DNA of 64,000 nt from Terracoccus sp. 273MFTsu3.1 (lineage in GTDB: Bacteria; Actinomycetota; Actinomycetes; Actinomycetales; Dermatophilaceae), in contig NZ_KB911824.1 in the NCBI RefSeq assembly GCF_000383675.1, positions 186,001 through 250,000 on the forward strand, in the 5' to 3' direction. Under the pieces are notes generated by a model that was not told where the DNA came from, did no database searches, and saw nothing but the letters and a program-made list of their open reading frames with translations. Position numbers and translations under genes: made by a program. Numbering within the stretch: position 1 is the first letter of the stretch; the number at the start of each line of letters is the position of its first letter. Below, in pieces: positions 1 to 64,000 of this stretch.

Positions 1-2
1 AC

Positions 3-1085
3 GTGATCTTCGGCGGCATGAAGGGCACGACCTGGGTGCAGATCATCAAGGCCGTGCTGCTCATCATCGGCGCGGCGATCATGACCTTCTGGGTCCTCGC
101 CAAGTTCGGCCTCAGCCTCTCGACGCTGCTCGGCGACGCGACGACGGCCTCGCAGGACGCCGGCGGCAAGGACCTGCTCCAGCCGGGTCTGCAGTACAAG
201 AACCCCGTCGACTTCATCTCCCTCTCGATGGCGCTCGTGCTGGGCACGGCAGGTCTGCCGCACGTCCTCATGCGCTTCTACACGGTGCCGACCTCGCGTG
301 AGGCCCGTCGGTCCGTCGTGTGGGCCATCTGGCTCATCGGCATCTTCTACATCTTCACGCTCATCCTCGGCTTCGGGGCGGCCGACCTCGTCGGGGCGGC
401 AGCCATCAAGGCGGCACCGGGTGGGGTCAACTCCGCCGCACCGCTGCTCGCATTCGAGCTCGGTGGCGAGATCCTGCTCGGGATCATCTCGGCGGTCGCC
501 TTCGCGACGATCCTCGCGGTCGTCGCCGGCCTGACCATCACGGCGAGCGCGTCCCTGTCGCACGACATCTACAACACGGTCGTCAAGAAGGGGACCGCCA
601 CCCCCGAGGAGGAGGTCAAGGTCGCGCGCATCGCAGCGCTCGTCCTCGGCGCCATCGCCATCATCGGCGGCATCTTCGCCCTCGGCCAGAACATCGCCTT
701 CCTCGTGGCACTGGCCTTCGCCATCGCCGCGAGCGCGAACCTGCCGACGATCCTCTACTCGCTCTTCTGGAAGCGGTTCAACACCAGGGGTGCGCTGTGG
801 AGCATCTACGGCGGCCTCATCAGCGCCATCACGCTGATCATCTTCAGCCCGGTCGTCTCCGGCAAGCCGATCGACCCGCTGACGAAGAAGAGCCCGTCGA
901 TGCTCCAGGGGGTCGACTTCCACTGGTTCCCGCTCGACAACCCGGGCATCATCTCGATCCCGCTCGGCTTCGTCCTCGGCTACATCGGCACCGTCACGAG
1001 CCGTGAGTACAACGCGGCGAAGTACGCCGAGATGGAGGTGCGCTCGCTCACCGGACACGGTGCCGAGACGGCGACGCACCACTGA
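3..1085 (+). CDS. actP: Cation/acetate symporter, SSS family (5' partial)
   Basis: This is the C-terminal part of a sodium:solute symporter of the ActP/MctC type, which imports acetate or related short monocarboxylates together with a cation. The visible 360 residues are almost entirely hydrophobic helices with short loops. They open with a Gly-Gly-Met-Lys-Gly-Thr-Thr segment typical of the middle of ActP, and contain a helix rich in Thr/Ser (LTITASASLSHD) followed by a short charged loop. The frame is already open at base 3 and family members have roughly 500 or more residues, so the N-terminus lies outside the window and the GTG at base 3 is not taken as the real start. A strong hairpin follows the stop. 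Substrate within the SSS family is inferred from overall resemblance. Confidence 0.85.
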   Translation: MIFGGMKGTTWVQIIKAVLLIIGAAIMTFWVLAKFGLSLSTLLGDATTASQDAGGKDLLQPGLQYKNPVDFISLSMALVLGTAGLPHVLMRFYTVPTSREARRSVVWAIWLIGIFYIFTLILGFGAADLVGAAAIKAAPGGVNSAAPLLAFELGGEILLGIISAVAFATILAVVAGLTITASASLSHDIYNTVVKKGTATPEEEVKVARIAALVLGAIAIIGGIFALGQNIAFLVALAFAIAASANLPTILYSLFWKRFNTRGALWSIYGGLISAITLIIFSPVVSGKPIDPLTKKSPSMLQGVDFHWFPLDNPGIISIPLGFVLGYIGTVTSREYNAAKYAEMEVRSLTGHGAETATHH

Positions 1086-1123
1086 GTCGATCCGTCCCCC
1101 TGCCTGCTGGTGGGGGGACGGGC

Positions 1124-1158
1124 AGCGGCCGCGCACGCCAGGGGTGTGCGCGGCCGCT
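1124..1158 (+). terminator. Hairpin terminator after the symporter gene
   Basis: A perfect 13-bp inverted repeat has arms AGCGGCCGCGCAC (1124-1136) and its complement (1146-1158) around a 9-nt loop, 38 bp after the symporter stop. There is no long T-run, which is common for actinobacterial terminators. Confidence 0.7.
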
Positions 1159-1265
1159 CTCGCGCGTCCGAAGGTCGACCCGGTGGACGGGCAACCTTTC
1201 GACCGGGTGGGCCGTCGTACACGTCGGGTGCCGCGTCAGGGTGCGGCCGCAGACAGGAGGGTCCG

Positions 1266-1808
1266 ATGACGACCGACGCAGGACGCGAAGGCTCGACGTA
1301 CGCGTGGCGACCGGGACGGGGGTATGCCGGGGGTGCCGTGACCGGGGTCTGGTTCGCTGCGGTGCTCACCGTCCTCACCGGCGTCGTCGACGTCATCGGG
1401 TCCGGGTGGCGGGCCGGGCTCGTCGCGCTGGTCGCGGCACAGTTCCTCGGCACCCTCCTCGTCGCGGTCCCCGTGTTCACCCTCGTCGGGCGGGTGCTCC
1501 GCGACGCCGGCCGGACCGCTGCCGTCGGAGGGTATGCCGCGGGCGCCCTCGTGGCACGCCTGCTCGTCGCGCCGTTGCTCGGCTCCGCCGCGGGAGTCGA
1601 ACCGTCGAGCGGTCCCCAGACGGCGGGGCTCGCGGCACTGTCGGTCCTCGCCGCCGTCGTCGCGGCGCTCGTCTCGACGCGCGACCGGCTCCCGCGCACG
1701 AGCGGGCGCCTGCGCCACCGCGCGGGCGGGCAGCCGACCGGTGGGGGCGTCCCGGGACCGTCGGCCGCGCCGGCGCCGGCCGGCCGCTACCTCTCGGGCG
1801 GACCGTGA
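1266..1808 (+). CDS. Small integral membrane protein, function unknown
   Basis: A 180-residue protein with about four hydrophobic segments (roughly residues 20-40, 48-75, 85-105 and 118-135) and a Pro/Gly/Ala-rich, positively charged tail. The ATG at 1266 is preceded at a good distance by GGAGG, which fixes the start; in-frame codons further upstream lie in the terminator region. I do not recognise a named family. It stands alone between the symporter terminator and the converging proB gene, so the context gives no function. Alanine/glycine-rich membrane proteins of this kind are common in actinobacteria. Confidence 0.7.
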
Positions 1809-1830
1809 CGGAGCGCCCGGGTGGCCGTCC

Positions 1831-2943
1831 TCAGATGACGACGAGGTCGTCGCGGTGGATGACCTCCCGCTCGTACTCCGGGCCCAGCTCGCGGGCGAGC
1901 TCCCTCGTCGACCGTCCCAGCAGGGACGGGAGCTCGGACGAGCTGTAGTTGACGAGGCCGCGGGCGATCGCGGTCCCGTCGGGGGAGCACACGTCGACGG
2001 GGTCGCCGTCGTGGAAGGTGCCCTCGACGGCCGTGATGCCGGCGGGGAGCAGCGACGTCTTGCGCTGGACCAGCGCCGTGACGGCGCCGTCGTCGACGAT
2101 GAGCCGCCCGCGCGCGGTCGTCGCGTGCTCGAGCCAGAGCCGTCTCGACCGTCCGCGCACCCCGATCGGCAGGAACACCGTGCCGACGTCCTCGCCGGCG
2201 AGCACCTGGGTGACCCGGTCCGCGGCCGTGACCGACGTGACGACGCCGGCGGCGGTCGCGATCCGGGCCGCCTCGATCTTCGTCGTCATGCCACCCGTGC
2301 CCACCTTCGAGCCGCTGCCCCCGATCTCGACGCCGACGAGGTCCTGCGGGCCGCGGACGACCGGGATGCGCCGGGCCCCGGGGCGGCTCGGGGGTCCGTC
2401 GTAGAGGGCGTCGACGTCGGAGAGGAGCACGAGCGCGTCGGCGTCGATGAGATGGGCCACGAGGGCGGCGAGCCGGTCGTTGTCGCCGAAGCGGATCTCG
2501 CTCGTGGCGACGGTGTCGTTCTCGTTGACGATCGGCAGCACGCCGAGGTCGAGCAGCCGCTCGAGCGTGCGTCGCGCGTTCGCGTAGTGGGTGCGCCGCG
2601 TGACGTCGTCGGCGGTGAGCAGGACCTGCCCGACGGTGATGTCGTGTCCGGCGAACGCCTGCGTGTAGCCGGCGAGCAGGGCCCCCTGGCCGACGGAGGC
2701 TGCTGCCTGCTGGGTCGCGAGGTCCCGGGGTCGGGCGGTGAGGCCGAGCGGGTGGATGCCGGCGGCGATGGCACCGGAGCTGACGAGGACGATCTGGGTG
2801 CCGTCGAGGTGCTTGTGCGCCAGGGCGTTGGCCAGAGCCACGAGCCGCCCGTGGTCGATGCCGCCGTCCACCCCGGTCAGCGAGCTGGAGCCGACCTTGA
2901 CGACGAGCCGTCGGGCGGTGCTGATGACGGAGTGGGGCGACAC
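1831..2943 (-). CDS. proB: Glutamate 5-kinase
   Basis: ProB phosphorylates L-glutamate to gamma-glutamyl phosphate with ATP, the first step of proline synthesis. The 370 residues begin with the amino-acid-kinase signature [11 protein letters not shown], contain the VSSGAIAAG loop and a VNENDTV segment, and end with a PUA-like region (GRLIVDDGA...) as in full-length ProB. The GTG start at 2943 follows GAGGT and leaves a normal N-terminus; the longer upstream reading has an uncharacteristic Arg-rich extension. The gene is transcribed away from proA across a 114-bp gap instead of sitting in the usual proB-proA operon. Proline feedback inhibition is a known property of the family and is not visible here. 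Confidence 0.95.
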
Positions 2944-3057
2944 ACCTCGAACTCTAGTGACGGGCCGTGCGACGACGCAGGGCTGTCCGCCGCGGCCGAC
3001 GGTCCAGCCCCCGGAAACGGTCGGTCGCGCGAGTGCGTCACGACCTACGCTGGAGGC

Positions 3058-4341
3058 ATGTCCCAGACGATCGACCCCGCCGTCGTCGAGCACGTGACGG
3101 CCATGGCGGAGCGCGCCCGCACCGCCTCACGACGGCTCGCCCTCATGTCCCGTGCCGAGAAGGACGCGGCCCTGCTGCTGCTCGCCGACGCCGTCGACGC
3201 CGCCGCACCCGCGGTCATCGAGGCCAACGCCGAGGACATCGAGCGCGGTCGAGCCACGGGGATGAACGAGAGCCTGCAGGACCGGCTACGCCTCGACCGG
3301 GCCCGCGTCGCCGCCGTCGCCCAGGCCCTGCGTGACGTCGCTGCCCTGCCCGACCCGGTCGGCGAGATCGTCCGAGGCTCGACCCTCGCCAACGGGCTGC
3401 AGATCCGCCAGGTGCGCGTCCCGATGGGCGTCATCGGGATGATCTACGAGGCACGCCCCAACGTCACCGTCGACGCCGCCGGCCTCGCTCTCAAGTCCGG
3501 CAACGCGGTCCTCCTGCGCGGAGGGTCGGCCGCGGCGAGCAGCAACCACGCCCTCGTCGAGGCGATGCGCGGATCCCTCGCCGACCAGGGTCTCCCGGTC
3601 GATGCCGTGACCCTGCTCGAGGAGGGAGGCCGCGACGCGGCTCGGGCCCTCATGACGGCGCGCGGCCACGTCGACCTCGTCATCCCGCGCGGCGGCGCCG
3701 ACCTCATCGAGACGGTGGTCCGCGAGTCCACGGTCCCCGTCATCGAGACCGGTGTCGGTGTGTGCCACGTCTACGTCGACCGCGGCGCCGACCTCGACAA
3801 GGCCCGGGCCATCACGCTCAACGCCAAGACCCACCGCCCGAGCGTCTGCAACGCCGCCGAGTCGCTCCTCGTCCACCGAGACGTCGCCGCCGACTTCCTG
3901 CCCAAGGCGCTCACCGACCTCGCCGGGGCCGGCGTGCGACTGCACGTGGCACCCGACGTCACGCCGTACGCCGAGGCGGCCGGGGCGGCATACGCCCTCG
4001 CGAGCGAGGCCGACTTCGGGACCGAGTGGCACGGCCTGGAGATGAGCGTGGCCGTCGTCGACGACCTCGACGAGGCGATGGACCGGATCCGTCGATTCGG
4101 CACCGGGCACACCGAGGCGATCGTCACGGAGGACCGGGCGGCGGCCCGGCGCTTCACCGCGGAGGTCGACGCGGCGGCGGTCATGGTCAACGCGAGCACC
4201 CGTTTCACCGACGGCGGGGAGTTCGGATTCGGCGCCGAGATCGGCATCTCGACGCAGAAGCTGCACGCACGCGGGCCGATGGCCCTGCCCGAGCTGACGA
4301 CGACGAAGTGGATCGTCGAGGGCGACGGCCACACGCGCTGA
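3058..4341 (+). CDS. proA: Gamma-glutamyl phosphate reductase
   Basis: ProA reduces gamma-glutamyl phosphate with NADPH to glutamate-5-semialdehyde, the second step of proline synthesis. The 427-residue protein belongs to the aldehyde-dehydrogenase superfamily. The catalytic cysteine lies in [15 protein letters not shown], with an earlier [14 protein letters not shown] segment and a [14 protein letters not shown] nucleotide-binding region. The ATG at 3058 is preceded by a TACGCT -10-like element at 3046-3051, only 6 nt away with GGAGG inside the gap, so the mRNA is probably leaderless or nearly so. It is divergent from proB. The following methyltransferase starts 46 bp downstream. Confidence 0.95.
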
Positions 4342-4387
4342 CGGGTGCCGGCGCGGCCGGCGACGCCGGGTGGCATGATGTCGCACC

Positions 4388-5083
4388 ATGGAAGGCACCG
4401 AGGTCCGCAAGCTCGCTGAGCTGGAGGACGACCACTGGTGGTACCGCGAGCGGCGTCACCTCCTGGCCAAGGCCATCTCGGGGCTGGTGCCCGGACGCGC
4501 CCTCGACATCGGCGCCGCGGGCGGGGGCAACACCCGTGTCCTGCGCGAGCACGGCTGGGACGCCGTCGCGCTCGAGTACGGCTCGGACGGCGCGGAGGTG
4601 GCGCACGGTCGCGGGCTCGCGACGCTGCGCGGCGACGCGACCCGGCTGCCCGTCGCGGACGACTCGCTCGACCTCGTCATGGCCTTCGACCTGCTCGAGC
4701 ACCTCGACGACGACGACGCCGCGGTGGCCGAGGTGCACCGCGTGCTCAAGCCGACCGGCACCTACCTCGTGGCCGTTCCGGCCGACCCGAGGCTGTGGTC
4801 CGAGCACGACGAGGCCGTCGACCACGTGCGCCGCTACACGCGCGAGGGCCTGCTCGACCTGCTCGAGCGCGGTGGCTTCGAGGTCACCGACGTGCGGTCG
4901 TGGAACGTGCTGCTGCGTCCGGTCGTGGCGATGCGCCGCCGGACGAGCTCGGGCTCGGACCTCGAGAACCTCCACCCGGTCGTCAACTTCGGGCTGCGCA
5001 CGATCATCACCGCCGAGCGCTATCTGCCCGTCGGCGGCCTGCCCGGCGTCAGCCTGCTCGTGCGGGCTCAGCCGCGCAGCTGA
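4388..5083 (+). CDS. Class I SAM-dependent methyltransferase
   Basis: A 231-residue methyltransferase of the Methyltransf_11/UbiE fold. The SAM-binding glycine loop is ALDIGAAGGGNTRVL near residue 38, followed by the acidic LEYG strand end and the LDLVMAFDLLEHLDDD motif IV region, then a HRVLKPTGTYLVAVP post-motif. The substrate cannot be told from sequence. Its 3' end overlaps the end of the converging glycosyltransferase gene by 16 bp (5068-5083). The pairing with a GtrB/DPM1-like glycosyltransferase suggests a cell-envelope or lipid-linked glycan role, but that is inference only. Confidence 0.85.
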   Translation: MEGTEVRKLAELEDDHWWYRERRHLLAKAISGLVPGRALDIGAAGGGNTRVLREHGWDAVALEYGSDGAEVAHGRGLATLRGDATRLPVADDSLDLVMAFDLLEHLDDDDAAVAEVHRVLKPTGTYLVAVPADPRLWSEHDEAVDHVRRYTREGLLDLLERGGFEVTDVRSWNVLLRPVVAMRRRTSSGSDLENLHPVVNFGLRTIITAERYLPVGGLPGVSLLVRAQPRS

Positions 5084-6186
5084 GTGCGCTCGGGCTCGGG
5101 CTTGGGCTCGGGTGCCGGCTGGGCCGCGGGGGCGGCAGTCGGGTCGAGCAGCGTCACGGTGGTGTCGGTCTCCGACTCGTCCGACGTCGTGAGGATGTGC
5201 TCCTCGCTCGGCTGGGCCGGCAGGGGCGTGTCGGTCGGACCGTGGGCGCCGGTGTCGGCCGTCATCGAGTCGTAGGCGATGAAGTAGGTCGGGCGGCCCT
5301 GCATGTGGCCGTACATCCGGCCGATGTACTCGCCGAGGATGCCGACGCAGACGAGCTGGACGGCGCCGACGCCTGCGACGATGGCGACGGTCGAGGTCCA
5401 GCCGGCGACGGTGTGGCCCTGCGACCGGGAGATCAGGGTGTAGAGGACGAGCAGCACGGCGAGGACGGCACCGCCGAAGCCGGCGAACGTCGCGAGCCGC
5501 AGCGGCGCCGTCGAGAAGCCGGTCAGCGAGTCGAGCGAGAGCTTGATCATCTTGAGCAGCGGGTACTTCGAGTCCCCGGCCGCGCGCTCCTCGCGCTTGT
5601 ACTCGACCGTGTCGGACGGGAAGTTGAGGGCCGGCACGATGAAGCGCAGGACGCGGTTGTGCTCGGGGAGGCTGTTGATCGCGTCGACGGTGGCACGCGA
5701 CATGAGGCGGTAGTCGCCGGCGTCTGCGTGGGCCGAGGTCTGCGACATGAGACCGATGAGCTTGTAGAACGCCTGGGCCGAGGCCCGCTTGAACCACGTG
5801 TCGGTCGAGCGGTCGTTGCGCACCCCGTAGACGACGTCGACGCCGTCGTCCTTCGCGGCCGCGAGCATCTGCGGGATGATCTCGGGCGGGTCCTGCAGGT
5901 CGGCGTCGATCGTGACGACGTAGTCGCCGAGGGCGCTGACGAGGCCGGCCGAGATCGCGGCCTGGTGCCCGGCGTTGGCGCGCAGGCGCACGACGCGCAG
6001 CTGGGACCACTCGCGGTGGTAGCGCTGGAGCAGCGCGGCCGTCAGGTCCTTGCTGCCGTCGTCGACGGCGACGACCTCGTAGGTGGTGCCCATGCCGTCG
6101 AGGAGCGGTCGGAGCCGCTCGACGAGGAGGGGGAGCACCTCCTCCTCGTTGTACATCGGGATGACCACGGACAACTCGGGAACCAT
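5068..6186 (-). CDS. Family 2 glycosyltransferase with C-terminal membrane anchor
   Basis: A 372-residue GT2 enzyme of the GtrB/DPM1-like group, which transfers a sugar from a nucleotide donor to polyprenyl phosphate on the inner membrane face. The N-terminal domain has SVVIPMYNEEEVLP, VDDGSKD and DADLQDPPE motifs. Two strong membrane helices (about residues 232-256 and 268-292) follow, then a GRPTYFIAY segment. The tail is a low-complexity Pro/Glu/Lys-Pro stretch. The ATG at 6186 is preceded by TACCCT and a 7-nt gap, so a leaderless transcript is likely. Transcription converges on and slightly overlaps the methyltransferase. The exact sugar is unknown. Confidence 0.88.
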   Translation of the reverse strand: MVPELSVVIPMYNEEEVLPLLVERLRPLLDGMGTTYEVVAVDDGSKDLTAALLQRYHREWSQLRVVRLRANAGHQAAISAGLVSALGDYVVTIDADLQDPPEIIPQMLAAAKDDGVDVVYGVRNDRSTDTWFKRASAQAFYKLIGLMSQTSAHADAGDYRLMSRATVDAINSLPEHNRVLRFIVPALNFPSDTVEYKREERAAGDSKYPLLKMIKLSLDSLTGFSTAPLRLATFAGFGGAVLAVLLVLYTLISRSQGHTVAGWTSTVAIVAGVGAVQLVCVGILGEYIGRMYGHMQGRPTYFIAYDSMTADTGAHGPTDTPLPAQPSEEHILTTSDESETDTTVTLLDPTAAPAAQPAPEPKPEPERTQLRG

Positions 6187-6305
6187 GGGTTCTAGGGTAC
6201 GGCCGCGGATGGGCTGTGCCTGTCACCTCGCTGTGCGCGTGCTGTACCCGCACGTCCCCTGCCCGTCCCCTGCACGTCCGCCCCCTCGCCGGTAGCGTGC
6301 CGGGC

Positions 6306-6914
6306 GTGACCTCTGCCGCCGCCGACCGTCCGTCCCGACGAGGTATGCCGCCGGGTGGCCTCGAGCCCGGCACCCCGGTCGCCGGGCGCTTCACGAAGTG
6401 GGGCGGTGGCCGCCACTGGGAGTGGGACGGTCGGTATCTCGGGTCCGACGAGCACGGTCACTGGTGGTACGCGCCGGTGGGCACCCGCTGCGTGCGTCCC
6501 GGTGTCGAGTTCGTCGAGTCGAGCGGCTGGGTGTCCCTCGTGCCGCACGAGGGGGCATTCGTCGTGGGCTTCTACCCGGCCCACCGCGAGATCAGCGTCT
6601 ACGTCGACATGACCACCGAACCGGTCTGGCAGCGCCGGGAGGGCGCCGACGACGGACCGGAGTGGGAGGTGACGATGGTGGACCTCGACCTCGACGTCGT
6701 GCTGACCCGCGACGGTCACCTCTACGTCGACGACGAGGACGAGTTCGCGCAGCACCAGGTCGAGCTCGACTACCCGGAGGAGGTCGTCGCCCTCGCCGAA
6801 CGGTGGCGCGACCGCGTCCACACGGCCGTCGCGGCCGGAGACGAGCCGTTCGCGACCGTGGGCCACGCGTGGCTGCAGCGCGCGGAGTCGGGGGAGGGGC
6901 GGGTCGGTGACTGA
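6306..6914 (+). CDS. DUF402 domain protein
   Basis: A 202-residue protein of the DUF402/FomD-like family. The diagnostic stretch is near the end of the beta-rich domain: VTMVDLDLDVVLTRDG, then LYVDDEDEF, where conserved Asp/Glu residues are thought to bind metal. Characterised relatives hydrolyse nucleotide-linked diesters or phosphates; the substrate here is unknown. The GTG at 6306 is chosen because TAGCGT lies at 6293-6298 with a 7-nt gap, matching the leaderless layout of neighbouring genes. A longer reading upstream would run through the divergent promoter. The helical end (EEVVALAERWRDRVHTAVAAG) is typical of the family. Confidence 0.8.
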   Translation: MTSAAADRPSRRGMPPGGLEPGTPVAGRFTKWGGGRHWEWDGRYLGSDEHGHWWYAPVGTRCVRPGVEFVESSGWVSLVPHEGAFVVGFYPAHREISVYVDMTTEPVWQRREGADDGPEWEVTMVDLDLDVVLTRDGHLYVDDEDEFAQHQVELDYPEEVVALAERWRDRVHTAVAAGDEPFATVGHAWLQRAESGEGRVGD

Positions 6915-6988
6915 GCGAGCCGACCGGCACACGCCCTCGGTGGGCACGCGCTGCGTCGGCCGGGGCCTGCGGGCGCTAGGCTGGGCGC

Positions 6989-7207
6989 ATGTCTGATCGT
7001 GTCCTCGCACTCGTCACCGAGGGGGAGGAAGCCGCCCGCGAGCTTCCCATGCCGGTGATCGCCTACTTCTTCATCACCTTCGCGCTGTTCCTCGTGGCGC
7101 TCGCCGTCACGTGGAGCTTCCGCAACACGGCCTACAAGGTGCAGTCCCCGCGCCGGGGTGAGGGCACGCACGGCAGCACGAGCGGATCCGACGGGGCACA
7201 CCACTGA
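6989..7207 (+). CDS. Small single-pass membrane protein upstream of nadD
   Basis: A 72-residue protein with one central membrane helix (about residues 24-45, [20 protein letters not shown]) and a Gly/Ser/His-rich charged tail. The ATG at 6989 has TAGGCT at 6977-6982 and a 6-nt gap, another leaderless-type promoter. It is followed 2 bp later by nadD, so it is the first gene of the nadD-rsfS-phosphatase operon. Small membrane proteins at this place are common in actinobacteria; no function is assigned. Confidence 0.75.
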
Positions 7208-7209
7208 CC

Positions 7210-7851
7210 ATGCGCCTCGGCGTCATGGGCGGGACGTTCGACCCGATCCACCACGGCCACCTCGTGGCCGCCAGTGAGGTCCAGTCGCGCTTCGACCTCG
7301 ACGAGGTCGTCTTCGTCCCCACGGGCCAGCCGTGGCAGAAGGCGGACCGTCACGTCTCGCCCGCCGAGGACCGCTACCTCATGACCGTCATCGCGACGGC
7401 CTCCAACCCGCGCTTCACCGTCAGCAGGGTCGACATCGACCGACCCGGGCCGACGTTCACGATCGACACCCTGCGCGACATCAGGACCGAGCGTCCCGAC
7501 GACGAGCTGTTCTTCATCACCGGCGCCGACGCCCTGGCCGAGATCCTGTCCTGGAAGGACGCCGAGCACCTCTTCGAGCTGGCCCACTTCATCGGAGTCA
7601 CCCGTCCCGGCCACGAGCTGTCCGACACGGGCCTGCCCGAGGACCGGGTCACGTTGCAGGAGGTGCCGGCCATGGCGATCAGCTCCACCGACTGCCGGGC
7701 ACGCGTCGCCGCGGGCGCCCCGGTCTGGTACCTCGTGCCCGACGGGGTCGTCCAGTACATCAACAAGTACCGCCTGTACGCCGCCGACCTGGCGAGCGCA
7801 GGCACCGTGCCGAGACACCTGTCGCCGGCACCACCCCGAGGAGATTCGTGA
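7210..7851 (+). CDS. nadD: Nicotinate-nucleotide adenylyltransferase
   Basis: NadD joins ATP and nicotinate mononucleotide to give deamido-NAD in NAD synthesis. The 213-residue protein starts with the nucleotidyltransferase signature [12 protein letters not shown], has [16 protein letters not shown] in the middle, and ends its catalytic domain with the ISSTDCR motif, close to the usual ISST-x-IR. The tail adds about 20 loosely conserved residues. The start at 7210 is 2 bp after the small membrane-protein gene, and the stop overlaps the rsfS start in a GTGA, indicating translational coupling. Confidence 0.95.
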
Positions 7852-8261
7852 CCGCAGCAGACCACTCGATCCAGCTCGCGAAGGTGGCCGCGCTGGCCTC
7901 CGAGGAGAAGCTCGCCGAGAAGGTGATGGCCATCGACGTGAGCGAGCAGATGCCGCTCACCGACGTGTTCGTCATCGCCTCCGCACCGTCCGAGCGGCAG
8001 GTCGGCGCCATCGTCGACGAGGTCGAGGACCGGCTGCGTGAGCTGGGCAGCAAGCCGATCCGCCGTGAGGGCGAGCGCGAGGGGCGCTGGGTCCTCATCG
8101 ACTTCGGCGACATCATCGTCCACGTCCAGCACGAGGAGGAGCGCGAGTACTACGCGCTCGAGCGCCTCTGGAAGGACTGCCCCGAGATCGACCTCGCGAC
8201 CGTGTCGGCCCCGGCCCGTCCGGGTGCCGACGACGAGGTCGACGAGGTCGACGAGGCGTGA
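7848..8261 (+). CDS. rsfS: Ribosomal silencing factor RsfS
   Basis: RsfS (Iojap/RsfA family) binds ribosomal protein uL14 and blocks joining of the subunits when nutrients are scarce. The 137-residue product carries the family core: [21 protein letters not shown], the [22 protein letters not shown] strand region and [16 protein letters not shown]. The C-terminus has an acidic Asp/Glu-Val repeat. The GTG start at 7848 overlaps the nadD stop by 4 bp, and its stop in turn overlaps the following phosphatase start, giving a tightly coupled three-gene series also seen in mycobacteria. Confidence 0.95.
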
Positions 8262-8923
8262 CCGCAGCCGGGTCCGTGCCGGCCGTCGGGCCGCGCCGCA
8301 TCGTCATCGTCCGGCACGCCGAGACGGTCGACAACGCGGCCCGCGTCTGGCAGGGCCACAAGGACACCGAGCTGTCCGACCGCGGCCACGAGCAGGTGGA
8401 GGCCGCGGCCCCGCACCTGGCCGCCTACGCGCCGGCGCTCATCGTCTCGAGCGACCTGCGGCGTGCGGCCTCGACGGCCGACGCCATCGCGGGGTTGACG
8501 GGCCTCGAGGTGCGGCTCGACGCCCGCCTGCGTGAGGTGCACGTCGGCGAGTGGCAGGGCCTGCACGCCGACGAGGTGCGTGAGCGCTACCCGGACGTCA
8601 TCGCCGCCCTCGACCGGGGGGAGGACACGCCCCGCGGGGTCACGGGGGAGACGCGTGCGCAGGTGGCCGAGCGTGCCGGTGCCGCGGTGCGGGACGTCGC
8701 CCGGGAGCTGCTTCCCGGCGAGACCGCCGTCGTCGTGGCCCACGGCGTCTCTGCACGCGTCGCGGCCAGCGCCCTCGTGGGGCTCGACCAGGACGTGTCG
8801 GACGCGGTGTTCCGCGGGCTCGACAACTGCCACTGGATCGAGCTCGTCGAGGCCGGCAAGAGCTTCTCCGAGGTGACCCGGTGGCGCATCAGCGGCTGGA
8901 ACCTCGGGCCCTGGAACGTCTGA
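8258..8923 (+). CDS. Histidine phosphatase family protein (GpgP-like position)
   Basis: A 221-residue histidine-acid phosphatase/phosphoglycerate-mutase superfamily protein. The phosphoacceptor motif IVRHAETVDN is near residue 20, there are conserved Arg residues in SSDLRRAASTADA and a Glu in LREVHVGEWQGL, and the second catalytic histidine is in VVAHGVSARV. In mycobacteria the gene after nadD-rsfS is gpgP, glucosyl-3-phosphoglycerate phosphatase for methylglucose lipopolysaccharide synthesis, so that activity is possible, but the substrate cannot be read from sequence. The GTG start overlaps the rsfS stop. It is the last gene before the tRNA-Ala promoter. Confidence 0.85.
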   Translation: MTAAGSVPAVGPRRIVIVRHAETVDNAARVWQGHKDTELSDRGHEQVEAAAPHLAAYAPALIVSSDLRRAASTADAIAGLTGLEVRLDARLREVHVGEWQGLHADEVRERYPDVIAALDRGEDTPRGVTGETRAQVAERAGAAVRDVARELLPGETAVVVAHGVSARVAASALVGLDQDVSDAVFRGLDNCHWIELVEAGKSFSEVTRWRISGWNLGPWNV

Positions 8924-8944
8924 CCCGAAAGGCCGCCCCCGATT

Positions 8945-8973
8945 TTGGCTCTCGGCCGGAGACCCGCTATGGT
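8945..8973 (+). promoter_or_regulatory. Promoter of the tRNA-Ala gene
   Basis: A TTGGCT -35-like hexamer (8945-8950) and a TATGGT -10-like hexamer (8968-8973) are separated by 17 bp and end 33 bp before the mature tRNA. This is the best sigma70-type promoter seen by eye in this part of the window. Confidence 0.65.
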
Positions 8974-9006
8974 TACGCAGTCGCTTCGACGAGGTGACAC
9001 CCGCAA

Positions 9007-9079
9007 GGGGCTGTGGCGCAGCTGGTAGCGCACCTGCATGGCATGCAGGGGGTCAGGGGTTCGAGTCCCCTCAGCTCCA
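9007..9079 (+). tRNA. tRNA-Ala (anticodon GGC)
   Basis: A 73-nt cloverleaf reading alanine GCC/GCU codons. The acceptor stem pairs GGGGCTG (9007-9013) with CAGCTCC (9072-9078) with one G-T pair. The anticodon stem CCTGC/GCAGG holds the loop ATGGCAT, giving GGC at positions 34-36. The T arm carries GGTTCGAGTCCCC. The discriminator is A and the CCA end is not encoded. A terminator follows 10 bp later. The caspase/CHAT operon begins just beyond, on the opposite strand. Confidence 0.97.
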
Positions 9080-9089
9080 CCGAAGGACG

Positions 9090-9116
9090 AAGGCCGGACA
9101 CATCGTGTCCGGCCTT
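9090..9116 (+). terminator. Terminator after tRNA-Ala, also facing the caspase gene end
   Basis: A perfect 12-bp stem, AAGGCCGGACAC (9090-9101) with its complement (9105-9116), has a 3-nt loop and is followed by CTTCCGTCC. It lies between the tRNA and the 3' end of the converging caspase gene and could serve both. Confidence 0.85.
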
Positions 9117-9134
9117 CTTCCGTCCCCGGGTGCG

Positions 9135-11078
9135 TCAGACGCGTGGGCGGGTCGTGACGACGAAGACCGAGTCGGTGCGCCAGTCGGCGACCGCCGCTGA
9201 CGCGGGGCGCGGCCCCAGGCGCCGCGTCCGGGTGCCGCCCAGCACCCGCTCGAGGTTGGAGCGCAGGGCCGGTGGCTCGTCGGCGCTCCTCGTCGTCCCG
9301 GTGGCCGGCACGGCGCTGACGTCGAGCTCCTCCTGCTCGAGCGACCTCGGGTCGAACTCGAGCGTGCTCGTCACGACCATGAGCTGGTCGCGCAGTGACA
9401 CGGTGCCCGCCTCCCACAGCGCGTCGTCGACCTGGCCGACGAGGTCGACGCTCGTCGTCTCGCCGGGCCCGAGCGCCACGGACCCGGCCGGGAACGCGTC
9501 GGTGAAGATGCCGTAGGTCTCGGTGAGGTCGAGGAGCGCCGCCCAGAGGGGGGTGGAGGTGGTGTTCGCGAGACGGACGGTGAAGCGGGGGGCGTCCGTG
9601 CCGGCATACGCGATCGGCAGGGTGCCGCCCGCCCCGACCGGCCCGGCGCCCGCGTCCACCTCGACGCGGACGGCGCCGTCGGGCAGGCGGGTGGCGGGGT
9701 TGGTGAGGGCGGAGAGGCGCAGCCAGCGTGCCACGCGCTCGAGGGCGAGGATGGTGCGCTCCTCGCGGGCCTCGCCCGCGACGACGGGCACGAGGGGGCG
9801 CGTGACGCCGGGACGGGTGATGACGAAGCCCTCGTGGGTGGCCTCGACGAGGAGGTCCGCGGTGCCGTCACCGTCCCCTTCTCCCTCGACGAGGTCGACG
9901 AGCGTCTCGTCCGCGGCGTCGGCGGCCGCGCGGAGCGCAGCCGTCCCCGCGGCGTCGCCGACGACCCCGACGCGCAGCGGCGCGAGTGGGATCGACGTGA
10001 CGACGGCACGGTAGACGTACGCCTCGTCGAGCTCGGGCGTCAGGCGGACGAGGCTGCGGTCGGGCAGGACCCTCGTGACGAGCGCGGTGGCGAGCGGCGA
10101 CCCGGACGTCTCGCCGGTCAGGGGGTAGACGGCCAGCTCGGTCGTGTCGTCACCGATGGGCTCCGGCACGCCGTGGACGGCGCCCGAGTCGATGGACCAG
10201 CCGTCGGGCAGCCGGCTCAGGGTGAGCGGCCTCGGGGTGGCCGGGATCGCGCCGCCGAGGAAGGGTCGGTCGAGCTCGGTCGCGTCGGCCGTCTCGACCT
10301 GGGGGTGCTGGTCGCTGACGCGGTTCGTCACGTCGGCGGTCACCATCCGCAGGACGTCGCGGTAGGACGGGCGCCCGTCGCTGCCGAGCAGGGCGGCCTC
10401 GAGCGCCGCCGACAGGGCGCCGCGCTGGCGGCCGAGCACGGTGACCTCCTTCGCCTTCTCGGACGACCGGCAGGCCGCGAGCAGGACGTGACGGCCTGCC
10501 GGTGTCCAGCGCGCAGCACCCCGGGTGGGTGCACCGGCCGTCGCGTCGCCGAGCCCCACGAACGTCGACGCGGGTCGGGGACGCGGGTCCGGGGGCGCGA
10601 GCCGCACCACCTCGTCGGCGTCCCGGGTGCCGTCGCCCGAGTGGCAGCAGTCGAGCACGACGAGCGTGTGGCAGCCCGTCGCCGAGATCGAGTCGAGCAG
10701 AGCGGCCAGCTCCTTGTCGGTTAAGTCCCAGCTGCCGGGCGAGCGGCTGTCGACGCACACGAGGGTCTCGTTGCGGTGGTCGGGCTCGATGGACCAGAGC
10801 TCCTCGGGAGTCGTCTGCTGCGAACCGTGCCCGCTGTAGTAGAAGAGCGCGACGTCCTGGGCGCTCGCGCGACCGAGGTGCTCGCTGAGCCGGCTGGTGA
10901 CGGCTGCCCGGGTGGCTTGGCCGTCGGTGAGCACGACGAGGTCGAGGGCGTCCGTGCCGACCCGGTCGCGCAGGACGTCCGCGAAGCCGGTGACGTCGTT
11001 GACGCAGCCCGACAGGGGCGGGATCGGCGCCGGGTAGGCGTCGATCCCGACGAGGAGGGCGAGGAGGCGTCCGGCCAT
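9135..11078 (-). CDS. Caspase-family (C14) protease, partner of the CHAT protein
   Basis: A 647-residue protein with an N-terminal caspase-like domain. It opens with LALLVGIDAYPAPIPPLSGCVND. The catalytic His84 is in YYSGHGSQ and the catalytic Cys145 is in VLDCCHSGDG. Arg/Asp-rich loops and an AALSAALEAAL segment follow. From about residue 300 a second, mostly beta-strand region follows, ending with a segment on vascular-type LTETYGIF and PGETTSVDLVG that is common after bacterial caspase domains. It has no signal peptide or membrane helix, so it is expected in the cytosol. The ATG at 11078 lies 1 bp after the CHAT gene's stop, so the two are coupled. Leu119 is encoded by TTA, a very rare codon here. 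Substrate is unknown; cell death or defence is inference. Confidence 0.88.
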   Translation of the reverse strand: MAGRLLALLVGIDAYPAPIPPLSGCVNDVTGFADVLRDRVGTDALDLVVLTDGQATRAAVTSRLSEHLGRASAQDVALFYYSGHGSQQTTPEELWSIEPDHRNETLVCVDSRSPGSWDLTDKELAALLDSISATGCHTLVVLDCCHSGDGTRDADEVVRLAPPDPRPRPASTFVGLGDATAGAPTRGAARWTPAGRHVLLAACRSSEKAKEVTVLGRQRGALSAALEAALLGSDGRPSYRDVLRMVTADVTNRVSDQHPQVETADATELDRPFLGGAIPATPRPLTLSRLPDGWSIDSGAVHGVPEPIGDDTTELAVYPLTGETSGSPLATALVTRVLPDRSLVRLTPELDEAYVYRAVVTSIPLAPLRVGVVGDAAGTAALRAAADAADETLVDLVEGEGDGDGTADLLVEATHEGFVITRPGVTRPLVPVVAGEAREERTILALERVARWLRLSALTNPATRLPDGAVRVEVDAGAGPVGAGGTLPIAYAGTDAPRFTVRLANTTSTPLWAALLDLTETYGIFTDAFPAGSVALGPGETTSVDLVGQVDDALWEAGTVSLRDQLMVVTSTLEFDPRSLEQEELDVSAVPATGTTRSADEPPALRSNLERVLGGTRTRRLGPRPASAAVADWRTDSVFVVTTRPRV

Positions 11079-11079
11079 C

Positions 11080-13416
11080 TCAGGAGGCCGCGTCGGCGAG
11101 GGTGATCGTCTGCCAGCCGTGCGGGAAGCCCTGCGTCGCGGCAGTGCGGGAGGCATTCGTGCTCTTCATGGTGCGCAGCCTCCACGTGGCCGGGGCGCTC
11201 GTCGCGTCGCTGAGGTTGACGTTCATCGAGAAGACGGAGCCACGGACCGGAGCCTTCCTGAGCTGGAGGGACGACCACGGCACGCGGGCCTCGAGGTCGT
11301 AGCCGGTCAGCGTGTCGGCACGCCCCACGGTGATCTCGGGGTGGCGCGTACCGGTGGTGAAGGTGCCGCGGCCGGCCGGGTTGATCGAGGCGACGCCGGA
11401 CGTCGGGGCGTCACGGGACAGGCCCACCATGACGTGGACGTCCTGGCCGCGTCGGGTCGTGGCCGCGGGGTCGAGGTTCCGGGCGTCCGGACCGAACTCG
11501 AAGGAGAAGCCGTCGCCGTTGAACCAGGCACCGGGGGTGGCGAGGTTGACGCTGCGGATGTCCGGGTCGACGACGTGCACGCGCAGGTAGAGCGCGCTGC
11601 TGTCCCAGACGACCTGCCAGTCGCCGCCGAACTCCGGCTGGGGCGTGCCCACCTGGGCGATGACGTGGGGGATCGGTGCCGTGGGCACGCCGTCCCAGTC
11701 GGCGAAGTCACCGTCGATGGCCGGAGTCGTCGTGGCGCACCCGGCGACGAACGTCGTCGTCGGAGCGCTCGCGGCCGCGGGGGCCGGCCCGCACGCGCTC
11801 GTGACGTCGGCCGTGGCCCCCTTGAACCACTTCGGGACCTGGGTCGCGCCGAGCCAGAAGAGCCCGAAGAGGACGACGAGTCCGACGAGACTGCGGACGA
11901 AGCCGTTGCCCTTGCGGCGCGGGTGCGGGTCCGGCGGTGGGGGAGCGTCCTCACCGCCACGGTCCGGCTGTGGGTCCGGCTGCGGCTCGGGGCGTGTCAG
12001 CGGCTCGGTGTCCTGCTGGATCTCCTGCCCGGTGTTCGGCTGGGTGTCCGGTTGGGTGTCCAGCAGTGGAAGCGGCTGGGTCGGCGTCACCGGCTCGCGG
12101 CGTGGCCGCGGCGTCGGCCCCTCGTCGGCGGGCGCGGCCTCCGGCCGGACCCGCTCGAGCAGCTGAGTGACGTCCTGGTAGTCGGGATGCTCGGCGGCGA
12201 TCTGCTCGAGCAGCGGCAGTGCCGTCGCCGGGGCGCGGGCGAGCAGCGCGCCCTTCGCGGCGTCGTAGAGGGACTCGAGCCGGCTCTCGGGCCGCTCGGT
12301 CGCGGCGGTGGCGCTCGTCGTGAACGAGAAGGGCTGGTCGGCGCCCGACCGCAGCAGCACCGCGGTGCCCCACTCCGAGGCCTCGTCGGAGACGGCCATC
12401 GCCTTGCGCACCTCGCAGATCGCGGCGTCGATGCCCAGTCCGCGGGTGAGGAAGTAGTAGAACTCGTGGCTGAAGACGAGCGCGGCACGGTCGGAGATCT
12501 CGGTCTGCATCGCGACGACCGCCGGCAGCCCCTGGCGCACGAGGGCCTGGCCGACGCCGGAGAACGCGTCGCGTCCCGACGTCCGCGCACCCTCGCACGC
12601 GTTGAGGACGGCGAGCTGCATGGTCCGGGCGTCGTGGAGCAGCGTCCCGAGCCGCGCGCCGGAGACCCGGTGGGCCGTGCCGTCCTCGCGCTCGAGGACG
12701 AGGACGCCCTCCTGGGCCTGTTGGTCGAAGCCGCCGTGGCCGATGAAGTGGAAGACGTGGAAGTCGTCGAGCAGGGCGCGCTGGAGGCCGGTGAGGGTCG
12801 CGTCCTCGAGGACCGTGACCGTGAGCCGGCCGCTCGCCACGAGGTCGTTGGTCGTCGCCATGAGCAGCTGCCGCTCGCGGTCCACGGCGAGCTCCGGCAT
12901 GTCGCTCGGGCTCGAGATCATGACGAGGACGCGCAGGGGCGCATCGACGTGGACCACCGGTGGGCGCTCGAGCGAGTCGAGCAGGCGCACGATCGGCGTC
13001 TCCTGCGAGAGCGTGAGGAAGCGACCGAGCCTCGAGTCGTAGAGGTACTCCCACGGCACCGGGTCGAGGTCCGGCACGGCGTCGAGCCGCAGTCGTAGCC
13101 GCAGGTCCCGGCCCTGGCTGGTGGCGGTCGTCAGGCTTTCGCGGAAGGCCCGCCCGACATCGCCGGACAGCAGTGCGTCACCGAGCCGGCGGCCGTACTC
13201 CTTGACGTCGACGACGCGCGCCTCGGCCGGCACGAGGCGTCTCGAGGACACCCGCGGTGGTCCCACCGCGATCATGAACTGGGCGAGGTCCGTGGCGGCG
13301 AACGGCAGGGTGAAGGGGGCCGACGCCTCGCCCGCGGGCGAGGCGAGGACGTGAGCGGCATACCCCTGGCCCTCACGGGTGACGGCGACGTCGAAGTCGA
13401 GATAGTCACGGCTCAT
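11080..13416 (-). CDS. Membrane-anchored CHAT-domain protease with exterior CBM9-like domain
   Basis: A 778-residue fusion protein. Residues about 100-370 form a CHAT (caspase-HetF) protease domain: VPWEYLYD, catalytic His227 in HFIGHGGF, and Cys274 in LNACEGART. A short helical region (about 370-430) follows, then a linker rich in Gln, Pro, Thr and Asp (about 430-500), a single membrane helix at about 506-528 preceded by RRK, and an exported C-terminal domain (559-778). That domain begins PAIDGDFADWDG and contains WNGDGFSFEFG-type strands like family 9 carbohydrate-binding/DOMON-like domains. The Arg/Lys-rich flank predicts the protease inside and the CBM9-like sensor outside. The ATG at 13416 has AGAGGA at good spacing. 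It is the first gene of the two-gene operon with the caspase. Confidence 0.85.
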   Translation of the reverse strand: MSRDYLDFDVAVTREGQGYAAHVLASPAGEASAPFTLPFAATDLAQFMIAVGPPRVSSRRLVPAEARVVDVKEYGRRLGDALLSGDVGRAFRESLTTATSQGRDLRLRLRLDAVPDLDPVPWEYLYDSRLGRFLTLSQETPIVRLLDSLERPPVVHVDAPLRVLVMISSPSDMPELAVDRERQLLMATTNDLVASGRLTVTVLEDATLTGLQRALLDDFHVFHFIGHGGFDQQAQEGVLVLEREDGTAHRVSGARLGTLLHDARTMQLAVLNACEGARTSGRDAFSGVGQALVRQGLPAVVAMQTEISDRAALVFSHEFYYFLTRGLGIDAAICEVRKAMAVSDEASEWGTAVLLRSGADQPFSFTTSATAATERPESRLESLYDAAKGALLARAPATALPLLEQIAAEHPDYQDVTQLLERVRPEAAPADEGPTPRPRREPVTPTQPLPLLDTQPDTQPNTGQEIQQDTEPLTRPEPQPDPQPDRGGEDAPPPPDPHPRRKGNGFVRSLVGLVVLFGLFWLGATQVPKWFKGATADVTSACGPAPAAASAPTTTFVAGCATTTPAIDGDFADWDGVPTAPIPHVIAQVGTPQPEFGGDWQVVWDSSALYLRVHVVDPDIRSVNLATPGAWFNGDGFSFEFGPDARNLDPAATTRRGQDVHVMVGLSRDAPTSGVASINPAGRGTFTTGTRHPEITVGRADTLTGYDLEARVPWSSLQLRKAPVRGSVFSMNVNLSDATSAPATWRLRTMKSTNASRTAATQGFPHGWQTITLADAAS

Positions 13417-13486
13417 GGCGATCCTCTGTTCGCAGGAGCGCGCCTGCACTCGACAGTACGCCGGGCGGGTGGTCCTGATACGTCGT

Positions 13487-13516
13487 TTCGACCCGGACGC
13501 GCCCCTTCGGTAGAAT
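13487..13516 (+). promoter_or_regulatory. Promoter of the guanidine riboswitch transcript
   Basis: TTCGAC (13487-13492) and TAGAAT (13511-13516) are separated by 18 bp, with the expected start of transcription shortly before the riboswitch aptamer. It lies in the divergent gap opposite the CHAT gene. Confidence 0.6.
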
Positions 13517-13542
13517 CGTCGGTGAGCGCGCGAGCCGCGCTC

Positions 13543-13582
13543 GCGGACGAGGGAGCCGTACCCGCACAGCGACAAGACGGCC
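13543..13582 (+). promoter_or_regulatory. Guanidine-III (ykkC-III) riboswitch
   Basis: The sequence GCGGACGAGGGAGCCGTACC followed by a CGC-rich strand and GCGACAAGACGGCC matches, block for block, the guanidine-III aptamer I recall from Thermobifida fusca: conserved GGACGAGG, GCCGTACCCG and GACAAGACGGC. The 3' block can pair with GCCGT to form the class-III pseudoknot. The aptamer ends 13 bp before the start codon of the first SMR gene, so control of ribosome access is the likely mechanism. Guanidinium binding should raise expression of the exporters. The call rests on memory of the consensus, not a covariance search. Confidence 0.85.
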
Positions 13583-13595
13583 AGATCGGAACGCC

Positions 13596-13910
13596 GTGCA
13601 CTGGCTCGTCCTCATCCTGTCCGGCGCGCTGGAGGCCGTCTGGGCCACCGCGCTCGCCGCGTCCGGCGGTTTCCGCCGTCCGCGGCCGACCGCCCTCTTC
13701 GCCGTCTCCCTCGTGCTCAGCATGGTCGGCCTCGCGTGGGCCATGACCTCCCTGCCCACCGGCACGGCGTATGCCGTGTGGGTCGGGATCGGCGCCGTCG
13801 GCACCGTCCTGCTCGCGGTCGCCCGCGGCGAGGAGCGCCTCGGCGGCGCCCGGTCCGCGCTGCTGGTCGTGCTCGTCGCGTGCGTCGCCGGCCTCAAGGC
13901 GGTGGCGTGA
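13596..13910 (+). CDS. SMR-family guanidinium exporter subunit (Gdx-like), first gene
   Basis: A 104-residue, four-helix small multidrug resistance protein. The first helix has the Gdx-type pattern Gly-x-x-Glu-x-x-Trp (GALEAVWATALAAS), where the glutamate is the proton/guanidinium site and the tryptophan distinguishes guanidinium exporters from EmrE-like pumps. The helix-three segment GTAYAVWVGIGAVGT is also typical. The GTG at 13596 lies 13 bp after the guanidine-III aptamer. The stop TGA overlaps the ATG of the second SMR gene by one base. Two tandem SMR genes suggest a heterodimer. Guanidinium specificity is inferred from the riboswitch and motif. Confidence 0.88.
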   Translation: MHWLVLILSGALEAVWATALAASGGFRRPRPTALFAVSLVLSMVGLAWAMTSLPTGTAYAVWVGIGAVGTVLLAVARGEERLGGARSALLVVLVACVAGLKAVA

Positions 13911-14269
13911 TGCCGTGGGTCGTCCTGCTCGTCAGCGCCGTGCTCGAGGCGGTGTGGGCCTCGGCGCTCGCCGCGTCCGAGGGACTCTCACGCCCCGTCC
14001 CGGCCCTCGTCTTCCTCGTGGCGGGCGCGCTCAGCATGGTCGGGCTCGCGCACGCCGTGCGCACCATCCCCATCGGGACGGCGTATGCCGTGTGGACGGG
14101 TCTCGGGGCCGCGCTCACCGTGACGTGGGCGATGACGACGGGCGGTGAGGCGTTCTCCGCCGTCAAGGTCGTCCTGCTCGCCGGGATCGTCGCTGCCGTC
14201 GTCGGACTCAAGCTCGTCGGGCACGAGCCTGCCGAGACCCCGGGCACGGATGACGCTCCCGCGGGCTGA
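13910..14269 (+). CDS. SMR-family guanidinium exporter subunit (Gdx-like), second gene
   Basis: A 119-residue paralogue of the preceding gene with the same first-helix pattern (VLEAVWASALAASEG) and a GTAYAVWTGLGAALT third helix, plus a short acidic Pro/Asp-rich tail. Its ATG overlaps the previous stop in TGATG, so translation is coupled and both genes are under the guanidine riboswitch. Paired SMR subunits usually insert with opposite orientation and work as a heterodimer; charge bias was not worked out in detail here. The 119 bp after the stop hold no recognisable gene. Confidence 0.88.
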   Translation: MPWVVLLVSAVLEAVWASALAASEGLSRPVPALVFLVAGALSMVGLAHAVRTIPIGTAYAVWTGLGAALTVTWAMTTGGEAFSAVKVVLLAGIVAAVVGLKLVGHEPAETPGTDDAPAG

Positions 14270-14388
14270 GACGCATCGCGTCGTTCACCCGGATATGCGG
14301 TGTTTCGGCGGTCGGTGTCGGCCCCGGCGGTGATGATGGGCGGGTCGCCCCGGCAGCGGGCCGGGGCACGACACGAAGGAGCTCTCAC

Positions 14389-15627
14389 GTGCGCAGGACC
14401 ACGACCAGGACGATCGCTCTCGTCACGTCGCTGGCCATCTCGGGGGCCACCGGGGCGGCGGCCGCCACGGCGGCGCCGGCTGCCCAGACCCAGAGCCGGA
14501 GCGTCACGGCGTCCGTCGCCACCGACGGTCAGACCTACGACTACGTCTCGGGGACGACGACCGACCCGAGGGCGTCCGCGCTGCTCGCGGCGGCACGGGC
14601 GCACCTGCCCGCCGACTGGCGGGCCCGCGAGGCGAGCGCCCTCGAGAGGTTCGGCGTCGAGCCGTCCGCGGCCCAGGAGGCCCTGGGGCGCGCCATCGAC
14701 CCGACGCAGTACCAGTGCGCGCCGACCCGGCTCGACGCGTACGTCGACGGGCTCGTCGCCCGCATCGACCCGTCGAGCCTGTTCGTGCTCTCGCTGCTCG
14801 GCGGCCTCGACTTCCCGACCTACGACGCCCTGCTCTTCGGGTCGACGGGCGACCCGGCCTATGCCCTGACCAAGGACTCGCGCAACGAGCTGACGAGCTC
14901 GTTCCGGGCGGCCCAGAAGTTCTGGGACACCGACGGCACGGACATCCAGCTCATGGCGATGCACGGCGACGTCATGCGTGACCCCGCCCGGCTCGCCCGC
15001 CTGATCGGCGTGCTCTACGGCGTCTCCGACGCCGACGCGGCCGAGCTCGCAGCGATCGTCGTCGACGTCGTCACGTCCGACCCCGGCCTCGCCGGCGGGG
15101 CCAGTCCGATCTTCACCCTCAACGCCTTCGCGTTCAGCGGGGCGGGCGACCCCGACCCGGTCATCTCCTCGCTGCCGGACAAGCTCATCTTCGGCGACGG
15201 GATGCTCGACGCGCTCGACGCCATCGGCGTGGGCGACGTCGGGCCGCGCGCCGTCCTCGGCCACGAGTACGGCCATCACGTGCAGTACGACAAGAACCTC
15301 TTCGCCTCGCCGCTCACCGGTCCCGAGGCGACCCGGCGCACCGAGCTGATGGCCGACGCCTTCGGGACGTACTTCGTCACGCACAAGCGGGGCCTCGCCC
15401 TCAACACCAGGCGCGTCCTCGAGGCCGAGCAGTCCTTCTACCAGGTCGGTGACTGCGCCTTCACGAGCGCCGGGCACCACGGCACTCCGGACCAGCGGCT
15501 GCGGGCCTCGTCGTGGGGCGCGTCGGTGGCGGCCGATGCGCAGAAGCAGGGGCAGGTCCTGCCGTCGCTCACCCTCGACTCCCGGTTCGAGGCGGTCCTG
15601 CCGCAGTTCGTCGCGCCCGACGCCTGA
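14389..15627 (+). CDS. Secreted neutral zinc metallopeptidase
   Basis: A 412-residue exported protease. A signal peptide is clear at residues 1 to about 35 (RRTTTRT, then ALVTSLAISGATGAAAA, with an Ala-rich cleavage region). The catalytic zinc motif is HEYGHH in AVLGHEYGHHVQYDKN, with a third ligand probably in the RRTELMADAFGTYF stretch, where Glu/Asp residues follow at the usual spacing. This resembles neutral zinc peptidases of the YpfJ/HEXXH group. The GTG at 14389 is preceded by GAAGGAG. A strong hairpin terminator follows the stop, so it is probably monocistronic. Natural substrate is unknown. Confidence 0.82.
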   Translation: MRRTTTRTIALVTSLAISGATGAAAATAAPAAQTQSRSVTASVATDGQTYDYVSGTTTDPRASALLAAARAHLPADWRAREASALERFGVEPSAAQEALGRAIDPTQYQCAPTRLDAYVDGLVARIDPSSLFVLSLLGGLDFPTYDALLFGSTGDPAYALTKDSRNELTSSFRAAQKFWDTDGTDIQLMAMHGDVMRDPARLARLIGVLYGVSDADAAELAAIVVDVVTSDPGLAGGASPIFTLNAFAFSGAGDPDPVISSLPDKLIFGDGMLDALDAIGVGDVGPRAVLGHEYGHHVQYDKNLFASPLTGPEATRRTELMADAFGTYFVTHKRGLALNTRRVLEAEQSFYQVGDCAFTSAGHHGTPDQRLRASSWGASVAADAQKQGQVLPSLTLDSRFEAVLPQFVAPDA

Positions 15628-15637
15628 GCAGGGCCAC

Positions 15638-15674
15638 CGGGGCGGTCCGCGTCCGGGCGACGCGGACCGCCCCG
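15638..15674 (+). terminator. Terminator after the metallopeptidase gene
   Basis: A perfect 16-bp stem (15638-15653 with 15659-15674, arms beginning CGGGGCGGTCCG) around a 5-nt loop begins 11 bp after the stop codon. Confidence 0.8.
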
Positions 15675-15716
15675 AACCCGGCGAGCCGGGTCACCCCGGG
15701 CGCTAGGGTCGCGCCC

Positions 15717-16328
15717 ATGGGTACCTGGTGGCTCGAGGCCGTCGGCTGGATCGGGTCGGCGATCCTCGTCTGGTCGCTGCTGCAGACGCAGCTGCGCCGG
15801 CTGAGGATCATCAACCTCGTCGGTTGCGTCGTCCTCATCGCCTACAACGCGGTCAACCACGTCTGGCCGATGGTCGGGCTCAACGTCGTGCTCGCCGGCA
15901 TCAACATCTACTACCTGGCGCAGATGTCGCGTGAGAAGCACGACGCCGCCGTCTACGAGGTGCTCGAGGTCGCGGGCGACGACACCTACCTTCGGCACGT
16001 GCTGCGGGTGCACGAGGGTGACATCCGGCGCTACAACCCGGCGTTCGTGCACGACCCGTTCGCGGGGGACCCGTCCTACCTCGTGCTGCGCGGTGACGAG
16101 GCGGTCGGGGTGGTCCTCATGCGCGACGCCGGCCAGCACACGGCCCAGCTGCTGCTCGACTGGGTGACGCCGCGCCACCGCGACGTGACGCCGGGGGAGT
16201 TCGTCTTCGGCCCGGAGGGCCCGTTCCGCCGGCGCGGGTTCCGACGGGTGCTGACACCCCCGGACATGGTCGAGCCGTACTACGAGAGCCTCGGCTTCCA
16301 TCGCGACGGCGACGCCTACGTGCTCTGA
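15717..16328 (+). CDS. YgjV-family membrane protein with C-terminal acyltransferase-like region
   Basis: A 203-residue protein. Residues 1-65 hold three short membrane helices (WLEAVGWIGSAILVWSLL, IINLVGCVVLIAYNAV, WPMVGLNVVLAGINIYYL), the pattern of YgjV-like inner-membrane proteins. The soluble C-terminal half reads like a degenerate GNAT acyltransferase domain, with SYLVLRGDEAVGVVLM, a central strand/loop and VEPYYESLGF. The ATG at 15717 has TAGGGT at 15704-15709 with a 7-nt gap, a leaderless-type promoter. No function is assigned and the GNAT resemblance is tentative. Confidence 0.7.
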   Translation: MGTWWLEAVGWIGSAILVWSLLQTQLRRLRIINLVGCVVLIAYNAVNHVWPMVGLNVVLAGINIYYLAQMSREKHDAAVYEVLEVAGDDTYLRHVLRVHEGDIRRYNPAFVHDPFAGDPSYLVLRGDEAVGVVLMRDAGQHTAQLLLDWVTPRHRDVTPGEFVFGPEGPFRRRGFRRVLTPPDMVEPYYESLGFHRDGDAYVL

Positions 16329-16469
16329 CCGCGCGTCGCCCGGAGGAGGACGTCTGCGACCGTGACGTCCCGCACGCCCGCCGGCCGGCCCCTCTGGCCC
16401 GGCCTACGCTGGAAGCAGGGAGCTGCGCGGAGTTCCTGCGCGGCGGCCCGCGAAGGAGCGGTGACGACC

Positions 16470-16799
16470 ATGACCGCGAACCAGCTTCCGGTCGACCCCC
16501 ACCACGATGCGCCCGACCCGACGGTCGACCGCGCTGTCACGGAGGTCGATCTGCGCGGCAGAGCGCTCGGCAGGCTCAAGAAGAAGGCCGACTTCCGCGT
16601 CCACCTGCTCATCTACGTGCTCGTCAACGGGATGCTCGTCCTGATCTGGGCCATGACCGGGGCCGGCTTCTTCTGGCCGATCTTCCCGATCGCCGGCTGG
16701 GGCATCGGCGTCGTGGCGAACGCCGTCGACGCCTACGTCGTCGATGCGCCGACCGAGGAGCAGATCGAGACCGAGATGGAGCGTCTGCGGCGTCGGTGA
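16470..16799 (+). CDS. 2TM-domain membrane protein
   Basis: A 109-residue protein with a 2TM-type domain: a charged RLKKKADFRVHL entry, a first helix (LLIYVLVNGMLVLIWAM), an aromatic turn with FFWPIFPIAGWGIGV and a second helix ending near NAVDAYVVD, then a charged coiled tail (EEQIETEMERLRRR). Such domains often sit beside histidine kinases, but none is adjacent here. The ATG at 16470 is 11 nt after AAGGAG. A GTG at 16461 is too close to that site. Function unknown. Confidence 0.75.
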   Translation: MTANQLPVDPHHDAPDPTVDRAVTEVDLRGRALGRLKKKADFRVHLLIYVLVNGMLVLIWAMTGAGFFWPIFPIAGWGIGVVANAVDAYVVDAPTEEQIETEMERLRRR

Positions 16800-16806
16800 C
16801 GCCAGG

Positions 16807-17778
16807 TCAGGGTCGCCGGGACACCTCGGGCGCGGCACCGCGGCGCCTCGCGTCGGTGCCGGGGTTCCGCGGGTCGGTGCCCGTTGGCCCGGCGCTCGTT
16901 CGCTCCGGGCCCGTTCGCTCCAGGCCCGTTCGCTTCGGGCCCGTTCGCTCGGGGCTCGCGGGCTCGGCGCGACCGGCCAGCGCGATGCAGCCGCCAAGTG
17001 TGGCGACGAAGGCCAGCGCGGCCGCCGGACCATGCCCGGGCGCGACCCGGTCGCCGAGCAGGAGCACCCCGATGACGGCAGGGACGACCGTCTCGGTGGC
17101 GAAGGTCAGGGCCGCGACGGTCGTCACCCGGCCGCGGGCCAGGGCCAGGCCGTAGGCGACGGTCGCCAGCACGGCGTGGGCGACGAGGGCCCAGGCGACG
17201 CCGTCCGTGGCGAGGCCCCACACGGGTGACGGCACCTCGAGCAGACGGGCCGCCACGCCGACGCCCCCGAAGCCGAGGCCCGCGCCGACGCTGAGGACGA
17301 CGGCTCCGCGCGGGCGGTCGTGGTCGACGGTCCCGACGACGAGCAGCAGGGCGACGACCGCCGCCGCAGCGAGGAGCCACCACGTCGCCCCCGGCCGCGG
17401 GTGCCCGGCCGGTCCGGTCGACGCGGTCAGGGCGAGGCCGGTGAGCCCGGCGACGATGACGAGCAGCGCGACGACCTCCGCCCTCCCCAGACGGACGCGG
17501 AGCACGACGACCGAGAGCACCGCGGTGACGGCGACCGACGAGGCGACCGCGGACTCGACGAGGAAGAGCGGCAGCGTGCGCAAGGCCGCCACGGATGCGA
17601 GGAAACCGACCCCGTCGAGGGCGAGGCCCACGGCATACGGCCAGCCGGTCCGCACCCGGTCCGGCAGGGAGGTGCCGGGCGGCAGCGCGGAGACACGGCG
17701 TACGCCCACGGCCTGGAGCACGGTGGCCGCGCCGTATGCGAGCGCTGCGAGGAGCGCACCGAGCAGTCCGAGCGTCAC
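16807..17778 (-). CDS. DMT/EamA-like membrane transporter
   Basis: A 323-residue protein with nine to ten hydrophobic helices arranged as two EamA-like halves, a drug/metabolite-transporter architecture. It begins LLGALLAALAYGAATVLQA. Substrate is unknown. The last 50 or so residues are not membrane and consist of a 5-residue repeat (ERTGP/KRTGL type), encoded by 15-bp tandem DNA repeats, followed by an Arg/Pro-rich end. Start is GTG at 17778. It converges with the 2TM gene, with 7 bp between the stops. Confidence 0.78.
   Translation of the reverse strand: MTLGLLGALLAALAYGAATVLQAVGVRRVSALPPGTSLPDRVRTGWPYAVGLALDGVGFLASVAALRTLPLFLVESAVASSVAVTAVLSVVVLRVRLGRAEVVALLVIVAGLTGLALTASTGPAGHPRPGATWWLLAAAAVVALLLVVGTVDHDRPRGAVVLSVGAGLGFGGVGVAARLLEVPSPVWGLATDGVAWALVAHAVLATVAYGLALARGRVTTVAALTFATETVVPAVIGVLLLGDRVAPGHGPAAALAFVATLGGCIALAGRAEPASPERTGPKRTGLERTGPERTSAGPTGTDPRNPGTDARRRGAAPEVSRRP
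16898..16957 (-). repeat. 15-bp tandem repeat within the EamA gene tail
   Basis: Four adjacent copies of GTTCGCTCCGGGCCC-type units (16898, 16913, 16928 and 16943) differ by one or two bases each. On the coding strand they specify repeated Glu-Arg-Thr-Gly-Pro-like pentapeptides, a likely site of copy-number change. Confidence 0.9.
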
Positions 17779-17818
17779 GCGGTCATCGTGGCAACCGCGG
17801 CTGGGAGGTGGCTGCGGG

Positions 17819-18193
17819 TCAGAGGACCCGCTGGCACTTGCTCATGAAGCGGTCCGGGTCGACGACGGCACGGTGGAACTCGCCCTTGGCGATCTCCTCG
17901 CCGTCGGAGTCCTTGACCGTCACGTGGCAGACGAGGCGGCGTCCGTCGTTGATCGGCTCGGCGCACAGCACGGTGATCTCGGAGCCGACCGCGCTGCCCT
18001 TCACGTGTTCGAGCCTCACCATGGTGCCGACGGTGGTGTGGTCGGCGTCGATGTTCTGCTTGCAGACCTGGAACGCGGCGTTCTCGCACCACGTGATCAG
18101 ACGCGGGGTCGCGAGGACGTCGAGGTCACCGCTGCCGACCCGGGAGGACGTGTCGTCGGCGGTCACCGTGTGCTGGAACTTGCGCATGGGCAT
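17819..18193 (-). CDS. Hotdog-fold thioesterase (FlK-like)
   Basis: A 124-residue hotdog protein resembling fluoroacetyl-CoA thioesterase-like acyl-CoA hydrolases. The strand/helix ATPRLITWCENAAF corresponds to the long central helix, followed by GTMVRLEHVKGSAVGSEITV and the CHVTVKDSDGEEIAKGEFHRAVVD sheet. The probable catalytic region is Glu in WCENAA; natural acyl-CoA is unknown. Two possible ATGs lie 6 bp apart (18193 and 18187). The first is given, since CAGACT lies 6 nt upstream of it, the same spacing seen for purU. Confidence 0.75.
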   Translation of the reverse strand: MPMRKFQHTVTADDTSSRVGSGDLDVLATPRLITWCENAAFQVCKQNIDADHTTVGTMVRLEHVKGSAVGSEITVLCAEPINDGRRLVCHVTVKDSDGEEIAKGEFHRAVVDPDRFMSKCQRVL

Positions 18194-18303
18194 TGGACGA
18201 GTCTGGCAGAGAACTGGACGTACGCCGATTCGTCTCGACAGGTGGTGGACGTCCGCAGCGTGTCTGCGCGGCGAACCTGAGCCGCGGCTGGGAATGTGGG
18301 CCT

Positions 18304-18951
18304 GTGACCACCCATCTGTGGGTTACCAGCGTGGCGCTCGGGGTGACGGCGCTCATCAACTGGGGCTCCGTCCTGCGCGGCGACCACCTCGTCGAGCGCA
18401 TCACCAAGCCGCTCGTCGTGCTGCTCCTCATGGGGCTGGCGTGGTCGCTCTACTGGGAAGGGCGGGTGCCGGGCTCACCGCCGCTACTGACGGTCATCGT
18501 GGCGCTCGCGTTCTGCCTCGTCGGCGACGTCGCGCTGCTGCACGCGACGGAGACCCGCTTCCTCGTCGGCCTGGGGGCCTTCCTCGTGGCCCACCTGGCC
18601 TACGTCTGGGCGATCCTCGAGACGGTGCGGGCCGAGGGCTTCCCGTGGCCGCTCCTCGTGGCCGTGCCCTTCCTGGCCGTGCTCCACGCGAAGGCCGGTC
18701 GGGACATCGTGCGCCACTCCGGGCCGCAGAAGGGACCGGTGTTCGTCTACCAGCTCGTCCTCTTCGTGCTCGTGCTCGTGGCGGCGGGCACGGGCGACTG
18801 GCTGCTGCTCCTCGGGTGTCTCGTCTTCGTCGTCTCCGACACCGTGCTCGGTCACGACCGCTTCGTCCACGAGCGACGCTGGGCACCGCTCACGGTCATC
18901 GTCACCTACCACGTCGCCCAGACCCTCATCGTCGTAGCCCTCTACCGCTGA
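18304..18951 (+). CDS. YhhN family membrane protein (lysoplasmalogenase-like)
   Basis: A 215-residue integral membrane protein of the YhhN/TMEM86 family, whose characterised animal members are lysoplasmalogenases. About eight helices are visible. Family hallmarks include FCLVGDVALL (conserved Gly-Asp), FLVAHLAYV and VVSDTVLGHDRF, in which the Asp and His residues are thought to be catalytic. The GTG at 18304 has GAATGT at 18292-18297 and a 6-nt gap, consistent with a leaderless message. Enzymatic activity in bacteria is assumed by homology only. Confidence 0.8.
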   Translation: MTTHLWVTSVALGVTALINWGSVLRGDHLVERITKPLVVLLLMGLAWSLYWEGRVPGSPPLLTVIVALAFCLVGDVALLHATETRFLVGLGAFLVAHLAYVWAILETVRAEGFPWPLLVAVPFLAVLHAKAGRDIVRHSGPQKGPVFVYQLVLFVLVLVAAGTGDWLLLLGCLVFVVSDTVLGHDRFVHERRWAPLTVIVTYHVAQTLIVVALYR

Positions 18952-19001
18952 CCCACCCACGCCCCCCGCGCCCCGCCCCAGATGGGCCCCACCCCCCACC
19001 T

Positions 19002-19065
19002 GTCGAGTGGCCTCGTCGTCACACGGAGCAGACGGCGTATGCCGTCGAGTGGCCTCGTCGTCACA
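19002..19065 (+). repeat. Left-flank direct repeats of the nuclease-like gene
   Basis: Two identical 22-bp units (19002-19023 and 19044-19065), each starting GTCGAGTGGCCTCGTCGTCA, lie 42 bp apart in otherwise noncoding DNA before the gene at 19161. A copy of the GTATGCC heptamer lies between them (19037-19043). Their inverse core GGCCACTCGA appears twice on the other side of the gene. Confidence 0.9.
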
Positions 19066-19160
19066 TGGTTTCCACACCCTTTGGCGTGCAACCGGACTTG
19101 TGCACAGGCCGTGACGACGCCTTCGAATGCGGCGTCGGTCCGACGCATGGTGTGGGCGTG

Positions 19161-20108
19161 ATGGATCGAGTGCGAGCCGTGGACTCAGTGGTCGATGAGG
19201 CGGCTGTGGCTGCACGGCAAGCCCTGCTCATCCGGTGTCGAGCCACCCTCTCCGCTCTTCCTGCCGCGAGCGCCTTCTCCCACCTGACCGCCGCCCGACT
19301 CCTCGGTCTTCCGATGTCGTATGCGATGGAGGAGGACGGCCGGCTGCATGTGATGCGCCCGATCACCAACAACAGGGTGCGGCTCCCCGGGGTCGTCGGG
19401 CACCGCGCGCTGCACACCCGCCGAGTCATCGACATCGATGGCCTCCCTGTGGTCGATATCGCCGACACGTGGGTCGACCTGGGTGAGCTGGTCGGCCGGG
19501 GCAAACCGGTCGGTCTGGACGATCTGGTGGTGCTCGGAGATGCGTGCGCCACGCAGCTCGGATCCCGTGTCCCCCTCCTCCGGGCGTGTCTCGCTCGCAC
19601 CCGGCCACGTGGCAAGCGCACGCTGGTCGAGGCATACGACGAGATCCGGGTCGGTTCGGCCTCTGCACGAGAGTCGCTGGCGAGGCTGGTGCTCACGAGA
19701 GGCGGTCTGCCGGAGCCGAAGCTCAACGAGCCGATCTACGCCTCGTGGGATCCCACGGTGCTGCTCGGCGTCGGCGACCTCGTGTGGCGCCTGCGGCTGC
19801 CGGATGGAGAGGAGGTCAAGGTCGTCGGCGAGTACCAGGGCGAGCTCTACCACTCCGGCGACGAGCAGCGGGTCGCCGATGCCTACCGGCGCGCCGGACT
19901 GGAGGCTGACGGCTGGGACGTGCAGGAGATGTGGAACTGCGACCTGAACGGGTCGTCGTCGCGGCGTGCGACGTTGCACCGTTTCGCGGATGCCTTGCAC
20001 CTGCCGCACGACGCGCTCAGGCCGGCGGACGTCGATGCCCGCTTCTTCTCGAGCCACGCCATCGATGAGGCCATACAGCGGGAGATGAGGCGCTCGGCAC
20101 TGACCTGA
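19161..20108 (+). CDS. Protein with restriction-endonuclease-like (DUF559/Vsr-like) C-terminal region
   Basis: A 315-residue protein. The N-terminal part (about 30-150) has a helical start with [16 protein letters not shown], like the AbiEi-type winged-helix antitoxin/regulator region, and a small beta region ([20 protein letters not shown]). The C-terminal part (about 165-290) has [52 protein letters not shown], and [18 protein letters not shown]. This is the pattern of small actinobacterial DUF559/Vsr-like nuclease-fold proteins, with Asp/Glu in the expected strands. The start ATG at 19161 is not uniquely fixed. The gene is flanked by inverted repeats. Enzymatic activity and any toxin-antitoxin role are inference. 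Confidence 0.65.
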
Positions 20109-20160
20109 TGCGTCCACGTCTGCGATCACCGGGACGATCCGAGGGTGTGAGGGTGTGGCC

Positions 20161-20233
20161 GTGGGGATGTGGGGCCACTCGAGGGTGGGGGCCCGCGGAG
20201 GGTGTGATGGGTGGGGATGCGGGGCCACTCGAC
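20161..20233 (+). repeat. Right-flank repeats of the nuclease-like gene
   Basis: Two 22-bp units (20161-20182 and 20211-20232), GTGGGGATG followed by T or C and GGGGCCACTCGA, differ by one base. Their GGCCACTCGA part is the reverse complement of the TCGAGTGGCC core of the left-flank repeats. The surrounding 20.1-20.3 kb is G-rich noncoding DNA with no gene seen. Confidence 0.85.
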
Positions 20234-20318
20234 GTGGTTGGGGTGTCGGCGCGGGCCAGGTGGGTTTGGGCCGGCCCATCGGAGCGGGCGCCCGAGGGAT
20301 GGGGGAGCGGGGCTGCGC

Positions 20319-20324
20319 TAACCT
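20319..20324 (+). promoter_or_regulatory. -10 element of the leuS leader transcript
   Basis: TAACCT at 20319-20324 lies 7 nt before the ATG of the leader peptide at 20332, the same leaderless geometry seen for several other genes in this window. Confidence 0.5.
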
Positions 20325-20331
20325 TGGGCGC

Positions 20332-20367
20332 ATGGCTGGCCTGCTGCTCCTTCCGCAGCCGCGTTGA
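20332..20367 (+). CDS. Leu-rich leader peptide upstream of leuS
   Basis: An 11-residue reading frame, [11 protein letters not shown], uses four consecutive leucine codons (CTG CTG CTC CTT, 20341-20352) and ends in TGA. It lies 92 bp before leuS. Its last 11 bases (20357-20367) form the 5' arm of an 11-bp stem whose 3' arm is 20389-20399, and a terminator hairpin follows at once. This is the layout of ribosome-mediated attenuation sensing charged tRNA-Leu. The alternative antiterminator pairing was not identified by eye. Confidence 0.7.
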
Positions 20368-20427
20368 CGAAGGTCGGGACTCCCGACATCAACGCGGCTT
20401 CCCCTCCTGTGCGAGGGGTTTTCTTTT
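20357..20427 (+). terminator. leuS attenuator: leader hairpins and intrinsic terminator
   Basis: An 11-bp stem (AGCCGCGTTGA, 20357-20367, with 20389-20399) encloses a smaller GTCGG/CCGAC hairpin. It is followed by the terminator hairpin CCCCTC (20401-20406)/GAGGGG (20413-20418) and TTTTCTTTT at 20419-20427. The T-run is unusual for this genome and marks a genuine rho-independent terminator 30 bp before leuS. Confidence 0.75.
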
Positions 20428-20458
20428 GCCCAGACCGAGCAGCGACGAAAGAGAAGAC

Positions 20459-23398
<2,940 letters not shown>

Positions 23399-23431
23399 CG
23401 AGCTGCTGACCGACGACGGAGGGAGCGGGAC

Positions 23432-24328
23432 GTGACCACGAGGATCGTCACCGACTCGACGGCCTACCTGCCCGGTGAGGTCCTCGAGGAGCACGGCATC
23501 GAGGTCGTCCCGCTCCACGTCGTCGTCGGGGGTCGCGACCACGTCGAAGGCCGGGACATCTCGGCCGAGCGGGTCGCGGCGGCCCTGCGCGAGTACACGA
23601 TCGTCACGACCTCGCGCCCGACGCCGCAGGTGTTCGCGGAGACGTACCAACGACTCGCCGACGAGGGCGCGACCGCGATCGTGTCGATCCACCTGTCGTC
23701 GCAGATGTCGGGCACCGTCGAGGCGGCCCGGCTGGCGGCGGCCGAGGCCCCGGTCCCGGTCGAGGTCGTCGACAGCGAGACCATCGGCATGGCCATGGGC
23801 TTCGCCGTCGTGGCCGCGGCCGAGGCGGCCGCCGGTGGTGCCGACGTGACGGCCGTCCTCGACGCCGTGCGCTCGCGGCTCCGGCCCTCGGGCGTCCTCT
23901 TCTACGTCGACACGCTCGAGCACCTCCGGCGCGGCGGCCGGATCGGCGCTGCGTCGGCGCTGCTCGGGTCGGCCCTCGCCATCAAGCCGATCCTCGCCGT
24001 GCGCGGCGGCCGCATCGTGCCCGTCGAGAAGGTCCGCACGTCCGCACGCGCGGTGGCCCGCATCGAGGCGATGGTCGTCGAGCAGGTCGAGCAGGGCGGC
24101 CTGGCGGTCGACATCGCCGTGCACCACCTCGACGCACCCGCCCGCGCCGACCAGATCGCGTCGGAGCTGCGCACGATGGTCCCGGGGTCGCCCACGGTGC
24201 TCGTCGTCGAGCTCGGCGCCGTCGTCGGCGCCCACGTGGGGCCCGGCACCGTGGCCATCGCCGTCAGCCCGCGTCCGGGCGACCCCCTGCCGCACCGTCC
24301 GTCACCCGGCGAGGTCTCCGGGTCGTGA
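23432..24328 (+). CDS. DegV family fatty-acid-binding protein
   Basis: A 298-residue DegV protein. Members bind a fatty acid and can serve with FakA-type kinases in phospholipid synthesis. The N-terminus TRIVTDSTAYLPGEVLEEHGIEVVPLHVVVGG is classic, as are TSRPTPQVFAE, SIHLSSQMSGTVEAA and VDTLEHLRRGGRIG. The GTG at 23432 follows GGAGGGA. The stop overlaps the start of plsY by GTGA, so the two are coupled, and the pairing with an acyltransferase gene fits a lipid role. Confidence 0.9.
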   Translation: MTTRIVTDSTAYLPGEVLEEHGIEVVPLHVVVGGRDHVEGRDISAERVAAALREYTIVTTSRPTPQVFAETYQRLADEGATAIVSIHLSSQMSGTVEAARLAAAEAPVPVEVVDSETIGMAMGFAVVAAAEAAAGGADVTAVLDAVRSRLRPSGVLFYVDTLEHLRRGGRIGAASALLGSALAIKPILAVRGGRIVPVEKVRTSARAVARIEAMVVEQVEQGGLAVDIAVHHLDAPARADQIASELRTMVPGSPTVLVVELGAVVGAHVGPGTVAIAVSPRPGDPLPHRPSPGEVSGS

Positions 24329-24927
24329 ACGTCGGCACGGTTCTCGCCTGGGCGGGAGGAGTGGTCGCAGCCTTCCTCGTCGGCTCCCTCAACCCGGCGA
24401 CGATGATCGCCCGCCTCCTCGGCAAGGACCTCGCCTCGTCCGGGTCGGGCAACCCGGGCGCGACGAACGCCGGCCGGGTCCTCGGCCGCAAGTGGGGTGT
24501 CGTCGTCGGCGTGCTGGACGTCCTCAAGGGTCTCGTCCCGACGTTCGTCGCCGGCCACCTCTTCGGTGCCCACGCGGCATACGCCGTCGGCATCGCCGCC
24601 GTGCTCGGACACATCTGGTCACCCTTCCTCAAGGGACGCGGGGGCAAGGGTGTCGCGACGACGCTCGGGGCGATCCTCGGGGTGCACCCGTGGGTGGCAC
24701 TGGTCGTCGTCATCGTCTTCGCCGTCGCCGTCGCGGTGACCCGCTGGGTCGCGGCCGGATCGATCTTCGGCGCCCTCGCGATGCTCGTCGTCGCCGTGCT
24801 CATCTGGACCGGTCACGCGCCCGGAGATGTGTGGACCGGCTTGTGGCTCATGGCGATCGGGCTGCTGGTCCTGGCCCGTCACAAGAACAACGTCGTCGGC
24901 TGGTGGCGCCAGCGACACCTGCCCTGA
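24325..24927 (+). CDS. plsY: Glycerol-3-phosphate acyltransferase PlsY
   Basis: PlsY transfers acyl from acyl-phosphate to glycerol-3-phosphate, making lysophosphatidate in the membrane. The 200-residue protein has about seven helices and the three family motifs: SLNPATMIARLLG, SGSGNPGATNAGRVLG and KGRGGKGVATTLG, with HKNNVV near the end. The GTG start at 24325 overlaps the degV stop. It is followed by 153 bp of noncoding DNA before the beta-propeller gene. Confidence 0.95.
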   Translation: MNVGTVLAWAGGVVAAFLVGSLNPATMIARLLGKDLASSGSGNPGATNAGRVLGRKWGVVVGVLDVLKGLVPTFVAGHLFGAHAAYAVGIAAVLGHIWSPFLKGRGGKGVATTLGAILGVHPWVALVVVIVFAVAVAVTRWVAAGSIFGALAMLVVAVLIWTGHAPGDVWTGLWLMAIGLLVLARHKNNVVGWWRQRHLP

Positions 24928-25080
24928 ACGGCTTGTCCCGGTTCGAGCGCTGCGTCCCACGAGTCTGACGGCAGTCTCCCGCGAACGGCAGACCGCGCCG
25001 ACCCGGCGGGTCTACGTTCGGAGACGTCCACTCGGGGGTCACCATGGCGACCTGGAGAGGTCGTCGGGCTAGGAGCTGAG

Positions 25081-26637
25081 ATGACCAGGATGATGCGTCA
25101 TGCACGGCTGTGGGTGGCAGCAGGGATCGCAGGGACCCTGCTGGTCGGGGGACAGGCAGCAGCCGCGCCAGGGGGAAACGGATGGAACTCCGCCGGCGGG
25201 GACCGGCAGAACACGAGGTACGCCGCGAGCGAGACCAAGATCTCCGCGGCGACGGTCGGGGGACTGACGAAGAAGTGGGAGCTGACGACAGGCGGAGACG
25301 TCTCGGCGACGCCCGCGGTCGACGGGAGCCGGGTCTACGTGCCCGACTGGGCCGGCAACCTGTATGCCGTCAACCGGTCCACCGGTGCGATCGTGTGGCA
25401 GCGCACGATCACCAGCTACACGGGGATCCCGGGTGACAAGGCCAGGGCCACGCCGGCCGTGACCGACAGCGCGATCGTCATCGGCAACCAGGGGCCGTTC
25501 GGCGGCGGTGGCGCCGTCATGGCCATCGACAAGAACACCGGCGCGCTGCTGTGGAAGACCCAGGTCGAGAGCCACCCCGCAGCGATCATCACGCAGTCTG
25601 CGACCGTCTTCGACGGTGTCGTCTACGTCGGCGTCGCCTCCCAGGAGGAGGCCTTCTCGGCGTCGGGCGGCTACCCCTGCTGCTCGTTCCGCGGCAGCAT
25701 GGCCGCGCTCGACCTCCGGACCGGTGTGATCCTCTGGAAGACGTACCTGACGCCCGTCGGGTACCCGGGCAACGCGGTGTGGGGCAGCTCGCCCTCGATC
25801 GACACGAAGCGCGGGTCGGTCTACATCGCCACGGGCAACAACTACGACGTGCCCGACGCCACACTCGACTGCGTCGCGGCAGCGGCCTCCGACGCGGCCA
25901 AGCGGGCATGCCTTCCGGCCGACGACTACTTCGACTCGATCCTGTCGCTCGACCTCCGCACCGGCGCGATCAAGTGGGCGACGCAGGCCCTGCCGTTCGA
26001 CGCCTGGACGGTCGGGTGCATCCCGTTCTTCGGTGACGGGGTCAACTGCCCCGAGCCGGCGGGCCCGGACTACGACTTCGGACAGGCGCCCAACCTCTAC
26101 ACGGTCAAGGACGCCACCGGCCGCTCCGTCGACGTCGTCGGAGCCGGTCAGAAGAGCGGCCAGTACTGGGCCCTGCGGGCCGACTCGGGCGCCCTCATCT
26201 GGCGCACCCAGGCCGGTCCCGGCGGCACCGCGGGCGGACTGCAGTGGGGCTCGGCGGTCGACGGGAAGCGGGTCTACACCGCCAACGCCAACAGCAACGC
26301 CGTCCCCTGGGGCCCGAGCGGTCTGACGACGGGCGTGTGGTCCGGACTCGACGCGGTCACCGGGGCGCTGGTGTGGGAGACGCGTCCGCCGAACGGCGGC
26401 AGCACCTCCGGACCGGTGACGACCGCGAACGGCGTCGTGTTCGGGTGCTCCCTGGACGCGCAGGGACACATGTACGCACTCAACGCGGTGACCGGGGCGG
26501 TGCTCTGGACCTTCGCCAGCGGCGGCTCGTGCCTCTCCGGCGCGGCCATCTCGAACGGCACCGTCTACTGGGGCTCCGGCTACAGCAACTTCGGCTTCGG
26601 CACGCCGAACAACAAGCTGTACGCCTTCGGCCTCTGA
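25081..26637 (+). CDS. Exported PQQ-binding-like beta-propeller protein
   Basis: A 518-residue exported protein. Residues 1 to about 29 are a signal peptide (RHARLWVAAGIAGTLLVGGQAAAA). The rest is a seven- or eight-bladed propeller of repeats such as TGALLWKTQ, TGAIVWQRT, TGVILWKTY and TGAVLWTF, the pyrrolo-quinoline-quinone (PQQ) enzyme fold. It contains the adjacent cysteines of YPCCSFRG, as in quinoprotein dehydrogenases, and resembles polyvinyl-alcohol dehydrogenases. There is no CxxCH haem motif in the sequence. The ATG at 25081 follows TAGGAG. Bound PQQ and substrate are not proven. Confidence 0.85.
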   Translation: MTRMMRHARLWVAAGIAGTLLVGGQAAAAPGGNGWNSAGGDRQNTRYAASETKISAATVGGLTKKWELTTGGDVSATPAVDGSRVYVPDWAGNLYAVNRSTGAIVWQRTITSYTGIPGDKARATPAVTDSAIVIGNQGPFGGGGAVMAIDKNTGALLWKTQVESHPAAIITQSATVFDGVVYVGVASQEEAFSASGGYPCCSFRGSMAALDLRTGVILWKTYLTPVGYPGNAVWGSSPSIDTKRGSVYIATGNNYDVPDATLDCVAAAASDAAKRACLPADDYFDSILSLDLRTGAIKWATQALPFDAWTVGCIPFFGDGVNCPEPAGPDYDFGQAPNLYTVKDATGRSVDVVGAGQKSGQYWALRADSGALIWRTQAGPGGTAGGLQWGSAVDGKRVYTANANSNAVPWGPSGLTTGVWSGLDAVTGALVWETRPPNGGSTSGPVTTANGVVFGCSLDAQGHMYALNAVTGAVLWTFASGGSCLSGAAISNGTVYWGSGYSNFGFGTPNNKLYAFGL

Positions 26638-26649
26638 CGCTCGGGGGCT

Positions 26650-26684
26650 CGTCCCGTCGTGGCCGCTCTCACCATGACGGGACG
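26650..26684 (+). terminator. Bidirectional terminator between convergent genes
   Basis: A stem CGTCCCGTC (26650-26658)/GACGGGACG (26676-26684), extended by four pairs including one G-T, lies 12 bp after the beta-propeller stop and 31 bp beyond the stop of the convergent TPR gene. Confidence 0.7.
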
Positions 26685-26715
26685 GGTCGTCCGGCGACGG
26701 GTGCCCGCCTGCCCG

Positions 26716-27267
26716 TCAGGACGCGGCGCTCAGGGCAGTGAGTGCCGCGCGGGTCGACTCCGCGCGGGGCTCGCCCTGCTCCTCGCGGATCGCGAGGCAC
26801 GCCTCGAAGCACGCGACGGCCTCGTCGGTGCGCCCCGTGTCGACGAGGAGACGGCCCAGGTGATGCAGCGTGTAGTGCTCGAGGACCCGGTCGCCCGATG
26901 AGCGGGCGAGCTCGAGCGCCTCTCGGAAGTGCGCCTCGGCTGTGAGGGCCTCGTCGGCGTAGTGCTCTGCCGTCGCGAGCACGAGGAGCGCCCAGCGCAG
27001 CGTCTCGCCGCGCCCGGTGTCCCGGGCGACGTCGACCGCCGGACGGGCCAGCGCGAGCGCCTCGTGCTCGCGTCCCGCGATGGTGAGCGCCTCGGCGAGG
27101 TCCACGGCGGCATCGAGCACGGCCCCGCCCGCGTCGTCGTCCGGCGCTGCGTCGACGGCGGACGTGAGGAGCGCGCGAGCCGCCTCGAGGGCGTCCTCGT
27201 TCTCCTCCGGCGTCCGCGTGAACCGACCGAAGTGCGGCTCACCGACGACGAAGGACGCCCCACTCAT
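26716..27267 (-). CDS. Small tetratricopeptide-repeat protein
   Basis: A 183-residue helical protein with three or four TPR-like units: residues about 45-75 (AAVDLAEALTIAGREHEALALARPAVDVA), about 85-115 (ALLVLATAEHYADEALTAEAHFREALELA) and about 125-155 (HYTLHHLGRLLVDTGRTDEAVACFEACL). Start ATG at 27267 is preceded by TAGCGT and a 6-nt gap. A scaffold or partner-binding role is typical of the fold; no partner is evident from the neighbours. Confidence 0.78.
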   Translation of the reverse strand: MSGASFVVGEPHFGRFTRTPEENEDALEAARALLTSAVDAAPDDDAGGAVLDAAVDLAEALTIAGREHEALALARPAVDVARDTGRGETLRWALLVLATAEHYADEALTAEAHFREALELARSSGDRVLEHYTLHHLGRLLVDTGRTDEAVACFEACLAIREEQGEPRAESTRAALTALSAAS

Positions 27268-27340
27268 GCGAGCACGCTACCGGCCGCGGTCAGGTGTCCC
27301 CGGCGCCGGGCACACGGCATACGCGGTCCCCGGCTCCCGC

Positions 27341-28183
27341 TCAGAAGACGATGGTGCGGCGGCCCGAGAGGAAGACGCGGGACTCGGCGTGGTCGCGGAC
27401 CGCGCGCGAGAGCACCCGACGCTCGACGTCGCGGCCGATGGCGACGAGCCTCTCGGGGGACTCGGCGTGCGTGACGCGGACGACGTCCTGCTCGATGATC
27501 GGGCCCTCGTCGAGGTCGGCCGTGACGTAGTGCGCCGAGGCGCCGATGAGCTTGACCCCCCGGTCGTGCGCCTGGTGGTAGGGCTTGGCGCCCTTGAAGC
27601 CCGGCAGGAACGAGTGGTGGATGTTGATGGCCCGGCCCTCGAGCGCACGGCACAGCCCGTCGCTGAGGATCTGCATGTAGCGCGCGAGCACCACGAGCCC
27701 CACGTCCTCCGCCTCGACGAGACGGAGCAGCTCGGCCTCGGCGTCGGCCTTGGTGTCCTTCGTGACGGGGATGACGGTGAACGGCAGGCCGTAGTACTCG
27801 ACGAGCCCGCGGCAGTCCTCGTGGTTGCTGACGACCCCCACGATGTCGATGGGCAGGTCGCCGGACTTCCAGCGGTAGAGCAGGTCGAGCAGGCAGTGGT
27901 CGAACTTGCTGACGAGGATGACGGTGCGGCAGTGCTCGTCCTCGGGCCGTGCCGCGAGGTGGTGGTGCGCGATGGCCGGGCTCTCACGGATCGCGGCCAG
28001 GACCTGCTCGACCTCGTGCGGCTCGGCGTCGAAGACCGTGCGCATGAAGAAGAGGTCGGTGTCCTCGTCGGAGTACTGCTGGTTCTCGACGATGTTGGCC
28101 GAGACGGCCAGGAGCGCCGCGGAGACGGCCGCCACGATGCCGGGTCGGTCGTCGCAGGTGAGGGTCATGATGTGCCGAGCCAT
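27341..28183 (-). CDS. purU: Formyltetrahydrofolate deformylase
   Basis: PurU hydrolyses 10-formyltetrahydrofolate to formate and tetrahydrofolate, balancing one-carbon pools. The 280 residues start with an ACT domain (MTLTCDDRPGIVAAVSAALL) and continue with a formyltransferase-type domain: VSNHEDCRGLVEYYGLPF, HHSFLPGFKGAKPYHQAHD, SAHYVTADLDEGPIIEQD, with the catalytic Asn/His/Asp set. ATG at 28183 is chosen since the longer reading adds a non-homologous tail. CAGACT lies 6 nt before it. In other bacteria the ACT domain senses glycine or methionine. Confidence 0.95.
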   Translation of the reverse strand: MARHIMTLTCDDRPGIVAAVSAALLAVSANIVENQQYSDEDTDLFFMRTVFDAEPHEVEQVLAAIRESPAIAHHHLAARPEDEHCRTVILVSKFDHCLLDLLYRWKSGDLPIDIVGVVSNHEDCRGLVEYYGLPFTVIPVTKDTKADAEAELLRLVEAEDVGLVVLARYMQILSDGLCRALEGRAINIHHSFLPGFKGAKPYHQAHDRGVKLIGASAHYVTADLDEGPIIEQDVVRVTHAESPERLVAIGRDVERRVLSRAVRDHAESRVFLSGRRTIVF

Positions 28184-28338
28184 TGGAGCAGTCTGGACCA
28201 GCCGGACGCGAGCGCGTGAATCGACGCGCGGGCCGTCTCGGGCCGTGGCCGTCCACACCCCTTCGGGCCGGGGACGGGTTGTCCCCAGCTGGTGCTCGGT
28301 CGGCGGTGGGTGGGTCGCCGGCTTCCTAGCGTCGGGGT

Positions 28339-29376
28339 ATGCCGTTCCGACCCGCCCAGAGACCCCCGGACCTCGAGCGGGTGGCCCGGATCCTCGGCGC
28401 GGATGCCCGTGGTGCCGGGCCGGGGGATGACGGAGCCCGCGCTGCTCCGTCGGAGTCGGAGGAGGTCGGCGGCTGGGTGCCTCGCGCTCCCGGCGCGGTC
28501 GTCGGCGAGAACCCGGTGGCGTCGGCGGTCCGGAGGCTGACCCAGCGGGCCACGGACGACGACGAGGTGGAGCGGCTCGACGCCGATCTTCGTCGGGCGC
28601 GCCGGCCGGGTGTGCTCACCGTGCCGGACGAGCTGCGCACCGGGCGACGCGGGGTGAGCAGCGCGGCCGTCGTCTCGATGCTTGCTCTCGTCGTGGCCGT
28701 GGGGTGTCTCTTCGTGGTGCGCGTCCTGTGGGCCGAACGCTCGGCGTCCGCGCCGGACGTCGCACCCGGACCGTCGAGATCGGTCCAGGTCGTGGGAGGG
28801 ACGGCGACAGCTGCGGCGGCCCGGACGACGGCGGGCCCGTCGGCCGGCGCGGCCGGGAGTGCGCCGACGGGTGGCTCGGCGGGTGGCTCGACGTCCGGCG
28901 CGGAGCTCGTCGTGCACGTCGTCGGGCAGGTCGTGCGTCCGGGCCTCGTGCGGCTGCGCCCGGGCGCCCGCGTGGCCGATGCCATCACGGCGGCCGGTGG
29001 GACCCGCGGGGGCGCGGACGTCGCGGCCCTCAACCTCGCCCGGCCCGTCGTCGACGGCGAGCAGATCCGGGTGCCGCGGCCGGGGGAGTCGCCGGCCGCG
29101 GCTCCAGGGGCCGGAGTGGCCGGGGATGCCGGCGCGGGTGGCGCGGGTGGCGCCGGTGGCGCCGGCTCGTCCGGTGGCTCGAACGCCCCGGTGAGCCTCA
29201 ACGCGGCCGACGCCGCTGCACTCGACACGCTGCCCGGCGTCGGGCCGGTGCTCGCCCAGCGGATCATCGACTGGCGCACCGAGCACGGCCGCTTCACGTC
29301 GATCGACGAGCTGGGTGAGGTGAGCGGCATCGGCGACAAGCTCATGGCCCAGCTGCGCCCCAGAGTGACGCTGTGA
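28339..29376 (+). CDS. comEA: ComEA-like DNA-binding competence protein
   Basis: ComEA binds double-stranded DNA outside the membrane and hands it to ComEC. The 345-residue protein has a cytoplasmic N-terminus of about 105 residues, one membrane helix (about 110-130, VVSMLALVVAVGCLFVVRVL), a disordered Ala/Gly/Thr stretch, an SLBB domain (LVVHVVGQVVRPGLVRLRPG), a Gly-rich linker and a C-terminal helix-hairpin-helix pair (SLNAADAAALDTLPGVGPVLAQRI and GEVSGIGDKLMAQL). TAGCGT lies at 28327-28332 with a 6-nt gap before ATG 28339. The stop overlaps the comEC start. Confidence 0.93.
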   Translation: MPFRPAQRPPDLERVARILGADARGAGPGDDGARAAPSESEEVGGWVPRAPGAVVGENPVASAVRRLTQRATDDDEVERLDADLRRARRPGVLTVPDELRTGRRGVSSAAVVSMLALVVAVGCLFVVRVLWAERSASAPDVAPGPSRSVQVVGGTATAAAARTTAGPSAGAAGSAPTGGSAGGSTSGAELVVHVVGQVVRPGLVRLRPGARVADAITAAGGTRGGADVAALNLARPVVDGEQIRVPRPGESPAAAPGAGVAGDAGAGGAGGAGGAGSSGGSNAPVSLNAADAAALDTLPGVGPVLAQRIIDWRTEHGRFTSIDELGEVSGIGDKLMAQLRPRVTL

Positions 29377-31922
29377 CGCAACCGCCGCCACGGGCGCCGG
29401 ATCCGCCGAGGGAGCGCGAGCAGGCGCCACGGGGGCCGTCGCTCGTCGTCCTGACGGGTCGGGAGACGGTGCGCCGGGTGCGTCCCCGAGCGGCTCACCG
29501 GCTCGACCTGCGGCTTCTCGTGCCCGTCCTCGTCGCGTGGCCCGTCGTGGGCTTCTGGGGTCTTCTCGCCCCGGTCTGGTCCGTCGCCGCGGTCGCGGTG
29601 GCAGCGCTCGCGATGGCTGTGCTGTGTGTGGCCGCGACGACGCGCAGGACCGGCGGCGGCAGTCGCCGTCGCTCCGTGCGGACCTCTCGTCGAGGCAGGG
29701 CGTCGCGCGACGGTGCCCTGCCCTGCGGACCGCTCGTCCTGCGCGGCGTCGCGGCGTTCTGCGGCGTGCTCGCCCTGCTCCTCGGCGCCGCGGCCGGCCA
29801 CCGCGCCGTACGGAGCGTCGGCCCGGTCGAGGGACTGGCCGTCGAGCGGGCCGTCGTCACGGTCCGGGCCACCGTAGCCACCGACCCTCGGGCGGTCGGT
29901 GCCGGGACCGGCGTGGGGGCGGACCGTCCCGATGCCCCGGTGGTCACCGTCGTGCGTCTCGACGCGAGCCAGGTGGTGGGCCGGGGTCGCACCACCTCGG
30001 TGACCGCGCCCGTGCTCGTCATCGGGCACGGCACCCAGTGGTCGACGCTGCGGTGGCACGACGAGGTCGAGGCCGTCCTGCGGCTCGGACCTGCAGAGCC
30101 CGGTGACGACGTCGTCGCGGTCGCGACCCCCAAGGGGGCCGTGCAGGTCGTCGGGGGAGCCGGTGGCGTCTTCGAGGCGGCCGACACCGTGCGCGCGCGC
30201 TTCCGGGCCGCCACGGCTGACCTCTCGGCGGACGCGCGCGGGCTCGTCCCGGCGCTCGTCGTCGGCGACACCGCGCAGACACCACCCGACCTCACGGCGG
30301 CGATGCTCGAGACCGGGCTCAGCCACCTCAGCGCGGTGTCCGGCAGCAACGTCACGTTCGTGCTGGCCGCGGTGGTGGGGCTGTGCGGAGTGCTCGGCGT
30401 CCCGCGGCGCTGGCGTCCTCCGGCGGCCGCGCTGGGCCTGTTCGGCTTCGTCATCCTCGCCCGACCCGAGCCCAGCGTCGTGCGTGCCGCGGTCATGGGA
30501 CTCGTCGGGTTGCTCGCCCTCTCGACGTCGCGGCGCCGGGCGGGCATCCCCGCGCTCGCCGGTGCGATCGTCGCGCTGCTCGTGTGGGACCCGTGGCTGT
30601 CACGCTCCTACGGCTTCGCCCTGTCGAGCATCGCCACCCTCGGGCTGCTGGTCCTCGCCCGGCCGTGGGGACGGGTCATCTCGCGGAGGCTCCCCGGCCC
30701 GCTCAAGCCGTTGGGCCCCGTGCTCGCGATCCCGGTCGCGGCCCAAGCCGTCTGCGCGCCGGTCGTCGTGCCCCTGCAGGGGAGCGTCTCGCTCGTCGCC
30801 GTGCTCGCGAACCTCCTCGCTGCGCCCTTCGTCGCGCCGACCACGGTCGTCGGCGTCGTCGTCGCGCTCGTCTCGGTCGTCTGGGTGACGGGCGCGGGCT
30901 GGCTCGCGTGGGTGGCCGCGCTGCCCGCACAAGCGATCTCGGCCGTGGCCCGATGGTGTGCCGACCTGCCCTTCGGCAGCATCGCCTGGTGTGACTCGGT
31001 CGGCGCGGCGGTCCTGCTCGCGGTCCTCACGGTCGGTGTCGTCGCCGCGGCGCCGTGGGCGTGGTTCCGCACGCGACACCGGCCGACGGTGGCCGTCGCC
31101 GTGGTCGTGCTCGCCGCGGGGTTCGCGGCGCCGACAGCCCCGATCGCCTGGCCCCCGCCCGGTTGGGCCCTCATCGCCTGCGACGTCGGGCAGGGCGACG
31201 GGCTCGTCGTCGACAACGGCGGCGGTCACGTCGTCGTCGTCGACACGGGGCCCGACCCCGAGCCGATGCGGGCCTGCCTCGACCGCATCGGCGCGTCGGC
31301 CGTCGACCTCGTCGTGCTGACCCACTACCACGCCGACCACGTCGGCGGACTGGCCGCGGTGCTCGAGCGTCCTGTCGCCGAGATCCGGGCCTCGCCCGTG
31401 CTCGACCCGCCCGCCGAGGCGGCCCGTGTGGCCCGGCTCGCGGAGGCCCACCACGTACCGCTGGGCGAGCTGCGGGCCGGGGAGCGCGTCGCCGTCGGCG
31501 AGGTCGGCGCGGACGTCTGGTGGCCCGCCCGGCGCATCGACGCGGGATCGGTGCCCAACAACGGCTCGGTCGTGATGACGATGCACGTGCGCGGGCTCAC
31601 CGTGCTGCTCGCCGGTGACATCGAGCGGGAGGCGGCCGCGCAGGTGCTTCACGAGTCGCAGCTCGACCCGCAGCGCTGGGGTCGCGTCGACGTGCTCAAG
31701 GTCGCGCACCACGGGTCGAGCAACCGCGACGACCGCATCCTCGACCACGTCGACGGACGACTCGCGCTGATCAGCGTCGGTGCCGGCAACGACTACGGCC
31801 ACCCCGCGCCTGCCACGATGAAGGCCCTTCAGGACCGGGGTTTCGAGGTGCACCGCACCGACCTCGAGGGCGACGTGGCTGTCGTGACCGACGGGGACGA
31901 GGTCCGCGCGGTCTCGGGATGA
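29373..31922 (+). CDS. comEC: ComEC/Rec2 DNA-uptake channel
   Basis: ComEC forms the membrane channel that carries single-stranded DNA into the cell and carries a nuclease-like domain. The 849-residue protein has a Pro/Arg-rich N-terminus, helices and an OB-like DUF4131 region (about 90-300), the Competence domain core (HLSAVSGSNVTFVLA, about residue 320 on), and a metallo-beta-lactamase-like end with LTHYHADHVGG and KVAHHGSSNRDD metal-binding motifs. The GTG start overlaps comEA by 4 bp. Unlike many genomes, holA does not follow; a cupin gene converges 8 bp after the stop. Confidence 0.95.
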   Translation: MTQPPPRAPDPPREREQAPRGPSLVVLTGRETVRRVRPRAAHRLDLRLLVPVLVAWPVVGFWGLLAPVWSVAAVAVAALAMAVLCVAATTRRTGGGSRRRSVRTSRRGRASRDGALPCGPLVLRGVAAFCGVLALLLGAAAGHRAVRSVGPVEGLAVERAVVTVRATVATDPRAVGAGTGVGADRPDAPVVTVVRLDASQVVGRGRTTSVTAPVLVIGHGTQWSTLRWHDEVEAVLRLGPAEPGDDVVAVATPKGAVQVVGGAGGVFEAADTVRARFRAATADLSADARGLVPALVVGDTAQTPPDLTAAMLETGLSHLSAVSGSNVTFVLAAVVGLCGVLGVPRRWRPPAAALGLFGFVILARPEPSVVRAAVMGLVGLLALSTSRRRAGIPALAGAIVALLVWDPWLSRSYGFALSSIATLGLLVLARPWGRVISRRLPGPLKPLGPVLAIPVAAQAVCAPVVVPLQGSVSLVAVLANLLAAPFVAPTTVVGVVVALVSVVWVTGAGWLAWVAALPAQAISAVARWCADLPFGSIAWCDSVGAAVLLAVLTVGVVAAAPWAWFRTRHRPTVAVAVVVLAAGFAAPTAPIAWPPPGWALIACDVGQGDGLVVDNGGGHVVVVDTGPDPEPMRACLDRIGASAVDLVVLTHYHADHVGGLAAVLERPVAEIRASPVLDPPAEAARVARLAEAHHVPLGELRAGERVAVGEVGADVWWPARRIDAGSVPNNGSVVMTMHVRGLTVLLAGDIEREAAAQVLHESQLDPQRWGRVDVLKVAHHGSSNRDDRILDHVDGRLALISVGAGNDYGHPAPATMKALQDRGFEVHRTDLEGDVAVVTDGDEVRAVSG

Positions 31923-31930
31923 GGGGACCG

Positions 31931-32374
31931 TCAGCCGCGCCCGACCGCCGCGGCGAGCTCGAAGTCCGCGAAGTCGAAGCCGGGGGACACGAGACAGCTG
32001 ACGAGCGTGTCGTCGTCACCCGGCACGGTGCGCTGCCAGACGCGCGCAGGGACGACCACCTGGGCCACCTGGCCCGCGGTGAGGTCCAGACCGAGCACGA
32101 CCGGGGCCGCACCACCTTCGGACGGCGGCTGGGGTCCGGTGCCGCCCAGCTCGAGCACGACGGCGCCGGTGTGGGCGAGCCACACCTCGTCGGAGGCCAC
32201 CCGGTGCCAGGCCGAGGACTCGCCGGCGGGCAGGAGGAAGTGGATGAGGGTGGCAGTCGCTCGCACGCGGCCGTCGGGCAGTGTCACGCTGTCGGGGGAG
32301 ACCCACGTCTGCCGGAACCACCCGCCCTCGGGGTGTGGCTGCAGGTCGAGGACGTCGGCGAGGGGCGGGCGCAT
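31931..32374 (-). CDS. Cupin_5/DUF985 family protein
   Basis: A 147-residue cupin of the DUF985 family. The pattern of PLADVLDLQPHPEGGWFRQTW, then THIFLLPAGESSAWHRV and VWLAHTGAVVLEL is diagnostic. Conserved His and Glu (in HPEGGWFR, SSAWHRV) probably bind metal. No activity is known for most members. ATG at 32374 follows GATGAT with a 6-nt gap; the longer ATG at 32404 would add an Arg/Gly/Asp stretch and is less likely. Confidence 0.82.
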   Translation of the reverse strand: MRPPLADVLDLQPHPEGGWFRQTWVSPDSVTLPDGRVRATATLIHFLLPAGESSAWHRVASDEVWLAHTGAVVLELGGTGPQPPSEGGAAPVVLGLDLTAGQVAQVVVPARVWQRTVPGDDDTLVSCLVSPGFDFADFELAAAVGRG

Positions 32375-32431
32375 GCGTCCATCATCCCCGCCCCTCCTGC
32401 CCACACCTACGCGAGCCGTCCCGCCGACGGC

Positions 32432-33319
32432 TCAGCCCTGCTGCTTCACCGACGGGTCGGCCGGCTTCGGCGGCCACGGGAAGAAGCCGCTCGTGCGGCG
32501 CACGTAGTCGGCGTAGTCGGGGCGGCGGTCGCCGATGTCCTTCTCGAGCAGCTTCTTGCCGGTGCCGCCGTAGAGGTTCCACACCATGACGGCGGGCGAC
32601 AGGACCGTCAGCACGCCGGGCCAGGCGCTCGCCGCGACGAGGAAGAGTCCGGTCCACACGCTCGCGTCGCCGAAGTAGTTCGGGTGCCGTGTGTAGCGCC
32701 AGAGGCCGGTGTCGAGCACCGTGCCCTGGTTGGCCGGGTCGTTGCGGAAGCGCGTCAGCTGGAGGTCGCCCACCGACTCGAAGAAGAAGCCGATGGCCCA
32801 GACGACGACGCCCAGCCACAGCACCCAGCCGATGCCGCCCTCGACGAACATCGCGATCTGCACCGGCAGCGAGACGAACCACATGATGACGCCCTGCGGG
32901 AGATAGATGTGCAGCAGCGCGTAGACGTTCGGGTTGCCGTCGGCGCGCTTCAGCATCGCCTCGTAGCGCGGGTCCTCGCCCTTGCCGCGAGACCGGCTGA
33001 AGATGTGCGCCGCGAGGCGCAGCCCCCACAGGGCCGTGAGCACGAGCGCGAGCCACCGGCGGAGCGCGTCGCCGTGACCGCCGCTCGTGGCGAAGGCCGT
33101 GAGCGCGATGGCCACGAACCCCAGGCCCCAGGTGACGTCGATGACGGCCTGCTTGCCGACGCGCAGCGCCACGCCGAAGGTGATGCCGAGGACGACGACG
33201 ACGGCGAGCGCGGTGAGCAGCAGCGTGCGCCCGAAGGCCCCGACGTCGAAGCCGGCGGCCTCGGCTGCCGGGGCCAGGAGGGGGGTGATGGTCGTCCGGA
33301 CCGACGCCACGGCCGTCAC
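32432..33319 (-). CDS. DUF1295 membrane enzyme (steroid 5-alpha-reductase-like)
   Basis: A 295-residue multi-helix membrane protein of the DUF1295 family, related to steroid 5-alpha reductases and isoprenylcysteine methyltransferases. Key segments are VIDVTWGLGFV, ALHIYLPQGVIMWFVSLPV, WRYTRHPNYFGDASVWTGLF (cofactor-binding region) and DIGDRRPDYADYVRRTSGFFPW. Its GTG start overlaps the preceding cyclopropane-fatty-acid-type methyltransferase by 4 bp, an arrangement common in bacteria and suggesting joint lipid modification, possibly reducing or acting on a methylated acyl chain. That role is inference. Confidence 0.82.
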   Translation of the reverse strand: MTAVASVRTTITPLLAPAAEAAGFDVGAFGRTLLLTALAVVVVLGITFGVALRVGKQAVIDVTWGLGFVAIALTAFATSGGHGDALRRWLALVLTALWGLRLAAHIFSRSRGKGEDPRYEAMLKRADGNPNVYALLHIYLPQGVIMWFVSLPVQIAMFVEGGIGWVLWLGVVVWAIGFFFESVGDLQLTRFRNDPANQGTVLDTGLWRYTRHPNYFGDASVWTGLFLVAASAWPGVLTVLSPAVMVWNLYGGTGKKLLEKDIGDRRPDYADYVRRTSGFFPWPPKPADPSVKQQG

Positions 33320-34641
33320 CAGGCCCGGACGGGCGGCATACCGCTGCGGCCGTCGGCCGTCGGTTTGACGGCGAGGATCTGGTCGACGCCCATCCGGCCC
33401 TCCTCGAAGGCGAGCGCACCACCGACGAGGTAGAGGCGCCAGACGCGGCCGACCTCCTCGCCGACCATCTCGACGACCTTGTCCCAGTTGGCCTCGAACG
33501 TGTCGTACCAGGCGTTGACGGTCCACACGTAGTGCTCGCGCAGAGCGTGCACGTCGCGAACCTCGAGCCCGGCCTGCTCGATGAGGTCGACGGTCTCGCC
33601 GACGGGGCGCATGTGCATGTCGGGGGCGATGAAGGCCTCGATGAAAGGACCGCCACCCGGACGGGTCGTGCGAGACATCTGCTGGATCAGCGCCCGGCCG
33701 CCCGGGCGGAGCAGCCGGTGGATCTGCCCGGTGAACGTCGGGTAGTTCTTCTGCCCGACGTGCTCGCCCATCTCGATCGAGGAGATGGTGTCGAAGGGAC
33801 CGTCCGGCACCTCGCGGTAGTCCTGGAGCCGGATCTCGACCCGGTCCTGCAGGCCGCGCTCGCGGATCCGCTCGTCGATGAAGGCCTTCTGCTCGCTCGA
33901 GATGGTCACGCCGACGACGTGGGCGCCGAACCTCTCTGCCGCGTGCAGCGAGAGCGAGCCCCAGCCGCAGCCGATGTCGAGGTGCCGGCCGCCGGGCTCG
34001 ATGCCGAGCTTGCGGCACACGAGGTCGAGCTTGTCGCGCTGCGAGTCCTCGACGGTGTAGCCGGGCTCGGTGCTCGTCCAGTAGCCGCACGAGTAGGCCA
34101 TGTGCGGGTCGAGGATGAGCGAGTAGAACTCGTTGGACAGGTTGTAGTGGTGCTCGATGGCGCTGCGGTCGCGGGTCTTGGTGTGCAGGCGGCCGCGCAG
34201 ACGGGCCTGCGAGACGGGCGGCTCGGGCGGCAGCCCCACGACGCCGAGGTCGAACGCCGTCCGGATGCCGTTCTTCGCGACGGCAGCCACGGTGCCGGCC
34301 GAGGGACGGCCGCCTGCGAGCGTGCGCGCCGTCGACCACACGCGCCGGAAGCCCTCGAGCAGGTCACCCTCGACGTCGAGCTCGCCCGTGACGTACGCCT
34401 GGGCGAGGCCGAGCTCGCCCGGGTGGCGCACGAGGCGCCGTAGCGCCGCGGGGTCGCGCAGGACGACGGTCGGGGCGTCGGCGGGTCCGGCCACGGTGCC
34501 GTCCCACGCCTTGAGGCGCACGGGGAGCTGGCCGCCGAAGAGGGGCTCGACGACGGCCGCCAGCCGGGAGGCGATGCCGTTCGGACGGGAGGACGCCGCG
34601 GAGGGGGCGGGAGCGTCGGGGCGGTCGTCGGTCATCGTCAT
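33316..34641 (-). CDS. Cyclopropane-fatty-acid-phospholipid synthase family methyltransferase
   Basis: A 441-residue enzyme that methylates or cyclopropanates unsaturated acyl chains of phospholipids with SAM. The N-terminal half holds the lipid-binding region (AQAYVTGELDVEGDL). SAM motif I is HLDIGCGWGSLSLHAAERFG, preceded by AIEHHYNLSNEFYSLIL and YSCGYW, both characteristic of CFA synthases. IEMGEHVGQKNYP and the Tyr-rich HYVWTVNAWYDTFEANWD complete the family pattern. The Cys in YSCGYW matches the active-site cysteine. It is coupled to the DUF1295 gene. Methylene versus methyl product cannot be told. Confidence 0.9.
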   Translation of the reverse strand: MTMTDDRPDAPAPSAASSRPNGIASRLAAVVEPLFGGQLPVRLKAWDGTVAGPADAPTVVLRDPAALRRLVRHPGELGLAQAYVTGELDVEGDLLEGFRRVWSTARTLAGGRPSAGTVAAVAKNGIRTAFDLGVVGLPPEPPVSQARLRGRLHTKTRDRSAIEHHYNLSNEFYSLILDPHMAYSCGYWTSTEPGYTVEDSQRDKLDLVCRKLGIEPGGRHLDIGCGWGSLSLHAAERFGAHVVGVTISSEQKAFIDERIRERGLQDRVEIRLQDYREVPDGPFDTISSIEMGEHVGQKNYPTFTGQIHRLLRPGGRALIQQMSRTTRPGGGPFIEAFIAPDMHMRPVGETVDLIEQAGLEVRDVHALREHYVWTVNAWYDTFEANWDKVVEMVGEEVGRVWRLYLVGGALAFEEGRMGVDQILAVKPTADGRSGMPPVRAW

Positions 34642-34719
34642 CGGGGTGGCCTCTCGTTGGGGTCGACTCGAGATGATTCGGTGCCGGGCGCGTCCCGGAT
34701 GGGACCGTTCGGCAGCTCC

Positions 34720-36243
34720 TCATGGAGATACCCCGACGGCGGCCTCCCGTCGCGCGTCCCCGGCGGCCACGAGGCCGTCCGCCCCGAGCACGGCCGCGCC
34801 GACGCCACCGAAGTACATGTGGGGTCCGGGGTAGTGGTGCGCGGGCAGACCGCTCGCCTGCACGGCGGCGGCGATGTCGTCGGACGGCTCGTGCTCGACG
34901 CGGGGGGAGCCGTCCGCCATGAAGCGTACGTGCAGCCGCGGGGCGTCGATCGAGTGCTGGAGGTCCTCGCCCAGGAGCAGGCCCCGGCCGAGCACCTGCA
35001 TGAGCGTGGTCGTGATCCGGTCGGCACCTGGCGAGCCCACGGCGAGCGCGCCACCGGTGGCGCTGCGGCCCGTCGTCGGCGCCATGTTGGACGCGAGACG
35101 GGTGCCGGGCGCGACGGCGTGCAGTCCCAGCCCGTTGAGCTCCGGCTCGCCGAGCGCGTTGTTGAGCAGGATGCCGGTGCCGGGGACGACCATGCCGGCG
35201 CCGTAGCCGGCGGACATCGTGATGGCGCACGCGTTCCCGTGCTCGTCGACGACCGAGACGTGCGCCGTCGAGGCCGACGTCGGCAGGCCCGGCAGGCCGT
35301 GGCGCTCGACCGCCTCGAGGAGGGCGTGGCCGTCGGCGACGAGGTCGTGGCTGCGGTCGTGGACCGACAGGCGGTACGCGAGGACCCGGCGCTGGATCTC
35401 GATGACCTCGCCCCACGTCCAGTGCTCGTGTCGTGCGAGCTCTCCCAGCATCACGGCGAGCATGGGGCCGCCCACGGAGGGCGGAGGGTTGAGCGCGATG
35501 CGCCACGACCCGACCGTCCGCATCGTCGGGGTGCGCACGACGGGCGCGTATGCCGTGAGGTCGGCCCGCGTGATGAGCCCGCCGTTCGCGGCCATGTCGT
35601 CGACGAGCACGTGCCCGACGGCACCCGTGGTGACGAGCGAGACACCCTGCGCCGCAAGGAGATCGAGGATGTCGGCGAGGTCGAGGTTGAGCGAGGTCTC
35701 GCCGGGCTCGAGCGGCCCGCCGTCGGCCCCGGTCACGAGGGCGTGCGCCTCGGGGTCGTCCCCGAAGAGGCTCTCGCGGACGAGGCCGAGGTAGAGAGCT
35801 GCGGCCGCACCGATCCGGTAGCCCTCGCGGCACGCCCGCGCGGAGGGTTCGACGAGGCGTCGCCACGGGACCAGCCCGAAGCGGTCCCGTGCCACCGAAA
35901 GGGCTTGGAGCGCACCGGAGTTCGCGACGGAGCCGTGTCCCGCGCCGATCGTCACGCCGCCGCCGTAGTCGGTGCGCACCTGGCGCACGCCGTGGCCGAA
36001 CGCCGACGCGTCGAGGCCGCGTCCGGGCATCTCGACGTTGCCGTCGATGACGACCGGGTCGGTGCCGGCGAGCCACACGTTGACGAAGGCGCCGCCCATG
36101 AGGCTGACGACTCCCGGCTCGGTGCTCATGGCCGCCACCGAGGCGGCGACGGCCACGTCGACGGCGTTGCCGCCCTCGGCGGCCACCTCGAGGCCGGCCT
36201 CGAGCGCGGAGGCGTTGGGAGCGGCGAGGGCGACCCTGGTCAT
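34720..36243 (-). CDS. Gamma-glutamyltransferase family protein
   Basis: A 507-residue Ntn-hydrolase of the gamma-glutamyltransferase family, which cleaves gamma-glutamyl amide bonds and self-processes at a Thr. N-terminal half: SALEAGLEVAAEGGNAVDVAVAA, MGGAFVNVW. The processing site is in TSASTAHVSVVDEHGNACAITMS, with the catalytic Thr in the STAHVSVVD strand, then AGYGAGMVVPGTGILLNNALGEP and NMAPTTGRSATGG. There is no clear signal peptide, so the protein may be cytoplasmic, unlike classical exported GGT. The substrate is unknown; actinobacteria generally lack glutathione, so another gamma-glutamyl compound is likely. Confidence 0.82.
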   Translation of the reverse strand: MTRVALAAPNASALEAGLEVAAEGGNAVDVAVAASVAAMSTEPGVVSLMGGAFVNVWLAGTDPVVIDGNVEMPGRGLDASAFGHGVRQVRTDYGGGVTIGAGHGSVANSGALQALSVARDRFGLVPWRRLVEPSARACREGYRIGAAAALYLGLVRESLFGDDPEAHALVTGADGGPLEPGETSLNLDLADILDLLAAQGVSLVTTGAVGHVLVDDMAANGGLITRADLTAYAPVVRTPTMRTVGSWRIALNPPPSVGGPMLAVMLGELARHEHWTWGEVIEIQRRVLAYRLSVHDRSHDLVADGHALLEAVERHGLPGLPTSASTAHVSVVDEHGNACAITMSAGYGAGMVVPGTGILLNNALGEPELNGLGLHAVAPGTRLASNMAPTTGRSATGGALAVGSPGADRITTTLMQVLGRGLLLGEDLQHSIDAPRLHVRFMADGSPRVEHEPSDDIAAAVQASGLPAHHYPGPHMYFGGVGAAVLGADGLVAAGDARREAAVGVSP

Positions 36244-36323
36244 GAGGCCACCGTATGCCGCGTCGTGGCCGGCCGCGTGGTGGTGGCCGTGGCCGATGAG
36301 GCCGTGGTCGGGGTGGCCGGCCC

Positions 36324-37271
36324 TCAGGCCTTGGCGCCGACGAGCTCGGCGGTCGTGGCCTTCGGGTCGGCGCCGGCCGCCTCGCACAGCGCGTCGAGCG
36401 CCGCGGCGACGGCAGGCACGCGCTGCAGGTCGGGGGTCGTCACCGCGAGGATCTGGCGCCGTGACGCGGGGGAGAGCGGCAGGGTCGCGACCTCGTCGTG
36501 CTTGGCGGCGTTGAGGATGAGGTCGGGCACGAGGGCCACGCCCAGCCCGGCCGTGACGAGCCCGAGCTGCGCGACGTAGTCCTCGGTCTCGAACGCCACG
36601 TTGGGCCGGAAGCCGGCGGTGTCGGCGAGCGACAGGAGGTGGCCGCGACAGCGTGGGCAGCCCGCGATCCACTCCTCTCCCGAGAAGTCGGCGAGCGATG
36701 CCGCCGCGTCTCCGGCGTGCGGGTGCGTGCCGGGGACGACCAGACGCACCTCGTCGTCCATGAGCCGGCGGGTCACGAGGAGCGAGAGGTCCTCCTCGAG
36801 CTCACCGAGGTCGCCGCCCTCGTAGGCGAAGGCGACCGCGACATCGCAGTCGCCGTTGCGCAGGGCCGCGAGCGACTCGGGCGGCTCGGCCTCGGTGAAG
36901 GTGACGGTGATGTCGGGGTGGCGGGCCTTGAGGATGGCGAGGGTCCGGGGCACGAGCGTGGCCGACGAGCTGGGGAAGGCCTGGAGACGGACCCGTCCGG
37001 CGCGCAGGCCGGCGATCGCGGTGATCTCCTCCTCGGCCGCGTCGAGGGCGGCGAGGACGCCGACCGCGTGGCGGGCGAGGACCTGACCGGCCTCGGTGAG
37101 GCGGACCTGACGGCCGTAGCGCTCGACGAGGACGGTCCCGGTGCGCTGCTCGAGGCGACGGACCATCTGCGAGATGGCCGGTTGGGTGAAGCCCAGCGCG
37201 TTGGCGGCGCTCGTGAAGCTTCCCTCGTCGGCAATGGCCTTCATGACCCGCAGGCCGGCAGCATCGATCAT
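36324..37271 (-). CDS. LysR family transcription regulator
   Basis: A 315-residue LysR-type regulator. The N-terminal winged helix is clear: LRVMKAIADEGSFTSAANALGFTQPAISQMVRRLEQRTGTVLVERYGRQVRLTEAG. The effector-binding domain follows, with a PRCRGHLLSL stretch holding two cysteines, and GLGVALVPDLIL, typical of the second half. It is transcribed away from the sirtuin gene over 84 bp and probably controls it, itself, or both. The ATG at 37271 is preceded by TATGAT with a 6-nt gap, a promoter overlapping a likely operator. Confidence 0.92.
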   Translation of the reverse strand: MIDAAGLRVMKAIADEGSFTSAANALGFTQPAISQMVRRLEQRTGTVLVERYGRQVRLTEAGQVLARHAVGVLAALDAAEEEITAIAGLRAGRVRLQAFPSSSATLVPRTLAILKARHPDITVTFTEAEPPESLAALRNGDCDVAVAFAYEGGDLGELEEDLSLLVTRRLMDDEVRLVVPGTHPHAGDAAASLADFSGEEWIAGCPRCRGHLLSLADTAGFRPNVAFETEDYVAQLGLVTAGLGVALVPDLILNAAKHDEVATLPLSPASRRQILAVTTPDLQRVPAVAAALDALCEAAGADPKATTAELVGAKA

Positions 37272-37276
37272 GCCCT

Positions 37277-37295
37277 CATCATAACCGATGATTAT
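37277..37295 (+). promoter_or_regulatory. Candidate LysR operator in the LysR/sirtuin gap
   Basis: ATCATAACCGATGATTATG contains TCAT-N5-ATGA around a T-N11-A type spacing, overlapping the -10 of the LysR gene. LysR regulators usually bind such sites in the divergent gap to control themselves and a neighbour. Confidence 0.55.
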
Positions 37296-37355
37296 GGAAT
37301 CCTGCTGTATCCAGTCGGCCGAGAATGGTCTCACAGCGGCACGTAGGCTTGCCGG

Positions 37356-38318
37356 GTGCAGCAGCCGAACGGCATACCTCCGCAGGCGACGGCCGAAACG
37401 GCCACCACGGCGACGACCCGGCTCGCCACGTCGCGCACCCTGCCGCTCCAGACGCACGACCTCGGCACCTTCGACGACCTCGTCGACCTCGTCAGCGGCG
37501 GCGGGGTGGTCGTCCTCTCCGGTGCGGGGCTCTCGACCGAGTCCGGCATCCCCGACTACCGCGGGCCCGACGGGACCCGCCGGGTCGAGCCGATGACGTA
37601 CGGCGAGTTCGCCGGGTCGAGCGAGGCCCGTCGGCGGTACTGGGCCCGCAGCTACATCGGCTGGCAGCGCTTCAACGCCGCCGCGCCCAACGAAGGGCAC
37701 CGCGTCGTCACCGACCTGCAAAGAGCGGGTTACGTCGGACCGATCATCACCCAGAACGTCGACGGGCTGCACCAGGCCTCCGGCGCGACGGACGTCATCG
37801 AGCTGCACGGGTCCCTCGACCGCGCGGTCTGTCTCACGTGCGGTGAGTACACCTCGCGGATCGGCTTGCACGAGAGGATGACCGAGGCCAACCCCGGCTT
37901 CATGGACCGCTTCGCCGAGGCGGCGCACGCGGTGGGGTCGCAGTGGGGTGAGCAGGTGCGCCCCGACGGGGACATCGTGCTGGCCGACGCGCTCGTCGAG
38001 TCGTTCCACCCCCCGCGCTGCCTCGTCTGCGGCCACGACACCGTCAAGCCCGACGTCGTCTTCTTCGGCGAGTCGGTGCCCAAGGCCGTCGTGGAGCAGT
38101 GCTTCACCCTCGTCGAGGGTGCCGGCGCCGTCCTCGTCCTCGGGTCGTCGCTGTCGGTCATGAGCGGCTACCGCTTCGTCCGTCGCGCCCACCAGCGCGA
38201 CGTGCCCGTCGCGATCGTCACGCGCTCGGCGACGCGCGGCGACGCCGAGGCGACCCTGCGCCTCCACGCGCCCCTCGGCCCGACCCTGACGGAGCTGCGC
38301 CATGCCCTCGGGCACTGA
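37356..38318 (+). CDS. NAD-dependent protein deacylase, Sir2 family
   Basis: A 320-residue sirtuin. NAD-binding motif VVLSGAGLSTESGIPDYRGPDG, TQNVDGLH and the catalytic His in IELHGSLD are all present. The four zinc-binding cysteines are in AVCLTCGEY and RCLVCGHD, and GADVLVLGSSLSVMSG-like (VLVLGSSLSVMSG) and AIVTRSATRGD complete the fold. The N-terminal 35 residues are extra. Sir2 enzymes remove acyl groups from lysines, linking metabolism and protein state. The GTG at 37356 has TAGGCT at 37344-37349 with a 6-nt gap. It is followed by an overlapping kinase-fold gene. Confidence 0.93.
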   Translation: MQQPNGIPPQATAETATTATTRLATSRTLPLQTHDLGTFDDLVDLVSGGGVVVLSGAGLSTESGIPDYRGPDGTRRVEPMTYGEFAGSSEARRRYWARSYIGWQRFNAAAPNEGHRVVTDLQRAGYVGPIITQNVDGLHQASGATDVIELHGSLDRAVCLTCGEYTSRIGLHERMTEANPGFMDRFAEAAHAVGSQWGEQVRPDGDIVLADALVESFHPPRCLVCGHDTVKPDVVFFGESVPKAVVEQCFTLVEGAGAVLVLGSSLSVMSGYRFVRRAHQRDVPVAIVTRSATRGDAEATLRLHAPLGPTLTELRHALGH

Positions 38319-39345
38319 GCAGCCTTGGTATGCCGCCCTCCCGCAGTCCGGGGAGGGTCCGTCCGTCCGCTGGTCGTCCAGCGCGTTCGAGACCGAGCTG
38401 CGCGAGTGGGTCGGCGGGGTCCTGGGCGGTCTGGGCACTGACCTCGTGTCGCTCGAAGCGGTGCACCAGCGCCCCTGGTCGACGGTGTGGCGCGGCGTCG
38501 CATCCGACGGCGCCACCTACTGGGCCAAGCAGAACTGCGTGCACCAGTCGTTCGAGGCGGCCCTGCTCGTCGTCCTCGACCGCCTGTCACCGCACCGGGT
38601 CGTCCCGGTCACCGCGGCCGACCTCGAGCGCGGCCTGCACCTCGTGCCCGACCAGGGACCTATCTTCGCCCTGACGGTCGCGGACGACGACGTCGATGCC
38701 TGGTGCCGGGTCGCGGCCGAGGCGATGCACCTCCAGCGCGAGCTCGTCGGCCACACGGCGGACCTCGTCGGCGCAGGCGTCACGACCCTGCCTCCCGTCG
38801 AGTCGGCGGCCTATGTCGAGGCGAGGGTCGCGTCCCTGACGACCCTGGCCCGGGAGGACCCGCGCCGCATGGGTGACGACGTCGCACGACGGTTGCGTGA
38901 GCTGGTGCCGGCGGTCACGACGTGGGCCGACGACGTGGTGAGCCTCGGCCTGCCGGACAGCCTCGTGCACAACGACCTCCACGCCAGCAACGTCTTCGCG
39001 ACGGCGGAGGGCATGCGCTTCTTCGACTTCGGTGACGCCCTGCTCACGCACCCCCTGTCGGCGCTCTTCGTCCCGCTCAACGTGCTGCTCCACCGCTTCG
39101 AGACCACCCCCGACGACGCCCGGTTGAGGCGGGTGGCGGACGCCGCGATCGAAGTCTGGGGTGACGTCGTCCCGGTCGGCGAGCTGCGGACGGCCCTGCC
39201 GTCCGCGCTGCGGCTGGGTCGGCTCGGGCGTGCCGAGTCGTGGCTCCGCGTCACGGCGACGCTGACGCCGGGCGAGGCGGCCGAGTACGGCGACTCCGGC
39301 ACGTGGTGGCTGGGCGCCCTCGGTGACGAACCGCCCCTGACCTGA
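38302..39345 (+). CDS. Phosphotransferase-fold protein (APH/choline-kinase superfamily)
   Basis: A 347-residue protein with the aminoglycoside-phosphotransferase/choline-kinase fold. The catalytic Asp is in LVHNDLHASNVF (Brenner-like HxDxxxxN), and a DFG-like segment is in MRFFDFGDALLTHP. The N-lobe lacks a typical ATP-binding Gly-rich loop but has WSTVWRGVASDG. There is no way to see the substrate; these enzymes phosphorylate antibiotics, sugars or small amines. The ATG at 38302 overlaps the sirtuin's end by 17 bp, so the two genes form an operon. It converges with the membrane gene, the stops 3 bp apart. Confidence 0.8.
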   Translation: MPSGTEQPWYAALPQSGEGPSVRWSSSAFETELREWVGGVLGGLGTDLVSLEAVHQRPWSTVWRGVASDGATYWAKQNCVHQSFEAALLVVLDRLSPHRVVPVTAADLERGLHLVPDQGPIFALTVADDDVDAWCRVAAEAMHLQRELVGHTADLVGAGVTTLPPVESAAYVEARVASLTTLAREDPRRMGDDVARRLRELVPAVTTWADDVVSLGLPDSLVHNDLHASNVFATAEGMRFFDFGDALLTHPLSALFVPLNVLLHRFETTPDDARLRRVADAAIEVWGDVVPVGELRTALPSALRLGRLGRAESWLRVTATLTPGEAAEYGDSGTWWLGALGDEPPLT

Positions 39346-39348
39346 AGG

Positions 39349-40263
39349 CTATTCGGCGACGGACCGAGCCGAACGCGCCTCGGCGCCATCGGCGTCGCGC
39401 AGGTCCCACAGCTCCTTGGTCTGCACGCCCCAGTACGCAGCGAAGAGCACGATGATGATGACCTCGGCGATGAGGATGAGGTGGTCGAAGCCGCGCACCG
39501 TCACGGCCGTCAGCACCGTCACCCCGAGGGCGACGGCCAGGGCGACCGCGATCGCGATGTAGATGCGCTTGTAGGTGGTCCCGGTCGTGCCGGTGCCGCC
39601 CGCTGCGCTGCCCTGGTGCCGCTCCTCGGCCCGCATCGCGCTGAAGACCATGACGGCGATCACCCCCGCCACCATGGTGCCCGCGGCGATGCCGTGGCTC
39701 AGTGCGATGAACCGGTCGCGCAGGACGAGGAAGAGGGCCAGCTCGGCGAGGAGCACGAGCCCGCACGCCACGGTGACGACGACCGAGCGCACCGTGGGCC
39801 GGTCCGACGGGTCACGTGTCATGGCGCCACGCCTGAGCCAGGCGGCCACGACGGCAGCGAGGACCCCGACGACCACGAGGGACCAGATGTTGTTGCGCAC
39901 GGCCGCGGCGATCTCGGCCGGGGTCTGGGTGTACGCGTTCGGGCCGCACCGGCCGTCCGGCACCGTCGGGACCATGGCGACGACGAAGGCCATGAAGCCC
40001 GAGAAGTTGAGCAGCACGTCCTCCTGGGGGGAGTGCCCCTTGTAGGCGATGAGGCTGGCCCCGAGCGCGCACAGGGAGCCCACGAAGACGGTCCGCGCCG
40101 GCGTGTAGTAGTACGCGCTGATCGAGCCGAGCCAGCACGAGTGGTCGGTCTCCCACCACCACTGGTAGCCCACCGAGAGCAGCAGCATGAGGAGCAGGGC
40201 GATCATCGCGCCCCGCAGGTAGCGGTAGGTGAAGACGACGTCGCGGGTGCGGCCGGGTGCCAT
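39349..40263 (-). CDS. Multi-helix membrane protein, function unknown
   Basis: A 304-residue protein with about eight hydrophobic helices. Conserved-looking features are YRYLRGAMIALLLMLLLSVGYQW, the SCWLGSISAYYYTPARTVFVGSL loop, GHSPQEDVLLNFSGFMAFVVAMVPT, and two short soluble loops (TRDPSDRPTVR, ERHQGSAAGG). The tyrosine-rich first periplasmic loop (ISAYYYTPAR) recurs in a family of DUF998-like membrane proteins. The ATG at 40263 follows AAGGAG at good spacing. Function is unknown. Confidence 0.75.
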   Translation of the reverse strand: MAPGRTRDVVFTYRYLRGAMIALLLMLLLSVGYQWWWETDHSCWLGSISAYYYTPARTVFVGSLCALGASLIAYKGHSPQEDVLLNFSGFMAFVVAMVPTVPDGRCGPNAYTQTPAEIAAAVRNNIWSLVVVGVLAAVVAAWLRRGAMTRDPSDRPTVRSVVVTVACGLVLLAELALFLVLRDRFIALSHGIAAGTMVAGVIAVMVFSAMRAEERHQGSAAGGTGTTGTTYKRIYIAIAVALAVALGVTVLTAVTVRGFDHLILIAEVIIIVLFAAYWGVQTKELWDLRDADGAEARSARSVAE

Positions 40264-40395
40264 GGCGGTCTCCTTCGCTGGACTCACGACATCAGAGTCT
40301 CGCGTCGCCGCGTCCGATACGCAGCCCGGACGCGACGACGCCGCCGGCGCGGGGGGCGCCGACGGCATACGTCGTCCGTGGAGGAGGGGGCGCGA

Positions 40396-41121
40396 TCAGA
40401 GCCGGCGCAGGACCGCCGTGACCTTGCCGAGGATCGTCGCGTGGTCGCCGTCGATGGGCGAGAAGTCGGGGTTGTGCGGCATGAGCCACACGTGCCCGTC
40501 GGTGCGCTTGAACGTCTTGACCGTCGCCTCGTTGTCGAGCATGGCGGCCACGACGTCCCCGTTGTCGGCGTGCTGCTGCTGGCGCACGACGACCCAGTCG
40601 CCGTCGCAGATCGCGGCGTCGACCATCGAGTCGCCGTTGACCTTGAGCAGGAAGAGGTCACCCTCGCCGACGAGCTGCTTGGGCAGCGGGAAGACGTCCT
40701 CGACGACCTCCTCGGCCGTGATCGGCACGCCGGCCGCGATCTGGCCGAGCACCGGGACGTAGGAGGCCTCGGGCCGCGCATCGCCGGAGTCGGTCTCGGT
40801 GTCGTAGTGGTCACCCCGTGGACGTGGCGCGCTCGGGTCACCCCCGCGGTAGCCGAGCTCCTCGGCCTTCGCGTCGGGTGAGACGACCTCGAGGGCCCGG
40901 GGCCGGTTGGGGTCGCGTCGCAGGTAGCCCTTGGCGACGAGGGCGTTGAGCTGGTGGGAGACGCTCGAGGGGCTGGCCAGGCCGACGGCGTCGCCGATCT
41001 CGCGCATGCTCGGCGGGTAGCCGCGCCGGTCGACGGAGTTGCGGATGACCTCGAGCACCCGCCGCTGGCGGACGGTGAGACCGTCGCCGGTCTCGCGATC
41101 GGGAAGCTCGGTCACGCCCAT
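40396..41121 (-). CDS. lexA: LexA repressor
   Basis: LexA represses SOS genes and self-cleaves when activated by RecA-ssDNA. The 241 residues have an N-terminal winged helix ([47 protein letters not shown]), the autocleavage site Ala-Gly in [10 protein letters not shown], the catalytic Ser in [10 protein letters not shown] and Lys in ATVKTFKRT. The N-terminal 10 residues and an acidic linker with [12 protein letters not shown] are variable. It is divergent from a LysM gene, sharing a 228-bp gap with SOS-box sequences, so it is autoregulated. Confidence 0.97.
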
Positions 41122-41238
41122 GGTGTCCCCTTCGTCGGCTCGTCAGTCCGTCTCGTGACGCTGGATGAGGGGCCAGTGTCAGTGGTGGCTGGTGAGGTCT
41201 GTGGTGTGAGGAAAGACTACGCAGTTCGAACACAGTTG

Positions 41239-41254
41239 CCAAACACCTGTTCGA
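41239..41254 (-). promoter_or_regulatory. SOS box (LexA operator), lexA side
   Basis: CCAAACACCTGTTCGA matches the actinobacterial consensus TCGAAC-N4-GTTCGA at 10 of 12 fixed positions. It lies 118 bp before the lexA start. A weaker half-site starting TCGAAC also lies at 41226-41231, and another at 41272-41277. Confidence 0.75.
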
Positions 41255-41307
41255 TGCGTGTCTCGACTTCATCGAACATACGTGCTACAACTCGTACAGA
41301 CGTTCTA

Positions 41308-41323
41308 TCGAACACGTGTTCGC
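41308..41323 (+). promoter_or_regulatory. SOS box (LexA operator), LysM-gene side
   Basis: TCGAACACGTGTTCGC matches TCGAAC-N4-GTTCGA at 11 of 12 fixed positions and lies 27 bp before the ATG of the LysM gene at 41350, which makes it the stronger operator of the pair. Confidence 0.85.
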
Positions 41324-41349
41324 CAGATCAGGAGCAAGGGGAGGTCACC

Positions 41350-41763
41350 ATGAGCGCCATCGTCCTCGAGGCCGTTCGTCAGCCGCACACCGAGGAGCCC
41401 GCGCGGTCGCAGCCGACCGGTCGGCCCCGTCTCGTCCTCGTCCCCACCGGACCCGAGGCCGCCCGCGCAGCGCGGGCCGCGAGGCCGCCGATGCGCCTGA
41501 CGCGTTTCGGTCGTCTCGTCGTGACCCTCCTCGTCGCCGGGGTCGTCTCCGTGCTCGGTGTCGGCCTTGCCGGCCAGCTCGCGTCGGCCACGGGTGAGCC
41601 CCGCACCGTCACGGTCCAGGCAGGGCAGACGCTCTCGGGCATCGCCGCCCGCGAGCTGCCAGAGCTGACCACGGCCGAGGGTGTCGTCGAGCTGCAGATC
41701 GCCAACGCGCTCAGCACCTCCTCGATCCATGCCGGCCAGCAGCTCGTCGTCCCGGGTCGCTGA
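41350..41763 (+). CDS. SOS-induced LysM cell-division inhibitor (DivS/ChiZ/YneA-like)
   Basis: A 137-residue protein with a cytoplasmic N-terminus, one membrane helix at about 62-83 (LVVTLLVAGVVSVLGVGLAG) and an exterior LysM domain (VTVQAGQTLSGIAARELPELTTAEGVVELQIANALSTSSIHAGQQLVVPG). The divergent position next to lexA, with an SOS box 27 bp upstream, matches Rv2719c/ChiZ of mycobacteria, DivS of corynebacteria and YneA of bacilli, which stop division at the septum after DNA damage. The ATG at 41350 follows GGGGAGG. A strong terminator follows. Confidence 0.88.
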   Translation: MSAIVLEAVRQPHTEEPARSQPTGRPRLVLVPTGPEAARAARAARPPMRLTRFGRLVVTLLVAGVVSVLGVGLAGQLASATGEPRTVTVQAGQTLSGIAARELPELTTAEGVVELQIANALSTSSIHAGQQLVVPGR

Positions 41764-41896
41764 CCCAGCCTCTCCCGGGCCCGCCCAGGGCGTATGCCGT
41801 GTGACCGGCCGCCCGTCCAGGCCCTCCGATCCGCCGCGTTGGCTCCACCTTCAGCGGCTGGCGGTAGCGGCGCTTCGACCCCGCCGTTCCTGCCCC

Positions 41897-41930
41897 GGAC
41901 GCCGCACCCCTGACCTGGGGTGCGGCGTCC
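41897..41930 (+). terminator. Terminator downstream of the LysM gene
   Basis: A perfect 14-bp stem, GGACGCCGCACCCC (41897-41910) with its complement (41917-41930), has a 6-nt loop and a short T-rich tail. It lies 134 bp after the LysM gene; the interval holds a GTATGCC copy and no gene. Confidence 0.75.
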
Positions 41931-42028
41931 TGCTGTTCCCGCAGTCGCCGTGACCGAACCCTGTGGATGACGGGCTCGAGTCCGAGGGTGCCGTGCCTAG
42001 CGTGGCTGTCCTCGGAAGGGAGCAGGGG

Positions 42029-42331
42029 ATGCGCTACGACGTGGACACCGACGCGCTGCGCGACGACGCCGCCTCGGTCGGCGAGGTGCTGGCCCGGGTG
42101 CACCGGCTGAGGATCGCCGAGGAGCTGCGGCCGCTCGGAGGGGCGATCCCCGGTGGTCGAGTCGCCGGCGGCCTCGGCCAGGTCGCCGCGGCGTGGCAGG
42201 CGCGCCTGGCCGGCACCCGCTGGGAGCTGCGTGAGCTGGGCCGCTGCCTCGCCGCGGCGGCCGACGCCTACGACGCCGTCGAGCAGACGTCCCGGCAGGC
42301 CCTGCGACGGTCGTCCGGTGGCCTCCGATGA
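42029..42331 (+). CDS. Small WXG100-like helical protein
   Basis: A 100-residue, almost wholly helical protein with the size and organisation of WXG100/ESAT-6-like proteins: a helix (DTDALRDDAASVGEVLARVHRLRIAEELRPLG), a turn with GGAIPGGRVAGG, then a second helix with AAAWQARLAGTRWELRELG and a final helix LAAAADAYDAVEQTSRQAL. The WxG turn itself is not exact. The ATG at 42029 follows AGCAGGGG. The stop ATGA overlaps the following DUF1023 gene, whose own N-terminus also looks WXG100-like. No ESX secretion genes are in this window. Confidence 0.7.
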   Translation: MRYDVDTDALRDDAASVGEVLARVHRLRIAEELRPLGGAIPGGRVAGGLGQVAAAWQARLAGTRWELRELGRCLAAAADAYDAVEQTSRQALRRSSGGLR

Positions 42332-44109
42332 GGCCGGGTGCGGCAGGTGCCGGTGCCCCGCTGACGATGACCGTCGCAGACGTCCGGGGCTGCCGACCGC
42401 AGTCCTTGCTCGAGGTGGGCCGGCGCCTGGAGGAGCAGCGCCTTCGGGTCCTCGGCCTCGCAGAGCTCGTGCTGTGGCGTCGCTCCGCCGCGCCGCGGTG
42501 GTCGGGTGTCGCCTCCTCGGCGGCCGCCGACCGCTACGGCCTCGTCGTCGCCGGCCTCGGACGACTCGCGGGGAGCATCGCGGCGACCGGTCACGCGGTC
42601 GGGCACGCCGCGGCACGTCTGCACTCGGCGCGCGACCTCGTCGCTCGCGCCGACCGTCGGGCCGCCGACGAGGGCGCCTGGGTCGACGGCGAGGGACGGC
42701 TCTTCCTTCCCGTGCGCGCGTCGCTCGGAGACCTGGCGGGCGAGGCGCACCGGGCGCGGCTCGACGAGCTGTTGAGGGTCGAGGTGCACGCCTGTCTGGC
42801 GCAGGCCCGTCAGGCCGCGAGCCAGACCGACGACGAGCTGTGGAGGGCGCTGCTGACCGCTGCCCGTGGCGCGACCTCATCACTGGGGACCGCCGCGCAG
42901 CTGGTTCCGCAGCTGCCACCTCCGCCGGCGGGGTCCTCGACGAGTGCTGGAGTCGACGGTCGGGTGTTCGCCTCCGCCGCCTGGTGGCGGTCCCTGACCG
43001 ACGAGGAGCGACGCCGCGTCATCCGTGAGCGTCCGGTCTGGGTCGGGCCCCGCGACGGAGTGCCGGCCGCCGCTCGCCACGAGGCCAACCTCGTCCTGCT
43101 GGGCCGAGCGGAGCAAGCGGCCTCGACCCGCCAACGGGAGGCGGAGCGGGTGGCGTCTGCGATCAACGCCGCCGAGCGCACCCGTGCGGCCGAGCACATG
43201 GAGGCCCTGCAGGCGGTGCGCGACGTGCTCGCGCGTCGCGACGGTGGACCCCGGCGCCTGCTCCTCGTCGACGCCACCGGGCCCGACGTCAGGGCGGTCG
43301 TCGCGATCGGCGACGTCGACCGGGCCGAGCACGTCGTCACGTTCGTCGGTGGGCTCTCGACCAGGGTCGGGGCCGATCTCCGGCGCTACGACGACACCTT
43401 CGTGCGGATGCGTTCGGAGGTCAAGGCGGTGGCGCGCGGTGAGGACGTCGCACTCGTGACGTGGATGGGCTACGACGCGCCGCAGGTCCACGAGATCGTC
43501 ACGTCCGTGGACCGGAACGTCCTCAACGGCAGGCTCGCCCGCGACAGCGCCGGCTTGCTGGCTGACTTCGTGACCGGTGTCGAGGCCGCGCGTGACCGTC
43601 CGGCCCACCAGACGGTCTGGGCCCATTCCTACGGCGGCACTCTGGCCGGCCACGCCTCGCTGCGCACGAGTGCCATCGACGACGTCGCCGTCTTCGGTGC
43701 GCCCGGGCTGCCGTTCTCGGACGTGGCGCACACGGCTCTCAAGCCCGGCTCCCTCAACGTCCTCGGCGCGGTGGGGGACGACGTGTTCGGCTACGGCTGG
43801 ATGGTGCACGGCACAGCCCCGGCGGACGTCGTGGGCGCGAGCCGGCTCTCGACCTTCGCGCTCAAGCAGACCGGGACCGGGTGCAACCACTGGCTCCACC
43901 CGCGATCCGACTTCGTCGACGTCCGTCGCACCTCGGCGGGTCACTCCGACTACCTCCAGCCCGGCACCGACAGTGCGCGCAACCTCGTCGCCGTGGCGGC
44001 CGGTCGTCCCGACCTGCGGCTCCTCCAGGGCCCCGACGAGAGGGCGTGCACGACGACCGGACCGAGCCTCGGGACCGATCCCCTGCGCTGGCCGAGGCTC
44101 GTCCCGTGA
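42328..44109 (+). CDS. DUF1023 alpha/beta-hydrolase with helical WXG100-like N-terminus
   Basis: A 593-residue protein. Residues about 10-190 are helical and carry small hydrophobic/Trp pairs (SAAPRWSGVASSAAADRY), typical of the helical domain fused to DUF1023. The C-terminal alpha/beta-hydrolase (about 300-560) has RLLLVDATGPD, HVVTFVGGL and the nucleophile elbow TVWAHSYGGTLAG with the Ser in a GxSxG-like His-Ser-Tyr-Gly-Gly, plus an aspartate region and the last catalytic His in SAGHSDYL. Substrate is unknown. The coupling to a WXG100-like gene suggests export or pairing, possibly a secreted effector. Confidence 0.8.
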   Translation: MRPGAAGAGAPLTMTVADVRGCRPQSLLEVGRRLEEQRLRVLGLAELVLWRRSAAPRWSGVASSAAADRYGLVVAGLGRLAGSIAATGHAVGHAAARLHSARDLVARADRRAADEGAWVDGEGRLFLPVRASLGDLAGEAHRARLDELLRVEVHACLAQARQAASQTDDELWRALLTAARGATSSLGTAAQLVPQLPPPPAGSSTSAGVDGRVFASAAWWRSLTDEERRRVIRERPVWVGPRDGVPAAARHEANLVLLGRAEQAASTRQREAERVASAINAAERTRAAEHMEALQAVRDVLARRDGGPRRLLLVDATGPDVRAVVAIGDVDRAEHVVTFVGGLSTRVGADLRRYDDTFVRMRSEVKAVARGEDVALVTWMGYDAPQVHEIVTSVDRNVLNGRLARDSAGLLADFVTGVEAARDRPAHQTVWAHSYGGTLAGHASLRTSAIDDVAVFGAPGLPFSDVAHTALKPGSLNVLGAVGDDVFGYGWMVHGTAPADVVGASRLSTFALKQTGTGCNHWLHPRSDFVDVRRTSAGHSDYLQPGTDSARNLVAVAAGRPDLRLLQGPDERACTTTGPSLGTDPLRWPRLVP

Positions 44110-44798
44110 TCTCGTTCGACGACGAGCAGACCGGGCATCTCGACGGGGCGGCCGTCTTCGACCGGCGCGACCGCCTCGTCGCGTCGGCGTGCCTGTGGCT
44201 CGTCGTGCTCCAGGCGCTGCCCTACGTCGCCGTCGGATGGATCACCGACGGCGGGACCGCCGCGGGCGACGGCGCCCTGTATGTGCTCGCACCCACCTCT
44301 CTGCTGGGCGTCGTGGGCTTCGGGGTCGTCCTCGCGGTCGCCCTCTCGCGGAGGGGGATGCAGCCCGTCGTCAGCACGGGGTCGGCTGTCGACGGGCCGG
44401 TGGTCGGTCGGCTGCCCACACGGCCGACGCCACACACGGGAACGACCGGGTCCGTCCTGCCCCGACTGCGGTGGGCTGCCCTCACGGCACTCGCCGAGGC
44501 GGCGAGCGTCGCTGGAGCAGCCCTGCTCGAGGGCGCCGCGACCTCGGGTGCCTCCGCCGCCGGCAAGGCTCTCGACGTGGGATCCGTCCTCTGGGCCTAC
44601 GTCGGCACGGTCGGCCAGGTGCTCCTCATGGACGTCAGGGCACCGACGGCCTTCCTCGTGGCGTTCGTCGTGCTCGCCCGCGCTCGACGTCCGCTCAGTC
44701 CGCGCCGGACCCGTCGTGCCCTTCGTGCTCGTCCCTGCGGGGGAGCTGGGCGGGCAGCTCGAACCACACGTCCGTGCCCGGACCGTCCACCGAGCTGA
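44106..44798 (+). CDS. Membrane protein coupled to the DUF1023 hydrolase
   Basis: A 230-residue protein with about four membrane helices (LVASACLWLVVLQALPYVAV, LYVLAPTSLLGVVGFGVVLAVAL, LRWAALTALAEAASVAGAAL, VGQVLLMDVRAPTAFLVAFVVLA) and a basic tail (RRPLSPRRTRRALRARP). The GTG start overlaps the hydrolase stop by 4 bp. The last 104 bp lie opposite the 3' end of the histidine-kinase gene, so the Arg-rich tail is encoded antisense to the kinase end and may be dispensable. Function unknown; it could anchor or export the hydrolase. Confidence 0.65.
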   Translation: MISFDDEQTGHLDGAAVFDRRDRLVASACLWLVVLQALPYVAVGWITDGGTAAGDGALYVLAPTSLLGVVGFGVVLAVALSRRGMQPVVSTGSAVDGPVVGRLPTRPTPHTGTTGSVLPRLRWAALTALAEAASVAGAALLEGAATSGASAAGKALDVGSVLWAYVGTVGQVLLMDVRAPTAFLVAFVVLARARRPLSPRRTRRALRARPCGGAGRAARTTRPCPDRPPS

Positions 44799-45972
44799 TC
44801 CCGATCGTCCCTCGGTGCGCCTCGATGATCCGCTTGACCGTCGCCAGGCCGATCCCGCTGCCGTCGACCGAGGTCTCCAGCCGACTGAAGAGGCCGAAGA
44901 CCCGGTCGCGGTCCGCCGCGGAGATGCCGATCCCGTTGTCGCGCACCGAGATGCGCCACGAGTCGCCGACCTGCACCGCCGAGATCTCGACCACGGGCGC
45001 GACGCCGGGACGGGCGTACTTCACCGCGTTGGAGACGAGGTTGAGCAGCACCGAGTAGAGCTGCTGCCCGTCTGCGGGCAGGGTCGGCAGCGCCCCGATC
45101 GTGAGGGCCGCCGACCGGGCGGTCAGCGTCGGGTCGAGGTCCTCGAGCACCGAGGAGAGCACGGCGTCGAGGTCGGTGTCGCTGCGGTGCAGCTCGGCCC
45201 CGACGCGGGCATGGGCGAGGATCTGCTCGATCATCCCGGCCATCCGCGTGGCGGAGCGAAAGGCCGTGGCGACGAGGCGTTCGGACCACTCGTCCGCGGC
45301 GACCGCAGGCTGCTGGCCGAGCATCTCGGTGCTCGCCATGATGGCCGTGAGGGGCGTGCGCAGGTCGTGGCTCACCTGTCCCGCGAAGACCGACAGGGCC
45401 TCGTTGGACCGGTGGAGCTCGTCCCTCGTCTCGGTGAGGGCCGCGAGCGAGTCCTCCAGCTCACGGGTGCGCAGACGGAGCTCGAGGACGTCGACGACGC
45501 GCTCGGCGATGGCGACGAGAGCCTCCTCCTGTGCCTCGTCGAGCGCGCGTGGCTGGGAGTCGAAGACGCAGAGGCGACCGATGATCACGCCGTCCGGGGT
45601 GGTCAGTGGCGCCGACGCGTAGAAGCGGACGGTTCCGAGGACGCCCGTCACGAAAGGGTTGTCGCAGAATCGGGCGTCGAGGCTGGCGTCGGGTACGACG
45701 ACGCGGTCGGTGTGCTCGAGCACGGCGGCGCACATCGAGTCCTCACGGGCGCAGATGGAGGCGTCGAACCCGGTGGCGGCGATCTGGTGCTGGTGCGAGG
45801 CCGTGATGAGGTTGATCGCCGCGCGGGGGACGGCGCACACCCGCGCCGCGATGTCGACGAGGGCCTGCAGCTCGCGCTGGGGAGCGTTGCCGAGGACGTC
45901 GTAGCCCGCCAGCGCGTCCTCGCGTCGTCGGGCCGGGTCGAGGACGTCTGCTGACGAGGTCCGGTTTGTCAC
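44695..45972 (-). CDS. GAF-domain sensor histidine kinase, orphan
   Basis: A 425-residue soluble histidine kinase. An N-terminal GAF domain (about 30-180) starts AALVDIAARVCAVPRAAINLIT and holds ATGFDASICAREDSMCAAVLE and GVLGTVRFYASAPLTTPDG. A coiled linker leads to the HisKA dimer/phosphoacceptor with FAGQVSHDLRTPLTAIMAST, then the ATP-binding domain with LLNLVSNAVKYA, VRDNGIGISAADRDRVF and SGIGLATVKRIIEAHRG. There is no adjacent response regulator. Start GTG at 45972 has no strong Shine-Dalgarno. The 3' end overlaps the opposite-strand membrane gene by 104 bp. The signal is unknown. Confidence 0.87.
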   Translation of the reverse strand: MTNRTSSADVLDPARRREDALAGYDVLGNAPQRELQALVDIAARVCAVPRAAINLITASHQHQIAATGFDASICAREDSMCAAVLEHTDRVVVPDASLDARFCDNPFVTGVLGTVRFYASAPLTTPDGVIIGRLCVFDSQPRALDEAQEEALVAIAERVVDVLELRLRTRELEDSLAALTETRDELHRSNEALSVFAGQVSHDLRTPLTAIMASTEMLGQQPAVAADEWSERLVATAFRSATRMAGMIEQILAHARVGAELHRSDTDLDAVLSSVLEDLDPTLTARSAALTIGALPTLPADGQQLYSVLLNLVSNAVKYARPGVAPVVEISAVQVGDSWRISVRDNGIGISAADRDRVFGLFSRLETSVDGSGIGLATVKRIIEAHRGTIGISSVDGPGTDVWFELPAQLPRRDEHEGHDGSGAD

Positions 45973-46053
45973 GATAGGAAGACTCTGTCATGACGGCAGG
46001 CGGGGCAAGCACCCGGGCTCGCTGAACCAAGTCATCGACGCAGCCGAAGTCAT

Positions 46054-46067
46054 ACAAGAGCTCTTGT
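46054..46067 (+). promoter_or_regulatory. Perfect palindrome, likely ArsR-type operator
   Basis: ACAAGAGCTCTTGT is a perfect 14-bp palindrome 33 bp before the ArsR start and 82 bp before the divergent kinase. ArsR-family repressors typically bind such sites in their own promoter; the site may also affect the kinase. Confidence 0.7.
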
Positions 46068-46099
46068 GCAACAGTCGGCGCGCACCCGAGGCTGGTTGC

Positions 46100-46750
46100 A
46101 TGCCACGACGCACCGCCTCCGAGCGCCACGCCGCCACGAGCCCCGTCTCCGTCGACGCCCTCGGCAGCGAGACCGGCAACGCCCTCCTCGACGTCCTCAC
46201 CGCCTTCCACCATCCGACCCGCCGCTGGCTGTGCGAGCTGCTGGCCGTCGAGGGCCCCGCGACCGTCGGGTCGCTGGCGCGGCGCACGGGCCTGGCCGTC
46301 GGATCGGTGAGCCACCACCTCGGCACGCTGCACCGTTACGGCTTCGTCGAGCCGGCGCCCGAGCTGGCCCGGGACACCCGGGAGAGCTGGTGGCGCACTC
46401 GTCCCCGACAGCTCTCGTGGGATGCCACCGAATACGACGAGGGGACCCTCGCGCGGCGGATCGCCTCGACGGCCGAGGCCGAGAACTTCCGCCACCACGT
46501 GCGCGCGGTCCAGCGGTGGCTGGCCGAAGGCGAGTCGGCGCCGGCCGAGGTGCGGCGCGCGTCGGTGGCGACCGACACCCTCGCGGCCGCGACGGTCGCC
46601 CAGATGGGCGAGCTGAGCCGTCGGCTCACCGCGCTCGTCGTCGAGTGGAGCGAGGAGTGCCGCGCCGACGTGGAGGTCCACCCCGACGTCGAGCGACTGC
46701 CGGTCCGGGTCTCGGCGCGCGTCTTCCCGAGCCCACCGGTGCAGCCGTGA
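46100..46750 (+). CDS. ArsR-family transcription regulator
   Basis: A 216-residue helix-turn-helix regulator. The winged helix is HHPTRRWLCELLAVEGPATVGSLARRTGLAVGSVSHHLGTLHRYGFVEPAPE, as in ArsR-type repressors, with a C-terminal extension of about 120 residues containing a helical dimer region (ASTAEAENFRHHVRAVQRWLAEGE). It is longer than classical ArsR. ATG at 46100 is given; a start at 46064 is inside the palindromic operator. The stop overlaps the start of an MFS exporter, making a regulator-exporter operon. No metal-binding Cys cluster is seen, so the effector is more likely organic. Confidence 0.85.
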   Translation: MPRRTASERHAATSPVSVDALGSETGNALLDVLTAFHHPTRRWLCELLAVEGPATVGSLARRTGLAVGSVSHHLGTLHRYGFVEPAPELARDTRESWWRTRPRQLSWDATEYDEGTLARRIASTAEAENFRHHVRAVQRWLAEGESAPAEVRRASVATDTLAAATVAQMGELSRRLTALVVEWSEECRADVEVHPDVERLPVRVSARVFPSPPVQP

Positions 46751-48012
46751 GCGCCGGCACCGGGCCGGCGAGGGTCGCGGCGTCCCCTCCCGCCACCGAG
46801 CCGTCGCTCATCGGCGACGCACCTCCGCCTGTCACCCGGGACCGGATGGTGCAGGCCTGGGTGGGCTCGATGGCCCTGTCGTGGTTCGGCGACGCCGTGT
46901 GGACCGTGGCGCTGGCCTGGACCGCCGTGCACACCCTGTCGCCGACCATGGCCGGCGTGGTTCTCGGGGCGGAGACCCTGCCGCAGGCCGTCTTCGTGCT
47001 CCTCGGCGGGGTCATCGCCGACCGGTGGGACACCCGGCGCGTCCTCGTGACCGGACGGCTCGTCCAGGCGGTGGTCCTGCTCGGCGGCGCCGTGGCATGG
47101 GCCGCCGGGGTCAGGGGTGCGCCGCTGCTCGTCACCCTGGGCGTCCTGCTCGGTACCGCCACCGGGCTCACGCTGCCGGCCGGGGCCACCCTCGCCCGCC
47201 AGCTCGTGCGCCCTGCGGACCTCGCGACGGTGAGCGGCTGGAACCAGATCGGAGGTCGCGTCGCGCGCCTGCTCGGCGCTCCCGCCGGAGGCGTCGCGGT
47301 CGCCACGGCCGGGCCTGCCGGGGCCATGCTCGCGAATGCCGTCACCTTCGTCGCGGTCGCCGCCGTCCTCGCGGGCGTGGTGCGCCCGCGCTACCGGATG
47401 CCGCGGGTGCCCAACGCGTCGTGGACGGCCAGCCTGAGGGACGGGGCGGCATATCTGCGCGGGGACGAGTCGGCCCGACTGCTCGTCCTCGGGCTGGCGG
47501 CCCTCAACGTCTTCGTCTCGCCGGTCATCGCCCTCGGGATCGCCCTGCGGGTCAGCAGCTCCGGCTGGGGGCCCGGGTGGCTCGGCGCCGCCGAGGCGGC
47601 GTTCGCCGTGGGAGCGATCTGCGGCAGCGTCGTCGGCATCCGGTGGCGGGTGGGTCGCCCGGCTCGCGCCGGCTTCGCCGTCCTCGTCGGACAGGGTGTC
47701 TGCATCGCGGGCACCGGCGTCGGCTCGCGCGCCTTCCTGGCGGCGTCGATGCTCCTCATCGGCGTCGCGGCTGGTGCGGCGTCGGTGTGGCTCTCGGGGA
47801 CGTACCAGCGCACCATCGCGCCGAGCCACCTCGGGCGCGTCTCGTCGGTCTCGAGCCTCGGCGACATGGCGCTGGTGCCGCTCGCGATCCCGGCCTTCGG
47901 TGCGCTCGCCGCAGGCACCTCGGTCCTCACGGCCGCTGTCGTCTACGGCACGGCGATGTCGGTGCTCTGCCTGTGGTTCGCCACCCGGCCGGGCATCGCG
48001 CGGCTGCGCTGA
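46747..48012 (+). CDS. MFS exporter coupled to the ArsR regulator
   Basis: A 421-residue major-facilitator transporter with about 12 helices. Its loop-2 motif-A version is GVIADRWDTRRVLVTG, and TLPQAVFVLLGG and LGTATGLTLPAGATLARQLV are typical of the DHA3/enterobactin-type exporters. The first 35 residues are a Pro/Ala-rich cytoplasmic start. The GTG at 46747 overlaps the ArsR stop. Export of a drug or siderophore-like compound, repressed by the ArsR regulator, is inferred from the arrangement. Confidence 0.87.
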   Translation: MSAGTGPARVAASPPATEPSLIGDAPPPVTRDRMVQAWVGSMALSWFGDAVWTVALAWTAVHTLSPTMAGVVLGAETLPQAVFVLLGGVIADRWDTRRVLVTGRLVQAVVLLGGAVAWAAGVRGAPLLVTLGVLLGTATGLTLPAGATLARQLVRPADLATVSGWNQIGGRVARLLGAPAGGVAVATAGPAGAMLANAVTFVAVAAVLAGVVRPRYRMPRVPNASWTASLRDGAAYLRGDESARLLVLGLAALNVFVSPVIALGIALRVSSSGWGPGWLGAAEAAFAVGAICGSVVGIRWRVGRPARAGFAVLVGQGVCIAGTGVGSRAFLAASMLLIGVAAGAASVWLSGTYQRTIAPSHLGRVSSVSSLGDMALVPLAIPAFGALAAGTSVLTAAVVYGTAMSVLCLWFATRPGIARLR

Positions 48013-48136
48013 ACGACGTGGGTACCGCCTCCGGGAACGTCCGTCCTCGTCTTCGTCGAATGCCTACCCGCACGCTCCGAGGAGGGCTACCGTCGAAGGG
48101 CCGGCCCGCGAGGGGCCACGACGTGGGAGGCACGTG

Positions 48137-48565
48137 ATGAGCCTGAAGGACTCGCTCTGCGCCGTCGAGCTCTTCTGCGAGCTCCCCGACGACCTCGTCG
48201 AGGAGGTGATCGCCCGTGGCTCCACCATCAAGGTCGGTCCCGGGGTGCCGATGGTCAAGCAGGGCGACCGCGACGCCGGCATGGTGATGCTGCTCGACGG
48301 CTCGGCCGACGTCGACGTCGACGGTCGCGCCGTGGGTTCGCTCTCGACGGGCGACTACTTCGGAGAGATGTCCCTCATCGACGGGTCGGGGCGGACGGCC
48401 ACCGTCACGAGCGGGCCCCAGGGACTCACGGCCTTCCGGCTCTCGCCGGCCGCGTTCACCGACCTCATCGACCAGCACCCGCACACCGCCGTGCTGCTCC
48501 TCAAAGGCCTCGTGTCGCGTGTGCGCCAGCTCGAGGCGCAGGTCGGCGAGGCCCCGGCCCGCTGA
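48137..48565 (+). CDS. Stand-alone cyclic-nucleotide-binding domain protein
   Basis: A 142-residue protein made of a single cNMP-binding beta-roll: LFCELPDDLVEEVIARGSTIKVGPG, MVKQGDRDAGMVMLLDGSADV and the phosphate-binding cassette YFGEMSLIDGSGRTATVTS, in which the ligand-contacting Arg-Thr is present but the usual Pro-Arg before it is Ser-Gly-Arg. A helical tail follows. There is no DNA-binding or enzyme domain, so it is a regulator subunit or adaptor. ATG at 48137 follows GGGAGG. The cNMP ligand is likely but not shown. Confidence 0.83.
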   Translation: MSLKDSLCAVELFCELPDDLVEEVIARGSTIKVGPGVPMVKQGDRDAGMVMLLDGSADVDVDGRAVGSLSTGDYFGEMSLIDGSGRTATVTSGPQGLTAFRLSPAAFTDLIDQHPHTAVLLLKGLVSRVRQLEAQVGEAPAR

Positions 48566-48806
48566 CCGGGCGCGCCACCCGGTGCCGGGCACCGGGGCCT
48601 GGTCTGAGCGTGGGGCGCTCGGAGGGGTGGGATCGTCGCGGCCGCGGCGGACGGCATACGCTCACGGACCCGTAGATGGGGGAGGGGACGGCGCCGACCA
48701 CCCCTACATGTTGGGGGTGGGCGTCCCGCGACACGCCGGGACGCCTGGGGCTGGAGTGACGTTTGTGCAGGTCAGGGGCGCGACGCGCCGGACCACGATC
48801 ACGTGC

Positions 48807-48836
48807 TTGCGATCGGGGTCACACCATGCCTACAGT
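48807..48836 (+). promoter_or_regulatory. Promoter of nrdR-nrdJ
   Basis: TTGCGA (48807-48812) and TACAGT (48831-48836) are spaced 18 bp apart. The candidate NrdR boxes begin 5 bp after the -10, where a bound repressor would block transcription. The predicted 5' leader is about 210 nt. Confidence 0.6.
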
Positions 48837-48841
48837 TACCC

Positions 48842-48883
48842 CTACATCTAGTAGTTACACAGATGTAAGACGTCCACATGTAG
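48842..48883 (+). promoter_or_regulatory. Tandem NrdR-type boxes
   Basis: CTACATCTAGTAG (48842-48854, palindromic arms CTAC/GTAG) and CCACATGTAG (48874-48883) have centres about 31 bp apart, the helical spacing of paired NrdR boxes in other bacteria. Between them is a further inverted repeat TTACA-N4-TGTAA. NrdR represses ribonucleotide reductase genes when dATP is plentiful. Confidence 0.65.
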
Positions 48884-49058
48884 TCCCCAGGCAAACGGGG
48901 GTTACGCACAGGTCATCCCCACGTCATCCCCAGATCCATCCCCAGCCCCGACCGGTCCCACGAACACCGGGCGGGGGTCAGGACGGGCTCGGGACGGCAT
49001 ACGGGACGGCCTGGAACCGTTGAACGACTGGGTCTCGGGGAAGGGAAGGTGACCAGAC

Positions 49059-49556
49059 GTGCACTGTCCGTTCTGTCGCCACACCGACTCGCGGGTCATC
49101 GACTCGCGCACCACCGACGACGGCGCCTGCATCAGGCGTCGGCGCCAGTGCCCCGAGTGCAACCGCCGCTTCACGACGCTCGAGACCTCGAGCCTCAACG
49201 TGATCAAGCGGTCGGGAGCCTCCGAGCCGTTCAGCCGGGCCAAGGTCCTCTCAGGCGTGCGCAAGTCATGCCAGGGGCGGCCCGTCAGCGAGGACGACCT
49301 GGCCCTTCTCGCCCAGAAGGTCGAGGAGGCCATCCGGTCGCAGGGAAACGCCGAGATCGAGGCGCACGAGGTCGGCATGGCCGTCCTCGAACCGCTCCGC
49401 GAGCTCGACGAGGTCGCGTACCTCAGGTTCGCCAGCGTCTACCAGGCGTGGGAGAGCCTCGAGGACTTCGAAGGAGCCATCGCGCTCCTTCGAGCCGAGC
49501 ACGAAGCGCTGGGGGAGGAGCCCACGGCTCCGTCCCGGCTCGACGTCCAGCGGTAA
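49059..49556 (+). CDS. nrdR: Transcriptional repressor NrdR
   Basis: NrdR represses ribonucleotide reductase genes in response to nucleotide levels. The 165-residue protein has an N-terminal zinc ribbon with paired CPFC and CPEC motifs ([21 protein letters not shown] and [16 protein letters not shown]), then an ATP-cone ([46 protein letters not shown]). The GTG at 49059 follows GAAGGGAAGGT. It leads the operon with nrdJ after a 94-bp gap, and candidate boxes for it lie upstream, so it represses itself and nrdJ. Confidence 0.97.
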
Positions 49557-49650
49557 CCACCCTCCACAGCACGTCCGGGACACCCGCCCTGTCGGTGCCC
49601 CACGCAACACTTGAAACCAGCAGCAGATTCGGTCAGGGAGGCCGCACGAC

Positions 49651-52578
49651 ATGACGGAGATCGGTAACCGCAGCTCACGCTCGAAGGCAGGCGCCAAGGG
49701 CGTCAAGATCGAGCGCATCTACACCACGCCCGGTGTGCACCCGTACGACGAGGTCACGTGGGAGAAGCGCGACGTCGTCCAGCAGAACTGGAAGACGGGC
49801 GAGACGATCTTCGAGCAGCGCGGGGTCGAGTTCCCCGACTTCTGGTCGGTCAACGCCAGCACCATCGTCACCACCAAGTACTTCCGCGGCGCCGTCGGCA
49901 CGGCCGCCCGCGAGGTCTCGCTCAAGCAGCTCATCGACCGCGTCGTGCTGACCTACGTCGCCGCCGGCAAGAGCAACGGCTACTTCGCCTCGCCCGACGA
50001 CGCCGAGATCTTCGAGCACGAGCTGACCCACGCGCTGCTGCACCAGGTCTTCTCGTTCAACTCGCCCGTGTGGTTCAACGTCGGCACCAAGAGCCCGCAG
50101 CAGGTCTCCGCCTGCTTCATCCTCGCCGTCGACGACTCGATGGACTCGATCCTCAACTGGTACAAGGAGGAGGGGAAGATCTTCCAGGGCGGCTCCGGCG
50201 CCGGCCTCAACCTCTCGCGCATCCGTTCCTCGAAGGAGCTGCTCTCCTCCGGTGGCACGGCCTCCGGTCCGGTCTCCTTCATGCGCGGCGCCGACGCGTC
50301 CGCCGGCACCATCAAGTCGGGCGGCGCCACGCGTCGTGCGGCCAAGATGGTCGTCCTCGACGTCGACCACCCCGACATCGAGGAGTTCGTCGAGACCAAG
50401 GCGCGCGAGGAGGACAAGATCCGCGCCCTGCGCGACGCCGGCTTCGACATGGACCTCGGCGGCAAGGACATCGTCTCCGTCCAGTACCAGAACGCCAACA
50501 ACTCGGTCCGCGTCAACGACGAGTTCATGAAGGCCGTCGAGGACGGCACGGAGTTCGGTCTGCGCTCGCGCAGCGACGGCTCCGTCATCGACACCGTTGA
50601 CGCCCGTGAGCTCTTCGGCAAGATCGCCAAGGCCGCGTGGGAGTGCGCCGACCCGGGCATCCAGTACGACGACACGATCAACGCGTGGCACACCAACCCC
50701 GAGACCGGCCGCATCACCGCGTCCAACCCCTGCTCGGAGTACATGTCGCTCGACAACAGCTCGTGCAACCTCGCCTCGCTCAACCTGCTGAAGTTCCTGC
50801 GCGACGACGACACGTTCGACGCCGTCACCTTCCAGAAGGTCGTCGAGCTCGTCATCACGGCGATGGACATCTCGATCTGCTTCGCGGACTTCCCGACCGA
50901 GCCGATCGGCGAGACGACGCGCAACTACCGCCAGCTCGGCATCGGCTACGCCAACCTCGGTGCGCTCCTCATGGCGACCGGCCACGGCTACGACTCCGAG
51001 GGTGGCCGCGCGCTCGCCGCGTCGATCACCTCGCTGCTCACGGGTGCCGCCTACAAGCGTTCCGCCGAGATGGCCTCGGTCGTCGGCGCCTACGCCGGCT
51101 ACGCCCGCAACGCCGATGCCCACAAGCGGGTCATGCGCAAGCACCAGGCCGCCAACGACAACATCAAGACGCTCGACGCGATGGACTCCGACATCCACAA
51201 GCTCGCGACGAAGGCGTGGGACGACGTCGTCAAGCTCGGTGAGAAGCACGGCTACCGCAACGCCCAGGCGTCGGTGCTGGCCCCGACGGGCACCATCGGC
51301 TTCATGATGGACTGCGACACGACCGGCATCGAGCCGGACTTCTCGCTCGTGAAGTTCAAGAAGCTCGTCGGTGGCGGCTCGATGCAGATCGTCAACCTGA
51401 CGATCCCGCGGGCGCTGCGCAAGATGGGCTACACCGGCGAGACCGTCGAGGCGATCGTCGAGTACATCGCCGACAAGGGTCACGTCATCGACGCCCCCGG
51501 CCTCAAGCCCGAGCACTACGAGGTCTTCGACACCGCCATGGGTGCGCGCTCGATCTCGGCCATGGGCCACGTGCGCATGATGGCCGCGACGCAGCCGTTC
51601 CTCTCCGGTGCCATCTCCAAGACGGTCAACCTGCCCGAGACGGCCACGGTCGAGGAGATCCAGGACGTCTATATGCAGGGCTGGAAGCTCGGCATCAAGG
51701 CGCTCGCGATCTACCGCGACAACTGCAAGGTCGGTCAGCCGCTGTCCGACGGTGGCTCGACGGCCAAGGACAACAAGGCCGCCGCCGACGCCGCTGCTGC
51801 CGAGGTCAAGGTCGAGAAGGTCATCGAGTACCGCCCGGTCCGTCGCCGTCTGCCGAAGCGCCGCACCTCGCAGACGACGTCGTTCGCCGTCGGTGGGGCC
51901 GAGGGCTACCTCACGGCCGGCACCTACGATGACCAGCAGCTCGGCGAGATCTTCCTCAAGTTCGGCAAGCAGGGCTCGACCCTGGCCGGCGTGATGGACG
52001 CCTTCTCGATCGCCGTGTCCATCGGCCTGCAGTACGGCGTGCCGCTCGAGACGTTCGTGGAGAAGTTCACGAACCTCCGCTTCGAGCCGGCCGGTCTGAC
52101 GGACGACCCGGACGTGCGCATGGCGCAGTCGATCATGGACTACGTCTTCCGCCGTCTGGCGCTGGACTACCTCGACTTCGACACCCGCTCCTTCATGGGC
52201 ATCCACACGGCGTCCGAGCGGGCCCGCCAGGTCGAGACCGGCTCCTACGAGGCCATCGAGTCGGACGAGTCGGACGAGGATCTCGAGGACGAGCTCGAGT
52301 CGCTCCAGCAGTCGGCACCGGTCTCCAAGAAGGCCGAGCACAAGGCCGAGGAGGCCCAGGCTGACTCTCCGGTCGCAGCCGCCGAGGTGAAGTCGGGTGC
52401 AGGTGCTGCCTCCGCCCGTGAGATCTCCAGCGACGTGCACAGCTCCGCCGAGCTGCTCGAGAAGTTCGGCGGCATCACCGCCGACGCGCCGATCTGCATG
52501 ACGTGCGGCACGAAGATGCGCCCCGCCGGCTCCTGCTACGTCTGCGAGGGTTGCGGAAGCACCAGCGGCTGCAGCTGA
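49651..52578 (+). CDS. nrdJ: Vitamin B12-dependent ribonucleoside-diphosphate reductase
   Basis: NrdJ is the class II (adenosylcobalamin-dependent) reductase that makes deoxynucleotides. The 975-residue protein has CFILAVDDSMDSIL, the GAGLNLSRIRSS loop, the active-site ASNPCSEYMSLDNSSCNLASLNL stretch with its Cys and Glu residues, and APTGTIGFMMDCDTTGIEPDFSLV. The C-terminus has a Ser/Glu-rich spacer and a zinc-ribbon-like tail with CMTCGTKMRPAGSCYVCEGCG that probably re-reduces the active site. It is behind nrdR. There is no visible B12 riboswitch. A strong terminator follows. Confidence 0.97.
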   Translation: MTEIGNRSSRSKAGAKGVKIERIYTTPGVHPYDEVTWEKRDVVQQNWKTGETIFEQRGVEFPDFWSVNASTIVTTKYFRGAVGTAAREVSLKQLIDRVVLTYVAAGKSNGYFASPDDAEIFEHELTHALLHQVFSFNSPVWFNVGTKSPQQVSACFILAVDDSMDSILNWYKEEGKIFQGGSGAGLNLSRIRSSKELLSSGGTASGPVSFMRGADASAGTIKSGGATRRAAKMVVLDVDHPDIEEFVETKAREEDKIRALRDAGFDMDLGGKDIVSVQYQNANNSVRVNDEFMKAVEDGTEFGLRSRSDGSVIDTVDARELFGKIAKAAWECADPGIQYDDTINAWHTNPETGRITASNPCSEYMSLDNSSCNLASLNLLKFLRDDDTFDAVTFQKVVELVITAMDISICFADFPTEPIGETTRNYRQLGIGYANLGALLMATGHGYDSEGGRALAASITSLLTGAAYKRSAEMASVVGAYAGYARNADAHKRVMRKHQAANDNIKTLDAMDSDIHKLATKAWDDVVKLGEKHGYRNAQASVLAPTGTIGFMMDCDTTGIEPDFSLVKFKKLVGGGSMQIVNLTIPRALRKMGYTGETVEAIVEYIADKGHVIDAPGLKPEHYEVFDTAMGARSISAMGHVRMMAATQPFLSGAISKTVNLPETATVEEIQDVYMQGWKLGIKALAIYRDNCKVGQPLSDGGSTAKDNKAAADAAAAEVKVEKVIEYRPVRRRLPKRRTSQTTSFAVGGAEGYLTAGTYDDQQLGEIFLKFGKQGSTLAGVMDAFSIAVSIGLQYGVPLETFVEKFTNLRFEPAGLTDDPDVRMAQSIMDYVFRRLALDYLDFDTRSFMGIHTASERARQVETGSYEAIESDESDEDLEDELESLQQSAPVSKKAEHKAEEAQADSPVAAAEVKSGAGAASAREISSDVHSSAELLEKFGGITADAPICMTCGTKMRPAGSCYVCEGCGSTSGCS

Positions 52579-52590
52579 CAGTCGTCACCA

Positions 52591-52626
52591 CGAAGGGCCC
52601 GGACGGTTAGCCGTCCGGGCCCTTCG
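52591..52626 (+). terminator. Terminator after nrdJ
   Basis: A perfect 16-bp stem, CGAAGGGCCCGGACGG (52591-52606) with its complement (52611-52626), and a TTAG loop lie 13 bp after the nrdJ stop. It can also serve the converging response-regulator gene at 52682. Confidence 0.88.
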
Positions 52627-52681
52627 TCGACCGCGTGGTCGCCCGCCAGCGCGACCCATCCTTCAGGCCGGCACTGCCTTG

Positions 52682-53362
52682 TCAGGGCGAGTGCGGTTCC
52701 ACGAGACCCGTCTCATAGGCCATCACGACGAGCTGGGTGCGGTCTCGGGCTCCGAGCTTCATGAGGAGCCGGCTCACGTGGGTCTTGGCGGTCGCCGGGG
52801 TCACGAAGAGCTCGGTGCCGATCTCGTGGTTGGACAGGCCTCGGGCGACGAGCACGAGAACCTCCCGCTCGCGCTCGGTCAGCGCGTCCAGGGACGCGGG
52901 TGGGTCGGGTCGTCCGCCCACGTCGGCCGGCCCCCGCCGCACGAACTCCTCGATGAGCAGGCGTGTCACCGTCGGCGCCAGCAGCGACTCACCCCGCGCG
53001 ATGACTCGGATCCCGTCGAGCAGCTGGGCCGGCGGCGTGTCCTTCAGCAGGAAGCCACTGGCCCCCGCACGCAGGGCCCCGAAGACGTACTCGTCGAGGT
53101 CGAAGGTCGTCAGGACGAGCACGCGTGTGGACAGGCCGAGGGCGGCGATGGTGCCTGTTGCCGCGAGTCCGTCCATCACCGGCATCCGGATGTCCATGAG
53201 CACGACGTCCGGCTCGAGCTCGCGCGCGAGCTCGACGGCCTCGGCGCCGTTCTCGCCCTCACCCACGACCTCGAGGTCGGGCGCGGAGTCCACGAGCACG
53301 CAGAACGCTCCTCGCACGAGGGCCTGGTCGTCCACCACGACCACCCGCACCGGCGCACTCAC
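52682..53362 (-). CDS. NarL/LuxR-type response regulator
   Basis: A 226-residue response regulator. Receiver domain: VRVVVVDDQALVRGAFCVLV, the phosphoacceptor Asp in DVVLMDIRMPVMDG, and Lys in GFLLKDTPP. The C-terminal LuxR helix-turn-helix is LTEREREVLVLVARGLSNHEIGTELFVTPATAKTHVSRLLMKL. The GTG at 53362 overlaps the stop of the sensor kinase by 4 bp, so kinase and regulator are translated together. The likely target is the divergent ABC exporter and its own operon. Confidence 0.93.
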   Translation of the reverse strand: MSAPVRVVVVDDQALVRGAFCVLVDSAPDLEVVGEGENGAEAVELARELEPDVVLMDIRMPVMDGLAATGTIAALGLSTRVLVLTTFDLDEYVFGALRAGASGFLLKDTPPAQLLDGIRVIARGESLLAPTVTRLLIEEFVRRGPADVGGRPDPPASLDALTEREREVLVLVARGLSNHEIGTELFVTPATAKTHVSRLLMKLGARDRTQLVVMAYETGLVEPHSP

Positions 53363-54555
53363 GGCGTCTGCACCGCATACGGCAGCGTGGCATGCACCCG
53401 GAACCCGCCTCCGGGCCGCGGTCCGGCCTCGAAGCTCCCGCCGTAGAGCTCGACCCGCTCCCGCATGCCCACCAGTCCCTGGCCGGCACCCGGCGCGAGG
53501 CCGACGTCCGAGACCGGGACGTCACCGTGGCGCGGACGCCTGGGCGATCCTTCGTCGAGCACCTCGAGCTCGACCTCCGACTCCGTACGGGCGATGTGGA
53601 CGTGAGCGACGGGTCCGCCGTGCTTGAGGACGTTCGTCAGCGCCTCCTGCACGACGCGGTACGCCGCCAGGTCGAGGCCGGCGGGCAGGTGCGCGCCGTC
53701 GCCGGTCGAGCTCACGGTGACGCCGAGGCCGGTGCGGCGCGTCTCGGCCACGAGCCGTGGGATGTCGGCGAGGCCGGGCATGGGGTGCATCGCGGTCTCA
53801 CCGTCCTGGCGCAGCACCCCGAGCATCCGGCGCATCTCGGTGAGCGCACCCCGGCTGGTCGACTCGATGACCCCCAGGGCGGCTCGAGCCGCCGTCGGGT
53901 CGGTCGCGATGACGTGGCTGCCGACACCGGCCTGGACCGCGATGACCGACATCGAATGAGCCACGACGTCGTGCAGCTCCCGGGCGATCCGAAGCCGCTC
54001 TGCCGTCACGGCCGCGCGGTCCCGGTCCTCCCGCTCGCGCTCGAGCAGGCGGGCCCGCTCCTCGATGGCCGCCCACCGAAGGCGTCGCTGGCGCAGGTTG
54101 TCGCCGGCCAGCCAGGCGACGGCCGTCGCGAGCAGCGTCGAGATGACGTCGCTCGGGGCGACCACCCCGGCGGGTTGGACGGCCAGAGCCAGACAGAACG
54201 CCCCGACGGTCGCGCCGAGGGCCAGGAGGGAGTCGCGCCGTCGACCGTGGAGCGCCAGTCCGAACAGCAGCGCGAAGGCGCTGACCCCGGGGTAGGGCGC
54301 GTAGTGCATGAGTGAGAAGGCCACGAGAGCGCAGAGCGTCACGGTGAGGGCGAGCCACGGGGCTCGGCGGTGCACGGCATACGGCGCCGTCAGCAGGACG
54401 CCCAGGACCCAGGCCCCCGCATCCACGGGCCGCTGCCCTGCCCGGACGGTCACGCCGAACGACAGGACGAGCAGGACGAAGAGGCCGAGCGCGACGAGAG
54501 CGTCGGCGACCTGGGGGTCGAGCCGCCGCGGGCGGCGCCGCCAACGCGTGTCCAT
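53359..54555 (-). CDS. Membrane sensor histidine kinase (HisKA_3/NarX-like)
   Basis: A 398-residue kinase. It has a basic N-terminus, about five membrane helices (DALVALGLFVLLVLSFGVTV onwards to about residue 165) with only short loops, then a coiled-coil with the HisKA_3 phosphoacceptor in RIARELHDVVAHSMSVIAVQAGVG, and an ATPase region with VVQEALTNVLKHGGP and GLVGMRERVELYGGSFEAGP. ATG at 54555 has TACTCT with a 6-nt gap, a leaderless-type promoter. The short loops suggest sensing within the membrane, possibly antibiotic or envelope stress. It is divergent from the ABC exporter genes. Confidence 0.92.
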   Translation of the reverse strand: MDTRWRRRPRRLDPQVADALVALGLFVLLVLSFGVTVRAGQRPVDAGAWVLGVLLTAPYAVHRRAPWLALTVTLCALVAFSLMHYAPYPGVSAFALLFGLALHGRRRDSLLALGATVGAFCLALAVQPAGVVAPSDVISTLLATAVAWLAGDNLRQRRLRWAAIEERARLLEREREDRDRAAVTAERLRIARELHDVVAHSMSVIAVQAGVGSHVIATDPTAARAALGVIESTSRGALTEMRRMLGVLRQDGETAMHPMPGLADIPRLVAETRRTGLGVTVSSTGDGAHLPAGLDLAAYRVVQEALTNVLKHGGPVAHVHIARTESEVELEVLDEGSPRRPRHGDVPVSDVGLAPGAGQGLVGMRERVELYGGSFEAGPRPGGGFRVHATLPYAVQTP

Positions 54556-54754
54556 ACCTGCAGAGTAGGCAGCGCCGGCCCACGGGGGGTCGGCTTCGGG
54601 GCGTACGCCCCGGGAGGTATGCCGTGTCCCAGGCGCCCGATGACCCCACCCCCAGGCGCACGCGGCAGGTCGGCCGCACAGCCGACGACCCAGGACCCCG
54701 CGGAGCCGGATCGTTGGTGTCAGCCAAACCGGCCCGACACAGGAGCTCCGCACC

Positions 54755-55477
54755 ATGCCAACACTCTCGTTCCACCAGCTCACGAAGCACTACGGTCCCG
54801 TCACCGTCCTCGACGGCTTCACGGCCACGGCCCTTCCCGGCCGCGTCACCGCCTTCCTCGGGGTCAACGGGGCAGGAAAGACGACGAGCATGCGGATCAT
54901 GCTCGGTCTCGCCGACCCGACCAGCGGGGAGGCGACGATCGACGGCGTCCGCTACGCCGACCTACCGCATCCGACCCGCGTGGTCGGAGCGGTCCTCGAC
55001 CAGGGATTCCACCCGAATCGCTCTGCTCGCAACCACATTCGCCTGACTGCGAGGCAGGCGGGGGTCTCCGCCGACATGGCGGACGACCTCCTCCACCGCT
55101 TCGGTCTCGGGGCCGCGGCCGGGCGCCGCGTCGGCGGCTTCTCGCTCGGGATGCGTCAGCGGCTCGCGCTGGCCTCGGCTCTCGTCGGCGACCCGTCAGT
55201 GCTCGTGCTCGACGAGCCGCTCAACGGCCTCGACCCGGACGGCATCCGCGAGATGCGCCGCTTCCTGAGGTCCTTCGCGGACGCCGGCGGCACCGTCTTC
55301 CTGTCGAGCCACCTGCTCAGCGAGGTCGCGGCGGTCGCGGACGACCTCGTCGTCATCCACCGCGGCACGCTCGCCGCCGCCGGCCCGGTCCACGACATCG
55401 TCACCGACGACACGGACCTCGAGTCGGTCTTCCACGACCTCATCCACTCCACCGACACCCAGGAAGTCTGGTCATGA
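54755..55477 (+). CDS. ABC transporter ATP-binding protein
   Basis: A 240-residue ATPase: Walker A FLGVNGAGKTTSMRI, the Q-loop region, a signature GGFSLGMRQRLALASAL, Walker B SVLVLDEPLNGLDPDG and a switch His in FLSSHLLSE. Together with the next gene it forms an ABC-2-type exporter like those linked to two-component systems for peptide antibiotic or membrane stress. The ATG at 54755 follows AGGAG. The 199-bp divergent gap has a short TTGG-N6-CCAA inverted repeat (54714-54727), a possible regulator site. Confidence 0.92.
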   Translation: MPTLSFHQLTKHYGPVTVLDGFTATALPGRVTAFLGVNGAGKTTSMRIMLGLADPTSGEATIDGVRYADLPHPTRVVGAVLDQGFHPNRSARNHIRLTARQAGVSADMADDLLHRFGLGAAAGRRVGGFSLGMRQRLALASALVGDPSVLVLDEPLNGLDPDGIREMRRFLRSFADAGGTVFLSSHLLSEVAAVADDLVVIHRGTLAAAGPVHDIVTDDTDLESVFHDLIHSTDTQEVWS

Positions 55478-56217
55478 GAACCCTTGTCTCCCTTGAGCTC
55501 TACAAGCTTCGCACCACCCCCGCGGCGTGGGTGAGCCTCGGCATCACCCTCGTGCTCGGAATGGCCTCCGTGGCCGCCAACGCACTCGTCCCCAGTCCCG
55601 GCGGACCGGCCTTCGGGTCGACGGACCACGTCAACCACACGCTCTCCGTGTCGGCGCTCACCTCGATGGTGATGCTGGCCATGGGGGTCCTCGTGGTCGC
55701 CGGCGAGTACCGACACCGCACGATCATGCAGACCTTCCTCGGTGAGCCCCGTCGCGCCCGGGTGCTCGCGGCCAAGGCCGTCACCGTCCTCGGGCTCGGC
55801 GCGCTCCTCGGCGCCGGCACCTTCGGCATCGCCTACGCGGAGGCCGTGGTCATCTACGGCGCGCGCGGGGTGCACTCGCTGCCGGTCGACGTGGCCCAGC
55901 TCTGGATCGGCGCCGCGGTGGCCTCCGCCCTCTACGGCCTCGTCGGCGTCGCCCTCGGGGCACTGACCCGCAACACGGTCGCGGCCATCGTCGGAGCGAT
56001 CACCTGGGTCATGATCATCGAGGTCGGCATCCTCGCCAGTGCCCTCCCCGAGGTCGCCCAGTGGCTCCCGGCAGGGGCTGCCATCGCCCTCACCAGCGTC
56101 GGCACGGCAGCGCACGGGATGCTGGCCCCGACGACTGCCGCCCTCGTGCTCACCGGTTGGGCGTTGCTCATCTCAGGGATCGCGGCCCGTTTCAGCCTCA
56201 CCCGCGAAGCGCACTGA
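55474..56217 (+). CDS. ABC-2-type transporter permease
   Basis: A 247-residue membrane subunit with six helices. It begins LVSLELYKLRTTPAAWVSLGITLVLG, has the GEYRHRTIMQTFLGEPRRARVLAAK cytoplasmic helix of ABC-2 permeases, and ends with helices around GLVGVALGALTRNTVAAIVGAITW and LTGWALLISGIAA. Its ATG overlaps the ATPase stop (ATGA). The pair probably exports a lipid- or peptide-like compound under the divergent two-component system. Substrate is unknown. Confidence 0.9.
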   Translation: MRTLVSLELYKLRTTPAAWVSLGITLVLGMASVAANALVPSPGGPAFGSTDHVNHTLSVSALTSMVMLAMGVLVVAGEYRHRTIMQTFLGEPRRARVLAAKAVTVLGLGALLGAGTFGIAYAEAVVIYGARGVHSLPVDVAQLWIGAAVASALYGLVGVALGALTRNTVAAIVGAITWVMIIEVGILASALPEVAQWLPAGAAIALTSVGTAAHGMLAPTTAALVLTGWALLISGIAARFSLTREAH

Positions 56218-56233
56218 GCCACCAGAGGTCGCT

Positions 56234-56266
56234 CGCGCCTCGGGTCCACACCGGACCCGAGGCGCG
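56234..56266 (+). terminator. Bidirectional terminator between permease and zinc-finger genes
   Basis: A perfect 14-bp stem, CGCGCCTCGGGTCC (56234-56247) with its complement (56253-56266), has a 5-nt loop and sits 16 bp after the permease stop and 34 bp beyond the stop of the converging gene. Confidence 0.85.
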
Positions 56267-56300
56267 GTCGCCTACCGGGAGGCGGTGCCGCGCCCGAGCC

Positions 56301-56540
56301 TCAGGGCCGGTCGAGCAGCTGGAGCAGCGACTCGGCCTCCTCGTCGCAGGCTGCGCACCCTCGAAGGTGGGCGGCCATCGCCTCGTCACGGTAGGTGGGG
56401 TCGTGCACCAGCGCCTCGGCATACGTGTCCATCCGTTCGAAGCACTCGTCACACGAGAGCCAAGGGGTCGTGTCCTGCAGCAGCGCGCTGACGTTGCGTG
56501 GTGTCAGGGCGGCCGGGTCGGGGCGAGGTGTGGTGCTCAT
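56301..56540 (-). CDS. Small zinc-finger protein, likely anti-sigma factor
   Basis: A 79-residue soluble protein with a Zn-binding pattern in DECFERMDTYAEALVHDP and AAHLRGCAACDEEAESLLQLL, that is, Cys, then His-x3-Cys-x2-Cys, the core of ZAS-type anti-sigma domains. It has no membrane helix, so it would hold its sigma factor in the cytosol. The ATG overlaps the sigma gene stop by 4 bp, giving translational coupling to its probable target. Confidence 0.75.
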   Translation of the reverse strand: MSTTPRPDPAALTPRNVSALLQDTTPWLSCDECFERMDTYAEALVHDPTYRDEAMAAHLRGCAACDEEAESLLQLLDRP

Positions 56541-57274
56541 GGAGTGCCTGCCGTGGGGGTGGGGGAGATGCGTGAGGTGTCGTGGGAAGGGACCGGATCC
56601 GGTGGTGTCGCAGGGTGGACGGCCAGGTAGCCGTTCGCGGTGAGCTCCGCCCGCAGGCGGACCCGGAGGTCGTGCAGCGTCTTGTAGAGGGCTCCTCGGT
56701 TGGTGCCCAGACGGTCGGCGAGAACGTCGATCGGGACGCCGTCGACGAGGAGGGCGATCGCGATGCGGCGCTGGTAGGGCGTGAGAACGCCACGCATCGC
56801 GGCGGCCACGGCCGCCGCGAGGTCGTTTCCCTCCGCATACAGGTCGGGGTCCTCGTGTCGCGGCGAGCTCGGCACGTCGAGGTCTCGCAGCTCCACCTCA
56901 CGGTGCTGCCACTGCAGCCGGCGGACCTCGGTCGCCGCCTGGAGGATGGCGAACTTGAAGGCCCACGTCGTGAAGCGGCTCCGGCCCTCGAAGGTGTGCA
57001 GCTTGGCCAGCAATGCGGTCATGGCCTCGTCGGCCGCCTGGTTGACGATGACCTCGACCGCCGACGGGGAGGGATCGGGGAGCGCCTGACGCATGCGCCA
57101 CACCTGGTGCGCGGCTGCCCGGAGCATGAGCGCGTGCAGCTCTCGCAGGGCCGCGGCCTGTTCGGGGCCTCCTCCGGTCAGGGCCGCCACCCAGTCCACC
57201 GGGCCCCGGGCATCCGACGGTGGTGCCGACACCGAGGTGGTCGAGCGTTGCCCGTCCCTGCTCACGGCGGTCAT
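56537..57274 (-). CDS. ECF-type RNA polymerase sigma factor
   Basis: A 245-residue sigma-70-family protein. Region 2 is present with FEGRSRFTTWAFKFAILQAATEVRRLQWQ, and region 4 with LTPYQRRIAIALLVDGVPIDVLADRLGTNRGALYKTLHDLRVRLRAEL, both ECF features. The N-terminal 40 residues and the C-terminal Pro/Ser tail are extra. It is coupled by start/stop overlap to the small gene upstream and the zinc-finger gene downstream. Target promoters are unknown; the inverted repeat at 57583-57615 is one candidate element. Confidence 0.88.
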   Translation of the reverse strand: MTAVSRDGQRSTTSVSAPPSDARGPVDWVAALTGGGPEQAAALRELHALMLRAAAHQVWRMRQALPDPSPSAVEVIVNQAADEAMTALLAKLHTFEGRSRFTTWAFKFAILQAATEVRRLQWQHREVELRDLDVPSSPRHEDPDLYAEGNDLAAAVAAAMRGVLTPYQRRIAIALLVDGVPIDVLADRLGTNRGALYKTLHDLRVRLRAELTANGYLAVHPATPPDPVPSHDTSRISPTPTAGTP

Positions 57275-57555
57275 CAGCCCACCTGCGACGCGTCGAGGCC
57301 GTCGAGGCCGTCGAGGCCGTCGAGGCCGTCGAGCGGAGACAGGATGCGGGCCGCGAGCTCCGGTGGGCAGCCGGCGTCCACGAGCTCGAGCAGGGCGTGG
57401 AGGTCGACCCGCTGTCGGGCCAGGTCACGAGCGAGCGGTGCCGGGAAGCCCGCCTCGCGCAGCCGGCACCTGCGCCACTCGACGACGTCGAGCGGCGGTC
57501 CCGCGGATCGGCAGGGGGCCGCGGTGGCCGGGATGTGGGTGTGTTGCGTGGTCAT
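57274..57555 (-). CDS. Small protein upstream of the sigma factor, with LDG repeats
   Basis: A 93-residue protein. Its central part (VVEWRRCRLREAGFPAPLARDLARQRVDLHALLELVDAGCPPELAARIL) looks helical with a conserved Cys and Trp-Arg start, as in small proteins next to sigma factors in actinobacteria. The end is a Leu-Asp-Gly repeat. The start is uncertain: ATG at 57555 is given; ATG 57582 gives 102 residues, and 57693 gives 139 residues but would run through an inverted repeat that looks regulatory. Its stop overlaps the sigma start by one base. Confidence 0.6.
   Translation of the reverse strand: MTTQHTHIPATAAPCRSAGPPLDVVEWRRCRLREAGFPAPLARDLARQRVDLHALLELVDAGCPPELAARILSPLDGLDGLDGLDGLDASQVG
57292..57336 (-). 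repeat. 9-bp tandem repeat encoding Leu-Asp-Gly
   Basis: Four perfect copies of GTCGAGGCC (57292-57327) plus a degenerate fifth unit encode Leu-Asp-Gly repeats at the end of the small protein. Copy number is likely to vary between strains. Confidence 0.92.
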
Positions 57556-57582
57556 GCCCTGTTGGCGGTGCGCAGCGTCCAT

Positions 57583-57615
57583 GGTCTTACCGGTCGGAGA
57601 CGGCGCGGTAAGACC
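57583..57615 (-). promoter_or_regulatory. Inverted repeat upstream of the sigma cassette
   Basis: GGTCTTACCG (57583-57592) and its exact inverse CGGTAAGACC (57606-57615) are 13 bp apart (centres 23 bp, about two helical turns), immediately upstream of the ATG at 57582. This is an operator or ECF-promoter-like element for the cassette; it could form an RNA hairpin too. Confidence 0.6.
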
Positions 57616-57719
57616 GGTGACGCGTGGACGCACTAACACCCCGTCAGCGTCCCACCCGGCCGGCTCGATGTCGCGGAGCAGCCCGGAGGACACCGAGCCA
57701 CCAGTCCAGGAGGACCCAC

Positions 57720-58181
57720 ATGGTCACCATCGGCAGTCCCAGTACCACCCGCCGCGTCGAGCGCCCCGCACGTCCTGACAGGGGTGACCCCACCTACCAG
57801 GCCTACGCCGTGCTGCGGGCCGCCTTCGTCGTCGCCCCGGTCGTCTTCGGTCTCGACAAGTTCACCAACCTCCTCGTGCAGTGGGACCAGTACCTGGCAC
57901 CCGTGCTGTCCCGGCCGTTGCCGGTCACACCGCACCAGGCGATGTATGCCGTCGGCGTCGTCGAGGTGGTGGCCGGCCTGGTCGTCGCCCTCCACCCGCG
58001 TCTCGGGGCGCTCGTCGTGGCCGCGTGGCTCGGCGGCATCATCGTCAACCTGCTGCTCCTCCCCGGCTTCTACGACGTGGCCCTGCGCGACCTCGGCCTG
58101 CTGTCGGCGGCGGTCGCCCTGCAGCGGCTCGCCACGCGGTTCGACACACGCCCCGTGCTGTGGCCGGTCCGGCGGGGCTGA
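57720..58181 (+). CDS. DoxX-like small membrane protein
   Basis: A 153-residue protein with four helices: AYAVLRAAFVVAPVVFGLDKF, QAMYAVGVVEVVAGLVVALHP, LGALVVAAWLGGIIVNLLLLP and DLGLLSAAVALQRLA. This resembles the DoxX/DUF4149-like family, which in some cases acts with oxidative-stress systems. The ATG at 57720 follows AGGAGG. It heads a three-gene operon with the patatin and folE genes (spaces 2 bp and a 4-bp overlap) and diverges from the sigma cassette. Confidence 0.75.
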   Translation: MVTIGSPSTTRRVERPARPDRGDPTYQAYAVLRAAFVVAPVVFGLDKFTNLLVQWDQYLAPVLSRPLPVTPHQAMYAVGVVEVVAGLVVALHPRLGALVVAAWLGGIIVNLLLLPGFYDVALRDLGLLSAAVALQRLATRFDTRPVLWPVRRG

Positions 58182-58183
58182 CC

Positions 58184-59065
58184 ATGAGCACGGCGTTCGT
58201 GCTGACCGGAGGCGGGAGCCTCGGCGCAGTGCAGGTCGGGATGCTCCTGGCGCTGCGCGACTGCCGGATCAAGCCCGACCTGCTCGTCGGCACGTCCGTC
58301 GGCGCGGTCAACGCGGCCTACCTCGCCGGACCGGGGAGCCCTCGGGTCAGACTCGACGCCCTCGTGCGCCTCTGGCAGGGGATGCGTCGCCAGGACATCT
58401 TCGCCCCGGACCCGCTTCGGTGGCTCGGCGCCGCACGCGGGACCCAACCATCGTTGTTCGCCGGCACCGGACTCGAGCGCCTCCTGCGGAGCAACCTCGG
58501 TTACGACGGCCTCGACGAGGCACGGGTCCCGGTCGAGGTCACCGCCACGGATCTCGTCACCGGTCAGGGCATCGTGATGGGCACGGGTCCAGCCGTCAGT
58601 GCCGTCCGGGCCAGCGCTGCCGTCCCGGGGCTGCTCCCGCCCGTGGTGCGTCAGGGCCGGACCCTCGTGGACGGCGCCATCGGCGAGCTGGACGTGCTGG
58701 GCCACACGGCGGCCCACGGCGTCACGGACATCTACCTGCTGCCCGCCGGGTACCCCTGCGCGGGTGCCGGTCCGACGACGGCGCTCGGCTCGGTCCTGAC
58801 TGCGCTGAGCCTGCTGCTGCACCGCCAGTTCATGGCGCAGGTCCGCGGCTACGACGGAGGTGCACGGCTGCACGTCCTGCCCCCGCTGTGCCCGCTGTCG
58901 GTGTTACCCGCCGACTTCAGCCACACGACCGCTCTCGTGGCGCGGGCGCACGAGAGCGCCCGCCGATGGTTGCGTTCCGCCTCGTCCCGGCCCCGGGACG
59001 ACTCGGGCGTCCTGGCCCTCCACCACCATGACGGGCCCGACGCCCGGGAAGGAATGAGCGCATGA
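58184..59065 (+). CDS. Patatin-like phospholipase
   Basis: A 293-residue patatin. The oxyanion loop is TGGGSLGAVQVGML, the nucleophile Ser is in LLVGTSVGAVNAAYLAG (GxSxG), and the catalytic Asp is in LVDGAIGELDVL (DGA). These form the serine-aspartate dyad of acyl hydrolases. There is no signal peptide. The C-terminus is a Ser/Arg-rich and His-rich tail. Residue 241 is encoded by TTA, a rare codon here. The stop overlaps folE. Confidence 0.9.
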   Translation: MSTAFVLTGGGSLGAVQVGMLLALRDCRIKPDLLVGTSVGAVNAAYLAGPGSPRVRLDALVRLWQGMRRQDIFAPDPLRWLGAARGTQPSLFAGTGLERLLRSNLGYDGLDEARVPVEVTATDLVTGQGIVMGTGPAVSAVRASAAVPGLLPPVVRQGRTLVDGAIGELDVLGHTAAHGVTDIYLLPAGYPCAGAGPTTALGSVLTALSLLLHRQFMAQVRGYDGGARLHVLPPLCPLSVLPADFSHTTALVARAHESARRWLRSASSRPRDDSGVLALHHHDGPDAREGMSA

Positions 59066-59691
59066 GCCCGACACCGGAACAGGCCGGACCTCGTGATCGC
59101 GCCCGGAGGCCCTGGGCGGGAACCGGGGCCGTCCCCGAGCCCGACCTGGCGCGTGCGGCCGCCGGAGCCCGAACCCTCCTGGAGGCACTGGGAATCGACC
59201 TCGACAACGAGTCGCTTGCGCGCACACCCGAGCGCATGGCTGCATCGCTCGCCGAGCTGATGAGCCCGCGCCCGTTCCAGATGACGACGTTCCCCAACGA
59301 CGGCGGCTACGACGAGCTGATCGTCGCGAGGGGCATCCCGGTGCGGTCCCTCTGCGAGCACCACATGCTCCCGTTCGTCGGGACCGCGCACATCGGCTAC
59401 CTCCCCGGCGGGCGCATCCTCGGACTGTCCAAGCTGGCCCGTGTGCTCGAGCACTTCTCGTCGCGTCCCCAGGTGCAGGAGCGACTGACGGTCCAGGTCG
59501 CCGACTGGCTCTGCGCCCAGCTCAGCCCGGTCGGGGTCGGCGTGGTCGTCGAGGCCGAGCACCTCTGCATGACCCTGCGCGGCGTGCAGGCCCCTGGCAC
59601 GACGACCATCACCTCGAGCCTGCTCGGCGCCCTCCGGGACGACTCACGCTCGCGGGCGGAGTTCCTCGCCCTGACGCAGGCATCCCGCTGA
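59062..59691 (+). CDS. folE: GTP cyclohydrolase I
   Basis: FolE opens GTP to dihydroneopterin triphosphate for folate (and biopterin) synthesis. The 209-residue protein has the zinc and catalytic motif CEHHMLPFVGTAHIGYLPG with an early Glu and His, a third zinc ligand in HLCMTLRGV, and TSSLLGALRDD near the end. The N-terminal part (ARTLLEALGIDLDNESLARTPERMAASLAELM) is typical. It is not beside folP/folB/folK, but coupled to a patatin gene, so it may be a second, specially regulated copy; only the rest of the genome can tell. Confidence 0.93.
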   Translation: MSPTPEQAGPRDRARRPWAGTGAVPEPDLARAAAGARTLLEALGIDLDNESLARTPERMAASLAELMSPRPFQMTTFPNDGGYDELIVARGIPVRSLCEHHMLPFVGTAHIGYLPGGRILGLSKLARVLEHFSSRPQVQERLTVQVADWLCAQLSPVGVGVVVEAEHLCMTLRGVQAPGTTTITSSLLGALRDDSRSRAEFLALTQASR

Positions 59692-59737
59692 GTCGCCGCG
59701 GAGGCCGACGTGGTGAGTCGCCGTGGTGGCCGACGTG
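59689..59737 (+). repeat. Imperfect 24-bp direct repeat at the folE stop
   Basis: Two units, 59689-59712 and 59714-59737, each starting TGAGTCGCCG and ending GGCCGACGTG, match with two differences. The first unit includes the folE stop codon. There is no gene in the 121-bp interval. Confidence 0.88.
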
Positions 59738-59812
59738 TCGGAAGCGTGACCCGGTCCGGGCATCCGGCCATTCCCTCGACGTGCGGAGCCCGTTGGCAGG
59801 ACAATCGAAGGC

Positions 59813-61936
59813 ATGTCCCGTCTCTGGACGGTGACGAGTCGCCTACCGCTGACGAGCCTTCTCGTCGTCGCCACCCTCGCGCTGTCGGTGTGGACCAGGT
59901 CCCTCTGGGACCCGCTCCTCGACCGGCCGCTGAACGACTCCGTGAGCTACGGTCTGCCCGCGTTCGAGCAGGGCCACTGGTCCACCGTGCTGACCGGTGC
60001 CTTCTTCGCGGCGCGCCCGTACCAGTACGTCCCGATCCTGCTGGGGCTCATCGTGTTCGGGGGCTTTGCGGAGTGGCGCCTTGGTTCACTCCGCTACGCG
60101 GTGGCGCTCTTCTCCTGCCACGTCGTGGCCGTCCTGGGTGCCGCGGGTCTGCTCTGGCTGACCCGTGACCACGGCTACGCGTGGACCACGCACCTCGCCG
60201 CCGTGCGCGACGCAGGGCCCTCCGCCGGGTTCCTCGGCGCAGCGGCTGCAGCGTCGGTCACGCTCACACCCCCGTGGCGTGGCCGCATCCGGGCGTTGCT
60301 CGGCGCCTACGTCGTGCTCTTCGTCATCCACATGGGCGCGCTCGCGGACCTCGAGCACGTGCTCGGGGTGGGTTTCGGCCTCCTCCTCGGACCGACGCTC
60401 GTGGGCCGCGCCCCGTCGCTGACCGTGCGTCACCTGACCCGGCGAGACTTCCGCCTGCTCGCGTCCGGATTCTTCGTCATCGCCGCGGTCGAGGTGGCGC
60501 TGCGCCCCTTCACCACCGCGGACGGCCCGTTCGCGGTCACCATGAGCCCGGAAGCCCGAGCCGCGGAGCTCGCCGACACGGACCTGCTGCTCGGCATCGT
60601 CCAGATCGTCCTCTGGCTGTGGCTCGCCCGGTCGCTCTACAAGGGCCGGCGACTGGCCTGGCGTTGGGCCGTGGGTCTCCTGCTCGTCGTCATGGTCATC
60701 CAGGTCGTGAACCTCGGCTACATGGTCGTGGTGGGGGAGCAGGGACTCCTCGCCGCGGGCTGGGAGCTGTTCGGCAACGGGCTCGGACTGTCCGTGTGCC
60801 TCGTGGGGCGCCATGCGTTCCGCAACCCGTCGCCCCGCCGCGCCCGCCGCACCAGCGGCAGCATCGTGGCTCCCGCCGACGACGACCAGCGCTCGCGAGC
60901 CACGCAGCTGCTGCGGCAGCAGGGCACCGTCAACCGTCTTGCGTGGATGACGACCTGGCCGGAGAACCGCTGGTTCATTCCCCCCTCCGGGTCGGGATAC
61001 GTCGCGTACCGCGTGCACGCCGGCGTTGCCGTCGGGCTCTGCGACCCCGTGGCCTCCGCCGAGGAGGACCGGTCCCAGCTGCTCGGCGCCTTCGCGAACG
61101 CCGTGCACGCCCAGGGGTTGGTGCCGTGCCTCTTCACCGTGACGGCCGAGGCCTCTCGACATGCTCGGGCGCAAGGCTGGCACTCCCTCCAGGTGGCGGA
61201 GGAGGCCTGGGTCGACCTGCCCACGCTGGACTTCGTCGGCAAGGCATGGCAGGACGTGCGCACCGCCCTCAACCAGGCGGCCAAGCTCGGCATCGGCTTC
61301 CGGCTGGGCCCCCTCAGGGACATGCCGCGCGGCATCCAGATGCAGGTCAAGGCGATCTCGTCCGAATGGGTCGAGGACAAGGGGCTGCCCGAGATGGGCT
61401 TCACCCTCGGTGGCGTGGATGAAGCCCTCGACCCACACGTCCGAGTCGGCCTGGCCATCGACGGTGACGCCACGGTCCACGGGGTCACGTCGTGGATGCC
61501 GTTCCACGCGAGCGGTGGTGGCGAGCCGGCCGGCTGGACGCTGGACGTCATGCGGCGCCTCCCCGGAGGCTTCCGCTACTCCATGGAGTTCCTCATCGCC
61601 TCGGCCTGTCTCGCCTTCAAGGAGGAAGGATGCGCCCTCGTCTCCCTCTCGGGTGCGCCGTTGGCCCGGACTCGGCCCGCTGCCGGTGACGAGTCCCTGG
61701 ACCGGGGCACGCTCGACGTCTTCCTCGACCGGCTCGGTGAGTCCCTGGAGCCGTACTACGGCTTCAGGTCCCTGCACGCCTTCAAGTCGAAGTTCCAGCC
61801 GAGGCACGAACCGCTCTATCTCGTCTTCCCGGACGAGGCCGCGCTCCCGCGCATCGGGCTGGCCCTGAGCCGTGCGTACCTGCCCGACGCCGGGGTGCGA
61901 GACCTGGTCGCCCTGGCGCGTTCGGGTCGCCAGTGA
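59813..61936 (+). CDS. Rhomboid-like membrane domain fused to a DUF2156 (MprF-like) domain
   Basis: A 707-residue protein. Residues about 1-200 form a rhomboid-like bundle: EQGHWSTVLTGAFF, a serine in RDAGPSAGFLGA (Ser137) and a His in LEHVLGVGFGLLLG (His182), matching the positions of the rhomboid catalytic pair. Further helices cover about 215-330. The soluble C-terminus (about 360-690) is DUF2156, the acyltransferase fold of phosphatidylglycerol lysyltransferases, with YVAYRVHAGVAVGLCDPVA and ALVSLSGAPLAR. ATG at 59813 follows GACAAT by 7 nt. Whether the rhomboid part is active is uncertain. It could modify lipids with an amino acid. Confidence 0.8.
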   Translation: MSRLWTVTSRLPLTSLLVVATLALSVWTRSLWDPLLDRPLNDSVSYGLPAFEQGHWSTVLTGAFFAARPYQYVPILLGLIVFGGFAEWRLGSLRYAVALFSCHVVAVLGAAGLLWLTRDHGYAWTTHLAAVRDAGPSAGFLGAAAAASVTLTPPWRGRIRALLGAYVVLFVIHMGALADLEHVLGVGFGLLLGPTLVGRAPSLTVRHLTRRDFRLLASGFFVIAAVEVALRPFTTADGPFAVTMSPEARAAELADTDLLLGIVQIVLWLWLARSLYKGRRLAWRWAVGLLLVVMVIQVVNLGYMVVVGEQGLLAAGWELFGNGLGLSVCLVGRHAFRNPSPRRARRTSGSIVAPADDDQRSRATQLLRQQGTVNRLAWMTTWPENRWFIPPSGSGYVAYRVHAGVAVGLCDPVASAEEDRSQLLGAFANAVHAQGLVPCLFTVTAEASRHARAQGWHSLQVAEEAWVDLPTLDFVGKAWQDVRTALNQAAKLGIGFRLGPLRDMPRGIQMQVKAISSEWVEDKGLPEMGFTLGGVDEALDPHVRVGLAIDGDATVHGVTSWMPFHASGGGEPAGWTLDVMRRLPGGFRYSMEFLIASACLAFKEEGCALVSLSGAPLARTRPAAGDESLDRGTLDVFLDRLGESLEPYYGFRSLHAFKSKFQPRHEPLYLVFPDEAALPRIGLALSRAYLPDAGVRDLVALARSGRQ

Positions 61937-62104
61937 GCCGACGGCCGCGGGCGCCCTGACCGGCCACGGCCCCGAGGTGACGGCAACGTCCTCCCCGGCA
62001 CGCCGACGACATGCCCGACGAGGCGGTCGGGATCCGAGCGGGCCGACCGTCGCGGGTGGAGGATGAACGGGTCGGACACCGCTGCTCCGCGCGAGAGGAC
62101 TGCC

Positions 62105-63490
62105 ATGGCCATCCCGAGTCCTGGGTACTCGATCACCGTCCGGGTCGAGGTGCCGGCCGCCGCCAACGCGACCGCGGCCCTCACGACCGCCGTCTCGTCC
62201 ACCGGCGGAGCCCTCACGGCGCTCGACGTCGCCGAGAGCCGCACCGACCGGCTCGTCGTCGACGTCACGTGCGACACGCGGGACGAGGCGCACGGTCACC
62301 TCATCACCGAGGCGATCGCCGCGATCCCGGGCGCGGTCGTCCGCAAGGTCAGCGACCAGACGTTCCTGCTCCATCTCGGCGGCAAGATCGAGGTGAACCC
62401 GAAGGTGCCCCTCAAGCACCGCGACGACCTGTCGCGCGCGTACACGCCGGGAGTCGCTCGCATCTGTCAGGCGATCGTCGACCACCCGGAGGACGCCCGC
62501 CGACTCACCGTCAAGCGCAACACCGTCGCCGTCGTCACCGACGGCTCGGCCGTCCTGGGACTGGGCAACATCGGCCCGCTCGCGGCCCTCCCGGTCATGG
62601 AGGGCAAGGCCGCGCTCTTCAAGCAGTTCGGGGGCGTGGACGCCTGGCCGGTCTGCCTCGACACCCAGGACCCCGACGCGATCGTCGAGATCGTGCGCGC
62701 AATCGCCCCGGTCTACGGCGGCATCAACCTCGAGGACATCTCTGCCCCAAGGTGTTTCGAGATCGAGTCACGCCTGCGTGAGCTCCTCGACATCCCCGTC
62801 TTCCACGATGACCAGCACGGCACCGCGATCGTCGTCCTCGCTGCGCTGAAGAACGCCCTGCGCGTCGTCAACAAGTCCATGGACGACGTGCACATCGTCG
62901 TCTCCGGCGTCGGCGCCGCGGGTCATGCGATCATCCGTCTCCTGCTCACCCAGGGCGCCCGCAACATCATCGCCTGCGGTCGCACGGGTGCGGTCCACAA
63001 CGGCAACGAGGGCATGGAGCCCTTCCGGCAGTGGATCGCCGACCACACCAACACCGGTCACCGGAGCGGCACCCTCAAGGAGGTCCTCGTCGGTGCGGAC
63101 GTCTTCATCGGCGTGTCGGCGCCGGACCTGCTGACGGGTGACGACATCGCCCTCATGGCTCCTGACGCGATCGTCTTCGCCCTCGCCAACCCCGTGCCCG
63201 AGGTCGACCCGATCGCCGCGAGCGAGCACGCCGCTGTCGTCGCGACGGGCCGCTCGGACCACCCGAACCAGATCAACAACGTCCTCGTCTTCCCGGGTTT
63301 CTTCCGCGGGCTGCTCGATGCCGGCGTCTCCGACATCACGGACGCCATGATGGTCGCCGCGGCGAGCGCGATCGCCGACTCGGTCGAGCCGGGCGAGATC
63401 AACCCGAGCTTCATCATCCCCAGCGTCTTCGACGCGAGCGTCGCGCCGGCGGTCGCCGCAGCGGTGTGCCGGGTGGCCGGCACCCGCTGA
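62105..63490 (+). CDS. NAD(P)-dependent malic enzyme with N-terminal ACT domain
   Basis: A 461-residue malic enzyme, which decarboxylates malate to pyruvate. It has an N-terminal ACT domain ([23 protein letters not shown], residues about 8-80) that may bind an effector. The catalytic domain has [12 protein letters not shown] (Tyr), the Lys in [23 protein letters not shown], the metal-binding [14 protein letters not shown] and HDDQHGTA, and a Rossmann loop [15 protein letters not shown] use is probable; NADP is not excluded. ATG at 62105 has GAGAGGAC upstream at good spacing; the ATG at 62063 would add 14 residues with a site too close. It is monocistronic. Confidence 0.93.
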
Positions 63491-63502
63491 ACGGACCGAG
63501 AT

Positions 63503-63910
63503 TCAGGCGGCGCGTCGGCGCTGCGAGCCGGCGCGGACGACAGAGCCCTCGGAGACGACGTCGTCGCTGTCGACGCGGACGCCGTCCCAGACGCGAGCGT
63601 TGGCGCCGATCTTGGCGCGTGCGCCGACCCGGGCATCGCGCCCGATGACGGCGCCGGGCGCCACGTGTGCCGTGGTGCCGATGCTGGCTCCGGCGTGGAC
63701 GATCGCACCGCGGTCGATCCAGGCGCCGGTCGCGATGCGGGCTCCTGCGCCGACGACCGCGCCGCGGTCGACGTAGGCGTTCTCGGCGACGTAGGCCGCG
63801 GGGTCGACGTGGGCGTGCGACTCGACGAAACCGCCACCGTTGTCGTGGCGGGCGTAGCGCAGCACGGTTCCGTTGTCCTCTTCGAACTCCTCGTACTTCC
63901 TTCGCCTCAT
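63503..63910 (-). CDS. Left-handed beta-helix (hexapeptide-repeat) protein
   Basis: A 135-residue protein with at least six hexapeptide turns: AHVDPAAYVAENAYVDRGAVVGAGARIATGA and IGTTAHVAPGAVIGRDARVGARAKIGANARVWDGV. This is the fold of acyltransferases and carbonic anhydrases, but the usual catalytic histidine tail is missing and the protein is very short, so it may only be structural or a trimer subunit. The ATG at 63910 follows AAGGGGG. It converges on the malic-enzyme gene, 12 bp between the stops. Confidence 0.8.
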   Translation of the reverse strand: MRRRKYEEFEEDNGTVLRYARHDNGGGFVESHAHVDPAAYVAENAYVDRGAVVGAGARIATGAWIDRGAIVHAGASIGTTAHVAPGAVIGRDARVGARAKIGANARVWDGVRVDSDDVVSEGSVVRAGSQRRRAA

Positions 63911-63971
63911 GGTGCACCCCCTTCGGGTCGTGCGTGGACCGGGCGTCCACGCGGGCCTCACGGTGGTCAAC

Positions 63972-63983
63972 GTTCAAGTGAAC
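63972..63983 (+). promoter_or_regulatory. Short inverted repeat near the window's right end
   Basis: GTTCAAGTGAAC has perfect 5-bp arms (GTTCA/TGAAC) with a 2-bp centre and is followed by ATGAAG. It lies 62 bp before the hexapeptide gene and could be an operator for that gene or for one just beyond the window, such as a MerR-type regulator; this is speculative. Confidence 0.35.
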
Positions 63984-64000
63984 ATGAAGATTCCGGTGAG

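Follow-up and report, generated by a model that had tools for sequence, protein, structure and literature searches.

A conserved actinobacterial gene pair of a predicted membrane CHAT protease and a caspase, with an apparently exchanged outer domain

A soil actinobacterium encodes, side by side, a CHAT protease with a predicted membrane anchor and a caspase of the metacaspase type. Judged from sequence comparisons, the two genes appear to be a genuine module of two proteases, conserved in relatives, which varies the CHAT-caspase theme in the form of a receptor with an exchanged sensor domain. The pairing itself is an already known theme; this pair stands out by its receptor form and its swapped sensor domain.

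A CHAT protease gene directly precedes a caspase gene

The stretch of DNA analyzed (the window, 64 kb) is part of contig 5 in the 4.94-Mb genome of the organism. Searched with CHAT and caspase profiles at an E-value of 1e-4, it contains one CHAT and one caspase, and these adjoin each other on the same strand, with the caspase downstream and a single base (11079) between the CHAT stop codon and the caspase ATG. CHAT was found in none of the 14 4-kb tiles of the window outside the locus (1-8000, 16001-64000), nor in any of the 40 outer 4-kb ends of the control loci described below; the adjacency of CHAT and caspase exceeds chance. The CHAT gene comprises the following features:

11080-13416, minus strand: CHAT protease gene, 778 aa, an open frame with coding composition
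12379-13200, minus strand: CHAT domain, aa 73-346, Pfam CHAT (PF12770), 3.5e-30
12736-12738 and 12595-12597, minus strand: catalytic codons of His227 and Cys274
11845-11901, minus strand: transmembrane helix predicted by hydropathy, aa 506-524, with RRK right before it
11185-11718, minus strand: CBM9-like ectodomain, aa 567-744, Pfam CBM9_1, 4.8e-9

From N- to C-terminus, the protein consists of an N-terminal domain, the CHAT domain, a short helical region, a Pro-rich linker that is its least conserved part, one transmembrane helix and the CBM9-like outer domain. The PF12770 score (105.9 bits against a cut-off of 24) assigns it to the CHAT peptidases, and His227 and Cys274 are unchanged in 28/28 aligned CHAT rows. 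Mean pLDDT is modest for the structure models of both proteins (70.5 for CHAT, 62.7 for the caspase). By Foldseek, the CHAT model matches SAVED-CHAT 8tl0 (3e-9; profile match 0.0015) and the ectodomain matches the CBM9 structure 7nwo (1e-10); the model also places a helix at residues 506-542. Among the 22 paired CHAT rows, 18 exceed the hydropathy threshold for the transmembrane helix and four (L069, L070, L075 and L077) lie below it; the charge differs only weakly between the two sides of the helix. Ahead of the CBM9-like domain, Cys542 and Cys560 are both present in 20/22 rows and both missing in the other two, consistent with a possible disulfide pair. From the one hydrophobic helix and this cysteine pair at the beginning of the outer part we infer that the N-terminus lies inside and the CBM9-like domain outside the cell.

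The second gene is laid out as follows:

9135-11078, minus strand: caspase gene, 647 aa, an open frame with coding composition; metacaspase-type C14 domain followed by a beta-rich, Ig-like C-terminal region
10278-11063, minus strand: Peptidase_C14 domain (PF00656), aa 6-267, Pfam 5.4e-19
10827-10829 and 10644-10646, minus strand: catalytic codons of His84 and Cys145
10497-10640, minus strand: low-confidence loop after the catalytic Cys, aa 147-194, variable in length, with R159, D164, R166, R168 and P169 invariant in 21 rows
9138-10253, minus strand: C-terminal region, aa 276-647, common to relatives in Nostoc, Rhizobium, Deinococcus and a Bacteroidetes bin

With 69.2 bits against a PF00656 cut-off of 21.4, the protein belongs to the C14 caspases and metacaspases; it aligns with metacaspases through the motifs GCxND, SGHG and DCCHSG, the last of which includes the catalytic Cys. 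His84, Cys145 and the adjacent Cys144 are unchanged in 21/21 aligned caspase rows, and hydropathy gave no hydrophobic helix anywhere in the protein. The C-terminal region has no Pfam match up to E 10, while Foldseek returns Ig/MSP-like matches of modest quality. The first-pass annotation, which had called a membrane-anchored CHAT protease (His227, Cys274) and a soluble caspase (His84, Cys145) one base apart on the same strand, is borne out by these domain, helix and residue data.

The loop at residues 147-194 is a candidate processing site. A Nostoc relative of the caspase without a nearby CHAT retains most of the loop motif as judged by eye, so the motif may instead serve autoprocessing rather than cleavage by CHAT. 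Seemingly, residues of the caspase lie at the same places as the acidic S1 pocket of trypanosome MCA2, and our guess of Arg/Lys specificity is based on this.

The pair is conserved at one chromosomal place

The pair is flanked by a tRNA gene on the caspase side and by a riboswitch with its genes on the CHAT side, all outside the module:

9007-9081, plus strand: tRNA-Ala(GGC), convergent, an old neighbour 53 bp from the caspase stop codon
13521-13586, plus strand: guanidine-III riboswitch (50.9 bits), preceding an SMR gene pair divergent from the CHAT gene
13596-13910 and 13907-14269, plus strand: two tandem SMR genes directly behind the riboswitch

The tandem SMR genes presumably encode a guanidinium exporter pair. 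Further along, a 15-bp tandem repeat (5.1 copies, 16879-16955) lies within the C-terminal part of a transporter-like gene. Ten neighbouring genes of the window, including both flankers of the pair, were scanned with Pfam; two of the ten had no match at all, and among the ten neither a defence-type family nor a gasdermin was found.

A full-length caspase ortholog occurs in 19 of 149 genomes of the same family, drawn evenly from a larger group, and these 19 genomes span seven genera. In every one of them (19/19) a CHAT-CBM9 gene adjoins the ortholog, and within the genus the pair is found in 9/9 genomes at one chromosomal place. In 18/19 loci no more than 14 bp lie between the CHAT stop and the caspase start, L104 with an overlap by 4 being among them, and in L074 the distance is 165 bp; starts were chosen mechanically, and in L076 the nearer (second) of two tandem CHAT genes was used. 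In a second family (f14), the arrangement is head-to-head in all four fetched loci, which come from one genus and have a different genomic context. Retention of the pair in each of the 19 genomes and its recurrence in another, head-to-head arrangement argue for a joint function, and by inference support the coupling and the membrane-sensor architecture that the first-pass annotation had proposed.

The two genes do occur apart in relatives, a finding that the same annotation had counted against coupling. CHAT matches (up to 1e-20) were found in 24 genomes of the family, five of which have no caspase ortholog (G015, G073, G078, G094 and G102). In all five, a second CHAT gene adjoins the CHAT-CBM9 gene. 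Three loci (L085, L087 and L088) show CHAT-CBM9 head-to-head with the second CHAT gene and then another gene, which is a DUF7379 hydrolase in L085 and has similar counterparts, compared by eye, in the other two.

The tRNA had been taken as a common insertion site. Of 18 fetched loci, 16 have a histidine-phosphatase gene and tRNA-Ala on the side of the caspase, and two are cut short by contig ends. The distance between tRNA and caspase is 54-98 bp in 8/16 loci, and in the other 8/16 it is about 1.0-6.9 kb with other genes between. In other genera these intervening genes are, as far as we can tell by eye, metabolic (debranching enzyme, thiolase, transporter). A further copy of the tRNA 3' end was looked for in the window and not found, and the GC content of the locus (0.73-0.75) is inside the window's own range. 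We reject an insertion at the tRNA on the basis of the missing repeat, the ordinary GC content and the preserved flanks, and the flanks kept at one chromosomal place point to vertical descent, with the tRNA as an old neighbour rather than a recent insertion site. By these comparisons, the pair appears to be vertically inherited, core to the genus and outside any evident mobile element.

CHAT-caspase coupling is general in these genomes and recurs in other lineages

Other caspases of the same genomes, lacking the C-terminal region, served as control. A CHAT frame adjoins 20/20 of them and, with three added, 22/23; the sole one without a CHAT neighbour begins at a contig end. These 23 controls have E-values up to 1e-20 and come from the best eight or fewer of 3-37 candidates per genome, weaker caspases falling outside the list. 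The idea that pairing is specific to the window locus is thereby overturned, and CHAT-caspase coupling is general in these genomes. At least two further sets lie in the genome from which the window comes: one pairs a 275-aa caspase with a CHAT protein of 1028 aa (L144, G000:C1), and the other has a 1155-aa DUF7362-DUF7379-DUF7363-CHAT fusion, that is a hydrolase-CHAT, followed by two tandem caspases (L151, G000:C2). CHAT-CHAT-caspase sets occur in two genomes of the window's family and in one of a third family (f19); their caspase frames are about 1,140 aa long, and the only one scanned (L082) is fused to a DUF7379 alpha/beta-hydrolase. This wider pattern points to CHAT-caspase coupling as a basic element of the biology of caspases here rather than a CRISPR peculiarity.

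Within the family of the window caspase itself, CHAT lies within 6 kb in 30/34 loci, not counting the window; many of the 34 are close relatives and they are not independent. The 30 CHAT-bearing loci comprise 23 with CHAT first, five divergent, one with the caspase first and one convergent. The remaining four have no CHAT in the fetched stretch, so that the caspase can exist alone. A TPR-CHAT frame in a Bacteroidetes bin (L109) runs up to the start of the caspase, which is 34% identical.

The C-terminal region of the caspase was found in 9/396 genomes of the order and 1/396 of the phylum, and the outer part of the CHAT protein alone has matches in 5/198 genomes of the order. That the caspase C-terminal region is confined to a few actinobacteria is overturned by relatives, 35-39% identical over 80% or more of the caspase, on six plasmids of Nostoc, Rhizobium, Deinococcus and Anabaena. 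The CHAT protein matches ten plasmid records, none of them at 80% coverage. CHAT lies near the plasmid relatives of the caspase in Rhizobium, Anabaena and Embleya (on the Embleya plasmid the caspase is matched over only 56% of the query and CHAT in pieces), and none was found in the fetched stretches of three Nostoc loci and one Deinococcus locus. Three of seven examined caspase-bearing plasmids were typed as conjugative, one of them, from Rhizobium, with CHAT nearby.

Two of the plasmid loci carry larger fusions. On a conjugative plasmid of Rhizobium ruizarguesonis (L131), a caspase-hydrolase fusion is divergent from a CHAT gene near transfer genes, and the locus also encodes a 767-aa protein lacking a Pfam match. 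On a Nostoc plasmid (L135, 3491-12664, plus strand), a 3057-aa protein combines caspase, DUF7379 hydrolase, nSTAND1 and a periplasmic-binding-protein domain.

The outer domain has apparently been exchanged between lineages

Compared with L069, the window pair is 91% identical in the CHAT part (aa 1-425) and 85% in the caspase, yet only 40% from aa 500 on; the corresponding dN values are 0.06, 0.10 and 0.64 for the outer part. L071, whose caspase is no closer than that of L069 (80%), still has 74% identity in the outer part. The nine rows of the genus group together in the CHAT tree with modest support (69/73) and in the caspase tree with high support (100/98), whereas the outer-domain tree groups L069 and L070 with L072, L079 and L078b (100/99). 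The latter group is rejected by the CHAT data (p 1e-69) and, for its four testable rows, by the caspase data (p 3e-6). Conversely, the outer-domain data reject the nine-row genus group (p 0.0005) as well as the pair of L078 and L079 (p 6e-5), which has 100/100 support in the CHAT and caspase trees. The tested groups were chosen after the first trees, so that the p values are not blind, and the long branch L076b was excluded. The conflict between the trees indicates that the outer domain was exchanged between lineages, with CHAT and caspase inherited vertically. One genome (L078) has two CHAT-CBM9 genes flanking the caspase and is a plausible source for such an exchange. No sign of positive selection was seen, dN being below dS in every region compared.

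CHAT paralogs carry other tails. A genome of the same genus encodes a CHAT-TIR fusion with predicted C-terminal membrane helices (L092, 7185-9512, minus strand), and a paralog in L095 ends in a beta-propeller.

Proposed mechanism and rival explanations

We give about an even chance to a reading in which the pair is a two-gene receptor-protease module: prompted by a signal from outside, the CHAT receptor would activate the caspase, and the cell would cease to grow or die. The order of action, the cleavage site, the specificity and the outcome would be as follows. The CHAT protein would sit in the membrane with its protease inside and its carbohydrate-binding-like CBM9 domain outside. On sensing a ligand or a change of the cell surface, the outer domain could bring the CHAT domains together or reorient them, and active CHAT may then cleave or otherwise switch on the co-produced soluble metacaspase, the cut probably falling in the flexible loop behind the catalytic Cys. 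The caspase would in turn cut cell proteins after Arg or Lys, leading to a growth stop or cell death. In favour of this reading are the conserved coupling, the invariant catalytic residues, the 8tl0 match, the metacaspase motifs, the exchange of the outer domain and the varied orientations; counting against it are the five CHAT genomes without caspase, the four caspase loci without CHAT, the modest pLDDT and the four of 22 rows below the transmembrane threshold.

The fact that the pair is core to the genus, vertically inherited and outside an evident mobile element also suits a housekeeping role and to that extent weighs against a receptor for death. The membrane CHAT could sense the wall or septum and tune division or envelope growth by limited proteolysis, much as one might expect of a HetF-like protein, with the caspase as a partner rather than a killer. 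HetF, which is tied to division, has the same layout of CHAT, one transmembrane helix and a C-terminal domain (PMC8406250), and the NCBIfam HetF model matches at 9.9e-19; the score of 67.1 bits, however, falls far short of the equivalog cut-off of 1200, the outer part is CBM9 and not TPR, and the exchange of the outer domain together with the CHAT-TIR paralog looks more like a conflict system. We regard a housekeeping role as unlikely. The same paralog speaks for an anti-phage abortive module, in which infection would be detected by the outer or the inner part and answered by the two proteases with death of the host cell, as do the PADLOC matches (SAVED_CHAT, 4.3e-13, on the CHAT part at model positions 125-280 of 498; caspase, 4.7e-34) and the partly conjugative plasmids bearing caspase relatives. 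Yet the locus is fixed and vertical, the ten scanned neighbours include no defence-type family, an outside sensor is unusual for phage sensing, and the Cas10 family PF22335 has 0 matches in the window's genome, although its control set also matches E. coli and is not clean. Among 50,697 phage records there is one weak caspase match, which weighs neither way. On balance we see little probability in the anti-phage reading.

A reversed order, in which the caspase acts upstream, activating CHAT or freeing it from the membrane at the Pro-rich linker so that CHAT is the executioner, would make use of the long and poorly conserved linker ahead of the helix, and caspases of the family do occur without CHAT. 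The precedent of SAVED-CHAT/PCaspase nevertheless reportedly runs from CHAT to caspase, and the sensor-like domain sits on CHAT, which makes this order very improbable to us.

Returning to the receptor-protease module, we tentatively put forward, as a doubtful further step, that it is a bacterial counterpart of death receptors, in which lineages swap the extracellular sensor of a transmembrane initiator protease but retain its protease part and the executioner caspase. If so, one conserved caspase cascade would respond to different outside signals in different cells or strains; a neighbour's glycan, a predator, a phage particle and the cell's own wall are conceivable triggers. Should the receptor-protease module itself be right, a soil actinobacterium would possess a short proteolytic route leading from the membrane to a caspase. 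The neighbouring gene would supply a candidate protease that acts upstream and bears an outside sensor, which would open the activation of bacterial caspases to direct testing.

Comparison with known systems

The first-pass annotation knew of no precedent for the pairing. This needs correction, as CHAT-caspase pairs are common in these genomes and a SAVED-CHAT/PCaspase cascade is published: in the type III-B CRISPR system of Haliangium, SAVED-CHAT reportedly cleaves and activates a caspase, PCaspase (Steens 2024, cited in PMC11417357). The window resembles that system in that a CHAT protease and a caspase are coded together and in the fit of its CHAT model to 8tl0; it differs in the membrane anchor and the CBM9 outer domain, and no SAVED domain was found among Pfam matches to E 10. 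Among the literature matches listed, with subscription papers mostly outside their scope, there was no description of a membrane CHAT-CBM9/caspase pair, and in the main text of a survey of caspase operons in prokaryotes from 2012 no word starts with CHAT.

In EACC1-caspase systems, a 5' membrane gene is likewise followed by a 3' caspase gene, and the membrane part is proposed to sense and to activate the caspase (Kaur 2020, PMC7159879). The 5' gene of the window, however, encodes CHAT-TM-CBM9, itself a protease and not EACC1, and the window caspase scores 56.2 bits with the EACC1-type caspase model, below its cut-off of 140. The same source describes VMAP ternary systems coupling a caspase to an alpha/beta-hydrolase (PMC7159879), which is reminiscent of the DUF7379 hydrolase fusions in the family of the window caspase, while no hydrolase is among the ten scanned neighbours of the window pair. 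A lectin-tailed CHAT-TIR protein of Thiohalocapsa, described as the target of a diversity-generating retroelement (PMC10907252), shares with the window protein the combination of a CHAT protease and a variable sensor part of carbohydrate-binding type; in the window family, by contrast, the variation would arise by domain exchange between lineages. HetF is a membrane CHAT protein of the same layout, with TPR in place of CBM9, and an interaction partner of FtsI (PMC8406250). The module thus appears to be neither SAVED-CHAT, EACC1-caspase nor HetF; its design resembles the first two and its layout is like the third.
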